A stretch of 64,000 nt of DNA, from the NCBI RefSeq assembly GCF_003173355.1, contig NZ_QGMY01000007.1, positions 310,001-374,000 of the forward strand. Reading direction: 5' to 3'. The translations under genes and the position numbers were made by a program. The DNA is from Methanospirillum lacunae (lineage in GTDB: Archaea > Halobacteriota > Methanomicrobia > Methanomicrobiales > Methanospirillaceae). Positions 1 through 64,000 of this stretch are shown in pieces. Each line of letters starts with the position of its first letter. Positions within the stretch are counted from its first letter, which is position 1. The notes beneath the pieces are model-generated. The model was not told the DNA's origin and did not search any database. It saw only the letters and a program-made list of their open reading frames with translations.

Positions 1-1
1 T

Positions 2-223
2 GGCCTTTTCAGGGAGGCACTTATCAGAGGATCAGAACAGGCCGGAGTTCCGTTCGATCTGATTCTTCCTTCCAGGGATTTGATCAACGTCATCATCGAA
101 GAAGATTGTCCATTTCAAGAGGGGAGCCTTTCAATGGACGAATATTTACAGGAATTTCATCAGGGCCTGACCGAGATCAAATCAAAAATGGAACAGTCAG
201 AATGTAAAAAATTGGACTGTTGA
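2..223 (+). CDS. C-terminal fragment of an unrecognised protein
   Basis: An open frame enters from the left edge in frame 2 and ends at TGA 221-223, giving 73 residues. The visible part includes GVPFDLILPSRDLINVIIEE, followed by an acidic, Lys-rich tail with two cysteines near the end. The composition looks like real coding sequence and the other frames do not. I do not recognise the family. About 75 bases separate it from the downstream kinase gene on the same strand, so the two could be co-transcribed. Confidence 0.55.
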   Translation, partial: GLFREALIRGSEQAGVPFDLILPSRDLINVIIEEDCPFQEGSLSMDEYLQEFHQGLTEIKSKMEQSECKKLDC

Positions 224-298
224 TTCTCTGTGTACCTGTATTCACACGAAAAGATCAATATCTTCAATTGGACAAACGTGGATACTCTCCAATAGTTC

Positions 299-2926
299 AT
301 GAAGACAGATCCCCGGTCTTTTTCATCTTTTTCTGCCAGGCTTGGTATTTTTCTGTTGATAATATTTCTCGTTATGATGGTTGTTTTTCTGACTAACTGG
401 TACCTGACAGCCAGGGAAGAGAAAGAGCAAGACTTTCTCTCATCTGAAAAAACCATTGACCAGATTCTGCAGCAATCAATACTCTGGATTGACAGGGGAC
501 TGTACCTTTATGACCTCACCTTTGAGACCCCTCTCCGGGATGCAATGAAGATCTACCAAGATGAGTATAATGCCACAGGAGGGGATCCTGAAAAAATTGA
601 TTATCAGGGAGTAAAGGAGAAGATTGAGAAGACACTTGGGGATGAATATCAGGTATACGTGATCGAAAACGGGATCATTACTCACACAACTGATCCAAAG
701 GATCTGGGTCTCAATTTTTCTACTTTTGCTCCAGAACTCATACCCAAGTTTAATAAGATCCAGGACTCTGGCCAGTTTATCCTTGATAGATCAGTAAAAG
801 GACATGAGAGCAATGTTCCGGTAAGACTTTTTGCCTACCAGGGCACCCCGGATCGTAAATACCTCCTTGAAGTGGGAAGGATCTTTATCCAGTACACACC
901 TGAAGAAAATAAGGCATATTATTCTGATCTCACAAATATCCTCTGGACACTCAACCCGGACATCGTCTCATTTGATCTCTATAATAGTTTTAACATCCTG
1001 ATAGCCAACCGTTCAGAAATATCACTTTCAAACACGGATAACGAGACGTTAGATGTGATTGGCAGGACTATCAAGAACGAAAAAGGATCAATTTTACACG
1101 ATAAGGTGAACCATCGCGACATCGTGTATACGTTCATGCCGGTTCTGCAAACAGATGCACCATCTACCAAGTGGATGAATGTCGCAGCTAGAACGGTTTA
1201 CTCAACAAACCGGCTTGATAATGAACTGATGATGTTGACCCTGTGGTATATCGGATTTCTGGTAATCACATTCATCCTCGCATTTATTGCAGCATTCACG
1301 ATCTCCAGGCACCTTACCAGACCACTTCGATGTATGCTTGAGGATCTTGATCTCATCTCTGCCGGTGATCTCAAACATAAAGTCAGGAAATCACCACATC
1401 ATGAGTTGAATCGTATATCAGATGCAATTAACCAGATGGTGGGTGAGATACTGAACAATATTAGTGCACTCAGGGTTTCTGAGTCACGATATCGCGGTCT
1501 TTTTCTATCATCCAATGATGCCATACTGGTTTTGGAAGGAATCAGGATCGTAGATGCAAACCCGGCAGCTGTGGACTTTTTTAGCATTATGAAGCCCCTT
1601 GCAGGAGAAAATATTACTTCGATCCACGGACCTGTGGGAGCCATCCTCACAGAGATGATCTTTAAGGATAGTACCCACCAGTCAGTGAAGCAGTTCGTCG
1701 AGAGAATTGAGATCATTAAGAATGAAATAGGATCTGAGCAATTTCTGAATATCAGAATAAGTAAGGTGAAGGGTGGAGAGAAATACCTCAGCCAGGTGAG
1801 GATTCGGGATGAGACCCAGCAACAATTGGCATTCCGGCTATCGGCACAGCAGGTAGCACTGAGCGAGGCATACAGGCAAATCGAGAATATTCTTGCTATG
1901 CTTCCAGATCCGACATTTGTTATTGATACTACCGGACGTGTTCTCATCTGGAATCAGGCCATGGAGAAGATGACCCGGATTCCTTCTGCAGAGATAGTAG
2001 GAAAGGGTGATTATCTTTATGCTATACCGTTTTACGGATCTCCAAAACCAATGTTGGTAGATTTAGCAATTCATCCGGAGATGAAATCAGGAGAGTTTTC
2101 GCATATTATCAAGAACGGTAATACTTTATACAGTGAGCGATGGTTCAGGGAGACAGAACCATCCCGCCGGTATGCATCTATCAGCGCAACTGCCCTGTAT
2201 GACAGCCAGGGAACCATTATTGGCGGAATAGAGAGCATCCACGACATTACTGAACTGAAATTTACTGAAGATGCGCTTAGAATAGCAAACACCAAGCTGA
2301 ATCTCCTTTCGAGCATAACCAGACATGATATATTGAACAAGGTTATGATCGGGAGATCCAATCTCTTCCTGCTTAATGATCTCCAGTTAAACTGTGATCA
2401 AAAGAGATTCTTTGAGATGCTCTCGCAATCATTACAATCAATTGAAGAATTCATCGCTTTTACAAAAACATATCAGGAACTCGGGGTTGATGCTCCGGTA
2501 TGGCAGGATGTACAGGCAGTCTTCATTCAGGCACAATCAAATCTCGATCTCAAGACGGTAAAGATTGATATCAGGATATCCAATCTTCTCATCTATGCAG
2601 ACCCACTCTTTCCAAAGGTATGTTATAATCTCCTTGAAAATGCGATTCGCCATGGAGGAGACCTCACCCGGATACAGATCTCAACTGAACCTGTACAGAC
2701 CGGAATCTCCCTGATTATTGAGGATGACGGAGTAGGGGTCCCGGAAGAGGAGAAGGATTTAATATTCGAGCGGGGATATGGGAAAAATACAGGTTATGGT
2801 CTTTTCTTAAGCAGGGAGATCCTGGCAATCACTGATATAGGTATCAGAGAGACCGGGATGAAGGGCACAGGAGCTCGATTTGAGATCCTGGTGCCTTTCG
2901 GAAAATATAAAAAATTAACAAAATAA
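299..2926 (+). CDS. membrane sensor histidine kinase with extracellular sensor, HAMP and two PAS domains
   Basis: Two-component sensor kinase of the large methanogen type (875 aa). A first membrane helix (about residues 15-38) is followed by an extracellular region of about 275 residues, probably Cache-like. A second helix lies at about 314-337, then HAMP (to about 395), PAS (400-500) and a second PAS (530-650). The H-box is SITRHDILN with the phospho-acceptor His near residue 676. The ATPase domain shows an N box (NLLENAIRHG, about 777), G1 (DDGVGV, about 809) and G2 (GYGLFLS). The H-box with RHDILN is typical of archaeal kinases of this class. No receiver domain or response regulator gene lies nearby, so its partner is elsewhere. 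The ligand is unknown. Confidence 0.9.
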   Translation: MKTDPRSFSSFSARLGIFLLIIFLVMMVVFLTNWYLTAREEKEQDFLSSEKTIDQILQQSILWIDRGLYLYDLTFETPLRDAMKIYQDEYNATGGDPEKIDYQGVKEKIEKTLGDEYQVYVIENGIITHTTDPKDLGLNFSTFAPELIPKFNKIQDSGQFILDRSVKGHESNVPVRLFAYQGTPDRKYLLEVGRIFIQYTPEENKAYYSDLTNILWTLNPDIVSFDLYNSFNILIANRSEISLSNTDNETLDVIGRTIKNEKGSILHDKVNHRDIVYTFMPVLQTDAPSTKWMNVAARTVYSTNRLDNELMMLTLWYIGFLVITFILAFIAAFTISRHLTRPLRCMLEDLDLISAGDLKHKVRKSPHHELNRISDAINQMVGEILNNISALRVSESRYRGLFLSSNDAILVLEGIRIVDANPAAVDFFSIMKPLAGENITSIHGPVGAILTEMIFKDSTHQSVKQFVERIEIIKNEIGSEQFLNIRISKVKGGEKYLSQVRIRDETQQQLAFRLSAQQVALSEAYRQIENILAMLPDPTFVIDTTGRVLIWNQAMEKMTRIPSAEIVGKGDYLYAIPFYGSPKPMLVDLAIHPEMKSGEFSHIIKNGNTLYSERWFRETEPSRRYASISATALYDSQGTIIGGIESIHDITELKFTEDALRIANTKLNLLSSITRHDILNKVMIGRSNLFLLNDLQLNCDQKRFFEMLSQSLQSIEEFIAFTKTYQELGVDAPVWQDVQAVFIQAQSNLDLKTVKIDIRISNLLIYADPLFPKVCYNLLENAIRHGGDLTRIQISTEPVQTGISLIIEDDGVGVPEEEKDLIFERGYGKNTGYGLFLSREILAITDIGIRETGMKGTGARFEILVPFGKYKKLTK

Positions 2927-2939
2927 TTTGGTGAAAGGG

Positions 2940-3146
2940 ATGGAACAAGAACAATGTGATGGAATGGGCGGATGCGGAGTGTACCGGGAGATCGATACAA
3001 CAGAGTATAGGATTGATGTTGATCGAGTCCGGTCACTTCAGGATACATGGGGAGTTTCAATGACAAAAGACGGGAAGGTTAGAATTCCGGTTTGTTATTA
3101 CGACGATGTCCTTCCCCTACTCACACGGAGGAGACCTCCGGGTTAG
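2940..3146 (+). CDS. small conserved-looking protein, function unknown
   Basis: A 68-residue protein starting at ATG 2940. GGTG at 2930-2933 serves as ribosome binding site with 6-nt spacing. A TTG at 2928 would add four residues but lacks such a site. The N-terminus contains CDGMGGCGVYRE, two cysteines near glycines, and a third cysteine occurs in VCYYDDVLP. It follows the kinase stop by 13 nt, so it is probably on the same transcript. The cysteines could bind a metal or be redox active, but nothing in the sequence settles this. Confidence 0.6.
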   Translation: MEQEQCDGMGGCGVYREIDTTEYRIDVDRVRSLQDTWGVSMTKDGKVRIPVCYYDDVLPLLTRRRPPG

Positions 3147-3230
3147 GATTGATTTGGCTATTTTGTCTTAAGATGAAAAAAAGAACTCAAATATGTCATC
3201 CAGGCTTTGAATAAAGAAAAGGGATTATGA

Positions 3231-3303
3231 AGCCTCAGCCGAGATTTGAACTCGGGACCTGTTGATTACAAGTCAACCGCTCTGCCAGCTAAGCCACTGA
3301 GGC
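3231..3303 (-). tRNA. tRNA-Thr (TGT anticodon)
   Basis: On the minus strand the acceptor stem GCCTCAG pairs with CTGAGGC, the discriminator base is T, and the anticodon stem GTTGA/TCAAC encloses loop CTTGTAA with anticodon TGT. The T arm is CCGAG/CTCGG with TTCAAAT. It is 73 nt long with no intron and no encoded CCA. It lies antisense between the small ORF and mmp10. Confidence 0.95.
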
Positions 3304-3385
3304 GCGAACACATATTTCCCTTAAACAATTATTAAACCCACTGTTCATCCGCACATTTTTCCACCTTGAAATTGACCTTATCTGC

Positions 3386-4615
3386 ATGGCACAGCTGACG
3401 GTGGACATTGGCGGAAGACCAGGACTTGACTGCAGGGGGTTCTGCTCCTACTGCTACTTTAAACATGCCCGGGAAGTTCCGCCATTCGGCTGCCGCTATT
3501 GTCTCCCCTTCACCAAAGGTTGTGAATACTGTACCAGGAGTGTTCAGGAACGATATGCAGGATTCAAAGACCTGAAAGAGGTGGCAGGAGATATTCTCGC
3601 CAACCTACAGCTCCTCTCAGGAGATCTCACCCGGATCACTATCAGCGGTGGAGGAGATCCAAGCTGTTACCCTGAATTCACTGATCTTATCGAACTCCTC
3701 GCAAGTCTTGAAGCGCCAATCCACATAGGGTACACCAGTGGGAAGGGGTTCGATGACCCTGATATTGCTGAATTCCTCATCACATCAGGCCTATCAGAGA
3801 TATCGTTCACGGTCTTCGCTGCAGACCCTGAAATCAGGCGTAAGTACATGCATGATCCAACGCCCGAGGTCTCCCTGGAGATCCTGAAACGTCTCGCCGG
3901 AACTATTGATGTATATGCTGCCCTGGTCATTCTCCCAGGTATCAATGATGGAGATATCCTGAAAGATACCATCAGATGGCTTGAGAATGCTGGAGTAAAA
4001 GGAGTCATCCTGATGCGGTTTGCAAACGAGACAAACCAAGGTTTAATCCTTGGCAACGCTCCGATCATTGAAGGTCAGAGAATGCAAAGTGTCGAAGAGT
4101 TTGCCTCCCTTGTCAGACTAACAAAATCCCTGACTACCATGAGGATTTCAGGTACCCCGCTCTGTGATCCTGACCTCGGATCTCCTTTTGCTATCCAGCA
4201 TGAACCAGATATCCTCGATAAATTACCAAAAATCCATAAACATGCGGCAGTCATCACCGGTACAGTTGCAGCGCCTTTCATACAGGAGATCCTCTCCAAA
4301 AGGGGATCAGGAGCAGATGTCATTGCAGTAAACAAGGAGATTGCTGATCTCATCACGATCGATGATCTCAAAGCCCTTGATCTTTCACTGTTACCCGGGA
4401 CAGTCATCCTCCCGGGAAGGGCCTTCGTCCATCTTGCAGAGGCGGAAGATGTTTTTTCAGCGGATGGAAAAATCAGAACAGTGCTCAGAGGACCTGAAAT
4501 GCTTACAGCAGACGGAGAGACCTCAATGGGTATGACCAGAGATGATCTTCTCTCCCTTGAGATGGCGGGTTTTTCTGCACTGATAATCCTAATCAACCAG
4601 TATGGGGAAGCGTAA
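3386..4615 (+). CDS. mmp10: Mmp10, B12-dependent radical SAM methyltransferase of methyl-coenzyme M reductase
   Basis: Methanogenesis marker protein 10 is the radical SAM, cobalamin-dependent enzyme known to C-methylate an arginine in the alpha subunit of methyl-coenzyme M reductase. This 409-residue protein matches the family's length and layout. It has an N-terminal cysteine cluster with C16-x3-C20-x2-C23 for the [4Fe-4S]-SAM site and four more cysteines at 36, 39, 46 and 49. These are followed by a radical SAM barrel (TISGGGDPSCYPEF, GYTSGKGF, LPGINDG). The C-terminal half carries conserved blocks such as LITIDDLKALDLS and PGRAFVH. The start at 3386 precedes this cluster directly. The mcr operon is not in the window. 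Its presence marks the host as a methanogen. Confidence 0.95.
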   Translation: MAQLTVDIGGRPGLDCRGFCSYCYFKHAREVPPFGCRYCLPFTKGCEYCTRSVQERYAGFKDLKEVAGDILANLQLLSGDLTRITISGGGDPSCYPEFTDLIELLASLEAPIHIGYTSGKGFDDPDIAEFLITSGLSEISFTVFAADPEIRRKYMHDPTPEVSLEILKRLAGTIDVYAALVILPGINDGDILKDTIRWLENAGVKGVILMRFANETNQGLILGNAPIIEGQRMQSVEEFASLVRLTKSLTTMRISGTPLCDPDLGSPFAIQHEPDILDKLPKIHKHAAVITGTVAAPFIQEILSKRGSGADVIAVNKEIADLITIDDLKALDLSLLPGTVILPGRAFVHLAEAEDVFSADGKIRTVLRGPEMLTADGETSMGMTRDDLLSLEMAGFSALIILINQYGEA

Positions 4616-4796
4616 CCTTATCACCACTAAGAAGCAATAGTATTCCGCACTTTTACAAAGGTGCTGGCAGATGTAAATCCGACGTGGTGTATTGGCCACG
4701 GCCTTCAGGCTTTGGGATTGCAGGGAGTCAGCAGAAATAGCTGTCACTCTTTTCCCGCAGGATTATACTCTGTTCATGTAACGGAGGCTTTTAGAT

Positions 4797-5255
4797 ATGG
4801 CAAGAATGCATGCTCGCAGAAGAGGTATCTCCCGTTCAGTACGGCCGTACCGCACCTCTGCGCCCGATTGGTCAAACACCGACAAGGAAACGATCATTAA
4901 GCAGGTCGTTGATATGAAGAAAGAGGGCCTTTCAAGCGCCCGTATAGGTCTCGTCCTTCGTGACAAGTTTGGTGTACCAAGTGTCAAACTCGCAACAGGA
5001 AAACGTGTCGACGAGATTCTGCGTGAAAACGGCCTTGAATCATCAATCCCCGAAGACCTTCGCAACCTTATTGAGAAGGCACTCGGGCTACGAAAACACC
5101 TGACCGAGAATAAGAAAGATCTACACAACAAACGCCAGCTCAACCTCACCGAGGCAAAAGTCAGGCGTCTGGTCAAGTACTACGTCAAGAGCAAACGCCT
5201 GCCGGCAGGCTGGTTATACAAGCCGGAAACCGCAGAAATCCTCCTCTCCCGCTAA
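4797..5255 (+). CDS. rps15: 30S ribosomal protein S15 (uS15)
   Basis: Archaeal/eukaryotic-size uS15 (152 aa) that binds 16S rRNA in the small subunit platform. The archaeal N-terminal extension begins MARMHARRRGISRS, and the core follows with IGLVLRDKFGVPSVK and the basic LVKYYVKSKRLP tail. ATG 4797 is preceded by GGAGG at about 4781. The leader from 4616 to 4796 (about 180 nt) carries no other gene. It heads the cluster S15 / DHH nuclease / Pcc1 / S3Ae, an order common in archaea, and is followed after 12 nt by the nuclease gene. Confidence 0.97.
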   Translation: MARMHARRRGISRSVRPYRTSAPDWSNTDKETIIKQVVDMKKEGLSSARIGLVLRDKFGVPSVKLATGKRVDEILRENGLESSIPEDLRNLIEKALGLRKHLTENKKDLHNKRQLNLTEAKVRRLVKYYVKSKRLPAGWLYKPETAEILLSR

Positions 5256-5267
5256 CACGGTTACAAT

Positions 5268-6485
5268 ATGTCCATTGACACTGCTGCGAAGGATCTTGCA
5301 TCACATATAACCCGACAGGATCAGGTGGAGATACGTTGCCACCACGATGCTGACGGGATCGCAGCAGGGGCGATCATGAGTATTGCACTCTTCCGGTCCC
5401 ATATTCCATTTCGGCTCAGGGTGGTCCCACGAATACAGAGCCAGGATATCCCAAAAGGAGGAAATATCCTCCTTTGCGATCTCGGCTCAGGGATACCAGA
5501 CCTTCCTGAAGAAACGATGGTCATTGATCATCATATCCCCCTTTTTGAAGGACCATATCACGTGAATCCCCGTCTCAATGGAATAGACGGGGACACTGAA
5601 CTCTCAGGAGCAGGAGCCGCATACCTGGTTGCAAATGCCATCGGTGATAACCGCGACCTTGCAGGACTGGTTCTTTCCGGGATTATTGGAGACGGACAAC
5701 GTCTTGCCGGCAAAAACCACGAAATATACCTCGAAGGGATGGGTAACGGGATTGTATCCAAGAAAAGGGGTATCCGTCTCGCAGGAAGAGATCTCACCGA
5801 ACAACTGACTCTGGCAACAAATCCATACCTCCCTGGAATTTCAGGTAGTGAATCTGAAACAACCGCTCTCATCAATCAGTGTTCAGATGGATCAGAACTC
5901 TCAACTGACATCCTCCTCTCTCTGCTTATGCTCGATGCCGCGGAGCGGAGCCGGCCAGAGGCGCTTCTGAACCTCTATGGCGATGTATATCAACTGGAAC
6001 GAGAGGTTATTTCAGATGCTCACAGCCTCACCATGCTCATTGATGCATGTGGAAAGGAAGACCAGGGAAGCATCGCTGCAGCGATCAGTCTCAGAAATTC
6101 GTCAGATCTTCCCGCTGCCTGGGATATCGCCCGGAACCACCGTTTGAGGCTCATTGATGAGCTCAATAAGACTCTTGGCACAAGCAGGGAGGCAGAGCAG
6201 GTGTATGAGATCAGTGACAAGAGACTGGCTAGCGATGTTGCAGATGCGTTAAACTTCATGGATGGAGAGCAGGCTGTAATCGTGGTTGTAAATCAGGACG
6301 ATGGCACCAGTCATCTATCAATCAGGGTGCCTGCACGTCAGGGTACTGATCTCGGTACACTTGTTCACAGCCTCGCAGCCGATTGTAGCGGTCATGGAGG
6401 TGGCCATACTTCCCGGGCTGGTGCAACGATTTCAAGTGAACACCTCTCAAGATTCATTACAGCCATTCATGAGGTGTACGCATGA
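5268..6485 (+). CDS. DHH-family single-strand nuclease (archaeal RecJ/GAN-like)
   Basis: A 405-residue DHH/DHHA1 phosphoesterase of the archaeal RecJ-like group, whose members include the GINS-associated nuclease of the replisome. Motif I is HHDADGIAAG near residue 25, LCDLGSG is motif II, VIDHHIP is the DHH motif (about residue 85), and the C-terminal DHHA1 motif is SGHGGGHTSRAG. All metal ligands appear intact, so it should be active. It sits between rps15 and pcc1, overlapping pcc1 by 4 nt (ATGA), which points to translational coupling. Whether it works with GINS in DNA replication or on RNA cannot be told from the sequence. Confidence 0.9.
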   Translation: MSIDTAAKDLASHITRQDQVEIRCHHDADGIAAGAIMSIALFRSHIPFRLRVVPRIQSQDIPKGGNILLCDLGSGIPDLPEETMVIDHHIPLFEGPYHVNPRLNGIDGDTELSGAGAAYLVANAIGDNRDLAGLVLSGIIGDGQRLAGKNHEIYLEGMGNGIVSKKRGIRLAGRDLTEQLTLATNPYLPGISGSESETTALINQCSDGSELSTDILLSLLMLDAAERSRPEALLNLYGDVYQLEREVISDAHSLTMLIDACGKEDQGSIAAAISLRNSSDLPAAWDIARNHRLRLIDELNKTLGTSREAEQVYEISDKRLASDVADALNFMDGEQAVIVVVNQDDGTSHLSIRVPARQGTDLGTLVHSLAADCSGHGGGHTSRAGATISSEHLSRFITAIHEVYA

Positions 6486-6730
6486 AGATCACCGGAATCA
6501 TCAGAACGGTCCATGACGCCCCAGAATGTGTCGCTGCATCGGTTGCAGCAGATAATTTAAGCGAGATGGTTACACGTGCAACCACCCATGAGGGAACAGG
6601 TGTCGTAGAGACGACAATAACAGGAACGAAAATTCGTTCTATAATCGCGTCAATGGACGATTATCTCTCGAATTTAACCGTAGCGGAGGAGTTATGCAAA
6701 CAGAGTTCTGACAAAGGGTCAGAACATTGA
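6482..6730 (+). CDS. pcc1: KEOPS complex subunit Pcc1
   Basis: Small dimerisation subunit (82 aa) of KEOPS, which installs N6-threonylcarbamoyl-adenosine at position 37 of ANN-decoding tRNAs. The protein has the Pcc1 pattern: a beta strand start (MKITGIIRTV), a central VVETTITGTKIRSIIAS block and a C-terminal helix with YLSNLTVAEEL. Its ATG overlaps the stop of the nuclease gene. Another KEOPS subunit, Cgi121, is encoded at 60.9 kb in this window; the catalytic Kae1 and kinase Bud32 are not. Confidence 0.9.
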   Translation: MKITGIIRTVHDAPECVAASVAADNLSEMVTRATTHEGTGVVETTITGTKIRSIIASMDDYLSNLTVAEELCKQSSDKGSEH

Positions 6731-6773
6731 TCGGAGCGATCAGAGATGCTATCATAACATATGGAGTAAAGAA

Positions 6774-7370
6774 ATGGCAGGAAAGAAACAGTCAGGAAGA
6801 AGAGTTGAAGGATGGAAGGCAAAGTCCTGGTATAAGGTCTACAGCCCTGAGAATGTCGGTAAAGTCTACCTCGGTGACACCGTTTCAGATGACCCAGCAA
6901 AGTTGATCGGACGGGTCATGACAGCACCGCTCTCTGAGCTGGTCAACGACTACGCTAAGCAGAACGTCAAGATGAAGTTCTCAATCACCGAAGTAGCTGG
7001 AGATTCAGCGTACACCTCATTTATCGGACATGAGATCGCCAGAGATTACATAAGATCCCTGGTAAAACGACGGACCTCACGGATTGAGAGTATCGTTAAC
7101 TTTGTCAGCAAGGATGGCTGCAAAGTCAGGGCAACAGTCACCTGTTTCACCCTTACCCGGGCTGATCAGAGCCAGCAGCACCTCATCCGCAAGGTCCTTT
7201 CAGATGATGTTGTCAAGTACGGAACCGAGAATGAACTTGGTGTATTTGTCAATGCAATCATCAACGGTGAGATCTCCAAGGAGACCTTCCGCAAGGTCAA
7301 AGAACTCTATCCAATCCGCCGGATAGAGATCATCAAGACCAAGGTTGAGCTTCCAAAGATCCAGAAGTAA
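6774..7370 (+). CDS. rps3ae: 30S ribosomal protein S3Ae (eS1)
   Basis: Archaeal/eukaryotic small-subunit protein eS1 (198 aa). It contains the characteristic WKAKSWYKVYSPENVG near the N-terminus, GRVMTAPLSELVNDY, and the C-terminal PIRRIEIIKTKVELPK block. It lies 43 nt after pcc1 and ends the cluster; a T-tract at 7382-7388 just past the stop fits an archaeal terminator. Confidence 0.97.
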   Translation: MAGKKQSGRRVEGWKAKSWYKVYSPENVGKVYLGDTVSDDPAKLIGRVMTAPLSELVNDYAKQNVKMKFSITEVAGDSAYTSFIGHEIARDYIRSLVKRRTSRIESIVNFVSKDGCKVRATVTCFTLTRADQSQQHLIRKVLSDDVVKYGTENELGVFVNAIINGEISKETFRKVKELYPIRRIEIIKTKVELPKIQK

Positions 7371-7449
7371 TTCTGGATTCCTTTTTTTGCATACGATAAC
7401 TCTTTTCAGCGGGAACCCGGATATCTGAGCAGAGTGATGGAGATCCGGT

Positions 7450-8286
7450 ATGCGTTTTGCTGAATTTTTTGAGGCTGATGAGGTCAGGCTTGTTGAACCA
7501 CTCTTTTCAGATCTCTGTTATAAAGAGATGGATGAGTTGCTTCTCCAGATTCCTGCTGAGCGAAGCAGAATCCTGATCGATGAGAACGAAGAGATTCTTA
7601 GTGTAGGACTGGAAGGAGAATATGGAACAATTGATGCATCCTGCTTTCATCTGCGGACCCCATCAGATACACTCATCTCCAGACTTGAGGATATGGATGG
7701 AGATATCTTTCAGGTTACCAGGAGAGAGTTTGAGAATTCAGTCCGGAAATATTACTCCGATAATCTTATCAACACCAGTGAGATAGCCCCTGATGATCTC
7801 AACCCTGAACGACTTGTCATAACCCGTGATCTCATCAATTCTTTTGTCGGAAACGAGCATAGTATCCACTGCCTTGACTGCTGCTGCGGGACAGGGATTG
7901 GAACATACCTGATGAGAGAGATGGGCATAAATCCTCTCTCATATGACAATGATGATGCCCTTTTGGCTCGTGGATTTGCCGAAGGGCGTCTTGATCCTGA
8001 GAGAACTATGTGGATTGATGGCAGGCTTATCGAAGCTTATCTGACCGAGCCAGTGGACTGTGCATTCGGATTTATGTTTGGAGAACTGCAATTGTTTAAC
8101 CATGACATTTGGTCAGAGATCATATCAGGAGTCTGCGCTGTCTCTGAACGTGTGATGATTACAGTGGGAACAGAGCCTGAGGCATGTATTATCAAGGGAT
8201 GGATGAAGTCAGGAGGATATGAGCCTGAAATCTGGGAGAATGACCGTGATCCAATTTACGACAGATGGGTCTGTTCAATCGGGTGA
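7450..8286 (+). CDS. class I SAM-dependent methyltransferase-like protein, substrate unknown
   Basis: A 278-residue protein with a Rossmann-type SAM site, CLDCCCGTGIGTYL at about residues 140-153, followed by a strand ending in a possible ribose-binding acidic residue (PLSYDNDD). The N-terminal 100 residues form a separate, unrecognised acidic domain. A GGAGAT element sits 5 nt before ATG 7450. It lies between rps3ae and serS, with no obvious functional link to either. I cannot assign a substrate; a small molecule, RNA or protein are all possible. Confidence 0.7.
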   Translation: MRFAEFFEADEVRLVEPLFSDLCYKEMDELLLQIPAERSRILIDENEEILSVGLEGEYGTIDASCFHLRTPSDTLISRLEDMDGDIFQVTRREFENSVRKYYSDNLINTSEIAPDDLNPERLVITRDLINSFVGNEHSIHCLDCCCGTGIGTYLMREMGINPLSYDNDDALLARGFAEGRLDPERTMWIDGRLIEAYLTEPVDCAFGFMFGELQLFNHDIWSEIISGVCAVSERVMITVGTEPEACIIKGWMKSGGYEPEIWENDRDPIYDRWVCSIG

Positions 8287-8411
8287 AACTGTAAATATGA
8301 CCCGCTCTATGATACTCTCTCAGGGAGACCGATGCATCAATGTGATGTTATTTGAGAGCAAAGTGATTAGGGAGCGAAGATACGATATGATAGATACCAC
8401 GGGTGTAACCG

Positions 8412-9689
8412 ATGCTTGATATCAGATTTGTACGGGCAAGCCCGGAGATTGTCAAAGCCGATCTGGTCAAACGAAACGACACAGAAAAGATTGACTGGGT
8501 CGACGACCTCCTCACAAAAGATGCCCGGAACAGGGAACTAATCGGACTCAATAATAAACTGAGGCAGAGACGTAACTCAATTTCACACGATATTAACCGT
8601 GCCAAAAAGGCAGGTGAGGACGCTTCTCCCCTAATGGCAGAGGCGGCGAGCCTCCCGCAGAAGATTAAGGACAATGAGGTTGAGATGGATGAACTCTCAA
8701 CAAAGATCCATTATTACCTCATGCGCCTGCCCAATATTCTCCACGAGAGTGTGCCCCAGGGAAAGGATGACACAGAGAATGTTGAGATCAAGAAGGTCGG
8801 AACACCACGAACGTTTGATTTTGAACTGATAAATCACGGTCAACTTGCAGTTGATAACGATTGGGCAGACTTTGAACGGGCCACAAAAACATCGGGTGCA
8901 GGATTTTACTTCCTGAAAGGAAATCTGGTTCTCCTCGATCTTGCTCTTCAGAGATTTACTCTCGATATGCTGATGGAGCGGGGGTTCACTCCAATCTCAC
9001 CACCATTCATGATTAACCGGAAGTCATACGAGGAAGTGACTGACCTCGATGACTTTGAGAAGGTGATGTATAAGATTGATGGGGATGATGCATACCTGAT
9101 CGCAACCAGTGAGCATCCAATCGCTGCGATGTTTCAGGATGAAATTTTCGAAGAAAAAGATCTCCCCCTTCGTTTAGCCGGAATATCTCCCTGCTTTAGA
9201 CGTGAGATCGGATCACACGGGCTTGATACCAAGGGTCTCTTTAGGGTACATCAATTCCATAAAGTCGAGCAGTTTGTATACTGTAAACCAGAGGATTCCT
9301 GGGAAATCCATGAGGAACTCAGAGAGAATGCAGAGGCAGTTTTCCAGAAACTAGGGCTTCCCTATCGGCTTGTAAATATCTGCACCGGTGACATAGGAAC
9401 CGTTGCAGCGAAAAAATACGATATTGAGGCCTGGATGCCCAGGGAAAATGCATACCGGGAGGTTGTCTCCTGTTCAAACTGTACGGCATACCAGGCAACC
9501 CGTCTGAATATCAAAGTAAGAGACAGTAAGGATTTTGAATCCAAGCAATATGTCCATACCCTGAACTCAACCGCCATTGCAACATCAAGAGCCATGAGAT
9601 CAATTCTTGAAAATTATCAACAGAAGGACGGATCTGTGGAGATCCCAAAGGTTCTTGTTCCATACATGAATGGAAAAGAATATCTCTGA
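8412..9689 (+). CDS. serS: serine--tRNA ligase, bacterial type
   Basis: Class II SerRS (425 aa) that charges tRNA-Ser. An N-terminal coiled-coil arm (about residues 30-100) is followed by the catalytic domain: motif 1 region around 180-200, motif 2 CFRREIGSHGLDTKGLFRVH (about 258-277), and motif 3 NSTAIATSRAMRSILENYQ (about 385-403). This is the common SerRS form, not the rare zinc-dependent SerRS of some methanogens. GGTG lies 6 nt upstream of the ATG. T-tracts at about 9697-9710 follow the stop. Confidence 0.97.
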   Translation: MLDIRFVRASPEIVKADLVKRNDTEKIDWVDDLLTKDARNRELIGLNNKLRQRRNSISHDINRAKKAGEDASPLMAEAASLPQKIKDNEVEMDELSTKIHYYLMRLPNILHESVPQGKDDTENVEIKKVGTPRTFDFELINHGQLAVDNDWADFERATKTSGAGFYFLKGNLVLLDLALQRFTLDMLMERGFTPISPPFMINRKSYEEVTDLDDFEKVMYKIDGDDAYLIATSEHPIAAMFQDEIFEEKDLPLRLAGISPCFRREIGSHGLDTKGLFRVHQFHKVEQFVYCKPEDSWEIHEELRENAEAVFQKLGLPYRLVNICTGDIGTVAAKKYDIEAWMPRENAYREVVSCSNCTAYQATRLNIKVRDSKDFESKQYVHTLNSTAIATSRAMRSILENYQQKDGSVEIPKVLVPYMNGKEYL

Positions 9690-9696
9690 TCCTTCC

Positions 9697-9711
9697 ATTT
9701 TTCTTTTTTTC
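9697..9711 (+). terminator. T-rich terminator after serS
   Basis: Two thymidine runs (T5 and T7) start 8 nt after the serS stop codon. Archaeal RNA polymerase terminates on oligo-T tracts without needing a hairpin, so this is the likely serS transcript end. Confidence 0.5.
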
Positions 9712-9841
9712 CAGGATTATTTCATTCTGAAGCAGATGATCTGCTGATTGAAACAGGTAGACCACATTACATGGTTGACCAATTAGAAGGGGAAAAAAGG
9801 AGGTACTAGGGATTACTCCCTTATAATATTGAAGGGATGAC

Positions 9842-9932
9842 GGGAGATTACACTCCCAGATGGATCTATGTTTTTCACGGACAAGACTCTACAAGAGGTG
9901 TGCGTGAAAAGGGATAATTTTCAGGTTTTTTG
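9842..9932 (+). ncRNA. candidate structured small RNA between serS and glnK
   Basis: This otherwise empty stretch holds two perfect inverted repeats. The first is GGGAG-ATTACA-CTCCC (9842-9857). The second is an 8-bp stem TTTTCACG (9872-9879) with CGTGAAAA (9903-9910), enclosing an inner CTCT-ACA-AGAG hairpin. A T6 run follows at about 9926-9931. A TATA-like TTATAATA lies at 9821-9828, but a start about 26 nt downstream would cut the first hairpin. The second hairpin can fold on either strand, so the direction is uncertain. No known RNA family is recognised. Confidence 0.25.
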
Positions 9933-9937
9933 GATAT

Positions 9938-9968
9938 GAAAAACTGAGTGAGATTAATCTTACTCAGT
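9938..9968 (-). terminator. hairpin terminator of the amtB-glnK transcript
   Basis: On the minus strand ACTGAGT (9968-9962) overlaps the glnK stop codon and pairs with ACTCAGT (9949-9943). The loop holds a further palindrome AGATTAATCT, and a run of five T follows directly. This has the shape of an intrinsic terminator. Confidence 0.5.
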
Positions 9969-10292
9969 AATCACCTCATTGGTCCTGATTTTGATCGACT
10001 TGCTAACAGGCATGACAAAGATACGTCCATCTCCAATCTTGCCAGTGTAAGCCCCTTTCTTGACAGATTCAATTACAGCGTCTGCATCCTTGTCGCTCAC
10101 GACAAGTTCAATCTCAACCTTTGGAATAAGATCCACTTCGATTGTACCACCACGGTACTGAAGGCTGATTCCTTTCTGTTCTCCCCGGCCCTGGACTTCA
10201 GTAATGGTCATGCCGAAGAATCCAGCCTCTTCAAGGGCAGCTTTTACTGCATCGAGGCGTTCAGGTTTTACAATTGCTTTTATGAGCTGCAT
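9960..10292 (-). CDS. glnK: P-II nitrogen regulatory protein GlnK
   Basis: PII trimer subunit (110 aa) that binds ATP/ADP and 2-oxoglutarate and blocks the AmtB channel when nitrogen is plentiful. It has the N-terminal MQLIKAIVKPERLDAVKAAL, a T-loop carrying a tyrosine at about position 51 (ISLQYRGG), and the C-terminal TGKIGDGRIFVMPV. It lies 29 nt downstream of amtB on the same strand, the classical amtB-glnK pair, here in the order amtB then glnK. Expression is probably driven from the amtB promoter. Confidence 0.95.
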   Translation of the reverse strand: MQLIKAIVKPERLDAVKAALEEAGFFGMTITEVQGRGEQKGISLQYRGGTIEVDLIPKVEIELVVSDKDADAVIESVKKGAYTGKIGDGRIFVMPVSKSIKIRTNEVITE

Positions 10293-10321
10293 AGTTGTAC
10301 CTTTTTAATCGTTGCGCCTGT

Positions 10322-11536
10322 TTAATGAATCCTCTCTCCATGCTGGGAGATGTCAAGTCCGACGTACTCTTCTTCTTCACTTACACGCAGACCAATTGTC
10401 TTTTCAACAACCAGTGCAAGCACGTAGGTAAGTATGAAGGCGTAAGCGATGGCAGCGAATGCTCCAATGCATTGGGAGATAAACTGCTGTGCATTCCCTG
10501 CAAGAAGTCCATCCTTACCACCCACAACCGCTACTGCAAATATACCAGTTGCGAGTGCACCCCAGAGGCCACCCATTCCATGAACGGCCCATGCATCAAG
10601 GCTTTCATCAAGGCCCTTTCTGATTCTGAAGAGCATCATACCATAGCAGAGTACACCTGCGACAGCTCCAATGACGATGGAACTCATGGTGTCAACAAAT
10701 CCTGCTGCTGGCGTGATTGCAACAAGACCTGCAATGGCTCCTGATACCAGACCGAGTGAGGCAGGCTTTCCATGAACCCAGCTTGCAAGCATCCATGCAA
10801 TTGCACCAGCTGCTGCTGCGGTGTTAGTCACAACAAATGCACTTGCTGCAAGGCCGTTTGCTGCGATTGCACTCCCTGAGTTGAATCCGAACCACCCAAA
10901 CCAAAGCAATGCTGCTCCAAGAAGGGTTACCGGAATGTTATTTGGCTCCATGGAGTGTTCGCCAAATCCCATACGTTTACCAAGGACGAGTGCTACTGCA
11001 AGAGCACCAAACCCAGAACTGATATGCACAACCGTCCCTCCTGCAAAGTCCAGTGCACCGAGTTGTGCAGTCCATCCTCCACCCCAAACCCAGTGGGCAA
11101 GTGGATCATACACGAGGGTAGTCCACAGGATGGCAAAGACGAGGAATCCTGACCACTTTACCCGCTCTGCCATTCCTGATGTGATGATTGCCATCGTAAC
11201 CGTGGCAAAGACCAGCTGGAAAACCATGTAGAGAAGGGCGGGAACCGGCAGTTCTGTACCGGCGATAACTGCACCATCCTGACCTACTCCGGCAAGGCCG
11301 AGGTTTGCCAGTGATCCGATAAAGCCGCCTACATCAGGTCCGAATGCGAGCGAATATCCGAATAAAACCCACTGAAGGCTTACTACAGCGAATGCTACGA
11401 GCGAAAGAGCGATCATATTGATGAGGTTTTTCTTTCGTACCAATCCACCATAGAAGAGCCCGACACCCGGGGTCATGATCATGACCAGGGCAGTGGAAGC
11501 TAAAACCCATGCTGTTGCTCCAGTATCAATGTCCAT
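10322..11536 (-). CDS. amtB: ammonium transporter AmtB
   Basis: Amt/Rh-family ammonium channel (404 aa, about 11 membrane helices). The N-terminus includes the signature [17 protein letters not shown]. The twin pore histidines are in [15 protein letters not shown] and [11 protein letters not shown]. The ATG at 11536 has GGTGA 9 nt upstream. It is co-transcribed with glnK, and its leader of about 145 nt follows a TATA box and a candidate NrpR operator at 11.7 kb. It would import ammonium under nitrogen limitation. Confidence 0.96.
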
Positions 11537-11684
11537 GTTTTCAATTCACCTGTTTGATCACCAATAATGCTGACTCTCTTATCGTAAATTACTTAAAGAT
11601 TTTCCCAATGCACAAACGCACTACAAAAATCCACGATTCGGAGTCGAAACTTACCTGAACGGATCTACTCCGCCCGGGTTAGTA

Positions 11685-11710
11685 AGAAGTTGTCTTCCAC
11701 CTTATTTAAA
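11685..11710 (-). promoter_or_regulatory. amtB promoter: TATA box with adjacent candidate NrpR operator
   Basis: Reading the minus strand, TTTAAATAAG (about 11710-11701) is a good archaeal TATA box. It is followed within 4 nt by GGAA-N6-TTCT (11698-11685), one mismatch from the GGAA-N6-TTCC operator known for the archaeal nitrogen repressor NrpR in Methanococcus. Its position between TATA box and predicted start site is where a repressor would act. The rest of the 11537-11929 gap holds only the leader and no further gene that I can support. Confidence 0.4.
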
Positions 11711-11929
11711 TTTTTTTAGTGATGGTGATCGACAATTCTCATCAGAAGGTTATTCAGGAAGAATAATTGGTTGATGGATCTAAAACGCAGGTGATTAAAG
11801 AGATGATTACACTTTTCTCAAAATTCTACAGAATTAATGAAAGGAAAAAAATCATACAAAATCATCAATTTTGGTGTAAAATTTGAGAAACACCACAGGA
11901 TATACAGTAAGAAGTGATGATAATGAGGG

Positions 11930-14035
11930 TCAGCGGTGTCTCTTTCCAGGCCTTTTTTTTCTTTTCTCCATGAGACTACCATGAAGTTCTGCCTGCCTAC
12001 CTCTCTGTCTCTGGAGAAGGGCAGCTTCTTCATCTGTTGCACAGTCAAGCTCAGCAAGGATTTCAAGGGGATCTTTGGTTTCCTTTACAAGATCAATGAT
12101 TCTTGTAAGCCTTTCCACACCAATGAAGTGTTCTGCCATCAGACGGGAAAGAGGAGTGAGGCGGATGGTTCCCCCTTCACGAAAGACCAGATTCCTCTGC
12201 AACAGAAGTTCTTCGACCGGTTCAGGCTCACCCACAAGACTCGCTTCAATCTTCTGCATTATATTTCGGTCACCTGCAGCCACCACAGCATTTGCAACAT
12301 AAATCTCAGAACTCTGCTCTAGAGTGTAAACAGGAGCAACTTCTCCCATTTCGCCTTTCAGAAGACCCATGGCAACTTCTTCTTCAGTCATCCGTGAACT
12401 CCGGGAGTATGACCCTCCTGGTTCTGCAAGGATCACCACTTTTCCAAGATCATGGTAATCAGGTCGTCCTGCCCTTCCTGACATCTGCTGGAACTCCTGC
12501 ACGGTCAACCACTCAATTCCCATCGCCAGTGAATCAAATATTACCTGTGATGCAGGGAAATCAACGCCTGCTGCGAGAGCAGCAGTTGTGACAACAGCCC
12601 TGATCTCACCTTTTTCAAACTGGTTTTCAACATGGCGCCGCTCTTCCTGGGTCAGACCAGCGTGGTAAGGGGCCACTCCTTCACCTAACTTGTCAGAGAT
12701 AACATGACACCGTGCCCGGGAATTGGTAAAAATAATAGTCTGATTATGAAATCCTTTAGAAGAGACCTTGTTGTACTCATCTTGGACCAGTTTCTTCTCT
12801 GTGGGTATCTTCTGCTGGCGTTCAAGAAAAACCAGATATCTCTCAAGGGTCACCGGGCGCTCATCATACCGGACCAGTTCACAGGATAATTTCTTTGCAA
12901 GAAGTTTTGGATGTCCTATTGTTGCACTCAAATACAAAAACTGGGCTTTTGGTGAGTTGAACTTCATCCTGGCAATAAGACCGTCAACACGATGCCCACG
13001 CTCCTTATCCTCCAGCATCTGGACTTCATCTATGACCACTGTACCGATGTCATGCAGTTTCATACCACACCTGAGCAGGTGGTCAATTCCTTCATACGTC
13101 GCAATAATGATAGAAGCTCCCCGATCACGGTTCCCGGGGCGACGGTTGTCACTGATTTGGATACGACTTGTTCCGGTGATGATGGATATCTCAGCGATCT
13201 TTCCATATTTTTTTGCAAACCGATCGTATTTCTGAAATGCGAGTGCCACCAGAGGGACAAGGAAAATCATCCGACCCCTCTTCTCAAGGAAATTCTTGAA
13301 TCCAGCCATCTCACCAATGAATGTTTTTCCACTTGCGGTAGCTGCCACCACAAGGAGGTCTTTCCCGTACAAAAGACCGGCCTCTACAGCAATCTGCTGG
13401 ACCGGCATCAGAGACTCAACATTGGCAAGATCTACAAACTGGCGGGGCAGGGGAAGCTCATCCAGCCTGCTAGTCTCAACAACAGGATGGGCAATCAATC
13501 GATCATAGAGAGTATGATCAAAAGAATGCTCACCAGGCTCAATGGTGGCAAGCACCCGATCAACACTTCGGTACTTATCAAGCAGTTCATCAAGATGAGA
13601 GAGAGCATTCCTGCCCAACCGTCCCATGTGGGCAAGTTCACGCCGGAGTTCTTTACGGGCACAGGGTAGGCAGATCCACTCATCTTCTCCGTACATTATC
13701 GCCTGATCACGGTCCAGTTCTGCAATGCGATCTTCCATCAGACAGAAACGACAGAGTTCAACATAGGTGAACGGGATCTGCAGATCATGCAAAAAAGCCT
13801 CAAATGGCCCATCTGGACAGGTGAGGCGAACCTTTGCACGCCTCAAGTGAATGACCAGATCCCTTGTCGGCAGGTTTCTGTACCCAGAACCACTCCCTCG
13901 CCTCATCCGGTAATGGGAAGGCCTGATACCCTTGGGTGTATCTATGAGTTCTATGATGGCTGTCGCATTTACATGATGAGTTTCAAAAAACAGGATCTTG
14001 TAATACTTTTTAGTCGGCTGAACGATTGCCTTCAT
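11930..14035 (-). CDS. SF2 DEAD/DEAH-box helicase with N-terminal zinc-binding region (DUF5814-type)
   Basis: A 701-residue Ski2/Hel308-like superfamily 2 helicase. The N-terminal 200 residues include two CxxC-type pairs (CRFC at about 95 and CLPC at about 124), a likely zinc site. The helicase core follows: Walker A ATASGKT (about 232), DEVQ box, SATIG motif III, and motif VI QMSGRAGRP. The C-terminus is short and very basic (EKRKKRPGKRHR). Its start overlaps the stop of the upstream winged-helix gene by 4 nt, so the three minus-strand genes to 15334 look like one operon. The substrate is unknown; repair, RNA turnover or transcription-linked roles are possible. Confidence 0.85.
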   Translation of the reverse strand: MKAIVQPTKKYYKILFFETHHVNATAIIELIDTPKGIRPSHYRMRRGSGSGYRNLPTRDLVIHLRRAKVRLTCPDGPFEAFLHDLQIPFTYVELCRFCLMEDRIAELDRDQAIMYGEDEWICLPCARKELRRELAHMGRLGRNALSHLDELLDKYRSVDRVLATIEPGEHSFDHTLYDRLIAHPVVETSRLDELPLPRQFVDLANVESLMPVQQIAVEAGLLYGKDLLVVAATASGKTFIGEMAGFKNFLEKRGRMIFLVPLVALAFQKYDRFAKKYGKIAEISIITGTSRIQISDNRRPGNRDRGASIIIATYEGIDHLLRCGMKLHDIGTVVIDEVQMLEDKERGHRVDGLIARMKFNSPKAQFLYLSATIGHPKLLAKKLSCELVRYDERPVTLERYLVFLERQQKIPTEKKLVQDEYNKVSSKGFHNQTIIFTNSRARCHVISDKLGEGVAPYHAGLTQEERRHVENQFEKGEIRAVVTTAALAAGVDFPASQVIFDSLAMGIEWLTVQEFQQMSGRAGRPDYHDLGKVVILAEPGGSYSRSSRMTEEEVAMGLLKGEMGEVAPVYTLEQSSEIYVANAVVAAGDRNIMQKIEASLVGEPEPVEELLLQRNLVFREGGTIRLTPLSRLMAEHFIGVERLTRIIDLVKETKDPLEILAELDCATDEEAALLQRQRGRQAELHGSLMEKRKKRPGKRHR

Positions 14036-14838
14036 GCAGCTACCAGATCATGAATCTCATAACTGAGCTCTGCCTGTTCAAGCTGTTTCAGATACTCGGT
14101 GAAAAACTCATCTACAATCACAATGCCGCAGGGGATGCCGTGCAGAGCTGCTTCTATTACACCTTCACGCGAACCAAAATAGAGATCGGGCACCCGTCCG
14201 ATTTTTTTGAGCGAGACCCAGGCTTCAAGCCCGACACATGCGACAACCGAAACCCCGCCGATAACCTCGGTAAGTTGGTCGAGTTTGACATTTCGTGAGC
14301 CTCCACGCTCAACCCTCGGAACCTTACATACCTGGACAATAGACTCCTTGTGATCGATAATCCCATCCAGTTTAGCAACCCCTGTCTCCTCACCTTTCGG
14401 TGTATCAACCGCGATCTCACCATTTGCAGTAGTCAGTTTCCGGGATGCATATAAAATGCCCCCTTTCATGTACACCCCTACCCTGTCGCCCTTTCGGAGA
14501 TCCTCTGCCGCTATTGCTGTCCATACCGAGACCTGATGGATAATGTCATGCCTCACATGCTTTGCATAGATTTCAAGCATCTCGGCATTCTGAAGGATCC
14601 ACTCAATCCCTTCACGGGTTACCTCATATCTCCCCCTGCCAGGGGCCTTTATCATACCTTCATCAACCAGATCACGGATATATTCTGATATCGCCTGAGG
14701 TGTTACCCCAAGCATTGCTGCAATCTCCTGCTGCCGTACTGCAGGTTGATGCTCAGCTATTTCAACAAGAATTTGAAACCGGGAGACATCCCGTTTATTA
14801 CGCAGGATCGTATATCCCGGCTCGTCTTCATTCTTCAA
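14032..14838 (-). CDS. winged-helix DNA-binding protein with archaeal C-terminal sensor-like domain
   Basis: 268 residues. Residues about 15-80 form a MarR-like winged helix (QQEIAAMLGVTPQAISEYIRD). Residues 100-265 form an archaea-specific domain with repeated beta strands (GDRVGVYMKGGILYAS) and a conserved-looking DHKESIVQV region. It overlaps the preceding regulator by 11 nt and the following helicase by 4 nt, so it is translationally coupled to both. The target and ligand are not evident. Confidence 0.7.
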   Translation of the reverse strand: MKNEDEPGYTILRNKRDVSRFQILVEIAEHQPAVRQQEIAAMLGVTPQAISEYIRDLVDEGMIKAPGRGRYEVTREGIEWILQNAEMLEIYAKHVRHDIIHQVSVWTAIAAEDLRKGDRVGVYMKGGILYASRKLTTANGEIAVDTPKGEETGVAKLDGIIDHKESIVQVCKVPRVERGGSRNVKLDQLTEVIGGVSVVACVGLEAWVSLKKIGRVPDLYFGSREGVIEAALHGIPCGIVIVDEFFTEYLKQLEQAELSYEIHDLVAA

Positions 14839-15334
14839 GTATAACCAGTCCCTGGCCCTTCACATCAAGGTGTGGAACCCGTTTTGCTACTCCTTTAATG
14901 TATATCGGGGTTACATTAAACCTTCGTGCAATGTCATTTATTGAAGAGTTTCCTTTAGATAACTCTCCTTCAAGGCTATCGCCCTTAACTCCTATTTCTG
15001 ATTCTTCAGAGAATGCAATCGAGAGCAGATCTGCAAGATCCGAGAAATTGCACTGAAAGTTGGCCCTGAATTTGCTATATGTTGCCTTATACTCCTTTTC
15101 CGGCTTTTTACCTGGCTCGGGCATGCGCCATTTCTCTTCAAGGAGGTTGCCTTTCTTGAGTATCAGCAGACACTCCCTGACTCCGTCTTCCCCCACTACA
15201 TCACCGATCTCGCTTCTGGTCATCCAGTTCTTGTTCAGCATATCAAGAATCTTCTTATAGACAGTATTGTTGAAGATGACAAAAAGCGGGACCAGTTCTA
15301 CGGGATCATTGACTATTCTGATATGACCCGTCAA
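14828..15334 (-). CDS. ArsR-like winged-helix regulator
   Basis: 168 residues with an N-terminal winged helix (VYKKILDMLNKNWMTRSEIGDVVG) and a second, C-terminal helix-turn-helix-like segment (SINDIARRFNVTPIYIKGVA). It is the first gene of the minus-strand operon with the second regulator and the DUF5814-type helicase. It is divergent from hypF, whose start is 57 nt away, so the shared intergenic region (AT-rich, 15335-15391) should hold both promoters. No metal-binding cysteines are seen. Confidence 0.7.
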   Translation of the reverse strand: MTGHIRIVNDPVELVPLFVIFNNTVYKKILDMLNKNWMTRSEIGDVVGEDGVRECLLILKKGNLLEEKWRMPEPGKKPEKEYKATYSKFRANFQCNFSDLADLLSIAFSEESEIGVKGDSLEGELSKGNSSINDIARRFNVTPIYIKGVAKRVPHLDVKGQGLVILEE

Positions 15335-15391
15335 TTCAAAACCCTATAATTATAACGTCTGATAAAAAAATAAAGGTTTGTTGTGTGAGTA

Positions 15392-17614
15392 ATGGAAAGA
15401 CAGGGCCGGATAATTATCAGGGGTATCGTACAGGGTGTGGGGTTCCGTCCTTTTGTCTATGCAAAAGCACATGAACTCGGAATAGTTGGAACAGTCCAGA
15501 ATGCCGGGTCAGAAGTCCGTATTAACGCCTATGGTGATAAGTTCGAAAAGTTTAGAGACCTTGTTGCTGACGGAACACCCCTCTCAGTGATAGACTCAGT
15601 AGAAACCCTTCCCATACAAGGTCCATGGCCGGACTCATTTTCAATAATTCCAAGTGCCGAGGGATCTCTCACCGGACTTATTCCACCTGATGTTGCAACC
15701 TGTGACGACTGTATTGAAGATATATTTAGGATATCAGGAAGATATGAAGGTTATTTTGCCACCTCATGTGTGAACTGTGGACCACGATACTCGATCATCA
15801 GAACACTCCCTTATGACCGGGAACGTACAGCGATGGATGAATTCCCCCCTTGTAATGAATGCACAACTGAATACGTAGATCCGCTTTGTCGCCGGCACCA
15901 TGCCCAGACCATAGCCTGTAACTCCTGTGGACCACAACTTACCCTTCTTACTAGTACAGGAGAGATCCTACAAATCCAGGATCCCATCAAAGAAACATCA
16001 AAACTCCTTGATCAGGGTGAAATTTTAGCAATCAGAGGAATAGGAGGGTTTCATATCGCCTGCATCGGGGATGTCGCCGAAGAACTCAAAAAGCGGCTTG
16101 GCAGACCTGAGCAACCTCTTGCCATCATGGCTCATCTGGACGTTATCCGGAAACTCACCGATATCTCAAATGAAGAGGAAATAACTTTGAGGAGTCCGGC
16201 TGCTCCAATAATGGTTCTTGACAAGAAGGATCCTACAGCAATTTCACATGTAAGTAATCTACACACTGTCGGCTGTATGCTCCCATATACCGGATTGCAT
16301 CACCTGATCTTCGCAGCCCTTAAATCTCCATTCCTGATCATGACCAGTGCCAATGTCCCCGGGTATCCTATGATAACGGATCAGGAGCAGATTGTTTCCA
16401 GGTTATCAAAAACGGTTGGATATATCCTCACTCACAATCGGGATATCGTAAACCGTTGTGATGACTCAGTAATCAGAAAAAACCTGATTATCAGGCTTTC
16501 CCGGGGACTCGCACCAAGGAGGGTGGCACATGACCTTGGAAACGAGGCCATTCTGGGGGTAGGCCCTGAACTCAATGCAAATGTCACTATTTACCGGGAT
16601 GGGTTCACAATAACCTCACCCCATATAGGAAATGTTAGAAATCCTGCTACCTTCGCCTACCTGACAGAGACAATAGAAAGACTTTCCAGCCTGTTAAAAC
16701 CAAATATCAAAGTAATTGCCCACGATCTTCATCCTCAGTTTCTCTCAACACGTTTTGCTAAGGAGATGGCTGAAGATATCGGTGCCACAATTATTCCAGT
16801 TCAGCATCATATGGCCCATATTGCCGCTGCCTGCCAGGATCCATGCGTTGGCATTGCCATTGATGGTGTTGGGTATGGAACTGACGGTACAGTATGGGGA
16901 GGAGAGATCTTTACCGGTGAGGTACCTCATTTGAGTCGCGTTGCCCATCTGCAACCGGTTTTAATGCCAGGCGGAGATTTAGCAACAAAATTCCCTGAAC
17001 GAATGTTGTATGGGATCCTTCCAGATGAGCAGACAGAACAGATCTTAACTTCGCGAGGCTGGAGTGAGCCAGACCTTAAAATTTTAAGCCAGCAGGTTAG
17101 TAAACGGTTCAATACAGTTCAGACAACAAGTACAGGGAGAATCCTTGATGCAGCAGCTGCACTCCTAGGGATCTGTAGACAAAAAACCTATGATGGAGAA
17201 CCTGCGATGAAACTTGAATCTGCAGCATGGGGAGTGAAACCAGAACTGTGGCCACTATCCTTTGGAAAGGACCAAGACAGTAGAATTCTTGATACTTCAT
17301 CCCTCCTCATGATCACCAGGGATAAGTACGCCAGGTCTGAAAGTGATGCAAGTGCAATTCAAACGATTGCTTCCTCATTCCAATTTAACCTTGCACGGGG
17401 TATCGCTAAACTCGCGATTGACGCTGCCGAAGAAGAGGGATATACGAATATCGCACTCTCAGGGGGTGTTTCATATAATGAAGCAATAAGAAGAACGATT
17501 GCAGAAGAGGTCAAAACACAGGGAATGAAACTGGTTATCAACAGAGAATATCCACTTGGTGATGGGTGTATCTCATACGGTCAATGTGTTTGGGCAGGAA
17601 TGAGCAGACAATAA
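15392..17614 (+). CDS. hypF: carbamoyltransferase HypF, [NiFe]-hydrogenase maturation
   Basis: HypF (740 aa) uses carbamoyl phosphate and ATP to make the thiocarbamate on HypE that becomes the cyanide ligands of [NiFe] hydrogenases. Domains in order: acylphosphatase-like (5-90, with GIVQGVGFRPFVYAKAHELG), two C4 zinc fingers (CDDC...CVNC and CNEC...CNSC, 105-185), a YrdC-like domain (about 195-380), and a Kae1-like domain (about 390-740, with QHHMAHIAAACQ and ALSGGVSYNEAI). The length is normal. Methanogens need it for F420-reducing and energy-converting hydrogenases. HypB is encoded separately at 43 kb. Confidence 0.96.
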   Translation: MERQGRIIIRGIVQGVGFRPFVYAKAHELGIVGTVQNAGSEVRINAYGDKFEKFRDLVADGTPLSVIDSVETLPIQGPWPDSFSIIPSAEGSLTGLIPPDVATCDDCIEDIFRISGRYEGYFATSCVNCGPRYSIIRTLPYDRERTAMDEFPPCNECTTEYVDPLCRRHHAQTIACNSCGPQLTLLTSTGEILQIQDPIKETSKLLDQGEILAIRGIGGFHIACIGDVAEELKKRLGRPEQPLAIMAHLDVIRKLTDISNEEEITLRSPAAPIMVLDKKDPTAISHVSNLHTVGCMLPYTGLHHLIFAALKSPFLIMTSANVPGYPMITDQEQIVSRLSKTVGYILTHNRDIVNRCDDSVIRKNLIIRLSRGLAPRRVAHDLGNEAILGVGPELNANVTIYRDGFTITSPHIGNVRNPATFAYLTETIERLSSLLKPNIKVIAHDLHPQFLSTRFAKEMAEDIGATIIPVQHHMAHIAAACQDPCVGIAIDGVGYGTDGTVWGGEIFTGEVPHLSRVAHLQPVLMPGGDLATKFPERMLYGILPDEQTEQILTSRGWSEPDLKILSQQVSKRFNTVQTTSTGRILDAAAALLGICRQKTYDGEPAMKLESAAWGVKPELWPLSFGKDQDSRILDTSSLLMITRDKYARSESDASAIQTIASSFQFNLARGIAKLAIDAAEEEGYTNIALSGGVSYNEAIRRTIAEEVKTQGMKLVINREYPLGDGCISYGQCVWAGMSRQ

Positions 17615-17646
17615 ATATTGATGCCCAGATTCTTAATTAAAAAAAA

Positions 17647-18807
17647 TTATTTTGATTTTGTCTCTATAATTGAGGTTTTCCTGACAATGGCTGAATTGTC
17701 ATTGTTCTCAACCTCAAGTGTAACTGTATATCGCCCGATGCCCCCGTACACGTGTAAGGGGTTCATTACAGTGGAATATACACCGTCGCCAAAGTTCCAG
17801 TGCCATTTTGTGGGAATTCCCTCAGAACGATCAACAAATTGGACAGATAAGGGTGGCACTCCTGTCACTGGAGTTGCAGAAAAATTCGCAACTAGAGGGA
17901 CAGGGGTTGGAGTTGGAGTAGATGTTGCCGTTTTTGTCGGAGTTGGCCCACTACTATTCACTATAATATATCCCGGTTTTGTTACTGATGCAGTTCCCCC
18001 TTCAGAAAAGGTAACCGTTAATGAAACCGGGTAGGTACCTGATGCATATACATGAGACGGACTTTGAAGATCGGACGAAGTACCATCCCCAAAAGACCAG
18101 ATGTACCCGGATACAGAACCATTAACCAGAGGAGTAAAGACGACCGTCAAAGGGGCAGCGCCCGAACTTGGTGATGCAGTAAAATCAACAGTTCCAGGAA
18201 CCGGAGTTGGTGAAATGGTGACAGTAGGGGTCACCGTAGGGAAAGAAGTGGGTGTTGCTGTCGGAGTTGACGTCGCTGTGACCGTGACAGTAGGTGATGC
18301 AGTAGGGGCAGGAGTGGCCGAACCGACAGTTATCGTTGAATTGACTATTGTTGCACTTATTGGTGAACCACTATCATCTGTCAGTTCCCCAATTGATGCT
18401 ACCATACTCGTGGTACCTGTAGCAACTCCTTCCATAGAAAAAGTACAGAGAGTCACATTTGTTGCGCCAGCTTCTATCCCACCCGTGAGATCAACACCAA
18501 CAACCCTCACTTGATCAGCAGGCAGAGTGGTGCTGTTTTTCATCGTATACACTGATGGAAATGTAACAGATACAGGCCTCGCAATTCCAACAGGGGTCAT
18601 CGAGGTATCAATTTTAAAGCCCGCGAGTCCATTCGGTACCGAATCCAAGACCAGAGCAGAAGAACCGGTAGAACCTGTGCCAGCAATAGTTACATTCTGA
18701 ATTGTCAATGTCACAGCAGAAGACACAGAGATAAGAGAACAAAAGAACAAAATCGATACCAAAGCAGGAATTATTCTCCGACGTAATCCATCACATTTTT
18801 TACTCAT
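17647..18807 (-). CDS. exported protein: cohesin-like module, Thr/Pro linker, two PKD domains
   Basis: About 386 residues from ATG 18807, chosen because it immediately precedes a basic N-region and hydrophobic signal peptide. The longer frame from 18849 would bury the signal. Residues about 32-160 resemble a cohesin fold (SVPNGLAGFKIDTSM, ELTDDSGSPI). A Thr/Pro/Ser-rich linker (about 160-200) leads to two PKD domains with WSFGDGTSS and WNFGDGVYS, separated by a second short T/P linker. There is no C-terminal anchor. It is third in a minus-strand cluster after a dockerin-bearing protein and a paralogue with the same cohesin-like module, so it could be a binding partner in a surface complex (inference). 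Confidence 0.75.
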   Translation of the reverse strand: MSKKCDGLRRRIIPALVSILFFCSLISVSSAVTLTIQNVTIAGTGSTGSSALVLDSVPNGLAGFKIDTSMTPVGIARPVSVTFPSVYTMKNSTTLPADQVRVVGVDLTGGIEAGATNVTLCTFSMEGVATGTTSMVASIGELTDDSGSPISATIVNSTITVGSATPAPTASPTVTVTATSTPTATPTSFPTVTPTVTISPTPVPGTVDFTASPSSGAAPLTVVFTPLVNGSVSGYIWSFGDGTSSDLQSPSHVYASGTYPVSLTVTFSEGGTASVTKPGYIIVNSSGPTPTKTATSTPTPTPVPLVANFSATPVTGVPPLSVQFVDRSEGIPTKWHWNFGDGVYSTVMNPLHVYGGIGRYTVTLEVENNDNSAIVRKTSIIETKSK

Positions 18808-18860
18808 GATCTCAACCTTTGGTTCCATGCTCCATATTATTGAAAACAAAAGAGAGAGCC

Positions 18861-20351
18861 TCAGGGGCTCATGTTCACATATTCGACAATCTTGTTAGTC
18901 GGTGGGAAATATGGCTGATCATAGAAGTAACTCTGGATGACTGCAAGCCCATTCCTGACATCAAGGGTATCAGTCCAATTTGCATATCCATCCTTAACCA
19001 ATGTCAGGTTATGAGTTCCTACAGCCAGGTTAAGAACCATCACATCAGTCATACCAACTTTCTTATCATCAATGTATGTTGTTACCAGTTCCGGGTAGGT
19101 CACAATGTATGCGGCTCCGGTCTGTGGGGGATCAGCAACAAGTTTTCCAATCTCAGCATAATGGGGCACCATCTCATATCCGGATACGAATGTAGGCAAA
19201 ACACCATTGTTTGCAATTACCGGGTCTACTATGTCATAATACCCTTCTTTATGAAGCCTGAGTTGATAGGTTCGGGGTGTAAGGTTGGTTACATTTACCG
19301 GGGTAATGCCCTGGTACGCATTATTCAGGTAACATTCTGCCCCATCAGGAACAGAATAAATTGTCATTGAAGTTTTGTCTCCACGCTGTGGCATCCTCAT
19401 ATTTGCAGCAACAATGTAGTTTGCCCGTGACGTTTCGTTGCTGTACTGGCTGTTGGAGGCATTTAATGAGACAGAGTAGATTCCAGGAATACGATAGATA
19501 TGTTGCGGATTCTCTACGACCGACGTTGAATCAGATGAATTATCACCAAAGTTCCATAAGAATTTTGTAGGGTATCCTTCTGATAGGTCTGTAAATTTTA
19601 CGGTCATTGGTGAAGGTCCACTGGTTACATCTGCTGTGAAGTTAGCGATAACTGTCGGAACTGGTGTCGGGGTTGCCAGTTGCACAATTGTTTGAGTAGG
19701 TGTGGGAGTTATTGTGGGAACTGTTGTGAGTGTCGGGGTTGCCGTAATCGTTTGTGTTGGAGTTACTGTTGGTGAACTCGTTATGGTCGCTGTAGGTGTC
19801 GGAGTGATAGTCGCGGTAGTTGTAGATGTTATGGTTGGCGTAGGACTAGGAGTCGGTGTTGAGGATGAACCTCCTACTACGATTCCAGCCTGTGACATGG
19901 AAAACTGAATCGCATTCCCACTATCATCTGTAAGTTCTGACACCGTTAGAACAAGATTGGTTGAACCTGCTGCAACTCCCTCAATTGTAAGAGTTGCAAC
20001 CGGAACATTGGTAGCTCCTGACTTAATGGTGTCCGAAAGATCAACGGCCGTTATATTAACTGACTCTCCTGGAAGGGTTCCATCCACATTTTTCATTGAG
20101 GCCCAGTCAGGCATCGTAACAGCGGTGATCTTTGCAACTCCGGATGTGGAAAGTGCTGCATTTAATTTATATCCAGCAAGGCCGGTGGAGACTGTATCAA
20201 TGGTAATCGGAATGCTGGCACTCTGGCCAGCTCCGCTGATGCTTACCCCTGATAGTTCAATAGTCGTTGCTGATCCTACCCCGACAAGGAGCAGGCATCC
20301 AATAAGGAACAATGCAATTCCATTTCTTTTCTGAATCATGTTATTCACCAT
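18861..20351 (-). CDS. exported protein: cohesin-like module, Thr/Pro linker, PKD and PEGA-like domains
   Basis: About 496 residues. ATG 20351 has GGTGAAG just upstream; ATG 20339 with GGTGAATAAC is equally possible. Both put a signal peptide at the very N-terminus. A cohesin-like module covers about residues 28-155 (TVSTGLAGYKLNAAL, ELTDDSGNAI). Then come a T/P/S-rich linker of about 75 residues, a PKD domain (LWNFGDNSSD), and two PEGA-type beta domains (TIYSVPDGAECYLNNAYQG; YPELVTTYIDDKKVG). The start lies 5 nt from the stop of the dockerin protein gene, so the two are almost certainly co-transcribed. Confidence 0.75.
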   Translation of the reverse strand: MVNNMIQKRNGIALFLIGCLLLVGVGSATTIELSGVSISGAGQSASIPITIDTVSTGLAGYKLNAALSTSGVAKITAVTMPDWASMKNVDGTLPGESVNITAVDLSDTIKSGATNVPVATLTIEGVAAGSTNLVLTVSELTDDSGNAIQFSMSQAGIVVGGSSSTPTPSPTPTITSTTTATITPTPTATITSSPTVTPTQTITATPTLTTVPTITPTPTQTIVQLATPTPVPTVIANFTADVTSGPSPMTVKFTDLSEGYPTKFLWNFGDNSSDSTSVVENPQHIYRIPGIYSVSLNASNSQYSNETSRANYIVAANMRMPQRGDKTSMTIYSVPDGAECYLNNAYQGITPVNVTNLTPRTYQLRLHKEGYYDIVDPVIANNGVLPTFVSGYEMVPHYAEIGKLVADPPQTGAAYIVTYPELVTTYIDDKKVGMTDVMVLNLAVGTHNLTLVKDGYANWTDTLDVRNGLAVIQSYFYDQPYFPPTNKIVEYVNMSP

Positions 20352-20355
20352 ATCT

Positions 20356-23300
20356 TCACCAGTGTGAGTAGGCATCGAAAAATTTCTGGATATCATTGCC
20401 ATCAACTACCCCATTATAGTTATAATCAAACGGAGCGACAGGATATGAATTCAGGTAATCTTTTGACCATTGCTGGAAGAAAACCGTAACATCGTTCGAA
20501 TTAACAATCCCGTTACCATCAAAGTCATCAATCAGACCGTCATGCGTCAAGTCTGGTTTGAGATCATTTGGAGGTGTTGTATAGCCAATCAAGGCACCGA
20601 CTGAACTTACGCGTATCGGAGCACTTGTTGACGTCAAACCCATGAATGAATCGCCAAACTGAGCGGTTGAAGCTGAAACGTTCAGGCTCATCACTGCAGA
20701 ACCGGATGCCGATCCATAGAGTGTGATGTTACCGAGAGAGACATTTTGCGACCCATATCCAATTCTGCTAGATGTATCAAGCCCCGCAAGTGTCAGGTAT
20801 TGTGCCTTGCCTTCAGGACTTGCTGTTACAGACCATTTGTCTGCATCAATCCACCAGGGATGATCAACAACAAGACCGAAGTTAGTTGCATTTGTACTGT
20901 TCAGATCCAGTTTGATCTTAAAACTGGAAAGACCATAGTCTGCCCTGCTCAGGCTGACCTGTACCTTTCTCCAGTTGTTTGAACCTGTTGTCATGTTCAC
21001 TACCGTTGGGTTAAACACAACCGTCCCTGAAGTACTTGCATTGTTGATCTGAATTGTTTGGTTTACCGAGCCACCATACTGGCCGTACTTGTTCCAAATC
21101 ATAAGAAGAACCGGATATAAACCAGGAGTCGGATATGAGTGAGACGGAGTACCTGAAACATTTGTTACACTTCCATCCCCAAACATCCAGTACCATTCTA
21201 TTGGGCTGCCTGAACTGGTATCATTGAACTGGATTGGTTGGGTTACAACTCCAGAGGATGGTGTTGCTGTAAAACTGACAGACATCGGGCTAGCAACGCC
21301 AATAGACTGATTGTACATCATACCGGTCGTGGAAGTATTTGGCCAAGTGTTATTTGCTACCTTCAAAACTGGTGTGAAATCCCCTACAACGCTGTAGAGA
21401 TGAGTCTGATTTACCCAGTTATTATTTGCAGGCCATGTAGAATCACGGGTTTGAGTGCTATGGTTTCCATCACCAAAATCCCACCATGCATTATCAATAA
21501 GGTTCGAAGTTGAGGTATCTCCCTGGAAAAAGACACTGAGAGGAATTGTTCCGTTATACTTGGTATAGAGAGCCGGAGCTGTTCCATTAAAGAGCAGAGT
21601 TGGACTGATATTACCGTTGACTGTGATATAATCCTCACGTCTTGATAAACTGGGATCACCACACTTATTCCAGACACTCAGATTAACGGAGTATACTCCT
21701 GGATTCCAGTACGTGTAACTTGGGTTTTTCGACGTACTTGTAGCACTCACATTGGAATCATCAAACTTCCAGTTCCAGGTAACAGGAACTCCGTCAGACT
21801 TGTCATAAAAATTCACAGTAAGGGGTGCAACTCCGGTTACCGGAGACGCCTCAAATCCAGATGTGACATTTCCATAAACAGAAACATAATTCGTTTTAGT
21901 CAAAGTACTAGTTCCGGCAACGTTTGAGGCTTTCAACGTAACCGAGAAATTCCCACCTATACTGTAGACATGTGACACATTCTGTGTCGTAACTGTTGCA
22001 CTGTTATCTCCAAAGTTCCATTCCCATGCAGTAGCAGAACTGTTGGTTGAGGAACTTCCAGAAGTGTCAATGAACGACACCTCTGCTCCAGGACACAGTT
22101 CAAGGCGATCACTTCCAGTTGTATTAGTGAAACTTACATATGGGGGTGCCATAACCCGGACTGCTCTCTTCACCGATGTATAATTACAACATGTTCCAGT
22201 CAGTGGTGTCAATGTTACATTGTACGTTCCAACTGAGGAAAACTGGTGAGTCGGATTCTTCTCTGTTGAATTCTGGGTCCCATCTCCAAAATTCCATTGG
22301 TATGATGCCGGAGTATAATTGATTACATCTGGGGAGAATGAGATCGGAGCCTTCCATGGAACATCAATAGGTGTCTGTGAGTTGTTATATGCCGGGAGGG
22401 TGAAATTTGCAGAGATATACGGATTACATACAGTAATTGAAGTCGGGTTTGACATCGAGGAGCCAGTATAAGAGTACAATGTCAATGTTGGCTGGTATGT
22501 TCCAGTTGTATTGTACTGATGAAATACATCTACTGCAGTAGCTCCAGTGGTATTAGTATTCCCATCTCCAAAGTTCCATATCCGTTGCACGATATTTGCA
22601 GAGGTCGCTGAGGTATCATTGAATCTTACGACCAAAGGAGCGGGACCACAGGTGAGGTTCGGAGAAAAGGAGGCTAGCAGACTGCTTTTTCCAAACTTCA
22701 TAACAAAGGCATCATAGGTGTTGGAACTATACGTCTCTAAAATACCTCTGTCGATTCTACTGCCATTATACCAACTTGAATCACCAACAGGATATGTTGA
22801 CTGATTAATCCAGTTCAGAACAGGAAAACAATCATTGGTGCAGTTGCTACCACTTACGAGATCCTGAATTGAAGGTGAATCAGTCCACCCGGTAATATAA
22901 ACTGTGTTTCCATCCCCAGACACCGCAACTGCGTGAGATACCTCGCTGCTACTCCCACCAAAGACGGTAGAGTATACCCAGTCACTCCCGGCCGCATTCA
23001 CGCATGTCAGGAATCCATCCTGATCACCGGTGTAGGTGATAGATTTAATAGAGTCATACTTTGGGAAACTTTCTGATTTTGTATATCCTGTCACATACGC
23101 ACGGCGACTACTATCTACTGCAATGCCATATCCCCAATCATCTGAGCTTCCACCAAGATAGGTCGAATAGAGAAGGCTTGCTCCGTCAGTCGAGAATTTT
23201 GTGACATAGGCATCCTTTTCAAAGTAATCATACACCCACCCTTTTTTCTTTTGTTTTGCATACGTAGTGACCGGGAAATCAGTCGATGCTGTGGCTCCGG

Positions 23301-24996
23301 TCACATAGGCACTAAAGTCTGAATCGATTGCAACCGCTTCACCGTAGTCGTACCCTGTTGAACCTCCAAGATAGGTTCCATACACCAATGGTGATGAAGC
23401 AGCAAAATTAAACTTCATTAAAAATGCATCTTGAGTCCCTTTCAACGTCTTCTGGTAACCGGTCGCAGTTGAGGGGATCAGATTATTCGAGGATGTAGTT
23501 CCGACAACATACACCATCCCCTGGCCGTCTACTGCAATGCCATTTCCAGATTCTGTATTACTACCACTAATGTAGGATGAATACTCCAGGCTATTTCCGG
23601 TTGGATTGAGTTTCGAGACAAAACCATCACCCATCACTGCATTATTATTTGGAGATTCCTGATATGCCCCGGATGTTACCGGGTAGTTTTCTTCAGTTTT
23701 CTTCAGTGGGCTGTTCCCAACAGTTGAACCGGTGATATATGCAGCACCCAGACTATCAACAACAATATCATTTGCCTGATCCGCAAAGTTTCCACCAAGA
23801 TAGGATGAATACCAGAAGTTAGTTCCATCAGCACGGAGTTTAGTCACAAAAGCGTCATTTGAACCATGCAGGCGTCCTCCATTCTGAATCGGCAATAAAA
23901 CAGGGAAATCAGAGGAGTATGTGTCACCGGTTATGTAAACATTGTTGGAACTGTCCACTGCAATACCCCGGCCGAAGTCAGATGAACTTCCTCCAAGGAA
24001 TGTTGAGAATGCAATTGAAGCATTGCCATTTGAATCCGTAGTGAGTTTGGTAACAAAGACATCCCGGCTGTTATGACAGTATGTTCCGTTGTAACTAATC
24101 GGAGAGTTGACATTTAGAGGGTTTACAACAGGGAAATTACAGGATGAGGTATACCCGGTTACATATGCATCGCCGGAACTGTCAATAGCAATGTCCATTC
24201 CATAATCCTCAAGAGCCCCTCCGAGATAGGTTGAATACTGAAGGTACGGATCGATGATCAGGGTGTATGCAGGATTATAATCGCCCAGTTTAAATTCGAC
24301 TCGGTTATTGTCAAGTACAGTGTAATTAGAACTGACTTCTGATCGGGTTCCATTTATTTCCTGATAACTTACCGGTGCAGCTTCGATAAGGTTTCCAAAC
24401 TTTGTTTTGACAATCAATGATCCGTCAGCAGCCAGTGTTATGTTCTCAGCACCAGAGTAAACCAGTTTAATGGATTTGGGATCCGCACCCGGGCTGACCT
24501 GATATTCTCTCTTGAGTACCCCTTTTTCGCCAGCATATGACAGGTTGATACCTGGCAGGATACTTGCATACTTGATCTCTCCATACCAGGGAACATGTTG
24601 CTTATATGCCGACTCATTCTGGCCCATGAGGAAATTGGCATACCCCGGGAGTTGATTAATTGCCTCGATGTCAATACCGGCCCGGGCACCTTCTAGGGTG
24701 ACAACCAGCGGGTGGAGCCCACTCTCATCGCCGCCTGTATCATTCCCACCAACACCGGAGACAAGCAGCCCGTCCTTAGTAAAATCAAAGGAAAAGTCCT
24801 GTGATTTTGCCTGATATTGAATGATATCAGGCGACTGTCCTACATTTTTAATAAACTGGACAGGCTGGGAGGAGAGTTCCTCAATTGAAACATTACCTCC
24901 AGTCGTTACACTCCCCGCTGCCGGCATCCAGCAGACCAGCAAAACAAGGAGCGCAGTTATCAATACATTATGTTGTATTCGTATCATCTCATGCAT
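20356..24996 (-). CDS. giant exported protein: SBBP beta-propeller repeats, six PKD domains, beta-sandwich and C-terminal dockerin
   Basis: About 1546 residues from ATG 24996 (24987 is an alternative). A further 13 codons to 25035 are open but would start upstream of the predicted transcription start. A signal peptide is followed by an N-terminal domain (FIKNVGQSPDIIQYQ) and SBBP repeats at about 255-765 (STYLGGSSDDWGYGIAVD type). Six PKD domains lie at about 773-1313 (WNFGDG variants). A cohesin-like or related beta-sandwich occupies about 1320-1465. The last 65 residues are a type I dockerin with two calcium loops, DFDGNGIVNSND and DYNYNGVVDGND. It heads the cluster with two cohesin-like proteins and has its own TATA box. 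The probable role is adhesion or surface scaffolding; no catalytic domain is visible. Confidence 0.85.
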   Translation of the reverse strand: MHEMIRIQHNVLITALLVLLVCWMPAAGSVTTGGNVSIEELSSQPVQFIKNVGQSPDIIQYQAKSQDFSFDFTKDGLLVSGVGGNDTGGDESGLHPLVVTLEGARAGIDIEAINQLPGYANFLMGQNESAYKQHVPWYGEIKYASILPGINLSYAGEKGVLKREYQVSPGADPKSIKLVYSGAENITLAADGSLIVKTKFGNLIEAAPVSYQEINGTRSEVSSNYTVLDNNRVEFKLGDYNPAYTLIIDPYLQYSTYLGGALEDYGMDIAIDSSGDAYVTGYTSSCNFPVVNPLNVNSPISYNGTYCHNSRDVFVTKLTTDSNGNASIAFSTFLGGSSSDFGRGIAVDSSNNVYITGDTYSSDFPVLLPIQNGGRLHGSNDAFVTKLRADGTNFWYSSYLGGNFADQANDIVVDSLGAAYITGSTVGNSPLKKTEENYPVTSGAYQESPNNNAVMGDGFVSKLNPTGNSLEYSSYISGSNTESGNGIAVDGQGMVYVVGTTSSNNLIPSTATGYQKTLKGTQDAFLMKFNFAASSPLVYGTYLGGSTGYDYGEAVAIDSDFSAYVTGATASTDFPVTTYAKQKKKGWVYDYFEKDAYVTKFSTDGASLLYSTYLGGSSDDWGYGIAVDSSRRAYVTGYTKSESFPKYDSIKSITYTGDQDGFLTCVNAAGSDWVYSTVFGGSSSEVSHAVAVSGDGNTVYITGWTDSPSIQDLVSGSNCTNDCFPVLNWINQSTYPVGDSSWYNGSRIDRGILETYSSNTYDAFVMKFGKSSLLASFSPNLTCGPAPLVVRFNDTSATSANIVQRIWNFGDGNTNTTGATAVDVFHQYNTTGTYQPTLTLYSYTGSSMSNPTSITVCNPYISANFTLPAYNNSQTPIDVPWKAPISFSPDVINYTPASYQWNFGDGTQNSTEKNPTHQFSSVGTYNVTLTPLTGTCCNYTSVKRAVRVMAPPYVSFTNTTGSDRLELCPGAEVSFIDTSGSSSTNSSATAWEWNFGDNSATVTTQNVSHVYSIGGNFSVTLKASNVAGTSTLTKTNYVSVYGNVTSGFEASPVTGVAPLTVNFYDKSDGVPVTWNWKFDDSNVSATSTSKNPSYTYWNPGVYSVNLSVWNKCGDPSLSRREDYITVNGNISPTLLFNGTAPALYTKYNGTIPLSVFFQGDTSTSNLIDNAWWDFGDGNHSTQTRDSTWPANNNWVNQTHLYSVVGDFTPVLKVANNTWPNTSTTGMMYNQSIGVASPMSVSFTATPSSGVVTQPIQFNDTSSGSPIEWYWMFGDGSVTNVSGTPSHSYPTPGLYPVLLMIWNKYGQYGGSVNQTIQINNASTSGTVVFNPTVVNMTTGSNNWRKVQVSLSRADYGLSSFKIKLDLNSTNATNFGLVVDHPWWIDADKWSVTASPEGKAQYLTLAGLDTSSRIGYGSQNVSLGNITLYGSASGSAVMSLNVSASTAQFGDSFMGLTSTSAPIRVSSVGALIGYTTPPNDLKPDLTHDGLIDDFDGNGIVNSNDVTVFFQQWSKDYLNSYPVAPFDYNYNGVVDGNDIQKFFDAYSHW

Positions 24997-25045
24997 ACCC
25001 CCGAACCTTTTTTTTGTAGCACGCAAATCCCCCACATTTTATCTG

Positions 25046-25053
25046 AAATATAA
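25046..25053 (-). promoter_or_regulatory. TATA box of the dockerin/cohesin cluster
   Basis: TTATATTT on the minus strand in an AT-rich stretch. A start site about 26 nt downstream (near 25023) would give a leader of 27-36 nt and excludes the longest reading of the giant protein. The rest of the 25036-25311 gap shows no gene. Confidence 0.45.
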
Positions 25054-25311
25054 TAATAATCCTAATTATTACATTTCATTAGAGGGCCCACATTCCCGGG
25101 CTTTCCTTTGCTAAACAACACCCATCTCATACCATGTACAATATGACAAGGATGTCTTTTTATGGATTATAAGTGTTTCTAAAAATAGTGGACGAAATCC
25201 GTTATTATCGAAAACCGGAAAGATGAAAGAACCCGTATCTTCATTAGAGGCAGAAAAAGAATTATATTAGGAGCCTATATTCAAAAATACGTATAAATTC
25301 GGGAAATGCGC

Positions 25312-26838
25312 CTATTGGTTATCCTTCCCTGTAACACTCTCCTCTTCATCTGAGGTTACTTCCCTTCTCATAGAAGGGAAGAGGATGACCTCCTTGATCG
25401 AGGTGTTACTGGTACTGAGCATAACCAGACGGTCAATTCCAATACCCACACCACCTGTCGGGGGCATGCCATACCCAAGTGCATTCACAAAATCGTAGTC
25501 ATGCATTTGGGCTTCTTCGTCGCCAAGACGGCGTTTCTCTTCCTGGGCTTCAAACCGTTCAAGTTGATCCAGAGGATCATTCAATTCCGAGAACCCATTT
25601 GCAAGTTCCATTCCAGCGATAAAGAGTTCGAACCGCTCCACATACCCTTGCTTTTCCCTATGCACCTTTGCAAGGGGAGAGTTCTCGATTGGGAAATCAA
25701 TGATAAATGTTGGCTGAATCAGTTTCTCTTCAACCAGAGTCTCAAAGAAAAGAGGAAGGGCCTCGCGGTGGCTGCAAACAGCCTCTATTCCTTCCACCCC
25801 GAGAGTTTGTCCTTTCTCCTTGAGTTCTTCAAGTGTATATTCAAAGATGTCAACTCCACCAATGGTCTTCACTGCCTCGTCCATCGGCATTGAGTTCCAG
25901 GGAGATGAAAAATTTAGGGTCTGTCCTTCATAGGTGACCTCATATCCGCCAGTCACTTCCTTAACAATACCGGATATTATCTCTTCAGTCAGGCTCATCA
26001 TATCTCTATAATCAGCATATGCCTGATAGATCTCCACCATTGAGAATTCAGGGTTGTGACTGGTGTCAATATCCTCATTCCTGAAGTTCTTGGCTATTTC
26101 AAATACCTTCTCAAATCCTCCGACTACTAGCCGCTTCAGATAGAGTTCAGGAGCAATCCGCATGTACAGCTTCTGCTCAAGGTAGTTGTGGTAGGTTGTA
26201 AACGGCCTGGCATTTGCACCACCATAGATCGGTTGAAGAGTCGGAGTCTCAAATTCCAAAAATCCGCGTGAAATCAAGTTATTTCTAAGCTCGGATAGGA
26301 TCCTGCTCCGGGTCCTGAACGTCTCCCTGCTCTCCTCATTGACGATCAGATCCAGGTATCGCTGTCGATATCGTTTTTCCAGATTCGTCAGACCATGAAA
26401 CTTTTCAGGCAGTGAACAGAGTGCCTTGGTTAGGAGTTCAAAATCATCAACCCAGAGAGTGATTTCGCCAACCTTGGTTCTAAACACTCGTCCCGTGACT
26501 CCAACAATATCACCACGCTCAACCCCTGATTTAAACACTGCAAACTTCCCTTCAGGGAGTGAATCTTTTCTGATATAAAGTTGGATTCTTCCAGATTCAT
26601 CCCCAAGATCGCAGAAAAAGGTCTTGCCGTGATCACGGACAATGTAGATCCTGCCTGCAGTCTTTACCTGTTCAGGGGAGGGGTCGTGGGTTGCCGAATC
26701 GAATGCTTCCCTAATATCGGCAATCGTGTGGGTTCTCTTAAATGTTGGAGGATAGAGAGGGACTCCTTGATCCTCAAGAAGACTTCTTTTTGCGAGACGC
26801 TGCTCGTCGAACTGTAACGCTGGATTATCAAATGACAT
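25312..26838 (-). CDS. lysS: lysine--tRNA ligase, class II
   Basis: Class II LysRS (508 aa). An N-terminal OB-fold anticodon-binding domain (about 55-160) is followed by the catalytic core. Motif 2 includes FRNEDIDTSHNPEFSMVEIY, and motif 3 is GIGIDRLVMLSTSNTSIKE. Many euryarchaea use the unrelated class I LysRS, so the bacterial-type class II enzyme is notable and was probably acquired by an ancestor. No class I gene is seen here. The leader contains a possible ribosome-binding-site hairpin (26853-26904). Confidence 0.96.
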   Translation of the reverse strand: MSFDNPALQFDEQRLAKRSLLEDQGVPLYPPTFKRTHTIADIREAFDSATHDPSPEQVKTAGRIYIVRDHGKTFFCDLGDESGRIQLYIRKDSLPEGKFAVFKSGVERGDIVGVTGRVFRTKVGEITLWVDDFELLTKALCSLPEKFHGLTNLEKRYRQRYLDLIVNEESRETFRTRSRILSELRNNLISRGFLEFETPTLQPIYGGANARPFTTYHNYLEQKLYMRIAPELYLKRLVVGGFEKVFEIAKNFRNEDIDTSHNPEFSMVEIYQAYADYRDMMSLTEEIISGIVKEVTGGYEVTYEGQTLNFSSPWNSMPMDEAVKTIGGVDIFEYTLEELKEKGQTLGVEGIEAVCSHREALPLFFETLVEEKLIQPTFIIDFPIENSPLAKVHREKQGYVERFELFIAGMELANGFSELNDPLDQLERFEAQEEKRRLGDEEAQMHDYDFVNALGYGMPPTGGVGIGIDRLVMLSTSNTSIKEVILFPSMRREVTSDEEESVTGKDNQ

Positions 26839-26852
26839 GGTTGATGTATCTC

Positions 26853-26904
26853 CTCCCCCTGGTTTGCCCTAGTTGCTGACAGTCTATCCGGGACGGGGGA
26901 GGGG
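26853..26904 (-). promoter_or_regulatory. lysS leader hairpin pairing with the ribosome binding site
   Basis: The purine-rich GGGGGAG at 26859-26853, just upstream of the lysS ATG (26838), is perfectly complementary to CTCCCCC at 26901-26895 of the same leader. Extending outward gives 9 of 10 pairs. A TATA box AATATAAA lies at 26945-26938, predicting a start near 26914, so both arms would be in the mRNA. The fold would hide the ribosome binding site. Function is inferred only from complementarity. Confidence 0.35.
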
Positions 26905-27070
26905 CTGACTAGTGCAAGCCCCGACGGTTATGACCTGTTTATATTCAGCAATACCGCAATATTCGCTTAAATTATCAAGGGCAGGCCGGAAATAACCTTC
27001 GTAAAAAGAGGAGGGTTTTGAGTCCCTGGGAAAAAACAGATACGTGTAAGAACAAGAAAATAAAAAAAGG

Positions 27071-28384
27071 TCAGATCTTCCTGACGTAATAAAAACCTAT
27101 AATCGCAAGTGTTAAAACGATCAGAATGGGGGAAGGCCAGGGTACCCCATTAGACGTCGTTCCTGCAGCTTTGGTGTCAGAGGTTAGTGCAGTATTTATC
27201 TGAAGCACCTGTCCTGGTATGACTTCAAAAGACGAATTATATTCCTGATATCCATCAAGTTTTATTGAGTAGGTATGCTTTGCTGAACAGACGGCTTCAA
27301 CTGTAGCAGGAGTTGTTCCTTTCAGTTGCCCATCAACAATGATATCAGCACCTGCAGGATCTGAACTCACCATCACGAGGCCGCATGCCTGTGGCATAGG
27401 GCTTGGATCCATCTGTACTGTCACCGGAGTAATTACTCCTGCAGTGGCCATAACCATGGCTTCAAAATCTTCGTAATTCCTACTTGTGATATATATTCTA
27501 TGACTTCCCGGAGAGACATTAGAGATCTCAAGAGGTCTTCCTGTTTCAGTCAGTCCCTGGTATTGATCATCAAGAAACACAGTGGCGCCCGGAGGTTCGG
27601 TGGTTACAACAATAAAGCCTCCCGATGCACCACTCGCCGGATGTAGAGAGGCATACACAGGGGTTATCACCTGATTCTGAACTGACACCCATTCAAGATA
27701 GTCATCATATCCGGCACGACTAACTTTAACTTCATGCCGACCGGGGGGAATATTTCCTACAACAAGATTGGTTGTTCCTGCATACACACCATCTACATAC
27801 GCCATGGCCCCACCGGGATCTGAACTGATTTCAAATGTCCCTGAACCAGTGCGGATGGTCAAGTTCGCTGCAACCTTGGCAGTCTCCCCAGGATGAATCT
27901 CAACGGTTCTGACAAAGGGTTCATACCCCATCATAACCAGCGAGATCAGATGAGTTCCAGTCGGCAGATTATGATAGGTCCAGGGAGCCATCTGCCCATT
28001 TCCGTTGTCAACTGTTACCATCGCACCAGAAGGGGATGAACTCACTTCCAACGTGCCTGTGGTTGCAACCGGAACTAGTACTGCCATTACCGGGATCATT
28101 CCACCTGACTGAACAGTCTGATTATAGGTCTGTTCCCATATCTGGAAACCCTGTATCATGACCCTGATCATCGTTGCATTGGTAGTCATGGCAGAAACAG
28201 GAACTATCACCGGAGTCTCACCGGCAAATGCTCCATTGACTATAACATCTGCACCTTGCGGATTGGATTTAACCTCGAAATATCCCATTTGGGTCTGCTG
28301 AGCTGATACTGGAGTCAGGAAAATTATGAAAACGATTGCCAGAAGGTATACAGATCTCCCTAGTGGGAACATCTCCCTCATCAT
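27071..28384 (-). CDS. exported five-PEGA-domain surface protein with C-terminal membrane anchor
   Basis: 437 residues: signal peptide, then five consecutive PEGA domains, each opening with a segment such as FEVKSNPQGADVIVNG, LEVSSSPSGAMVTVD or FEISSDPGGAMAYVDG. One C-terminal membrane helix (PILIVLTLAIIGFYYV) is followed by RKI. PEGA domains occur in archaeal and bacterial surface-layer-associated proteins, and the role is structural or adhesive by inference. ATG 28372, 12 nt inside, has a GAGGGAG directly in front and may be the real start. It stands alone between lysS and the symporter. Confidence 0.8.
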   Translation of the reverse strand: MMREMFPLGRSVYLLAIVFIIFLTPVSAQQTQMGYFEVKSNPQGADVIVNGAFAGETPVIVPVSAMTTNATMIRVMIQGFQIWEQTYNQTVQSGGMIPVMAVLVPVATTGTLEVSSSPSGAMVTVDNGNGQMAPWTYHNLPTGTHLISLVMMGYEPFVRTVEIHPGETAKVAANLTIRTGSGTFEISSDPGGAMAYVDGVYAGTTNLVVGNIPPGRHEVKVSRAGYDDYLEWVSVQNQVITPVYASLHPASGASGGFIVVTTEPPGATVFLDDQYQGLTETGRPLEISNVSPGSHRIYITSRNYEDFEAMVMATAGVITPVTVQMDPSPMPQACGLVMVSSDPAGADIIVDGQLKGTTPATVEAVCSAKHTYSIKLDGYQEYNSSFEVIPGQVLQINTALTSDTKAAGTTSNGVPWPSPILIVLTLAIIGFYYVRKI

Positions 28385-28697
28385 AACGGTAAGGTTATCA
28401 GGTTGTACCTGAAAAAATATCGGTTACATTTTTCCGATGAGGAATGCTGGCTGATTCAAAAAACAGAAGGAGAGGATCTGATATGGTGCAGATAATTGAT
28501 GATAATGCACCATTGCAATTACAATTCATATATCATGAAGAACAGATACTGTACCGGTAAACTGATGCGAATCTGTACAAGTCCTAACAGCGGATTCTTA
28601 TCACCCTCATTTTTCTTCGTGTTTAGATAGGGGGCTGGAATTTTCCAGTCCCCAGGTACTGACAACGCAGACAGGTTACCGTAGGTCTTCGATAATT

Positions 28698-28814
28698 ATG
28701 TTAACTATATGTGGAATCTCTGATCCGACGATTATTGCCGGTTATGTCCTATCTATAGGATTCGCTCTCGCCTGTATCGTGTATGGACTGATAAACTGGA
28801 ACAGGGGAGGATAA
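28698..28814 (+). CDS. 38-residue membrane protein, symporter small accessory protein
   Basis: A short ORF starting ATG 28698 and ending TAA 28812-28814, 4 nt before the symporter start. The peptide begins MLTICGISDPTIIAGYVLS, has a single hydrophobic helix and ends NWNRGG. Its GGGGAGG end supplies the ribosome binding site of the symporter. Small one-helix proteins encoded directly upstream of sodium/solute symporters are a known arrangement in methanogens and bacteria, and size, topology and spacing fit. The 28385-28697 stretch before it holds no gene I can support. Confidence 0.75.
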   Translation: MLTICGISDPTIIAGYVLSIGFALACIVYGLINWNRGG

Positions 28815-28818
28815 ATAA

Positions 28819-30381
28819 ATGCCAACAGATCCGATTGTCACTCTGGCCATTGTTCTGGTTTATGTTGGGATTACCCTTATTCTCGGATATATAGGATATA
28901 GAAAAACCAACCATGCGGAAGATTACTTACTTGCAGGCAGAGATACCCATCCGGTTATCATCGCACTTTCGTATGGTGCAACGTTCATCTCAACTTCTGC
29001 AATCGTAGGGTTTGGAGGTGTTGCTGCAAATCTCGGAATGGGCCTCATCTGGCTGACTGTATTCAATATTGGAATTGGTATTCTTCTCGCATTTGTGATA
29101 TTCGGAAAGAAAACACGGGAGAAAGGGGTGGAAACTGGTGCAGTCACCTTTCCCGATCTCATGGGAAAGATCTTTCAAAGTCCGGGACTGCAATTTCTCT
29201 CTGGCCTGATAATCCTTATCGGCATGCCACTCTACACTGCAGCAGTTCTGATCGGTGGAGCCAGATTCCTGGAATCAACCCTCAACATCTCCTATACCTC
29301 TTCACTTATTGTCTTTGCAGCAGTGGTTGCGATATATGTAATGTACGGAGGACTCATCGCAGTCATGTACACCGACGCATTCCAGGGAGGTATCATGTTT
29401 GTCGGGATGACATTGCTCCTGGTGCTTACCTATGTTTACTTAGGTGGAATCACTACTGCAAATTCAGCCCTTGATGCAATGTCTAACCTTGTCCCTGCAT
29501 CACTAACGGCCCAGGGAATGACTGGATGGGCATCAATGCCTAATATCGGTTCGCCTATCTGGTTCACTCTGATAACTACACTTGTTCTGGGAGTGGGAAT
29601 TGGTGTCCTGGCCCAGCCCCAGCTGGTTGTCAGGTTCATGACCGCAAAGGACAACCGTGCACTTAACAGGGCTGTTCTTGTAGGCGGGCCATTCATCCTG
29701 ATGATGACTGGAGTTGCCTTTACCGTCGGTGCTCTCACCAACGTCTATTTCCTACAACATACCGGAAAGATAGCAGTGGACGCTGCCGGAGGAAATATCG
29801 ACTCTATCATACCGGTGTACATTAACCAGGCAATGCCCGAGTTGTTCGTGATCATATTCATGCTCACGCTCCTTTCAGCAGCCATGTCCACGCTCTCGGC
29901 CTTGTACCACACCATGGGAACCGCCCTTGTATGTGATATCTGGGGTCGGGGAAAGACCTGCGCTCTTTCAGTCAGGGCAAATCAGATTGGATGCCTGATC
30001 ATGATGATTTTGAGTGTAATCCTCGCCCTGTTAATGCCTGAGGGGATTATCGCCAGGGCTACAGCAATGTTCATGGGACTTTGCGCCTCAGCATTTCTTC
30101 CCGCCTTCGCTGTAGGGGTCTATTCGCACCACCCTTCCCGTGCCGGAGCTATCTGGAGTATGGTTATAGGGGCTCTTACCTGGTTCTTCTGGACTGCGTT
30201 TGTACATACAGCAGAAGCTAAAACACTTGGGATTTCCCAGGTCCTCACAGGAGTGCAGACGATCCTCGGGCTCCCCTGGTCTGTCATCGATCCCCTCGTG
30301 TTTGCACTGCCTCTTTCCTTTATAGTCATGATACTCTTCCAGTTCAGGGAACGTGTGCAAATACGACAGAATTCATGCTGA
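28819..30381 (+). CDS. sodium:solute symporter (SSS family)
   Basis: Thirteen-helix type SSS-family transporter (520 aa), with the LeuT fold and Na+-coupled uptake. Typical features are DYLLAGRDTHPVIIALSYGA near the N-terminus, an early unwound helix region (TFISTSAIVGFGG), a GGLIAVMYTDAFQGGIM signature (about residues 177-195), and a helix with LSAAMSTLSALYHTMGTAL carrying the Na2-site serines. The substrate cannot be deduced; acetate, proline, pantothenate and other solutes are all handled by this family. It is coupled to the 38-aa accessory ORF upstream. A T-tract at about 30396-30402 follows. Confidence 0.9.
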   Translation: MPTDPIVTLAIVLVYVGITLILGYIGYRKTNHAEDYLLAGRDTHPVIIALSYGATFISTSAIVGFGGVAANLGMGLIWLTVFNIGIGILLAFVIFGKKTREKGVETGAVTFPDLMGKIFQSPGLQFLSGLIILIGMPLYTAAVLIGGARFLESTLNISYTSSLIVFAAVVAIYVMYGGLIAVMYTDAFQGGIMFVGMTLLLVLTYVYLGGITTANSALDAMSNLVPASLTAQGMTGWASMPNIGSPIWFTLITTLVLGVGIGVLAQPQLVVRFMTAKDNRALNRAVLVGGPFILMMTGVAFTVGALTNVYFLQHTGKIAVDAAGGNIDSIIPVYINQAMPELFVIIFMLTLLSAAMSTLSALYHTMGTALVCDIWGRGKTCALSVRANQIGCLIMMILSVILALLMPEGIIARATAMFMGLCASAFLPAFAVGVYSHHPSRAGAIWSMVIGALTWFFWTAFVHTAEAKTLGISQVLTGVQTILGLPWSVIDPLVFALPLSFIVMILFQFRERVQIRQNSC

Positions 30382-30541
30382 AAAGGCTCATACTCTTTTT
30401 TTGTTTATCCGAGAAATATATTAACGAATGACCCGTAATCAGTCATACAATAGCAGTTGGTGTCAAGTTCAGATCTATTTCGTATACTAAGGTGGGATTG
30501 CAATAAAATCGAAGAGCACAATATTAGTTCTTGTTCTGCTC

Positions 30542-31924
30542 GTGCTCTATTTGACAGGTAGTGTAACTGCTGGATCCCTTCCTCAACCTACGAACCATTC
30601 ACCCGAAGATACAACCATAGCCACTAATATCGATGAACACAAAACCCAGGGAGATATCCTTGTGAGAAGTAACGGGATACGGGAAACCTTTGGTGTGGCA
30701 GGGAAAGGAATCAAGGTTGGGGTGATTGCTAACGGTGCGCAATCCATCAATATCTCTCAAAAAACCGGGGAACTTTCTGCAGTGCATGTCCTTTCTGAAG
30801 GAACTGGTGACGAAGGGACGGCAATGCTCGAGATTATCCACGACATCGCTCCTGATGCAGAACTCTATTTTTACGCATATGGCAGCAGCTCAGACACATT
30901 CAAAACCGCAGTGACAACCCTTGTAAACGCAGGGTGCAATGTCATCTGCGATGATCTCTACTTCTTCCGCCAGCCATTCCTACAGGACGGGGATGTTGCT
31001 GATTATATCAGATCCGTCCTCAAGGCAAATCCACGTCTGATCTACGTGACAGTGGCCGGAAACTTTGCCCCACTCCATTATCAGGGACCCTGGAAGACCG
31101 GGTTATCATACGGAAAAAACCAGACATTACAGGATTTTGCAGGAGGAGCCTGTGCAGTGAATATCACCCTTCTTCCTGATGAACGGGTGATTGCTACGCT
31201 CCAGTGGGATGATCCCTGGGGCAATTCATTCACGGACTATGATCTGATACTCACTGATCCAAGAACAGGAGCAGTGCTAGCAACCAGCAACTTCACACAG
31301 AACGGAACCACCGATCCCTTTGAACATCTCGTTTACGACCCTTCAGGACCAAACTCGGAGAAGGTATCTCTTCAGATTGTTAGAAACGGACAGACCGCAA
31401 CTCCCAACATTCTTGAACTGTTCATCAGGGGTGTTGATGCGAAAGGGGTTGATAATGCATTCATGAAAGATCCCACGGACTCGATATTTGGCCATGCAGC
31501 AGTCGAAGATGTTGTAACAGTCGGATCTGTAGAACCGGTTCCCCCCTTTACTATATCACCGGATTCATCTCATGGGCCTGTGACCATCAGGTATCCTGTT
31601 TCGACTAAACGCTGGAAGCCAGATATTTGTGCCCCAACCAATGTCAATGTCAGTGGTGCAGGGAATTTTCCAAATCCATTCCCGGGAACAAGTGCTGCTG
31701 CACCACATGTTGCAGGAGTCATAGCCCAGCTTTGGAGTGCTTTTCCTGATGTTTCCCGTGACGAACTGAAGCAGGTGATCTACCAGAGTGCCGATGATCT
31801 GGGTGCTCCCGGATGGGATGAGATTTACGGGTACGGACTGCTCAATGCAGAACGGTCTTACCGGTTGCTCTTTGACAAAAACAAACCTGCCTACAACACA
31901 AGCGAAGCGATCCTCAAATCATAA
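30542..31924 (+). CDS. secreted subtilisin-family (S8) serine protease
   Basis: 460 residues from the first canonical start (GTG 30542). In-frame codons back to about 30497 encode a lysine-rich N-region and the rest of a signal peptide, so translation probably begins further upstream at a non-standard codon (see findings). Recognisable blocks are GKGIKVGVIANGAQ (Asp position replaced or shifted), EIIHDIAPDAELYFYAYG, YVTVAGNFAP, and the catalytic serine block GTSAAAPHVAGVIAQLW near residue 385. The usual first-motif aspartate is not obvious: VGVIANGA occupies its place, and the His motif reads DEGTAML rather than HGT. The catalytic triad may therefore be incomplete or rearranged. It converges on the helicase gene, overlapping by 11 nt. 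Confidence 0.8.
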   Translation: MLYLTGSVTAGSLPQPTNHSPEDTTIATNIDEHKTQGDILVRSNGIRETFGVAGKGIKVGVIANGAQSINISQKTGELSAVHVLSEGTGDEGTAMLEIIHDIAPDAELYFYAYGSSSDTFKTAVTTLVNAGCNVICDDLYFFRQPFLQDGDVADYIRSVLKANPRLIYVTVAGNFAPLHYQGPWKTGLSYGKNQTLQDFAGGACAVNITLLPDERVIATLQWDDPWGNSFTDYDLILTDPRTGAVLATSNFTQNGTTDPFEHLVYDPSGPNSEKVSLQIVRNGQTATPNILELFIRGVDAKGVDNAFMKDPTDSIFGHAAVEDVVTVGSVEPVPPFTISPDSSHGPVTIRYPVSTKRWKPDICAPTNVNVSGAGNFPNPFPGTSAAAPHVAGVIAQLWSAFPDVSRDELKQVIYQSADDLGAPGWDEIYGYGLLNAERSYRLLFDKNKPAYNTSEAILKS

Positions 31925-34028
31925 TGCTGGGAGCCAGGATTATCCTGCGTGATCCCATCTCCAGGAGAAGGTCATCAAGTTTGAGCTCGTCATAAACGAG
32001 CATCTCTTTCAGACATTCCCCTGGAAGGAAACAAGTGAAGGGTTTGTCAGTTTCCAGGAAATGCCAGATCCACTCAGGTGGGATATTTAGATCCACGTTT
32101 TCCATGCCTAGTCTTTCCATAATCCAGCCAGAGGTGATATCCGGGGATGAGAGCCGGATAGATATACCGTCAGAACCTGCTGTAAGAACTCTGAAATTTT
32201 CATTCCTACATGCCTCTTTCAGGTAATGGCAGAGTATCCTGTTCCATTCATCACCGAGGAATGAATATATACTCATACAATCCCCCTCACTACGCACCAC
32301 AATAGAATCGGGTCCTACTCCCTGTGGAAGAGATGACACAAAATCATTGACTCTATCCCGAACTAGATCAGGAAACGGAAGATCTAAAAGTCCATTTCTT
32401 GCGATTTTTGCTACCTGCTGCATCAGGAGAAAACTCGTTCCCTGAAAGGTTCCCCCAAAGACAGGGGGATCTGCTGGAGACTTAATAGGAGTGGCCTGAA
32501 TACCATCCTTTTCTGAATGAACTCCTGTTGTAACCCATGATATACCACCCAGTCTGAAAGAGCCTGTCCTGCAGCGATCAGCACTCCTGGATGATATTGT
32601 CCCTATAAGATCCCCTCCAGACGATCTCACCTTACAGATTTTTCCATCACCGATTACCGAGAACAGGGAACCATGTTGCTGACCTGCCCATGCCTCGAGT
32701 TTTGGGCCGGGCATACAAAATTCCTGATCAGGAAGAATGTACCCCTCGCTGATCAGCGATGAAATGATGAGCCTTATCCGCTCATCAGAGATCCTCTGAC
32801 ACCAGTTACATCCGGATACACTTCTGATCAAAGTCTCCATAGAGACTCTCCACTTTGAGAGAAGAGTGATGATGATCTGTTGAACCAGAACCCGGTATGG
32901 GTATCTGATTATCCGGACATTCTCCACAAGATCTAAAGCAGCTGAAGATATTGCGGCAGCAACCAAGACGGTCTCTCCAGGATCCCTCAGTATAAAAACC
33001 ATCTGGGCACAGTTGCCTCTCCTCCCAACCCTCCCCAGGCGCTGGAGAAATGAAGAGACACTGAATACGGGACCAGAGTGAACCACCAGGTCAAGTGCTC
33101 CGATGTCAATTCCCAGTTCGAGTGTTCCTGTACAGATGATAGTTCCGGATTTTCCCTTACTAAATGCCTGTTCAGCCTCACTTCGAGTTGCTGGTGAAAG
33201 TGATGAGTGGTGCACAAAAACCTCAAGACCGGTTCCTTCAAACAGACTTGAGAGAATCTCGGCTTCCCCCCTGCTTCCTGCGAATATGAGTGAGCGTTTT
33301 CCCTTGATCAGGGGCAGAATCCGGGTGTTCTCTGAACCATCCCACCCACACAGAAATGTAAACTCACGAAGAAGGGTTTCATGTTCTGCCATGATCACCT
33401 GCGAACCAGTACCCCTCCTACTTATCCAAGATAGGACCTCATCCGGGTTTCCGATGGTTGCAGATAAACCAATTCGCTGAACTGAAAGGCCCGACTTCTG
33501 TTCCATTTTGGATAGGGATGCCATGAGCTGGCTTCCCCGCTCAGAAGATGCGAGTGAGTGAACCTCGTCAATAATGCAGACTCTGATCCTCTCTACAAGG
33601 AGGGAACCAGAAAGACCCTTCAGAAGAATGGTCAGGCTTTCAGGTGTTGTAAGAATTATCGCAGGAGTATCAGAAACCGGAATTTTGGACCCAGGGAGAT
33701 CACCATGAATCTGGAGAACAGAGAGATGGAGTGGAGTAAGCATATGGTCAAGTCGGACAGCCATGTCGATGATGAGGGCCTTAAGAGGAGAGATGTACAA
33801 ACAGACCGGTAGATCTGGATGCCGGTTTAAGATCATATCCAAAACCGGGATAAACGCTGCCTCACTCTTTCCTCCTGCCGTTCTGGCAGTAAGGAGGATA
33901 TCATCACCAGTACAGATCGGTTTGTATGCGAGTTCCTGAATCCCCGTGAGATCCTTCCATTGCAGGGTATGACTGATAACCTGTTTCAGTGAGGGATGAA
34001 GCTGAAAAAAAATCGAGTCAACAGTCAT
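31914..34028 (-). CDS. Lhr-like SF2 DEAD/DEAH-box helicase
   Basis: 704 residues. The core contains a variant Walker A (ARTAGGKSEAA, about residue 47), DEVH motif II, SATIGNPDEVLSW motif III, a motif V region (GTLELGIDIGALDLVVHSG) and motif VI (QRLGRVGRRGN). The C-terminal 350 residues resemble the accessory domains of Lhr-type helicases. It probably acts in DNA repair or nucleic-acid remodelling. It lies 13 nt after thioredoxin on the same strand, probably one transcript. Its last codons overlap the 3' end of the subtilisin gene on the other strand by 11 nt. Confidence 0.85.
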   Translation of the reverse strand: MTVDSIFFQLHPSLKQVISHTLQWKDLTGIQELAYKPICTGDDILLTARTAGGKSEAAFIPVLDMILNRHPDLPVCLYISPLKALIIDMAVRLDHMLTPLHLSVLQIHGDLPGSKIPVSDTPAIILTTPESLTILLKGLSGSLLVERIRVCIIDEVHSLASSERGSQLMASLSKMEQKSGLSVQRIGLSATIGNPDEVLSWISRRGTGSQVIMAEHETLLREFTFLCGWDGSENTRILPLIKGKRSLIFAGSRGEAEILSSLFEGTGLEVFVHHSSLSPATRSEAEQAFSKGKSGTIICTGTLELGIDIGALDLVVHSGPVFSVSSFLQRLGRVGRRGNCAQMVFILRDPGETVLVAAAISSAALDLVENVRIIRYPYRVLVQQIIITLLSKWRVSMETLIRSVSGCNWCQRISDERIRLIISSLISEGYILPDQEFCMPGPKLEAWAGQQHGSLFSVIGDGKICKVRSSGGDLIGTISSRSADRCRTGSFRLGGISWVTTGVHSEKDGIQATPIKSPADPPVFGGTFQGTSFLLMQQVAKIARNGLLDLPFPDLVRDRVNDFVSSLPQGVGPDSIVVRSEGDCMSIYSFLGDEWNRILCHYLKEACRNENFRVLTAGSDGISIRLSSPDITSGWIMERLGMENVDLNIPPEWIWHFLETDKPFTCFLPGECLKEMLVYDELKLDDLLLEMGSRRIILAPSIMI

Positions 34029-34041
34029 TACCCGGACCGGA

Positions 34042-34461
34042 TTACACTATATTGAACGCGACTTTGATCTGCTGTTCAAGCTGTGGTCGTGGAAGAACCC
34101 CTGCAATCTGGTTTATTACCTGACCGTTCATGAAGAAGAAGAGCGTCGGTATTGCACTGATCCCAAACTGGTAGGCAATATGCTGGTTCTCATCAGTGTT
34201 GCATTTTGCAAACTGTACTTTCCCAGCAAACTCACCTGACAGGTCTTCGATCACTGGCGCGAGCATCCGGCACGGGCCGCACCAGGGTGCCCAGAAGTCC
34301 ACAATTAGCCGGGGATATTGGTTCACAGTATCGTTAAAATTCTGTTCGTTCAGAACAAGGATACCACTATGTGGGCCATCTCCCGCGGATGCAGGAGGAT
34401 CGAACCGTTTTCTGAGCTCCTCCATTTTTCGCTCCCTTATCTCCTTGAGTTCATCATCCAT
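34042..34461 (-). CDS. trxA: thioredoxin with N-terminal extension
   Basis: 139 residues. The thioredoxin fold with active site FWAPWCGPCRMLAP lies at about residues 52-65 and the cis-Pro region at ISAIPTLFFF. An extra N-terminal segment of about 30 charged residues (MDDELKEIRERKMEELRKRF) precedes the fold, a feature of some methanogen thioredoxins. It reduces disulfides in the cytoplasm. It shares an AT-rich promoter region (about 34512-34522) with the divergent initiator tRNA gene. Confidence 0.93.
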   Translation of the reverse strand: MDDELKEIRERKMEELRKRFDPPASAGDGPHSGILVLNEQNFNDTVNQYPRLIVDFWAPWCGPCRMLAPVIEDLSGEFAGKVQFAKCNTDENQHIAYQFGISAIPTLFFFMNGQVINQIAGVLPRPQLEQQIKVAFNIV

Positions 34462-34511
34462 ACCAACTAGTTGTCAGATCCAGCAATAATCTTTCTAGCA
34501 TAATTAGGGGA

Positions 34512-34522
34512 ATATATATATA
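34512..34522. promoter_or_regulatory. symmetrical TATA element between trxA and tRNA-iMet
   Basis: An alternating ATATATATATA run lies 31 nt before the tRNA and about 50 nt before the thioredoxin start. Because it reads the same on both strands it could serve as TATA box in both directions. No other good TATA box is present in the 34462-34552 gap. Confidence 0.45.
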
Positions 34523-34552
34523 GATCTGGCACTAACATTGTAGTCCTCATTA

Positions 34553-34627
34553 AGCGAGGTGGGGTAGTCAGGATATCCCGTCGGGCTCATAACCCGAAGA
34601 CCGATGGTTCAAATCCATCCCTCGCTA
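34553..34627 (+). tRNA. initiator tRNA-Met (CAT anticodon)
   Basis: Acceptor AGCGAGG pairs with CCTCGCT, so the first pair is A1:U72, with discriminator A. The anticodon stem TCGGG/CCCGA gives three consecutive G:C pairs next to loop CTCATAA. A1:U72 plus the GGG/CCC pairs identify it as the initiator. It is 75 nt without intron or encoded CCA. Confidence 0.95.
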
Positions 34628-34772
34628 TTCTGTTCTCTGATGTATTCACTTTACTTTTCAAGAAGTAGTGTCCTTGTGCTTGTTTTCGCATATGCTCTTT
34701 ATTCAAATCTAAATAAATCGGTCATCAATCTTCTGATTCAATCCAAAGTGAGCGGATTCCTGTGATGAGCAT

Positions 34773-37106
34773 ATGAATCTGGATGTCGAAGAATGGACAG
34801 CACGGATAGAAAAAAAGTCATCAGCCAAAATTATTTCATATTCACGAACCCTGGAGAAAGGTCCTGCCTTCAGTGCCGGAGTGAAATGCAACGTTCTTCA
34901 AATCGGTGCCCTGCATACAGTTACACTTTTTTCTATTCCCTCACATCCAAGTGAAGATATAATATCAGATATTTTTGCCCATTCCAGTAGTTCGGGGGCA
35001 TCTGCGGCAGTTCTGATCTCTCCCTCTGGAGGACATGTTTTTTTTTCTGATGATACAGATGCAGATTTTTTCGGGCTCATTAATCTCTGCAAACCTCCCG
35101 GATTATCAGATGAATCTCTTCATACAGAAAAGATCCAATTCAAAAATCAGGCTGAAGCGTTAAGTAGGCATCTCATAGAGATCAGGAAAGACCTGAGTAG
35201 TTGGCTTTACCGAAAGGATGGTGAAACTCCTGGATCAACCCGCGAACTTACAATCCAGACCCTGATAAACCGAGTCATACTGACAAGGATTTTTCAATCC
35301 TGCGAAAGAGGGGAAAGAACGGAGTATGGATCTCTCATGGATGCTCTCAGTTCATTCGCATCTACAGTCCCAGTTCTGGATTCCTATGATATCAGGACTA
35401 GAATTCTGGATGAGGAAACCACAAATGAAGTAAATCGGCTCGCTAGTTTACCGGTTAAGGATCTAAAAAACATAAGGCTCTCGTGGATCAGTCCTGAAGA
35501 CTGGTCATCAGCGTTTGCCATGTATCTCACTTCTCTCCCGAGGGAACCACATAAGAAAAAGGCTTCATCGGATGAAGACGAGCAGGAAGGGTGTAGAGCA
35601 GTCCTGAAGTCAGGTGTAGGTAAACTGATAGCCGGGGCTCTTTCCAGGGATGAGAGTCTGGTAGGATCATTCTGGGATCCCGCTGGCGGGTGTGGTGAGA
35701 TTGTCGCCACAATGCTCAGGAGAATCCGGATTGTCCTAAACAAAGATGGAAGAGATACCATCACTGGTCGCCTCATCGCTGCTGGAGATATGGTACACGC
35801 TAACGATGCATCTCCAATCTACGTTGCCATGATCAGGTTCGTGATTGCCTCGTGGATCCTGAGCGGTGAGTGTACTGATCCTTCTCTTATCAGAACTCCC
35901 CTCTGGTATCCATTCCTTTCTTTAGACAGACAGATCAGGACAGGTTCTCCCTTGTATGATGAGAGAGCGTATGAAGAGTTTGCGTCGGTTCAGGAGGGAT
36001 ATCCAATCCTCCGCCACCTCCATCCCCTTCCTGTAAAAGAATTTGCGCAAAGGAAACCCTTTTCTCTTATCATCTCATGTCCAGAAGGAAAAAGTCCGGG
36101 AGGTCCTCCGGAGATTGCCCGTTATCTCACAAGGCGTTTTTTCTCATATACAGGAGGAACAGATCGGGGGGCATTGTATACTGAGCTTGCCAGGGAGATG
36201 CTGGCACCAGATGGCAGGGCAATCATCTTTCTCAGAAAAAACTGGCTTTCAGAGTCATCATACCGGGGATTCAGACAATGGATTGCGCACACTTCAGGAG
36301 TCACCATAGTTGTACCAGAAGACGAGCACGGTAAAGGAGATGCAGATTGTCTTTCTGCGGTGATCCTTCATTCGGTTCCTGAGAAGACTCACACCGTGTT
36401 CAGGTTTCCCACCGGAATGTCAGAACCGATTTCAGGAATCAGAAAATACCAGATTTTTCCAGAATATCACCATAAAGATGACGGGTGGAGTCTGCATGAT
36501 CCCTGGGAGACTACAATGATGGAACGGCTCTCTCATGGAACAATGACTCTCAGCGAGTACCTGTTTGATGAATTATATTATGGAATTGCGGGTTATCAGA
36601 TCAGAAACAGAGCGGATTTCTGGATATCACTGACATGGAAGGGATCAGATCTTTTCGTTGGCAGGGGTAAAACCCCGGAACCCAATGCTGAGGTCATCAT
36701 ACCAGGAGATGATCCATATCTTGTTGCACTTCTTCACTCTTCTATTGCCAGGTGGTACTTCAAGACCAGTATTCGCAGATCCATTGTTTCCCCTGATCTG
36801 ATGAACCTTATCAGGAATCTTCCAGTCAGGGTGATTGACCATTATTCTCCAGAAGAAAAATTGATTTCTGAACGGATCGGGGTTACTGCATCCCGACTTG
36901 AGATGCTTGGAAAAAGGAGAGAGATATGCCATGCATGGCATGATATAAACAGAATAGAGCGGCAGATAACAACCACACAGGAGGAGATGGATTATCTAAT
37001 AAATATCCTGTACGGAATATCTCCCAAAGATTGCTCGGAGATCAGGCAGCGTATGAAAACTGACGGGACATTTGATATACAGAATACAGGTTTTCAAATA
37101 CGATGA
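34773..37106 (+). CDS. solitary type IIG-like DNA methyltransferase homologue with degenerate catalytic motif
   Basis: 777 residues. The centre resembles Eco57I-type adenine methyltransferases. Motif I is FWDPAGGCGEIV (about 300-311), then a helix pair ending VHANDASPIYVAMIR where the SAM ribose/adenine site should be. At the place of motif IV (normally NPPY or NPPF) it reads LIISCPEG (about 430). After that come the usual downstream elements MLAPDGRAIIFLRKNWL and a C-terminal region (about 600-770) like a target-recognition domain. The N-terminal 280 residues are unrecognised and may hold a lost or divergent nuclease domain; no clear PD-ExK motif is seen. It stands alone with no specificity, nuclease or accessory gene. 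Either catalysis is lost or the role has changed. Confidence 0.6.
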   Translation: MNLDVEEWTARIEKKSSAKIISYSRTLEKGPAFSAGVKCNVLQIGALHTVTLFSIPSHPSEDIISDIFAHSSSSGASAAVLISPSGGHVFFSDDTDADFFGLINLCKPPGLSDESLHTEKIQFKNQAEALSRHLIEIRKDLSSWLYRKDGETPGSTRELTIQTLINRVILTRIFQSCERGERTEYGSLMDALSSFASTVPVLDSYDIRTRILDEETTNEVNRLASLPVKDLKNIRLSWISPEDWSSAFAMYLTSLPREPHKKKASSDEDEQEGCRAVLKSGVGKLIAGALSRDESLVGSFWDPAGGCGEIVATMLRRIRIVLNKDGRDTITGRLIAAGDMVHANDASPIYVAMIRFVIASWILSGECTDPSLIRTPLWYPFLSLDRQIRTGSPLYDERAYEEFASVQEGYPILRHLHPLPVKEFAQRKPFSLIISCPEGKSPGGPPEIARYLTRRFFSYTGGTDRGALYTELAREMLAPDGRAIIFLRKNWLSESSYRGFRQWIAHTSGVTIVVPEDEHGKGDADCLSAVILHSVPEKTHTVFRFPTGMSEPISGIRKYQIFPEYHHKDDGWSLHDPWETTMMERLSHGTMTLSEYLFDELYYGIAGYQIRNRADFWISLTWKGSDLFVGRGKTPEPNAEVIIPGDDPYLVALLHSSIARWYFKTSIRRSIVSPDLMNLIRNLPVRVIDHYSPEEKLISERIGVTASRLEMLGKRREICHAWHDINRIERQITTTQEEMDYLINILYGISPKDCSEIRQRMKTDGTFDIQNTGFQIR

Positions 37107-37133
37107 AAGCAATTTTACCTATATCCTATCCCT

Positions 37134-38513
37134 ATGATCATCAGACAATTCTTCATCCCGGGTATTTCCCATAGTTCATACCTAATTGGTGGAACCGGTT
37201 CATGCCTGATCATCGATCCCTCCCGTGATCCAGATCAGTACCTGAATGCAGCCCGGCAGGAAGGGATGAAGATTACAGGGATTTTGGAGACACATCTTCA
37301 TGCTGATTTCATATCAGGACACCTGGATATTGCTGATAAGACTGGTGCTCCCATCTATATGCCTGAGCGGGCTCATGCCCTCTTCCCTCATATTCCAGTA
37401 CACCATGGATCAGTCATCACAATAGAGGATATGAGGATTGAGGTGAGAGAAACACCGGGACATACACCTGAACATATATCCTACGTACTCATTCACCAGA
37501 GTCGATCTGATAGCCCTGTTGCTGTATTTTGTGGAGATACCCTCTTTGTCGGTGATGTAGGCAGACCAGATCTCTTCCCCGGAAGGTCCCAGGAACTTGC
37601 GTCAGAGTTATTCACAAGCCTGCATAAGGAACTTATGACACTGCCTGACTATTGCGAGGTTTATCCTGCTCATGCTGCAGGATCATTTTGTGGACGGTCT
37701 CTCGGAACGAAAAGAACAAGCACCATCGGGTATGAGAAGATTGCAAACCCGGCTCTTGCTATTCCAGACCGGGAATCCTTTGTTTTAAGCCTTACCAATG
37801 ATATGCCACCTGCTCCTGATCATTTTCACAGATGCACGGAAATTAACCAGAGAGGTCCGGTTCTACTTGCAGAATTACCTGATCTTAAGGGACTTAGTGC
37901 CACTGAAGTCAGGTTGATGATTGAGTCAGGAGCCGTTGAGGTGGTTGATATTCGCAGGTATGATGCATTTGGGGGATTTCATATCCCTGCGAGCCTGAAC
38001 ATTGATTCTGAAGTCAATTTTTCCACGAACGCGGGATGGATTGTCAGACCCGACATAAACCTGATTCTTGTCGGCTATAACCCGGAGCAGGTCGCCGATG
38101 CAGTAGTGATGATGCATCGGACAGGGATTGATTCCATATCAGGGTATCTCTCAGGGGGAATTCAGGACTGGGTACAATCAGGATTGAAAACAGATAATGT
38201 GAGGATAATATCAGTCCATGAACTTGCGTCCCTTATGGATAATGAACCTGAACTTCTGATCCTTGATGTTAGAGAACCAGTCGAGTATGCTGGATATCAT
38301 ATCCCAGGGTCTATCAACATTCCGTGGCCTGATCTCCGTACGAGACATAGTGAAATCAATGACTCTGGCCTTGTTGTTGTAATCTGTGGATCAGGAGTCA
38401 GGGCAGGGATGGCCTGCAGTATACTAAAACGGGCTGGACACCACAATATCGTGAACGTAGCCGGCGGGTACACGGGCTGGATCGCGGCAGGGTTTAACCA
38501 ACGTTTGACATAG
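37134..38513 (+). CDS. MBL-fold hydrolase fused to two rhodanese domains (persulfide dioxygenase-like)
   Basis: 459 residues. Residues 1-245 are a metallo-beta-lactamase fold of the glyoxalase II/ETHE1 type, with metal motif HLHADFISGH (about 54-63) and later ligands in GHTPEH, FCGDTLF and YPAHAAG. A first rhodanese domain (about 258-350) has lost its active cysteine (LILVGYNPEQ in that loop). A second (about 365-455) keeps it in VVICGSGVRAGMA. The family handles glutathione- or CoA-type persulfides and sulfur transfer, and the physiological thiol in a methanogen is unknown. It lies 27 nt after the methyltransferase-like gene. Confidence 0.85.
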   Translation: MIIRQFFIPGISHSSYLIGGTGSCLIIDPSRDPDQYLNAARQEGMKITGILETHLHADFISGHLDIADKTGAPIYMPERAHALFPHIPVHHGSVITIEDMRIEVRETPGHTPEHISYVLIHQSRSDSPVAVFCGDTLFVGDVGRPDLFPGRSQELASELFTSLHKELMTLPDYCEVYPAHAAGSFCGRSLGTKRTSTIGYEKIANPALAIPDRESFVLSLTNDMPPAPDHFHRCTEINQRGPVLLAELPDLKGLSATEVRLMIESGAVEVVDIRRYDAFGGFHIPASLNIDSEVNFSTNAGWIVRPDINLILVGYNPEQVADAVVMMHRTGIDSISGYLSGGIQDWVQSGLKTDNVRIISVHELASLMDNEPELLILDVREPVEYAGYHIPGSINIPWPDLRTRHSEINDSGLVVVICGSGVRAGMACSILKRAGHHNIVNVAGGYTGWIAAGFNQRLT

Positions 38514-38598
38514 TCTTTCAGATTTATTTCGCAGGGATTATTGCAGACCGCGTGGATTCACTAATGGATCAATTCAGTATTTTATATAGGGATCAGAT

Positions 38599-39219
38599 AT
38601 GAAACGATCAGAATACTACGAGGAGAAAGGTCTTGAACGAATTATTAATATCAGCGATGCTATCTTTGCGTTTTCTTTGACACTTCTTGCGGCTGATCTG
38701 ATTGTGCCTGATCTCACCGGGATGAATTCACTCCAGTTTTCAGAGGATTTGATGGGAGAGATTCCCAAGTTTCTTTATTTCCTTCTGACATTTCTGATAA
38801 CGTGGGCCTACTGGACAAAACATCACCGGATATTCCGGTTTATCAAAAGATACGATGATATCCTTATCAGGCTGAATATGTTCTTTCTCCTCTTCATCGT
38901 GTTGATGCCCTTCATCACCAAGGTTATCAATGAACACAGCAGTATTCAGATCGCGGTGATCATAGCTGCAATCGGATACGCAGCCCCAGGTTATCTGGCC
39001 AGCATCATGTGGCACTATGCATCAACCAATTACCGGCTCATTGATTCAAATGTTCCCTATGATTATATCAGAAATACAATCATTGAGAATTACATCAATC
39101 CAGTCATATTTACATTCTCAATATTCCTTTCATATATTAAACCGGTGTATACCCTGTATTGCTGGGCTTTGCTATTTCCAATCGGATACATAGCTCAATA
39201 CAGAATCGAAAAGGAATAA
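38599..39219 (+). CDS. TMEM175-family potassium channel-like membrane protein (DUF1211)
   Basis: 206 residues, about six membrane helices. The first helix carries the family pattern: RIINISDAIFAFSLTLLAADL corresponds to the R-x3-FSD...T-LL pore-lining motif of prokaryotic TMEM175 channels, with the phenylalanine of FSD replaced by isoleucine. Prokaryotic members form tetrameric K+ leak channels. Its physiological role here is not evident from the neighbours. Confidence 0.8.
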   Translation: MKRSEYYEEKGLERIINISDAIFAFSLTLLAADLIVPDLTGMNSLQFSEDLMGEIPKFLYFLLTFLITWAYWTKHHRIFRFIKRYDDILIRLNMFFLLFIVLMPFITKVINEHSSIQIAVIIAAIGYAAPGYLASIMWHYASTNYRLIDSNVPYDYIRNTIIENYINPVIFTFSIFLSYIKPVYTLYCWALLFPIGYIAQYRIEKE

Positions 39220-39284
39220 ACCGAAACCATTTTTTACGCGGATTCAAAAATTCCAAAAAAGTGAGGGTTATTCGTTGACCCGTA

Positions 39285-39356
39285 GGCCTGGACCGGGAAT
39301 CGAACCCAGATCGAGGGAACCACAATCCCTTAGGATAACCATTACCCCACCCAGGC
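39285..39356 (-). tRNA. tRNA-His (GTG anticodon)
   Basis: Minus strand: acceptor GCCTGGG with TCCAGGC, discriminator C73, anticodon stem AGGGA/TCCCT around loop TTGTGGT with anticodon GTG. C73 is the histidine discriminator. The base before G1 in the genome is T, so the extra G-1 needed by HisRS is not encoded and would be added after transcription. Confidence 0.94.
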
Positions 39357-39595
39357 AGAATGCACCATATATGTTAACAGTTTATTCACTTGAATCTATC
39401 CATCACTGACAAGATGACAATACCCCATGCTTAAGAAAATAGATCCTTCCTCTCTCTTCTCTTCCCTTGTGAATCATTATTAGAGAGCACCTCTCATGTA
39501 TAGTCATTCAGCCCCCAATTACCATACCTGAATAATATTACTTCTGGGAATTTTCTGGTGCCAGAAGATGGGGGCCCTCGAACGGGGGTGCAGCG

Positions 39596-41410
39596 ATGGC
39601 AAAGAAGTCTGATAAAAAGAGTCAGAGTAGTAGTGATAATCCAAAGATCCGTACCCCAATTGTCTGTGTGTTAGGTCACGTAGACCATGGGAAGACCTCA
39701 CTCCTTGACAGGATCCGGGGTTCATCAGTAGTATCAGGCGAAGCTGGCGCAATCACCCAGCATATCGGGGCAACCGTTGTTCCGATCGAGACAATTCTAG
39801 CAATGGGAGGAGTAAATAAGAACCTGAAGTTCAACATCCCGGGTCTTCTCTTCATCGATACGCCAGGACATCACTCATTTACCACACTTCGGGCACGGGG
39901 AGGAGCTCTTGCAGACTTGGCAATTGTCGTGGTTGACATAACTGATGGATTCAAGCCGCAGACTATTGAAGCTCTGCAGATCCTTAGAGGATGCAAAACT
40001 CCGTTTGTGATGGCTGCCACAAAGGTTGACCGGATATCAGGATGGCGGTCATTTCCAAGCGAGACATTTCTCTCTAGTTTCGCCAAACAAAACCAGAGAG
40101 TTATCGATCTTGTAGAGAAGAAGACCTATGAGATTGTGGGCTCCCTGGCAGAACACGGATTTTCGTCAGAACGGTTTGACCGGGTAGACGATTTTGCACG
40201 GACTCTTGCGATAGTCCCGGTTAGCGCGCATACAGGCGAAGGGATTGCAGATCTGCTGATGGTGCTTATCGGGCTTGCACAGCGATACATGGAGGAGTCA
40301 CTCACTCTGGCCGTGGATGGACCTGGATCAGGAACTGTGCTTGAAGTAAAAGAGGAGAAAGGACTCGGGGCAACGATAGACGTGATCCTCTTTGACGGAA
40401 CCATATCTGTGGGTGATGAGATAGCAGTTGCATCAAGTACCGGGGTGATCACAACCAAAGTCAGGTCACTCCTTCAGCCACGACCGCTTAAAGAGATCCT
40501 TATCGAAGACCGTTTTTCCCGTGCCAAGTCCGTTGCTGCAGCAGCCGGTGTTAAAGTGAGCGCACCAGGTCTTGATCAGGTCATCGCCGGATCTCCAGTC
40601 AAGGTCATTGATGGCAATGAGAACGAGGTAAGAGAGAGCATCGAGAGAGAGATGACAGAGATCAACGTAACACTCTCTCCTGAAGGCCTTATTATCAAGG
40701 CAGACACCATCGGTGCACTCGAAGCACTCTGTAAAGAGCTTACTACAGCGGAGATCCCGGTGATGAGGGCAGAGGTCGGACCGGTCACACGACATGACGT
40801 AATCGAGGCCGAAACGATAAAAACACCTTATTATCGTTCAATCATCGCATTCAATACTCAAGTCCTTCCCGATGCCCAGGACCTTCTGAACGAACCGATC
40901 TATGCGGAGATGGTCGAATTGTTCAAAGGCAATGTCATCTACCATGTGCTTGAGTCATTCCTAGAGTGGCGTGACGATATGAAACGTCACCTGGATCAGA
41001 AACGTTTTGAGCAGATCATCTTTCCGGCAAAGATGGTTGTACTTCCTGACTGCGTGTTCAGACAAAACAATCCGGCAGTTGTTGGAGTCAGAATCCTTTC
41101 AGGCAAACTCAGAAACGGCGTTAATCTTATCCGAAAGGATGGAAAAAAGGTTGGTCAGCTTAAAACTATCCAGCTCCGTAAAGAAAATATCCAGGAGGCA
41201 AAGGCAGGAGATGAGGTTGCAATCTCGATAGACGGAGCAACTGTGGGTAGACAGTTTGATGTCAACGATGAGTTACTCATCAATATTCCTGAACGGCATG
41301 TAAAAGTGCTTGAAGCCGAAATGATGTCGCACCTTACGATCGATGCCAGAGAAGTTCTTGATGAGTTCACCAGGCTTTACCGGAAAGAGAATCCATTCTG
41401 GGGAAAGTAG
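39596..41410 (+). CDS. infB: translation initiation factor IF-2 / aIF5B
   Basis: Archaeal aIF5B (604 aa), the GTPase that promotes subunit joining. G1 GHVDHGKTSLLDRI (about 27-40), the switch region GAITQHIGAT, G3 DTPGHHSF and G4 TKVD are all present. Domains II to IV follow, ending in the domain IV barrel and short C-terminal helices. No intein interrupts the G domain, although inteins occur in some archaeal homologues. It precedes rps6e, separated by a 135-nt leader that holds a candidate small RNA. Confidence 0.97.
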   Translation: MAKKSDKKSQSSSDNPKIRTPIVCVLGHVDHGKTSLLDRIRGSSVVSGEAGAITQHIGATVVPIETILAMGGVNKNLKFNIPGLLFIDTPGHHSFTTLRARGGALADLAIVVVDITDGFKPQTIEALQILRGCKTPFVMAATKVDRISGWRSFPSETFLSSFAKQNQRVIDLVEKKTYEIVGSLAEHGFSSERFDRVDDFARTLAIVPVSAHTGEGIADLLMVLIGLAQRYMEESLTLAVDGPGSGTVLEVKEEKGLGATIDVILFDGTISVGDEIAVASSTGVITTKVRSLLQPRPLKEILIEDRFSRAKSVAAAAGVKVSAPGLDQVIAGSPVKVIDGNENEVRESIEREMTEINVTLSPEGLIIKADTIGALEALCKELTTAEIPVMRAEVGPVTRHDVIEAETIKTPYYRSIIAFNTQVLPDAQDLLNEPIYAEMVELFKGNVIYHVLESFLEWRDDMKRHLDQKRFEQIIFPAKMVVLPDCVFRQNNPAVVGVRILSGKLRNGVNLIRKDGKKVGQLKTIQLRKENIQEAKAGDEVAISIDGATVGRQFDVNDELLINIPERHVKVLEAEMMSHLTIDAREVLDEFTRLYRKENPFWGK

Positions 41411-41454
41411 ACTTATAAAGATCGTCTGCAGATATATACGGAGACTGCTCGGCT

Positions 41455-41519
41455 CAGCTGAGTGATGGGAAATTTACACGTGCCAATGATATAGTCTCTT
41501 TCAGAGACTCTGACAGCTG
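41455..41519 (+). ncRNA. candidate C/D-box-like small RNA in the infB-rps6e gap
   Basis: CAGCTG at 41455-41460 and again at 41514-41519 can pair as a terminal stem. Just inside lie GTGATGG (41462-41468, one mismatch from the C box RUGAUGA) and CTGA (41510-41513, D box). An internal ATGATA (41486-41491) could be C', but no good D' precedes it. AGTCTC/GAGACT (41493-41509) instead forms a hairpin that would compete with a guide. A TATA-like ATATATAC at about 41432-41439 predicts a start near the stem. It may equally be a structured leader of rps6e. Confidence 0.35.
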
Positions 41520-41545
41520 CTGACTAAACAAAAAATACTGATAAT

Positions 41546-41953
41546 ATGGTTGACTTTAAAGTAGTACTCTCTGACCCGGCAACAGGTAAAGCATACAACA
41601 TCGATGCAACCGGTGGTGCGGCCGGGTCCTTCATGGGAAAGCGTATCGGTGAAGAGATCGATGGAACAGCACTTGGATTTGAAGGATACAAGATCCGTGT
41701 CACCGGTGCATCAGACCGTAACGGCACACCTGCCAGAAAGAGCCTTCCAATCGCAGGAAGACGCCGTGTCCTGGTAAGTGGCGGTGTTGGATTCCACCCA
41801 AAACTCGAGGGTGAGCGTCGCAGGAAGATGGTCCGTGGATCAGAGATCACCGCAGACTTTGTCCAGATAAACGCGGTTGTGGCAAAAGAAGGTTCCAAGC
41901 CACTTGCATCTTACTTCGCCCCGGCAGAGGCACCTGCCGAGGGTGGGAACTAA
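41546..41953 (+). CDS. rps6e: 30S ribosomal protein S6e (eS6)
   Basis: Archaeal eS6 (135 aa). It begins MVDFKVVLSDPATGKAYNID and contains GKRIGEEIDGTALGFEGYK and IAGRRRVLVSGGVGFHP, the conserved N-terminal two-thirds of eukaryotic S6; the eukaryotic phosphorylated tail is absent, as normal for archaea. It follows infB and converges on a DUF2240 gene with only 4 nt between the stops. Confidence 0.96.
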   Translation: MVDFKVVLSDPATGKAYNIDATGGAAGSFMGKRIGEEIDGTALGFEGYKIRVTGASDRNGTPARKSLPIAGRRRVLVSGGVGFHPKLEGERRRKMVRGSEITADFVQINAVVAKEGSKPLASYFAPAEAPAEGGN

Positions 41954-41957
41954 TACT

Positions 41958-42422
41958 TTATTCTTTTTTCATCAGATCTGATCTTAACACTGGGACAAGA
42001 TCAGCATAAGGTGTCTCAAACTCTTTGGCAAGAATTACCAGTGCAGCTCCGGGTCTTAGCTTTCCGTCAAACCGATCCCTGATCAGCTCATTCATACGGC
42101 TCGCAACCTCCTCCTGACTCATCCCACTGCTTGAAACAATCCGATCCATTAGCTGGGAGACAGGATCCGCAACTTCAAAAATCGCAGATGACGGTTTGTA
42201 TCCAATTGGGATCTGTACTTCTGCAGGATCGAAGAGAAGATAGAAAAATTCACCGTCTGTTCTGATAAGGCCCTGATCGAGCCCTCGTCTGAGTAGCAGA
42301 TCAACCTGATCCCGGTCCATCCATCTTCGATCGAAGGAGTAATAGTAGATCAATTCACTTCTGCCAAGTTTTTCTGCACGGCTGTGATAGAATGGCGCGG
42401 CAAGTGTTGTTTTAAGCGTCAT
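41958..42422 (-). CDS. DUF2240 family archaeal protein
   Basis: 154 residues resembling the archaeal DUF2240 family: a short N-terminal domain (AAPFYHSRAEKLGRSELIYY), a middle winged-helix-like part (DQVDLLLRRGLDQGLI) and a C-terminal helical region with YADLVPVLRSDLMK. The function of the family is unknown. It is transcribed alone between convergent rps6e and the rps8e gene on the same strand. Confidence 0.7.
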   Translation of the reverse strand: MTLKTTLAAPFYHSRAEKLGRSELIYYYSFDRRWMDRDQVDLLLRRGLDQGLIRTDGEFFYLLFDPAEVQIPIGYKPSSAIFEVADPVSQLMDRIVSSSGMSQEEVASRMNELIRDRFDGKLRPGAALVILAKEFETPYADLVPVLRSDLMKKE

Positions 42423-42660
42423 CTGGATCCCTGAATTATCCCCTGATATTACTGCACAGGTTCTCTTGTAGCCTTAATAGCATGATGCACATTTGAACAA
42501 TTGAGATTGTAATTACTCAGTACTATGGGTGGCAGGTCTTGAAACACAATCTCCGTTTCACTTCGATTATCGCAAATATAGTGCCTTGCACTTTAATTGT
42601 CGCTCTTTCAGAATCCCTGATTAGAAAAACCAGGACCAAAACTGACAACTCAAAAAAAGA

Positions 42661-43038
42661 TTATTCGATCAGAACAGCGTTGATTACGCCGTGCTGTCCC
42701 GGACGGCTGACAATACGTGCCTTTCCTGCACTGGTACTGATGATTGCACCCTTAGTCAGAAGGTTTCGTCGTACATAGTTCGGGTTGGCAGTGTTCTTTT
42801 CAACATTATCGATCTTGACCTTCTTGGTCTCTCCAGTCTTCGGGTTGCTGACTGCAGCAAACTCTGCACGAAGTGCACGGATCTTCTGGTTTCCTCCAAA
42901 AGTCCGGCTTACCTTGCGCTTCTCTGCACCGACGTGAGTTTCTGTCGGTGCTGACCCAATCTCCCTGCGTCTCTTTCCGCACGCCGGATGATATCTTCCA
43001 CCAGTAGATTTACGAACCGATCTTCCTTGCCATTGCAT
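42661..43038 (-). CDS. rps8e: 30S ribosomal protein S8e (eS8)
   Basis: Archaeal eS8 (125 aa) with MQWQGRSVRKSTGGRYHPAC at the N-terminus, and the RRNLLTKGAIIST and ARIVSRPGQHGVINAVLIE end typical of the family. It is a small-subunit protein. The gene is monocistronic between DUF2240 and hypB. Confidence 0.97.
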   Translation of the reverse strand: MQWQGRSVRKSTGGRYHPACGKRRREIGSAPTETHVGAEKRKVSRTFGGNQKIRALRAEFAAVSNPKTGETKKVKIDNVEKNTANPNYVRRNLLTKGAIISTSAGKARIVSRPGQHGVINAVLIE

Positions 43039-43139
43039 GTTATCTTCCCTCTGATATTGGTGACGCTGTTTTGGTTGTGGGAGTCCTTCTTACGCCACAG
43101 AGTCCTATATCTATCACCCGCGCAGGTATATAGTCCCTT

Positions 43140-43787
43140 TTATGAGAGGATTTCATCAAGGAGGGCATCTACTCCATCACCAGTCTTCATATTAGTTCTG
43201 AAAACCTTCATTGACGGATTATACCGGTGCATATCGCGTTCCATACGTTCAAGATCAGCACCAACTGCTTCAGCCAGATCTACCTTGTTCAAAACCCCTA
43301 TTGTGCAACCACGAAACATCATCGGATGCTTGTTAACCACATCATCGCCTTCGGTTGATGAAACCACGACTATCCGTTTTTCAGCACCAAGTTCAAAGTC
43401 TGTGGGACAGACCATGTTTCCGACATTCTCCACAAAGAGGATATCAACCGCATCAAGAGGCAGGTGGTGCAGGGCATGTTCCACCATATGAGCATCAAGA
43501 TGGCATTCTTTCCCGGTATTTACATTTTCAGCAGGGATCCCAAGAGAAGTGATCCTGCGGAAATCATCATCTCCGTATACATCTCCGGCTATTGCAGCCG
43601 CTTTCAGGTTTTTATTTGCAAGACGGGGGACCAGTTGCTCAATAAGAGCAGTCTTTCCTGATCCAATCCCGCCAAGTAGATCAAACGCCCTGACCTTGTG
43701 CTTTTTCAGATGAGCGGCATTCTCATCTGCAATCCGCCGGTTGGATGAGAAGATATCCTTCTCAATCGAGACGTCGATATGATGCAT
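43140..43787 (-). CDS. hypB: hydrogenase nickel incorporation GTPase HypB
   Basis: HypB (215 aa) hydrolyses GTP during nickel insertion into [NiFe] hydrogenases. The Walker A is LLGGIGSGKTALIEQL (about 38-53). The nickel/zinc-binding region NTGKECHLDAHMVEHAL and the VENVGNMVCPTDF block follow, and the NKVDLAEAVG base-specificity motif comes last. The N-terminus lacks a His-rich nickel-storage stretch. Its start is divergent from the SRP19 gene with 55 nt between them. HypF at 15 kb serves the same pathway. Confidence 0.95.
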   Translation of the reverse strand: MHHIDVSIEKDIFSSNRRIADENAAHLKKHKVRAFDLLGGIGSGKTALIEQLVPRLANKNLKAAAIAGDVYGDDDFRRITSLGIPAENVNTGKECHLDAHMVEHALHHLPLDAVDILFVENVGNMVCPTDFELGAEKRIVVVSSTEGDDVVNKHPMMFRGCTIGVLNKVDLAEAVGADLERMERDMHRYNPSMKVFRTNMKTGDGVDALLDEILS

Positions 43788-43842
43788 ACAGTTAGGTCTT
43801 GCCCGCTGGTTGTTTATAGGTTCAGTTCAAAGATCGTTAAGA

Positions 43843-44136
43843 ATGGAGAAGGGACTAATACTTTATCCCTGCTATTTTGACGCTAAACTCATGCGCAAAG
43901 AGGGGCGCAGGGTTCCCAAGGAGCAGGCAGTTTTTGCACCTGCAACCCCGGATATTGAAAGAGCACTAGCGTCATGCGGAGTGAAGTACCGCAGAGAGAA
44001 GAAATCTCATCCATCCTGGTGGTGGAAACATGAAGGAAGGGTCATAGCTGAGTGTGAAGGCCCAAAAACAGAACTGCTCTCTAAAGTAGCATCAGAACTC
44101 AAAAAAATATCACCAAAAACTCCACCCAGAAAATAG
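43843..44136 (+). CDS. srp19: signal recognition particle protein SRP19
   Basis: 97-residue SRP19, which binds the tips of helices 6 and 8 of SRP RNA. It contains the start MEKGLILYPCYFDAKLMRKE, GRRVPKE and the HPSWWWKHEGR block. ATG 43843 is chosen because homologues start here and a TATA-like TTTATA at about 43813-43818 predicts transcription starting only a few bases before it. The frame open from 43810 would need transcription from further upstream. Its stop is directly followed by the ATG of the next gene. Confidence 0.92.
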   Translation: MEKGLILYPCYFDAKLMRKEGRRVPKEQAVFAPATPDIERALASCGVKYRREKKSHPSWWWKHEGRVIAECEGPKTELLSKVASELKKISPKTPPRK

Positions 44137-44778
44137 ATGTACGATCTACATACCCATACCATCCTCTCAGATGGTGAACTCCTTCCCTGCGAACTCATCA
44201 GGAGAATGTCAGTTCTAGGCTACGACACTGTTGGTATAACCGATCATGCGGACATGAGCAATATCAGCCATATTATTGCTGCCATCGAAAGGGTCAGAAG
44301 CTCTGCCGAGGAGTATGGGATCAGGCTTCTGACCGGCGTGGAAATAACCCATGTTCCCCCGATTGAGATTCACCGCCTTGCAAAGCTGGCAAAAGATGAA
44401 GGTGCTGATATCGTTGTTGTTCATGGTGAAACCGTGGTTGAACCAGTAGCACCCGGAACAAATATGCAGGCCTGTACCTGTGAGTATGTTGATGTCCTTG
44501 CTCATCCCGGGCTCATTACGAGAGAAGAGGCTCAGGAGGCTTCTGAGAGAGAGATCTTCCTTGAGATAACAGCACGGGGAGGACACAACCGGACCAATGG
44601 ACATGTAGCCTTAGTCGCCAGTGAGACTGGATGCAATCTGGTTGTGGATTCTGACGCTCATGCACCCGGCGATCTTATGAATGATCATACCAGGGAACTT
44701 GTGATCAGGGGAGCAGGTGTCCCATCAGGGCGTGCTGAAGAGATACTGACCTTAAAAACAAACCGGTTTTACCGCTGA
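44137..44778 (+). CDS. PHP-domain phosphoesterase (histidinol-phosphatase-like)
   Basis: 213 residues of the PHP fold: metal ligands in DLHTHTILSDGE (residues 3-14), ITDHADMSN (about 36-44), later His in VVVHGETV and DVLAHPGL, and DSDAHAP near the C-terminus. PHP enzymes hydrolyse phosphoesters using a trinuclear metal centre. Histidinol phosphate is one possible substrate but not the only one. ATG follows the SRP19 stop without a gap, so the two are coupled. T-rich sequence at about 44784 follows the stop. Confidence 0.85.
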   Translation: MYDLHTHTILSDGELLPCELIRRMSVLGYDTVGITDHADMSNISHIIAAIERVRSSAEEYGIRLLTGVEITHVPPIEIHRLAKLAKDEGADIVVVHGETVVEPVAPGTNMQACTCEYVDVLAHPGLITREEAQEASEREIFLEITARGGHNRTNGHVALVASETGCNLVVDSDAHAPGDLMNDHTRELVIRGAGVPSGRAEEILTLKTNRFYR

Positions 44779-44882
44779 TAGCACTCTTTTTTAAACATTC
44801 ACCTAAAGTATAAATACGGGCCAACCGCACATATATACGTTGCTTAGTCAATCTCCGGTGGGGGGATTAATTTTTTCAGGTG

Positions 44883-45119
44883 ATGCATGTGGTTCGCGCG
44901 ATTGGTCGGGTAAAATGTAGTTCAGGGAGCCATATGCTCATCGTCGAGTGTGATGCTGCCAAACTTCCCCGTCTGTACAGTCATGTACTGGACAAACGGT
45001 GGAAGCCGGTTGGAAAACTCGTAGAGATATTCGGAAATATATCATCCCCGTATGCAGCTGTTCTCTGTACCATTCAGGATCGGGAGAAGCTGATCGGTGA
45101 GAAAGTGTTTATAAAATAA
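44883..45119 (+). CDS. gar1: Gar1, H/ACA ribonucleoprotein subunit
   Basis: About 78 residues. Gar1 is part of the H/ACA pseudouridylation particle with Cbf5, Nop10 and L7Ae. The RRM-unrelated beta-barrel core is visible in IGRVKCSSGSHMLIVECD, GKLVEIFGNISSPYAAVLC. The exact start is unsure: ATG 44883 or GTG 44889 (GGTGAT lies 4 nt before the latter). Two TATA-like boxes (about 44808 and 44831) lie upstream. It precedes the TFB gene by 15 nt, an archaeal gene order seen widely. Confidence 0.9.
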   Translation: MHVVRAIGRVKCSSGSHMLIVECDAAKLPRLYSHVLDKRWKPVGKLVEIFGNISSPYAAVLCTIQDREKLIGEKVFIK

Positions 45120-45134
45120 AATCAGGAGAGAGAG

Positions 45135-46148
45135 ATGTCAGAAGAGATAGAAAAACTCCGGACGCTTCAGAAAGAGAGGGAAGCTCTGAAAAACCGTCTC
45201 GTCGGAAAGGTTGCCGAGAAACAGAAGAGGGTCGAGAACCAGACCGAGACGCAATGTCCTGAGTGTGGAAGCAGGCAACTGGTTCACGATTACGAGCGTG
45301 CAGAACTTGTGTGTCAGCAGTGCGGTCTCGTCCTTGATGCTGAGTTCATTGATCGTGGCCCTGAATGGCGTGCATTCGATCATGACCAGCGTATGAAGAG
45401 GTCCCGTGTCGGTGCTCCGATGACCTTTACAATCCACGACAAGGGTCTCTCGACTATGATTGACTGGCGTAACCGTGACAGTTACGGTCGTGCTATCTCA
45501 TCCAAGAACCGTGCACAACTGTACCGTCTCAGAAAGTGGCAGCGGAGAATCAGGGTCAGCAACGCAACAGAGCGTAACCTTGCATTTGCACTCTCTGAAC
45601 TGGACCGTATGGCCTCTGCCCTTGGTCTTCCACGTAACGTTCGTGAGACTGCTGCAGTGGTATACCGAGATGCAGTTGACAAGAATCTGATCAGGGGAAG
45701 AAGTATTGAGGGTGTCGCAGCAGCAGCCCTCTACGCAGCTTGCAGGCAATGCAGTGTTCCACGAACCCTTGATGAGATTGCAGAGGTGTCACGTGTATCC
45801 CGAAAAGAGATCGGAAGAACATACAGATTCATCTCACGTGAACTCGGGCTTAAACTCCTCCCAACCTCACCAATCGACTACGTGCCAAGGTTCTGTTCAG
45901 GTCTCCAGTTGAAAGGAGAGGTTCAGAGCAGGGCTGTAGAAATCCTCAGACAGGCCGGAGAGCGTGAACTCACATCCGGGCGCGGACCGACTGGCGTCGC
46001 AGCCGCAGCAATATACATATCTTCCATTCTTGGCGGTGAACGCCGGACCCAGCGTGAGGTTGCTGAGGTAGCAGGCGTAACAGAAGTTACGATCAGAAAC
46101 CGGTATAAGGAACTGGCAGAAAAGTTAGATATTGAGATCATCCTCTAA
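45135..46148 (+). CDS. tfb: transcription initiation factor B (TFB/TFIIB)
   Basis: 337 residues. TFB bridges TBP/TATA and RNA polymerase. An N-terminal coiled region precedes the zinc ribbon ([13 protein letters not shown]...CQQCGLVLD, about 36-57), then the B-finger/linker ([20 protein letters not shown]) and two cyclin folds (about 140-235 and 240-335), including [19 protein letters not shown] and [15 protein letters not shown]. It is intact and presumably the general TFB. Confidence 0.97.
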
Positions 46149-46164
46149 AATCCTCTTTTTCTTG

Positions 46165-46236
46165 GGGCTCGTAGATCAGGGGTAGATCGCTACGTTCGCA
46201 ACGTAGAGGCCGCGGGTTCAAATCCCGCCGGGTCCA
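46165..46236 (+). tRNA. tRNA-Ala (CGC anticodon)
   Basis: Acceptor GGGCTCG pairs with CGGGTCC, giving the G3:U70 pair that identifies alanine; discriminator A. Anticodon stem CTACG/CGTAG surrounds loop TTCGCAA with anticodon CGC. D arm GATC/GATC and T arm GCGGG/CCCGC are regular. It is 72 nt, 16 nt after tfb, on the same strand. Confidence 0.95.
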
Positions 46237-46251
46237 TAAAAAAAGTGATTA

Positions 46252-47406
46252 TCAGGTTTTATTAGATAACAGACAGTCAGGGTCGATAACAGACCGCATG
46301 ATGACTGGAACCTTGATACCTGCTTCTCCAGGAACTCCCATCAGGCTATAGTAGAGATTCCATGTTCCTGAACTGCTTTTGTGAATTTCAGGATCCAGGA
46401 TCCATACACCTTTCTGCTCACTCTCAAGGATCGGTTCATTTATAGAATGAGAAAATGTGAGTCCATCAGACGAGGTGGCCAGCATCAGTCGCTGTCCTTT
46501 AGCCCCTACAGATAGATCCACATAAAAGAGTCAGTACGTCCCATTTTGAAGGAGTGCCACTGTTGGATCCGTTGCTGATTCCAGACGATACCCTTCATCG
46601 TTCATCCAGGTCTTCCCATCATCACCTGATACAGCACTCCTGATGGCTCCTTCAGATACAGCATAGTACATCCTGAGTTTTCCATCAGCCATCCGAAGCC
46701 CGGAAGGAATCGAGTACTGTCCTTTCATGTCCTGATCAGGGACCTGGGAGAGTTTCACCTTTCCTTCCGGAGTGAACCTGAAACCATCTTTGGACCGGGC
46801 ACTGTACAGTGAAGGACCATTCTCATCATTGATCCCATAGATCATCCGGTATCCACCATCAGAAGTGGAAAACACCCATGGACTTGAGAATGGAGAAGAG
46901 GCATTACTCTCATCAGAAGGGAGCAGGCATCCATCAGGGAATTCATGCCACTCTGACCCATCGGCTGATCCTGCACACCTGACACCTTCTCCTATTCCAG
47001 AATAATATGCCATAAGGTTGCCATCGGGGAGTGTTGCCACTGTTATTGAAGATCCAAGCAGACCAGTCATTTCAGGCGTTCCCACACAGTCACGGATCCT
47101 GATCATCCCGGGCACATACTTCTGAGTTGAAGAGCCGAAGGTGAAGATGATCTGGTCTGATCCATTCAATGGAAAGGTGATATTTCTGCTCTGAGCCTGG
47201 TGTCCGGTGACTGTTGCAGCGATCTTATGCTCACCAACCTGTACATCTGAGAGATTCTGAGGAGTAGTCCCGATATATGATCCGTCCACGAATATTGCCA
47301 CCCCCGGCAGATCAGCATCCACTCTGACAGAACCCATAGCCCCGGCAGGGAGCAGGAGCAGCAGAAGGGTAATGAACAGGAGGACCATCAAACGGGGATT
47401 TTTCAT
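46252..47406 (-). pseudogene. exported PEGA plus glycosidase-like beta-propeller protein, interrupted by in-frame TGA
   Basis: From ATG 47406 the frame encodes a signal peptide, one PEGA domain (about 25-90) and a sialidase/arabinanase-like propeller with repeated blades (TVATLPDGNLMAYYSGIGEG, LRMADGKLRMYYAVSEG). It stops at TGA 46533-46531 after ALLQNGTY. The same frame then continues open as LFYVDLSVGAKGQRLML to 46252 with another blade (GTWNLYYSLMG). The context NGTY-stop-LFYVD suggests a tryptophan codon (TGG) changed to TGA. The 291-residue product would lack its last blades. It may be a recent nonsense mutation, a sequencing error or rare readthrough. Confidence 0.7.
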
Positions 47407-47598
47407 ATCATGGGATCAGCATGCATTGAATAAGTATTTTCGTGTAATCCCGGGCTGAAAAAACCATATAACATGGGGCAAACGGATAGCACGCAGGGTA
47501 TCTGCACTTCAACCTGACATAAGTTCATAAAAATTCATTTTTGGATGATAGATAATCAGATTCTGACCGATGAGATATAAAGAGGATAGAATCAGAGG

Positions 47599-48732
47599 TT
47601 ATACAACCTTTTCGATGCGGTTCATTGCTTCTGCAAGTGTATCCATTGAGGCTGCATAACTGAGCCTGATCCATCCGGGTGTATTAAACGCGACTCCTGG
47701 GGTCACTGCAACATGGGCCTCTTCCAGCCAGCGGTTTGCAATTGATGCATCATCTCCATCGACTTTGAGGTAGGCATAAAAAGCACCTTCTGCCGGGGCA
47801 TACCCAATTCCCATATCCATCAATCGGTTAAGAACAAATTCACGGCGACGTTCAAACTCGTTTCTCATTTCACTGATACACTGCTGTGGTCCTTTGAGGG
47901 CAGCTACAGCACCGAACATCGCAAAGGTTGTCGGATGGCTGATTGTATGCTGTTGCACCTTATTCATGTACCCGAGGATCTCCTTCGGAGCAACCGCATA
48001 CCCAAGACGCCAGCCGGTCATCGCATATGCCTTTGAAAACCCATTTATTGTGATCGTCCGATCTACCATTCCTGGAAACATTGCCAGTGAAAAATGGATC
48101 TGCCCATATACCAGTTTTTCATAGATCTCATCAGAGAGGGCAACAAGATCATGATCCTGACAGATGTCAGAGACCAGCCTGAGAGATTCCCGGTTTAAGA
48201 CCGATCCGGACGGGTTTGACGGACTGTTGACGATGATCATTCTGGTCTTGTTGTTTATCTTCTCAAGAAGGGAGTCTTCGACCTGGAAAGTTTTCTTATG
48301 AAGAGGGTGATGAACCGGGGTTCCTCCGGCAATCTGGATACATGGTTCGTAACTCACCCATGAAGGATCCAGAATAACAGCCTCATCACCGGGGTTAAGT
48401 ACCGCCTCGCATGCCTCATAGATCGCATCCTTTGCTCCGCAGGTGACAATGACCTGATCATTTGTACATGAAAATCCGTTTTCAGCCTCTATTTTTTCAG
48501 AAATCGCTGATAAAAGAGATGGGATCCCTTTTCCGGGGGCATAATGAGTTTCTCCCCGGTTAAGTGCATCGATACAGGCGGCGGTGATGTGGGCTGGTGT
48601 CGGGAAATCAGGCTCTCCAATAGAGAGACTGATCACATCGACCCCTGATGCCTGTAATCGTCGAGCCTTATCAGTGATCTCGATGGTCGCTGAGGGGGCA
48701 ATAGCTGCAAGTTTTGACGAGAATGATCTCAT
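47599..48732 (-). CDS. PLP-dependent aminotransferase, aspartate aminotransferase-like
   Basis: Fold-type I class I/II aminotransferase (377 aa). It has [13 protein letters not shown] near residue 38, [25 protein letters not shown], and the PLP lysine in [16 protein letters not shown] (about 230-245), with the substrate carboxylate arginine near the end (GWIRLSYA). It probably moves amino groups between aspartate or another amino acid and 2-oxoglutarate. Its ATG overlaps the ribH stop by 4 nt, as last gene of the riboflavin operon. Confidence 0.92.
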
Positions 48733-49136
48733 GCCAATCGTTGAACGAGTTTGATGGCTGATTCAACAGCCCGCTTACCATAATCGACACGGTCATTTGC
48801 TTCAAGCCGGGTCATACCCGGACCGGATATACCGAGGGTTACCGGCTTTTCGAACTCGAGAGAGAGATCAATAATCTTACGTGCTGCATGTTGGACTACG
48901 ATCTCGTCATGCTCAGTTGATCCCTCGATCACACATCCTATAGTGACAACAGCATCAACATTCTTTTGTTTGAGCATCTTCTTGATCGCAAGAGGCATGT
49001 CATATGCCCCGGGAACATAGAAACGCTCGACAACCTCAGCTCCAAGAAACTTTGCATGCTCCTCTGCCTCGATCTCCATCATGTAGGTGATGTCTCGGTT
49101 GAATTCCGCAACCACAAATCCCAGTTTTATTGCCAT
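48729..49136 (-). CDS. ribH: 6,7-dimethyl-8-ribityllumazine synthase
   Basis: Lumazine synthase (135 aa) condenses 5-amino-6-ribitylaminouracil with 3,4-dihydroxy-2-butanone 4-phosphate. [11 protein letters not shown] is the phosphate/ring site, [13 protein letters not shown] and [15 protein letters not shown] carry the active-site histidine region. It lies 15 nt after the riboflavin synthase gene and is coupled by overlap to the aminotransferase. The product feeds riboflavin and F420-related flavin chemistry. Confidence 0.96.
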
Positions 49137-49151
49137 TATTAAATCTCCTGG

Positions 49152-50737
<1,586 letters not shown>

Positions 50738-50788
50738 ACAATTCAGCTATACTTATACCACTACTGCCTGATTATATCTTGGAAGATT

Positions 50789-51181
50789 ATGGTTGATGTG
50801 AGCATCATCTGCGGTTCTGCCTCTGATGAAGAGGTAGCAGAGAAAGTCTGGACTGTCTTGAAAGAAAAGGGTATCTCATATGATTACCAGGTCATATCAG
50901 CCCACCGAAACCCCGGCAGGCTTGACGAGTATGTTGCAGGATCAGACGCAAAGATCTATATTTGTATTGCCGGACTTTCGGCTGCCCTTCCCGGAGTTGT
51001 TGCATCTAAAACAGAAAAACCGGTCATCGGTGTGCCAATTTCAGGAAAACTCATGGGCGGACTCGATGCCCTTCTCTCGATTGTACAGATGCCCAAGGGT
51101 GTACCCGTGGCTTGTGTCGGAGTTGATAACGGACAAAACGCTGCACTTCTCGCAATAAGAATTCTAAATCTCTGTACATAA
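50789..51181 (+). CDS. purE: PurE, AIR carboxylase / N5-CAIR mutase
   Basis: 130 residues from ATG 50789; the much longer upstream frame runs antisense through the aminotransferase gene and is not coding. [19 protein letters not shown] and the phosphate/CO2 region [20 protein letters not shown] are the PurE signatures. It carries out the carboxylation step of purine synthesis. The usual H in HLPG is replaced by Ala-Leu-Pro-Gly, so assignment to class I or II is uncertain. No purK is nearby. Confidence 0.9.
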
Positions 51182-51470
51182 CACAATCACGGTATGACAT
51201 CGAAGGTAGTTTTTCAATAGGACAGTAATATAACACAGGAACAGGGCCCAATTTCCCGTTAATAACATCCAAATTTTTAAAACTCGTTATTAGGTTCAGC
51301 TGATTCAAATGGATTTCAGCTTTCCAGTTACCCTAGAAGGCTGGTATCTCTTCTTTTTATTTCAACAACAGGTCAAGAATTCCCAGTGAACAATTCCTGT
51401 TAGAGTAAACAATTACAATGAATATCGTCTTAACCGAGACGGTGAGATAAAAAAAGTGGTATTGAAGTAT

Positions 51471-51761
51471 TTAGTACCGGCGACGGTTGCCACCGTAGCC
51501 GCCACCGCTGCCAAAGTCGCTGCGGGGCTGCATTGGGCGTGCTTCGTCAATACGGAGGGTACGGCCTTCGAAAACAGTCTGGTTCAGTGCATCCATTGCT
51601 GCCTGGGCTTCCTCAGAGGTTCCCATTTCAACAAAGGCGAATCCTTTCTGTTCGATTACTTTTACACTTGCTACTTCACCGTACTGGGTGAATAAATCAC
51701 GAAGCTGACCTTCATTAACAGAGTATGTCAGGTTACCAACGTAGAGTCTCTTTCCTTCCAT
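51471..51761 (-). CDS. RRM RNA-binding protein, copy 2
   Basis: 96 residues: one RRM with RNP2 RLYVGNLTYSV and RNP1 KGFAFVEM, then a short Gly/Arg/Tyr-rich tail (GSGGGYGGNRRRY). Similar small RRM proteins in cyanobacteria and other microbes act in cold response. It is a tandem duplicate of the gene at 52011-52301 and is highly similar at DNA level too. It has its own long leader (51762-about 51930) with a TATA-like GGTATAAG near 51945. Confidence 0.93.
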   Translation of the reverse strand: MEGKRLYVGNLTYSVNEGQLRDLFTQYGEVASVKVIEQKGFAFVEMGTSEEAQAAMDALNQTVFEGRTLRIDEARPMQPRSDFGSGGGYGGNRRRY

Positions 51762-51980
51762 TGCTAAATCACAGATTCCTTATGTTACATCCGCGAGCTG
51801 GCCATCCTGAAAAAATATTCAGAATAAATCAGAGGATTTCCGAAAACAGCCTGAAAACGATTGTCCGTCTTACCGACGAAAATTGCTCACGAAAACTATT
51901 GTCAGGATATTCCTGCGTCTGTGTTATAATGTTACTATTACAGGTTCTTATACCTGCGTATCATGTTATGCAAATTTCTT

Positions 51981-52001
51981 AAAAAAAGATCCCCAGAGGG
52001 G
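51981..52001 (-). terminator. intrinsic-type terminator between the two RRM genes
   Basis: On the minus strand CCCC-TCT-GGGG is followed by ATC and seven T, starting about 10 nt after the stop of RRM copy 1. It should end that transcript and separate the expression of the two copies. Confidence 0.6.
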
Positions 52002-52010
52002 TATACTGTA

Positions 52011-52301
52011 TTAGTAACGGCGTCCGGCGCCGCCACCATATCCACCGCGGTCAAATTCGCGGCGTGGCTGCATCGGGCGTGCTTCGTCAATACGGAGGGT
52101 ACGGCCCTCGAACACGGTCTGGTTCAGTGCATCCATTGCTGCCTGGGCTTCCTCAGAAGTTCCCATCTCAACGAAACCGAATCCTTTCTGCTCGATAACC
52201 TTGGCGCTGACCACATCACCATACTTGGAGAATAATTCCCTGAGCTGGGCTTCATTTACGGAGTACGTCAGGTTTCCGACGTAGAGTCTCTTTCCTTCCA
52301 T
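52011..52301 (-). CDS. RRM RNA-binding protein, copy 1
   Basis: 96 residues with the same architecture as its neighbour: RNP2 RLYVGNLTYSV, RNP1 KGFGFVEM, and a Gly/Arg/Tyr tail (GGYGGGAGRRY). Eight substitutions in the RRM distinguish the copies, mostly conservative, and the tails differ more. Its leader of about 105 nt (TATA-like TTATATAG near 52430) contains a perfect ATCTGCC-TCA-GGCAGAT hairpin (52399-52415). It is likely to bind single-stranded RNA as a chaperone (family inference). Confidence 0.93.
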   Translation of the reverse strand: MEGKRLYVGNLTYSVNEAQLRELFSKYGDVVSAKVIEQKGFGFVEMGTSEEAQAAMDALNQTVFEGRTLRIDEARPMQPRREFDRGGYGGGAGRRY

Positions 52302-52398
52302 AGCAAATCACGTAACTAATTTACATACGCAGATAGCGGCCACAGATCAGGGATCTTGATGATGCCCACGGACTGACGAACATAGCTTTTTCAGAAAC

Positions 52399-52415
52399 GA
52401 TCTGCCTGAGGCAGA
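52399..52415 (-). promoter_or_regulatory. hairpin in the leader of RRM copy 1
   Basis: A perfect 7-bp inverted repeat with a 3-nt loop sits at the predicted 5' end of the mRNA, about 100 nt before the ATG. It could affect mRNA stability or temperature-dependent translation. Only the structure is seen; the role is inference. Confidence 0.35.
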
Positions 52416-52538
52416 TGATGCTTCGAGCGACTATATAACCGGACTACCGTACGTCTGCACGCAAATATTGGTAACATCTATTAAAAAATCTTCCTCACCC
52501 TGCAGGAACACGGAAACCTTCCCAATATGGACTCAGTT

Positions 52539-53789
52539 TCATCCGAAGATATCCCTGACCATCTTCACTGCACAGAGATCTCCACACATGGAACAGGTCT
52601 CACGATTACCATCTCTATCATGAATTTCTTTTGCACGCTCAGGAAAGAGAGAAAGAGAGAACTGTTGTTTCCAGTCAAGGTCCCGGCGTGCCTGTCCCAT
52701 CTGCACCTCACGGTTATAAGCAGCAGCGTTTCCCTGGGCAAGATCGCCAACATGGGCTGCTAAAACCGACGCCCTTGTTCCTTCAATAATATCGTTTGTC
52801 CTGGGAAGGGCAAGATGCTCACTCGGCGAGACCATGCAGAGGAAATTTGCCCCGTTCTGGCAGGCGATTGCTCCTCCAATTGCTCCGGTGATATGATCGT
52901 ATCCAGCTGCAATGTCGGTCACCAGAGGTCCGAGGAGGTAAAGGGGAGCCATGCCCGTGAGTTCTTTGATCATCTTCACGTTGTATCCAATCTGATCGAT
53001 TGGCATATGTCCCGGCCCTTCTATCATGCGCTGAACACCATGCTCATGAGCACGCCTTGCAAGCCTTCCAAGGTTCAGGTACTCAACAGTCTTGGCTTCC
53101 CGCATGGCATCCTCATGGCAACCAGGCCTCATCCCGTCTCCCAGACTTGCAACCACGTCATATTCGGCCAGGATCTCAAGGAGATAATCATACTCTGCCC
53201 AGAGCGGGTTTTCTTCATCCCGGGAGATCATCATCGCTGCATGAAATGAGCCACCCCTGGAGACGACGCCCATTGTTCTGGGATCCTGGCGGAGACTCTG
53301 CACTACTTCACGATTCACTCCGCAATGGAGTGTGAGAAAATCAACACCCTGCTCACAATGCTCGCGAATGACTTTAAAGAGCAGATCAGCATCAAGGTCA
53401 GCAACATTTCCCGCACGCCTGACTGCCTCATAGATTGGGACGGTCCCGACAGTCACCGGAAAGGAGAGGATCATACTGCGTATTTTTGGAAGGTCGCCAC
53501 CTGTAGAGAGATCCATCAGGCAGTCTGCACCAGCAGATATTGCTGCAGTGGCCTTCTCCTTTTCCATGTCAACATCGCAGAGATCCTGAGAGGTTCCCAC
53601 GTTCACGTTGACCTTAACCCTGCATCCCTCCCCTATTGCACAGACCGGATGCTCTCGTCTTGGGTTTGCCGGGATCACTACCCTTCCGGTCCGGATCAGT
53701 CGCTCCAGCTGATCAGGTTCTATCAGTTCAGTCTTCGCAGCCTGGTTCAGCAGATCGAGATCAACCCTGTACTCCCGGGGAGTCACCAT
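52539..53789 (-). CDS. thiC: phosphomethylpyrimidine synthase ThiC
   Basis: ThiC (416 aa) is a non-canonical radical SAM enzyme that turns aminoimidazole ribotide into the HMP-phosphate pyrimidine of thiamine. It has VNVGTSQDLCDVDMEKEKA, TLHCGVNREVV, and the C-terminal [4Fe-4S] motif CSMCGDLCAVK. The archaeal form lacks the N-terminal extension of bacterial ThiC. It is divergent from an MBL gene with 37 nt between the starts, which leaves no room for a TPP riboswitch. Confidence 0.96.
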   Translation of the reverse strand: MVTPREYRVDLDLLNQAAKTELIEPDQLERLIRTGRVVIPANPRREHPVCAIGEGCRVKVNVNVGTSQDLCDVDMEKEKATAAISAGADCLMDLSTGGDLPKIRSMILSFPVTVGTVPIYEAVRRAGNVADLDADLLFKVIREHCEQGVDFLTLHCGVNREVVQSLRQDPRTMGVVSRGGSFHAAMMISRDEENPLWAEYDYLLEILAEYDVVASLGDGMRPGCHEDAMREAKTVEYLNLGRLARRAHEHGVQRMIEGPGHMPIDQIGYNVKMIKELTGMAPLYLLGPLVTDIAAGYDHITGAIGGAIACQNGANFLCMVSPSEHLALPRTNDIIEGTRASVLAAHVGDLAQGNAAAYNREVQMGQARRDLDWKQQFSLSLFPERAKEIHDRDGNRETCSMCGDLCAVKMVRDIFG

Positions 53790-53826
53790 ATCATACTTTT
53801 TTGCCTTGAGGGAATATCATAGTCAC

Positions 53827-54432
53827 ATGACCATCAAGCTCATCCCGGGCAGAGGGATGTATGCCAATGCCTATCTCGCACAGGGAACCGTTCTTGTGGA
53901 TGCCGGGATCACCCCGATGTCAGTTGAGGCGCATCGGGAATCCATCAAATATATTGTGCTCACCCACTGCCACTTTGACCATATTGCATATTTGGGACCA
54001 TTGGTTAGTATGACAGGAGCAAAGGTCTGCATTCATGCAGCAGATGCAGATGGACTCAGAGAAGACAATCTGAATCTTGCAATGCAGTTCGGCTCACATT
54101 CCCCCGGAATAATTCCAGATATTATCCTTGAGGATGGAAACCAGCTGGAAGGGCTAGAAGTTATCCACACCCCTGGTCATACACCTGGGAGTATCTGCCT
54201 CTATAACAAAGAAACAAGAGATCTCATCTCTGGAGACACCGTTTTTTCTGACGGGGCATTCGGGAGATACGACTTCCCAGGTGGAAGCCGGGAAACTCTT
54301 AGTACATCACTTGACCGGGTCGCAGATCTGGAAGTAAAAGGATTGTACCCGGGACATGGACTTCCTGCTCTTGATCATGGAGAACGGCACATCAAGGCTG
54401 CCCAGGCTCTCATGAGATCAGGGTATGCCTGA
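53827..54432 (+). CDS. MBL-fold metallo-hydrolase
   Basis: 201 residues from ATG 53827. The binuclear metal motif is LTHCHFDHIAYL (about 44-55), further ligands are in HTPGHTPGSICLY, SGDTVFSDG and YPGHGLPAL. It resembles glyoxalase II and related thioester hydrolases, but substrate is not evident. The stop is 3 nt before the next gene, so they are co-transcribed. Confidence 0.88.
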   Translation: MTIKLIPGRGMYANAYLAQGTVLVDAGITPMSVEAHRESIKYIVLTHCHFDHIAYLGPLVSMTGAKVCIHAADADGLREDNLNLAMQFGSHSPGIIPDIILEDGNQLEGLEVIHTPGHTPGSICLYNKETRDLISGDTVFSDGAFGRYDFPGGSRETLSTSLDRVADLEVKGLYPGHGLPALDHGERHIKAAQALMRSGYA

Positions 54433-54435
54433 TCA

Positions 54436-54903
54436 ATGAAACCAGGAATCTATGTTCTCCTTCTCTTTGGAGAGGGTGCAGTCAGAATCGGATCTCTTGG
54501 AACAATTTCATTCTCACCAGGGTTTTATTCATATGTTGGATCTGCTCTCGGGCCAGGTGGGCTCGCCCGGGTATCAAGACACATGATGGTGGCTCTGGCC
54601 AGGGACAGAAAACCCAGGTGGCATATAGATTATCTGCTCATGAATCCAGGCTTCAGACTTGTCCAGGTGTTCTGCGCTGCGACCCTTGAGCGACTAGAAT
54701 GCCCTCTTGCGCAGGCCATCAATCTCCCCCCAATCCAGAGGTTTGGATCCTCTGACTGTAGTTGTAAAGGGCACCTGTTCTTTTCTCCTGATAACCCGGA
54801 AAAAGTAATCATTGCGGCTTTTGATGCCATAAGGCTGCATCCAATGATCAAACAACCTACATTGTCCAGACATTTCCCCCGGAAAGAGTTTGGCAATGTA
54901 TAA
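54436..54903 (+). CDS. DUF123 GIY-YIG nuclease-like protein
   Basis: 155 residues. The N-terminal half has the GIY-type start (GIYVLLLF) and second half-motif (FYSYVGSALGPGGLARVSRHM) of the GIY-YIG fold. CPLAQAI and GSSDCSCKGHLFFS are typical of the archaeal DUF123 family, and the cysteine pair may bind metal. Whether it cuts DNA is unknown. It follows the MBL gene and precedes gap by 69 nt. Confidence 0.8.
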   Translation: MKPGIYVLLLFGEGAVRIGSLGTISFSPGFYSYVGSALGPGGLARVSRHMMVALARDRKPRWHIDYLLMNPGFRLVQVFCAATLERLECPLAQAINLPPIQRFGSSDCSCKGHLFFSPDNPEKVIIAAFDAIRLHPMIKQPTLSRHFPRKEFGNV

Positions 54904-54972
54904 TATTTGTGTAATCAGAATACCTCACACGGGAGGATCTGCACCGGATTGTCCGGTGAGAAATGAATTGTT

Positions 54973-55992
54973 ATGATCAAGGTTGCAATCAACGGGTACG
55001 GAACCATAGGTAAGCGAGTTGCTGATGCAGCGGCAGCGCAGAAGGATATGGAGATCATCGGAGTCTCCAAGACAAGACCAACTGCTGAAGCCCTTGTCGC
55101 AGTCAAAAAAGGATATCCGGTTTATATTGCTGACATCAGTAAGAAAGCCGCCTTTGAGAAGGCAGGCATCCCGGTTGCCGGATCGATTGAGGAGATGGTC
55201 CAGAAGGCTGATGTGATCGTTGATGGGACTCCCGGAGGGGTCGGAGAGTCGAACAAGGCTCTTTACGAAAAATACGGGAAAAAGGCAATCTGGCAGGGAG
55301 GAGAAGACCACGATCTTGCAGGATTCTCCTTCAATGCCCATGCAAACTACAAGGATGCCATCGGAAGGCAGTTTGTCAGGGTCGTTTCATGCAACACCAC
55401 CGGCCTTTGCCGGGTAATCAAGGCACTGGACGACAAGATCGGAGTTGCCAAGGTCAAGGCTGTGATGGTCCGCAGGGGGGCAGATCCTCATGTTGTCAAG
55501 AAAGGACCAATTGATGCAGTAGTACTTGATCCACCGACAATTCCAAGTCACCATGGCCCAGATGTCAACACAGTCCTGCCTCACATTGACATCGTAACGA
55601 TGGCCATGATTGTACCTACTACCCAGATGCATATGCATGCAATCCAGATGGAGCTGAAGAGAGAGAGCTCCAGAGACGAAGTACTGGGTGTCATGAAGGC
55701 ACATTCACGGATAGGACTTGTTCAGGCAACCACCGGGATCAAGAGTACGGCAGAACTCAAAGAGTATGTTATGGATCTCGGAAGGCCACGTTCAGATCTC
55801 TGGGAGAACGGTGTCTTCGAGGCTTCAGTTGCAGTTATTGGCAAAGATCTCTATTTCTTCCAGGCGATCCACCAGGAAGCCGATGTAGTCATTGAGAACG
55901 TGGATGCAATCAGAGCCATGGCCGGAGATGTAAAAGACCCCGAGGTTTCAATAAAGATGACCAACGAATCCCTTGGATTTGTCGCTATCTGA
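54973..55992 (+). CDS. gap: type II glyceraldehyde-3-phosphate dehydrogenase
   Basis: Archaeal NAD(P)-dependent GAPDH (339 aa) for gluconeogenesis/glycolysis. The Rossmann start is INGYGTIGKRVADAAAAQ. The catalytic cysteine lies in VSCNTTGLCR (about 137-146), and a conserved MMHMH-like region appears as TTQMHMHAIQM. The type II enzyme is typical of archaea. Confidence 0.96.
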   Translation: MIKVAINGYGTIGKRVADAAAAQKDMEIIGVSKTRPTAEALVAVKKGYPVYIADISKKAAFEKAGIPVAGSIEEMVQKADVIVDGTPGGVGESNKALYEKYGKKAIWQGGEDHDLAGFSFNAHANYKDAIGRQFVRVVSCNTTGLCRVIKALDDKIGVAKVKAVMVRRGADPHVVKKGPIDAVVLDPPTIPSHHGPDVNTVLPHIDIVTMAMIVPTTQMHMHAIQMELKRESSRDEVLGVMKAHSRIGLVQATTGIKSTAELKEYVMDLGRPRSDLWENGVFEASVAVIGKDLYFFQAIHQEADVVIENVDAIRAMAGDVKDPEVSIKMTNESLGFVAI

Positions 55993-56037
55993 CCGGCCCA
56001 CCCAATCATTAACTCTTTTCAGCGCCTACGTGTGTGA

Positions 56038-56982
56038 ATGGATCCCTACTCTCTCGCGGTGCGAAACACGGTCGAGGTCGTCACGGAGGAAGAACTACGT
56101 GGACTGCTTGCAAAGTCAGGCAGGAAGGTCTATGCCGGTTACGAACCGAGCGGTGAGATCCACCTCGGCCATCTCGTTACAATCAACAAATTGATTGATT
56201 TAAGGGATGCCGGCTTTGAGGTGATCGTCCTTCTCGCAGATCTGCATGCATTCCTGAACCGCAAGGGCACCATGGAAGAGGTTGCCAGACTCGCAGCGTA
56301 TAATAAAAAATGTTTTGAAGGGCTCGGACTCACAAATATCACCTATGTACTTGGATCAGATATCCAGCTGAGTCGTGAATACCAGCTCCTTGTCCATGAA
56401 CTTGCCCAGCAGATTACCCTGAACCGGGCAACCAGAAGTATGGACGAGGTCGGCAGACAGATGGACAACCCAACTGTCTCACAGATGGTATACCCGATCA
56501 TGCAGATGGCAGACATTGCCATCCTTGGGGTTGACGCAGCAGTAGGAGGGATCGACCAGCGGAAGATCCACATGCTCGCACGTGAGTTTCTTCCAGGCAA
56601 AGGCTATCCGTCACCAGTCTGTCTCCATGTCCCTATCCTGAACGGGCTTGACGGAAAGAAAATGTCTTCTTCGCAAGGGAATTACATCTCTGTCGCAGAT
56701 AGTGAAGATGCAATCAGAAAAAAGATGAAGAAGGCATTCTGCCCACCCGAGATCGAGGAGAACCCGGTTCTGCAGGTGCTAAAACATCATATCTTCCCAA
56801 GAACCGGATCTCTCACCATTCAGCGACCAGAAAAGTTCGGAGGAGACCGGATGTTAACCTCATACGAAGAGACAGAGCAGGCATACGCAGCTGGTGAGAT
56901 TCATCCGGCAGATCTCAAGAATGCAACAACCGAATCACTCATACAGATTCTGGCACCTGTGCGAAAATATCTGGAAGGGTAA
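56038..56982 (+). CDS. tyrS: tyrosine--tRNA ligase
   Basis: Archaeal/eukaryotic-type class I TyrRS (314 aa). The first signature (HIGH-like) is EIHLGHLVTINK (about 41-52), tyrosine-binding residues lie around MQMADIAILGVDAAVGGIDQ, and the KMSKS motif reads KKMSSSQGN (about 210-218). There is no editing or C-terminal extension. A strong GGAGGGG right after its stop region (56987-56993) belongs to the next gene, rio1. Confidence 0.97.
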   Translation: MDPYSLAVRNTVEVVTEEELRGLLAKSGRKVYAGYEPSGEIHLGHLVTINKLIDLRDAGFEVIVLLADLHAFLNRKGTMEEVARLAAYNKKCFEGLGLTNITYVLGSDIQLSREYQLLVHELAQQITLNRATRSMDEVGRQMDNPTVSQMVYPIMQMADIAILGVDAAVGGIDQRKIHMLAREFLPGKGYPSPVCLHVPILNGLDGKKMSSSQGNYISVADSEDAIRKKMKKAFCPPEIEENPVLQVLKHHIFPRTGSLTIQRPEKFGGDRMLTSYEETEQAYAAGEIHPADLKNATTESLIQILAPVRKYLEG

Positions 56983-57056
56983 AAAAGGAGGGGATAAGCA
57001 TCGAACGCGACCGGCATGATCTCCATAAGTATGACAAACGTGTCGATGCTTCCCGG

Positions 57057-57809
57057 ATGAGAATCAAAGATCTCGATCAACTCAAGGTGCGGGAAGATGT
57101 ATTTGACGAGATCACCCTCCTAGCCCTGTACAAGATGGTGAACAAAGGCTGGATATCCGCCATAGGTGGCTCTATTTCAACAGGAAAAGAGGCTAACGTC
57201 TTTCTTGCGGACAGAAAAGAGGAACAGGTTGCCATCAAGATCTACATGACCAGGACAGCCAACTTCCAGAAGATGCAAAACTACATCGCTGGAGACCGCC
57301 GGTTTATTAATATCGGTAAAACCCGGCGGGACATCGTTTTTGCCTGGACAAGAAAGGAGTTCTCAAACCTGAAGCGGGCTCTTGAAGCCGGGCTAGCGGT
57401 TCCAAAACCACTTGTCTTTGACAGGAACATCCTGGTTATGGAATTTCTTGGTGAGGATGAAATTCCATATCCCCAGCTCAGAGTTGCAAAAATTCCAGAC
57501 CCGGCGGTGGTGTATGCAAGTTTGATGGAGTCCCTTCGAATTCTCTGGCAGACAGCAAAACTGGTACATGGGGATCTCTCTGAGTACAATATTCTCTATG
57601 GTGGAGGGAAAGCGTGGCTGATAGATATGGGGCAGGCGGTCACACCTGATCACCCTCATTCAATCATCTTTCTCAGGAGGGATCTGGAGCAACTCAACCG
57701 GTTCTTCTCTCCCCTCTGTGAAACGATGGTACTTATTGAGGCGATGCGGCAGGTCACCGGTATACCACACTTGCCTGAAAATGCAGGAACTGAACTGAGC
57801 GAGGCGTAA
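57057..57809 (+). CDS. rio1: RIO1 family atypical serine kinase
   Basis: RIO1 kinase/ATPase (250 aa from the first ATG), which acts in small ribosomal subunit maturation. The P-loop analogue is SISTGKEANVFLAD, the ATP lysine is in VAIKIYMTRT, the catalytic loop is LVHGDLSEYNIL, and the metal-binding motif is AWLIDMGQAV. Upstream, 19 codons in frame back to ATC 57000 read like the usual RIO1 N-terminus (RDRHDLHKYDKRVDASR). They follow a GGAGGGG ribosome binding site (56987-56993) with no ATG/GTG/TTG, so translation may start at a non-standard codon. It is paired with the KH-domain gene 1 nt downstream. Confidence 0.92.
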   Translation: MRIKDLDQLKVREDVFDEITLLALYKMVNKGWISAIGGSISTGKEANVFLADRKEEQVAIKIYMTRTANFQKMQNYIAGDRRFINIGKTRRDIVFAWTRKEFSNLKRALEAGLAVPKPLVFDRNILVMEFLGEDEIPYPQLRVAKIPDPAVVYASLMESLRILWQTAKLVHGDLSEYNILYGGGKAWLIDMGQAVTPDHPHSIIFLRRDLEQLNRFFSPLCETMVLIEAMRQVTGIPHLPENAGTELSEA

Positions 57810-57810
57810 T

Positions 57811-58350
57811 ATGCAGCAGGAGACACGAATTACCAAGGAACGGATAGGTGTCCTCATCGGAAAGAAGGGGATAACCAAGCGGGAGATCGAGGAAAAGACC
57901 AAGACCGTCATTCTTGTAGACAGCGAGGAAGGCCTGGTCTCAATCGAGGGAGAAGAGGCTGACGGATTTCTCAGGGCTGTTGAGGTTGTGAAAGCTATTG
58001 CTAGAGGTTTCTCACCTGAACGTGCTTTCAGACTCTTTGAGGATGAGGATCTGTATCTTGAGCTGATGGAACTCTCGGACATAGCCGATACCCCGGCAAA
58101 ACTTGAAAGAATTAGGGGAAGGATCATCGGAAGGGATGGTAAATCAAGATCACAGATAGAGGACCTGACCAATACTGAGATCTCGGTGTACGGGAAGACT
58201 GTCGCTATTATCGGAATGATTGAACGGGTTAAGGTTGCACGTGAAGCGATTGAGATGCTCATCAACGGTGTCTCACATGAAAGCGTGTATGCATTCCTTG
58301 ATCGGAAAAAGCGTGAACTCAAGCAGGATATGCTGAATTATTATTACTGA
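57811..58350 (+). CDS. KH-domain RNA-binding protein (Pno1/Dim2-like)
   Basis: 179 residues with two KH domains: the first with VLIGKKGITKREIEEKT (about 12-28), the second with RGRIIGRDGKSRSQIEDLT (about 104-122). It is related to eukaryotic Pno1/Dim2, which assists 18S rRNA 3' end maturation, and the archaeal protein is generally found next to rio1, as here. The start follows the rio1 stop by 1 nt. Both probably work in 30S subunit assembly. Confidence 0.92.
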   Translation: MQQETRITKERIGVLIGKKGITKREIEEKTKTVILVDSEEGLVSIEGEEADGFLRAVEVVKAIARGFSPERAFRLFEDEDLYLELMELSDIADTPAKLERIRGRIIGRDGKSRSQIEDLTNTEISVYGKTVAIIGMIERVKVAREAIEMLINGVSHESVYAFLDRKKRELKQDMLNYYY

Positions 58351-58466
58351 TCCTGATGCCAAATATCCCACAAAAAAATATTCAGACCTGCAGAGACGGG
58401 AGTTCATGGTATCCTTTCTTTTCCTTTTTTTCTCTGTTTATCGCCCTGGATACGATCAGGTGAATC

Positions 58467-60905
58467 ATGGAGATCACAGCCCTCCCCCTTCCAAACACCC
58501 TTATTGAGAGTTGTTTAAGTAAGGGGATCAGGGAGCTCTATCCTCCACAGGCAGCCTGTGTTGATGCCGGATTATTAGAGGGGAAAAACCTCCTGATCTC
58601 TATACCAACTGCCAGCGGAAAGACTCTGCTTGCTGAGATGGCAATGGCATCTCAGATTGCCAGGGGCGGAAAGTGTCTATATATTGTGCCACTCCGGGCA
58701 CTTGCCTCAGAAAAGTTCGAAGAGTTTAAAGCTCATGGATCAAAGGTAGGGGTTGCTACCGGGGACTTTGACAGGACAGATAACCAGCTCGGCTCCAACG
58801 ATATCATCGTGGCAACGAGTGAGAAGGTGGACTCACTCCTGCGTAACCGAACCAGGTGGCTCAGTGAAGTTACACTCATGGTCCTTGACGAAGTTCACCT
58901 GATAGGCTCTGAGCACCGGGGAGCGACCCTCGAGATGGTGATCACCAAGATGCGGTACGCAAATCCGCAGATGCAGATCATCGGTCTCTCTGCAACAATT
59001 GGAAACCCGAAAGCGCTGGCATCCTGGCTTGAGGCAACCCTGATATCAAGTACCTGGAGACCGGTTGATCTCAGACAGGGGGTGTACTTTGATGGAACAA
59101 TCACGTTTGGTGGTAAAACAGAGCCGCGTTCAGTAAGGGCTGTTACTAAACATGATGATCTGAATCTCTGCCTTGATACTATCGAAGAGGGGGGTCAGTG
59201 CCTGGTCTTTGTGTCTTCACGAAGAAATGCTGAAGCCTTTGCCAAACGGGCAGCTTCTGCGATAAAAGCAGGAACTCCAGATTCAAAGGAACTTGCCATC
59301 CGTATAAGGCAGCTGCGGGATGCTGATCAGCCCAATCTTCTGGCAGAGTGTGTAGAGCGAGGGGCTGCATTTCACCATGCCGGGCTCAAACGGGAAGAGA
59401 GGCTCATTATCGAGGAGGGATTCAGGAAAGGATATCTGGAGATCATATCAGCAACACCAACCCTTGCTGCCGGACTTAATCTGCCTGCCCGCAGGGTGAT
59501 CATCAGGGATTACATGCGGTTCACCTCAGGAATGGGCATGGTACCAATCCCTGTGATGGAGTACCACCAGATGGCAGGACGAGCCGGACGGCCACACCTT
59601 GATCCATATGGGGAAGCCGTTCTGATCGCAAAGGATCGGCAAACGGTGGAGAAACTTATCGAGTTTTTTATCGATGCCGGAGCTGAGGAGATCGATTCCC
59701 AGTGTGCTGACGAAAATGCACTCTGTGCACACATACTCTCCCTGATCGCAACCGGATTTGCAAGGGATACTGCAGCACTTACCGATTTCATGGAGCGGAC
59801 CTTCTATGCCTTTCAGCACCCTCATTCACGATCCATGGGAAGGATTGTTGGAGAGTCAACACGATTCCTGGTCTCTGCAGCGATGATAACAGATGAGGAG
59901 GGCCAGCTCTCTGCAACGAAACTTGGTCACCTTGTATCAGTACTGTACCTCGATCCTCACAGCGCCAGAAATATTCTTGATGTCCTGCAAAAATCTGACC
60001 AGGTTACAGATATTGGAATTCTCCACCTGATCTGCACAAGTCCCGATATGCCCCGGTTGTATCTGAAATCAGCAGATACTGCCTCACTCAAGTCATTTCT
60101 CTATAAAAACGGTGATGACCTCATGGTCCCACTCCCATATGATTCAGAGGAGGAAGAAATCTGGCTTGCTGCCCTGAAGACAGCGCTAGTACTGACAGAC
60201 TGGGCAGAGGAAGTTTCAGAAGATAAGATGGAGGAACGGTACAGTATCGGTGCCGGTGATATCTACAACGTGGTTGATTCAGCGAAGTGGCTACTCTATG
60301 CAGCAGACAGGCTGGTAGGGATGGAAATTCCTGCTTTCAAAAAAGAGATCAGCCAGATAGGTATAAGAGTACAGTATGGAGTGAAAGAAGAATTGCTCCC
60401 TCTGGTACAGCTGCGCAATATCGGAAGGGTGAGAGCCCGCAGACTCTATAATGCCGGGTACACGAACAGGGACAGACTCAGGGAGGCAGGGCTTCCGGTA
60501 CTAACCCGGATACTTGGTCAGCATCTGGCAAGACAGATTCTCACAGCTGTAGGCGCTAAGGTACCTGATTTACAAATAAGTGGGAAAAAAGAACCCTCTT
60601 TATACAGAACTGGGAGTGGTGAAGTTGAGGATTTGACTGACATCCCAAAAATAGGACCCAAACTTGTAGTAAAACTGAGAGAAAATGGGATAAACTCAGT
60701 ATCTGATATCCTGAAAACAGATTATGAGTCACTTGCTGGAATCATCGGCTCAAAGCGGGCAGAGACAGTACTTCAGTATCTGTCAAATCAACATCAGATC
60801 ATTTTAGGAGAAGATACTTCAGACGATACCGTAAAAATGGAAAAAGAAAAAGAACAGTTCGGAGTAAAAAGGGCAGGACAGCAGTCATTTAGTGACTTTT
60901 TATGA
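58467..60905 (+). CDS. hel308: Hel308 DNA helicase
   Basis: Ski2-like 3'-5' DNA helicase (812 aa, longer than many archaeal homologues of about 700). Walker A is PTASGKTLLAEMA (about 46), DEVH about 140, SATIGNPKALASWL motif III, and QMAGRAGRP motif VI. A winged helix, ratchet and C-terminal domains follow. An additional helix-hairpin-helix pair (TDIPKIGPKLVVKLRENGI) extends the C-terminus. The last residues QQSFSDFL fit a PCNA-binding PIP box. It acts on stalled replication forks. ATG 58467 has GGTGA 3 nt upstream. Cgi121 follows. Confidence 0.94.
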   Translation: MEITALPLPNTLIESCLSKGIRELYPPQAACVDAGLLEGKNLLISIPTASGKTLLAEMAMASQIARGGKCLYIVPLRALASEKFEEFKAHGSKVGVATGDFDRTDNQLGSNDIIVATSEKVDSLLRNRTRWLSEVTLMVLDEVHLIGSEHRGATLEMVITKMRYANPQMQIIGLSATIGNPKALASWLEATLISSTWRPVDLRQGVYFDGTITFGGKTEPRSVRAVTKHDDLNLCLDTIEEGGQCLVFVSSRRNAEAFAKRAASAIKAGTPDSKELAIRIRQLRDADQPNLLAECVERGAAFHHAGLKREERLIIEEGFRKGYLEIISATPTLAAGLNLPARRVIIRDYMRFTSGMGMVPIPVMEYHQMAGRAGRPHLDPYGEAVLIAKDRQTVEKLIEFFIDAGAEEIDSQCADENALCAHILSLIATGFARDTAALTDFMERTFYAFQHPHSRSMGRIVGESTRFLVSAAMITDEEGQLSATKLGHLVSVLYLDPHSARNILDVLQKSDQVTDIGILHLICTSPDMPRLYLKSADTASLKSFLYKNGDDLMVPLPYDSEEEEIWLAALKTALVLTDWAEEVSEDKMEERYSIGAGDIYNVVDSAKWLLYAADRLVGMEIPAFKKEISQIGIRVQYGVKEELLPLVQLRNIGRVRARRLYNAGYTNRDRLREAGLPVLTRILGQHLARQILTAVGAKVPDLQISGKKEPSLYRTGSGEVEDLTDIPKIGPKLVVKLRENGINSVSDILKTDYESLAGIIGSKRAETVLQYLSNQHQIILGEDTSDDTVKMEKEKEQFGVKRAGQQSFSDFL

Positions 60906-60927
60906 GAAGGGGTAGGTGAGGAGAAGG

Positions 60928-61452
60928 ATGAAAAATGATGCTATTCAATCTGAAGTTCACCAGGTACGGTTTCACGTAACAGAGAATAAGGATTTTTTAC
61001 AGAAACTCCGTGCTCTGGGTAAAAAATCAAAATGCTCCTTAATCTGCGTAGATCGTAATTCTGTTGCAGGGAGGCGGCATGTTGAGGCGGCATTACATTT
61101 TGCTTTCCGGTCATTCAAATCAGATTCACCAATATCCCGGAGTCTTGAGGTTGAATCCCTTCTCTATGCAGCCGGGACAAGGCAGACAGGATTAATAGGA
61201 CCATTCGGAGTAAAACCTGGTGAAAACGAATGCTACCTGTGTTTAATTCCTCCCTCTGATGAAGCTGAAAAAGAACTTCATGAATTCATGGATTTTGTAG
61301 ATCATGAAAACTGGGAGGAAATTTCGAGTGAAAAATTACAATGCTTACAGAAGTTATTTGGAATTAGCGAGAATGAACTCCAAATAACAGGGATTGAAAG
61401 AATTACTGATCTTGTTCTGGAACGAGTAGCCCTTCTCAATATAAACCGTTGA
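60928..61452 (+). CDS. cgi121: KEOPS complex subunit Cgi121
   Basis: Cgi121/TPRKB-like KEOPS subunit (174 aa from ATG 60928; GTG 60916 would add four residues, but GGTGAGGAGAAGG suits the ATG). It binds Bud32 and recruits tRNA in the t6A pathway. AALHFAFRSF, SLEVESLLYAAGTRQTGLIG and FGVKPGEN are conserved blocks. It lies 22 nt after hel308, an association found in other archaea. Confidence 0.88.
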   Translation: MKNDAIQSEVHQVRFHVTENKDFLQKLRALGKKSKCSLICVDRNSVAGRRHVEAALHFAFRSFKSDSPISRSLEVESLLYAAGTRQTGLIGPFGVKPGENECYLCLIPPSDEAEKELHEFMDFVDHENWEEISSEKLQCLQKLFGISENELQITGIERITDLVLERVALLNINR

Positions 61453-61480
61453 TCTCTGCTATTTTCGAAAAGAAAAAAAT

Positions 61481-61978
61481 TTATTTGTTAGCATGTGTCA
61501 ACAGATGTTTAATTTCAGGAATAATAATCTCCTTTGTTGCAAGGGTGGCTGCATTCGGTGATCCTGGAATACAAAATATTAGGTTTGTACCAATAGTTCC
61601 CGCAATTGCCCGAGAAAGAACCATTCGGGTTCCAACTTCTTGAAAACTTTTTGTTCTGAATAATTCCCCAAATCCATCCAAGTGCTTCTCTAAAAGTGGT
61701 TCAACTGCTTCAATCGTACAATCATCTCTTGTTATTCCTGTTCCTCCTGTGAGGATTACACAATTACATATTTCAAGAGCTTTTATTACTCCTGATCTAA
61801 TAGCCTGAATTTTGTCAGGTATTACTGAAGTGTATAAAATTTGAATATTAGCCTCATTAAGAAGTTGTTTTATTGCTAATCCACTTTTATCTTCTTTTTC
61901 TGTTCTTGAAGTTGAAATAACAAGTATTCCAACATGAACAGTGATTTCCTGAATATGTGAAGGATCCATATCTATCAT
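61481..61978 (-). CDS. moaB: MoaB/MogA-type molybdopterin biosynthesis protein
   Basis: 165 residues. The MoaB fold shows VHVGILVISTSRTEKEDKSG, the substrate-binding VILTGGTGITRDDCTIEAV loop and PGSPNAATLATKEIIIPEI. It adenylylates molybdopterin before metal insertion, needed for formylmethanofuran or formate dehydrogenases in methanogens. AT-rich codon use is stronger than its neighbours, perhaps because it adjoins the origin. Its start faces the origin region at 62 kb. Confidence 0.9.
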   Translation of the reverse strand: MIDMDPSHIQEITVHVGILVISTSRTEKEDKSGLAIKQLLNEANIQILYTSVIPDKIQAIRSGVIKALEICNCVILTGGTGITRDDCTIEAVEPLLEKHLDGFGELFRTKSFQEVGTRMVLSRAIAGTIGTNLIFCIPGSPNAATLATKEIIIPEIKHLLTHANK

Positions 61979-62034
61979 AGGAAGAATGGAAAGAGATAGG
62001 TATTGGTTGAATGTTTACCTTTTGTTGTAAACAA

Positions 62035-62060
62035 CCCCCACCCCTTTGTTTCCACTGGAG
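62035..62060 (-). repeat. origin recognition box, left copy
   Basis: Minus-strand 26-mer with the CCAGTGGAAACAAAG core followed by GGGGTGGGGG; the G-rich end points left, away from the AT-rich core. It differs from the right copy at two positions. Confidence 0.85.
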
Positions 62061-62252
62061 AAGAATATTTCAGCAGACACTAGTGGAGGTATACTTCAAT
62101 ATATTTTCAGTATGTACCATATTAAAATTTAAGCTTAAATAAGTTGTGTAATGTACAACAAAGAATTACTAAATTTCTGAAATGTATGATTTAATAAAAA
62201 AAGGATTTAAAAGATAAAACATTGTTATTTGGAGAGTTCTTCAAAAAAAAGG

Positions 62253-62278
62253 TTCCAGTGGAAATAAAGGGGTGGGGG
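62253..62278 (+). repeat. origin recognition box, right copy
   Basis: Plus-strand 26-mer with CCAGTGGAAATAAAG followed by GGGGTGGGGG, pointing right towards orc1/cdc6. It is the inverted partner of the left box, with 192 nt between the two. Confidence 0.85.
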
Positions 62279-62415
62279 TAATCTCATCAAATGATGATGA
62301 ATGAGATTCAAGTTTATAATAAAAATATCTCTTTTTTATTGCAGTTATTGAAGTCATCCAAATTTCCTATAGTATTAATGGAACATCCATCTAACCTAGA
62401 TAGGATAGATAATCA

Positions 62416-63690
62416 ATGACGGAAGAAACATCCGGTTCATCCGGGCTTTTTGATAAATACCTGGCTGAAAACCGCATTTTTAAGGATCGGGAAGTTCTCC
62501 GGCATTCATACCGACCCCACATTCTTCCTCATCGTAAACCGCAGATTGATCAGATTGCATCTATACTAGCTCCATCTCTTCAGATGGAAACTCCCTCAAA
62601 CATTCTGATCTATGGTAAAACTGGGACCGGAAAAACAGCTTCCGTTCGTTATGTAGGGACTGAACTTGAGCAGGTTAGTGCCAGAAGAGGAACCATCTGC
62701 CGTGTTGTTCATCTCAACTGTGAGGTTATTGATACTCAGTATCGTGTCCTTGCCCAGATAGCTAAACTCATTCTAGGTGAGGATGATTTCCCAAGTGATC
62801 GGCTCAGGACCCATATTCCAATGACCGGGTGGCCAACTGACCAGGTTTATGCTGAATTAAAAAATCAACTTGAAACTGTTGCAGGCGTTTTTATCATTAT
62901 TCTTGATGAGATAGACAAGCTCGTTAAGAAAAGTGGTGATGACACTCTTTATAATCTAACCAGGATTAACACAGACCTTGCGAGATCCAAAGTATCCATT
63001 ATTGGTATTTCAAATGATCTTGGATTTAAGACATTTCTTGATCCCAGAGTTCTCTCCTCTTTATCAGAAGAGGAACTAGTTTTCCCACCGTATAATGCAA
63101 CCCAACTCTGTGATATTCTTCAACAACGTGCTGCCATTGGATTCATTGAAAATGCTCTCGATGAAGAAGTTATTCCACTCTGCTCAGCCCTTGCTGCCCA
63201 GGAACACGGTGATGCCCGTCGTGCTCTTGACCTTCTGAGAATATCAGGAGAACTCGCTGATCGGGAAGGTGCACATACAGTTCACGTTGAACACGTGAAA
63301 AAAGCTCAGGCAAAGATAGAGACAGATAGTATGGTTGAATGTATCAGAACCTTGCCTACCCAGAGCAAAGTGGTCCTGTACTGCATGCTTCTGCTCCATC
63401 GCGCCGGACAAAAAATATTCATATCTGGTGAAATTACCAGGATTTACCGGGAAATTACGCCCTTACTAGATATTGATGTCCTGACTATCCGCAGGATATC
63501 AGACCTTATATCAGAACTCAATATGCTTGGAGTCATCAGTACCAGGTTGGTAAACCGGGGAAGGCATGGAAGAACCAAAGAGATGTGGTTCGATACCAAC
63601 ACAGACAAGATCTGGGAGGTTATCATGGAAGAGCAGGACGATCGTCTTGCACAGATTGATGCAGAACTTCTTGTAACCATGCTACGGTGA
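62416..63690 (+). CDS. cdc6: Orc1/Cdc6 replication initiator
   Basis: 424 residues. AAA+ domain with Walker A YGKTGTGKTASVRYV (about 66-80), Walker B IILDEIDKL (about 158-166), and sensor 1 IGISNDLGF. Sensor 2 is in HGDARRALDLLRISGELA. The C-terminal winged helix (about 320-424) includes GEITRIYREI and RGRHGRTKEMWF, the usual DNA-contacting wing. It binds the ORB elements just upstream and loads MCM. A TATA-like stretch lies at about 62312-62320. Confidence 0.96.
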   Translation: MTEETSGSSGLFDKYLAENRIFKDREVLRHSYRPHILPHRKPQIDQIASILAPSLQMETPSNILIYGKTGTGKTASVRYVGTELEQVSARRGTICRVVHLNCEVIDTQYRVLAQIAKLILGEDDFPSDRLRTHIPMTGWPTDQVYAELKNQLETVAGVFIIILDEIDKLVKKSGDDTLYNLTRINTDLARSKVSIIGISNDLGFKTFLDPRVLSSLSEEELVFPPYNATQLCDILQQRAAIGFIENALDEEVIPLCSALAAQEHGDARRALDLLRISGELADREGAHTVHVEHVKKAQAKIETDSMVECIRTLPTQSKVVLYCMLLLHRAGQKIFISGEITRIYREITPLLDIDVLTIRRISDLISELNMLGVISTRLVNRGRHGRTKEMWFDTNTDKIWEVIMEEQDDRLAQIDAELLVTMLR

Positions 63691-63695
63691 TTTTA

Positions 63696-64000
63696 ATGGA
63701 CGATAAAGACAGGACACTCCTCTCCCTTTTAGAAGAGGACTGTACAACCCCGGTGCATGACCTTGCGGTCATGCTTGAATGCAGCGATGATGAGATCCTT
63801 TCACGCAAAAAAGTGCTTGAAGAAGCAGGTATCATACGAAGATACTCAGCAGTCATCAACTGGGAAGCAGTTGAAGAGGGCCTGGTATTTGCAATCATTG
63901 AACTGAAGGTTGCCCCTGAACGTGAACGCGGGTACGATCAGATAGCAGAGCGGATAGCCAGGTTTTCAAACGTCAGAAACCTCCGGCTAAGGACAGGCTC
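63696..64000 (+). CDS. Lrp/AsnC-family transcriptional regulator, N-terminal part
   Basis: Starts ATG 63696, 5 nt after cdc6, and runs off the right edge (101 codons visible). The N-terminal helix-turn-helix includes DKDRTLLSLLEEDCTTPVHD and ILSRKKVLEEAGIIRRYSAV, followed by the start of the ligand-binding/oligomerisation domain (VFAIIELKVAPERERGYDQI). The spacing implies co-transcription with cdc6. Confidence 0.85.
   Translation, partial: MDDKDRTLLSLLEEDCTTPVHDLAVMLECSDDEILSRKKVLEEAGIIRRYSAVINWEAVEEGLVFAIIELKVAPERERGYDQIAERIARFSNVRNLRLRTG

Follow-up and report, generated by a model that had tools for sequence, protein, structure and literature searches.

A three-gene locus of Methanospirillum lacunae encoding putative cohesin–dockerin surface proteins

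Gene organization of the locus

The window, which is the whole 64,000-nt stretch of DNA analyzed here, carried the genes lysS, P0001, P0002, P0003 and hypF in this order. P0001, P0002 and P0003 were on the same strand, with gaps of 4 nt between P0001 and P0002 and of at most about 55 nt between P0002 and P0003 (Table 1). The three genes most likely form one operon, and their products are most likely all exported.

P0001 consisted of a signal peptide (assigned by inspection), DUF7948, seven SBBP propeller repeats, about six PKD domains, a cohesin and a dockerin. Pfam analysis of P0001 gave E values of 8.6e-54 for DUF7948, 6e-52 for SBBP and 2e-61 for PKD_4. The N-terminal half, with DUF7948 and the seven SBBP repeats, was not part of the original prediction made from the sequence of this locus.

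P0002 was organized into a signal peptide, a cohesin, a Thr/Pro linker, one PKD domain and two PEGA domains. P0003 was organized into a signal peptide, a cohesin, a Thr/Pro linker, a PKD domain, a second Thr/Pro linker and a second PKD domain. Thr/Pro linkers and PKD domains had been predicted for both downstream proteins and were found in both; the description was incomplete for P0002, which has a single PKD domain and the two PEGA domains in addition. No membrane anchor or sorting signal of its own was recognizable in the sequence of P0002 or P0003. In relatives, many of the downstream cohesin proteins had a transmembrane or PGF-type anchor as their C-terminal end.

Table 1. Genes, domains and motifs of the locus, in window coordinates
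Feature	Position	Strand	Description or basis
P0001 gene	24996–20356	minus	ATG start; reading frame open to 25035
P0002 gene	20351–18861	minus	ORF; start 4 nt past P0001 stop
P0003 gene	18828 or 18807 (two possible starts)–17647	minus	ORF
P0001, DUF7948 and SBBP beta-propeller region	22666..24855	minus	Pfam
P0001, PKD region	21046..22653	minus	Pfam
P0001, cohesin directly before dockerin	20581..21021	minus	Leave-genome-out HMM, AF2, Foldseek
P0001, C-terminal dockerin	20362..20568	minus	Pfam Dockerin_1, leave-genome-out HMM
P0001, dockerin calcium loop 1, DFDGNGIVNSND	20491..20526	minus	Sequence
P0001, dockerin calcium loop 2, DYNYNGVVDGND	20392..20427	minus	Sequence
P0002, N-terminal cohesin	19869..20270	minus	Leave-genome-out HMM; likeness to modelled P0003 module
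P0002, two PEGA domains (possible envelope contact)	18906..19376	minus	Pfam 2.7e-23
P0003, N-terminal cohesin	18316..18717	minus	AF2, Foldseek
P0002, GLAGYK motif	20183–20166	minus	Sequence
P0003, GLAGFK motif	18630–18613	minus	Sequence
P0002, ELTDDSG motif	19937–19917	minus	Sequence
P0003, ELTDDSG motif	18387–18367	minus	Sequence

Cohesin and dockerin modules

The N-terminal modules of P0002 and P0003 shared 41% identity over 133 aa (E = 3e-25), and the GLAGYK/GLAGFK and ELTDDSG motifs on which the original prediction of two similar, cohesin-like modules was based were in place. The AF2 model of the P0003 module (alignment with 45 relatives) was all beta, with a pLDDT of 97.9 and a pTM of 0.90. 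A Foldseek search of the PDB with this model yielded 43 matches at E <= 0.001, and all 43 were cohesins; the top match was 2xdh, a non-cellulosomal cohesin of Archaeoglobus fulgidus (E = 2.4e-8, TM 0.75/0.73, 14% identity). The matches of the P0001 cohesin model were also cohesins, the best being 4ums (E = 6.6e-8). The jelly-roll cohesin fold was predicted for both the P0003 and the P0001 module by AF2 and Foldseek. Structure prediction was the check that had been proposed for these modules, and the contrary outcome, a module lacking the cohesin jelly-roll, was looked for in this way and did not occur.

HMMs built from other genomes only, with none of the sequences of this genome (leave-genome-out HMMs), matched the modules of P0002 (E = 8e-38), P0003 (E = 9e-35) and P0001 (E = 4e-13), and the P0001 dockerin (E = 3.5e-12); none of 600 shuffled proteins was matched by them. 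The P0001 cohesin was the most divergent of the set, with 43 bits against 115-124. Pfam Cohesin (PF00963) gave no match anywhere in this genome at E <= 10, and it matched 11 of the 45 relatives of the module at E <= 1 (best 3e-5). This miss is a limit of detection and no structural criterion, the cohesin fold being present in the models. A PDB sequence search with the module profile gave a single, sub-threshold cohesin match (E = 0.73); the decisive evidence for the putative identity of the modules is the fold search with the predicted models alone, and not the PDB sequence search.

The first protein had been predicted to be a dockerin protein ending in two calcium-loop repeats. Both loops, DFDGNGIVNSND and DYNYNGVVDGND, were found at its C-terminus and were intact, with acidic or amide residues (D/N) at positions 1, 3, 5, 9 and 12, and the leave-genome-out match agreed with this assignment. 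As in type I dockerins, the 12-residue calcium loop was duplicated with a predicted helix after each copy, the helices being of low confidence. When the P0001 cohesin and dockerin were folded together by AF2, the dockerin part had a pLDDT of about 59–80 and two helices where expected. Pfam Dockerin_1 gave E = 1.7e-4 on the isolated domain, whose score of 22.2 bits fell 0.7 bit short of the cut-off (22.9); the model recognized 22 of the 24 members of the dockerin family, and EF-hand models fitted these dockerins roughly as well. The P0001 dockerin is divergent. P0001 thus has both module types next to each other in one chain, and its cohesin had been overlooked at first. Structure prediction, the PDB fold search, Pfam matches in relatives and conserved gene adjacency all speak for the assignment of these modules as cohesins and dockerin.

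Distribution in the genome and in relatives

With the profiles built here, seven cohesins and eight dockerins were found in the 3.74-Mb genome. A dockerin gene ran straight into a cohesin gene at two further loci, making three in the genome overall. At the C16 locus, a 604-aa dockerin protein preceded a cohesin protein of 323 aa, and at the C2:536k locus a cohesin protein of 175 aa came after a papain-family (C1) peptidase with PKD and dockerin. At C2:106k, one chain carried both a cohesin and a dockerin. Two S8 subtilases carried the same type of dockerin C-terminally (Pfam confirmed the S8 domain in one of them). No cohesin adjoined some of the dockerin genes, namely those of both subtilases and C2:498k.

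Because the dockerin is found on S8 subtilases and a C1 peptidase, the docking system is not confined to non-catalytic proteins. The original claim that no catalytic domain is present is correct for the three proteins of the locus and does not extend to the system in the genome as a whole; likewise, the suggested role in adhesion rather than breakdown would not be the only one of the whole docking system, in which dockerin-tagged peptidases exist. The statement that cohesin–dockerin pairs occur singly in some archaea does not describe the present case, where they were widespread, with several loci per genome.

Methanospirillum stamsii Pt1 had lysS, the orthologues of P0001 and P0002, a third cohesin gene and hypF in the same order as the window, and the third cohesin gene of this trio had a PEGA-like end. 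Cohesin and dockerin were present in all 12 Methanospirillum genomes; the full trio was visible in eight of them, the remaining ones being mostly fragmented assemblies. Locus L109, from another genus, had a DUF7948–SBBP–PKD–cohesin–dockerin gene and after it a cohesin–PEGA gene, here too next to hypF. In the literature searched, no mention of Methanosphaerula together with dockerin was found.

Among 120 genomes of the order, 44 had the cohesin module. A strong dockerin (profile match at E < 1e-15) was present in 37 of these 44 genomes versus 1 of the 76 module-free ones (Fisher p ~1e-22, relatedness of the genomes not corrected for). In 30 loci of the order chosen by the cohesin module alone, a dockerin lay within 1.5 kb in 23, versus 0.24 expected under random placement. 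The dockerin gene was upstream of a separate cohesin gene at 14 of the 30 loci, and cohesin and dockerin were in one chain at 17. The adjacency of dockerin and cohesin genes may partly stem from shared ancestry.

In a sample of 247 genomes from the phylum, 63 contained a match to the module profile. The layout of a cargo–cohesin–dockerin gene followed by a cohesin gene was also found in other families of the phylum, in genomes that are probably those of haloarchaea; the cargo there was PhoX-like and the downstream cohesins had PGF-like transmembrane tails.

A specificity code between the Trp/Phe of the dockerin and an aromatic residue of the neighboring cohesin was spotted while reading the alignment and then tested on the same data. 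The Fisher p values of this post hoc test were 0.09 (separate cohesins), 0.007 (same chain) and 0.055 (all); the code was unconvincing and confounded by phylogeny, and it was not used.

Comparison with known systems and proposed docking set

In A. fulgidus, ORF2375 has a C-terminal dockerin (residues 432–506) and its neighbor ORF2376 an N-terminal cohesin (residues 29–162), and strong and specific binding between the two is reported (PMC9705933). Work on this pair (Voronov-Goldman 2011, Haimovitz 2008) is cited in PMC9705933 and PMC9012536. The locus resembles this pair in that the genes are adjacent, one product ending in a dockerin and the other starting, behind its signal peptide, with a cohesin; the same layout was found at the two further loci of this genome, in the genus and far beyond. 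Presumably, ORF2375 also has a cohesin, which would bring the layout of the window closer still. Differences from the A. fulgidus pair are the low identity of the P0003 module to 2xdh (~14%), the presence of two cohesin-only genes instead of one, and the surrounding domains, since the carrier in the window is an SBBP/PKD rod and the holders end in PEGA/PKD.

The plug-and-socket pairing of cohesin and dockerin is the one used in bacterial cellulosomes. With the type I cellulosome (C. thermocellum CipA and relatives), the locus shares the cohesin fold and the duplicated calcium-loop dockerin; however, it has no multi-cohesin scaffoldin, dockerin-borne glycoside hydrolase or cellulose-binding module. 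Only single cohesins were found in the three proteins, and no Pfam domains of glycoside hydrolases or cellulose-binding modules. In scaffoldins of the OlpA, SdbA and ScaE type, a single surface cohesin catches dockerin proteins, and anchoring is by SLH or sortase. The holders of the locus are similar in offering, putatively at the surface, a single cohesin for dockerin proteins; they differ in their anchoring, which would be by PEGA/PKD here and is by PGF-type or transmembrane C-termini in relatives.

The cohesins and dockerins of ANME archaea (PMC9012536, PMC5244752) are also archaeal and non-cellulosomal, occur together in one chain and have a proposed surface link, a surface role having been suggested for them (PMC9012536). 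In ANME archaea, by contrast, tens to >100 such domains can be detected and scaffoldins hold as many as five cohesins, whereas the genome of the window has few domains and its cohesins escape Pfam. Archaea known before the 2022 ANME survey to have both domains were without multi-cohesin scaffoldins (PMC9012536).

In our assessment, the products of the three-gene operon probably constitute a non-cellulosomal docking set of cohesins and dockerin at the cell surface. P0001 would be a long propeller/PKD rod, and the calcium-folded dockerin at its C-terminus would dock into the cohesin at the N-terminus of P0002, P0003 or both. P0002 and P0003 would act as holders, with the Thr/Pro stalk presenting the cohesin and the PKD/PEGA parts touching the envelope (S-layer or sheath), and the rod of P0001 would thereby be held at the envelope. 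Beyond the domain identities, predicted folds, gene order and conservation shown here, we infer that this binding takes place and is specific and calcium-dependent, that anchoring is through PEGA/PKD, and that the role is one of adhesion or display. The cohesin of P0001 would leave a free second socket, and P0001 could therefore take up a further dockerin protein, such as a dockerin-tagged peptidase or another P0001. The outcome would be a short branched or chained display, not a large multi-enzyme scaffold.

The eight dockerins and seven cohesins are spread over several loci of this genome, the dockerin genes of both subtilases and C2:498k have no adjoining cohesin, and one relative has 43 dockerins versus 6 to 8 cohesins, so that each cohesin must serve many there. 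These counts agree with a cross-pairing in which the cohesins of P0002 and P0003 mainly serve distant dockerins (subtilases, papain-family peptidase) and the P0001 dockerin binds some other cohesin, the operon being co-regulated and not mutually binding. Such cross-pairing appears unlikely, however, given that a dockerin gene immediately precedes a cohesin gene at three loci here, that this adjacency is far above chance across the order, and that the neighboring A. fulgidus pair binds (PMC9705933).

The placement of cohesin and dockerin next to each other in one chain, in P0001 as in 17 of the 30 loci, would also suit a head-to-tail surface polymer, in which the dockerin of one P0001 binds the cohesin of the next and P0002 and P0003 start or cap the chain. 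This is improbable, as no cohesin of the set diverges more than that of P0001 and an extra cohesin is missing from many dockerin proteins and is therefore dispensable for docking. That same divergence and the position of the module directly before the dockerin in such chains could instead point to a module that is no socket and stabilizes the dockerin, as the Ig-like X-module does in type II X-dockerins; but its best structural matches were cohesins and not X-modules, and in other lineages such chains have a well-conserved cohesin, which makes a stabilizer highly doubtful. The comparable fit of EF-hand models would allow unpaired surface proteins, in which Ig-like modules of cohesin fold and a tail resembling EF-hands serve only as calcium-stabilized blocks or a retention tag, and this is very improbable in view of the co-occurrence across genomes, the gene adjacency, the specific fold matches to cohesins and the binding shown for the A. 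fulgidus pair of the same layout (PMC9705933).

The docking set proposed for P0001, P0002 and P0003 is of a known kind; its novelty lies in how widely such sets occur and in the unrecognized partners of 'orphan' dockerins. The role of cohesins and dockerins outside cellulosomes has been a question since 1999, when they were discovered in A. fulgidus. For M. hungatei, InterPro counts list nine dockerin matches and one cohesin (PMC5244752), an imbalance that would be explained because the divergent cohesins of the genus go undetected; these cohesins would be the missing partners of the Methanospirillum dockerins. The layout of adjacent dockerin and cohesin genes spans methanogens to probable haloarchaea, and the three-protein set is small enough for direct study of partners, calcium dependence and surface location.

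Tentatively, a conserved 'socket and plug' operon, with a cohesin–dockerin (or dockerin-only) cargo gene followed by a surface cohesin gene, might be a general route in Halobacteriota to hang exchangeable exoproteins (propellers, peptidases, PhoX-like proteins and lipases) on the envelope, a generalization we regard as possible and not as likely. In the envelope of M. hungatei, densities join the S-layer and the sheath, and a paralogue of the S-layer protein has been suggested for them (PMC11641113). If the 'socket and plug' route is real, its proteins in Methanospirillum could be links between S-layer and sheath.

Cohesin and dockerin genes in other genomes

Profile searches showed that dockerins far outnumbered cohesin modules in one methanogen (G063:C1, 2,922,917 bp; loci L087-L106), with 43 dockerin matches against 6 to 8 module matches. 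The cargo on its dockerin proteins included GDSL lipase, papain-family peptidase, NosD/beta-helix, CBM6/CBM35 and PKD proteins. Genome G110 carried at least 45 dockerins. The cohesin-rich cluster L134 came from a different family within the Methanomicrobiales, and tandem cohesins were found in scaffoldin-like proteins at two loci (table). The gene pairs of L147-L151 were probably haloarchaeal, and their small cohesin protein had a PGF-like C-terminal anchor.

Coordinates of the cohesin, dockerin and neighboring genes
Location	Feature	Remark
G035:C49:24000-35500 (L134)	Many clustered cohesin modules, together with several divergent dockerin-like domains	
L107:8036-10285	Scaffoldin-like protein, three tandem cohesins	
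L110:2295-4082	Scaffoldin-like protein, three tandem cohesins and dockerin	
L147-L151	PhoX-like protein with cohesin-dockerin end, then small cohesin protein	
L018:5497-6039	Gene opening with common unknown domain, transmembrane segment at end	
L019:5955-7337	As L018	
Window 27071-28384	Five PEGA domains, C-terminal transmembrane segment	Pfam; lysS downstream
L086:1962-3323	Gene resembling window 27071-28384	M. stamsii, equivalent site

Genes near the M. lacunae loci

At both of the other dockerin/cohesin loci of this genome, the dockerin/cohesin genes were followed by a gene (in L018 and L019) whose opening domain had the motif P.P.EFYG...INGxP...GT.I.A.INGxxxG and no match in a Pfam search. 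In the window, the five-PEGA protein is a candidate envelope partner for the PEGA part of P0002, one of the N-terminal cohesin proteins.
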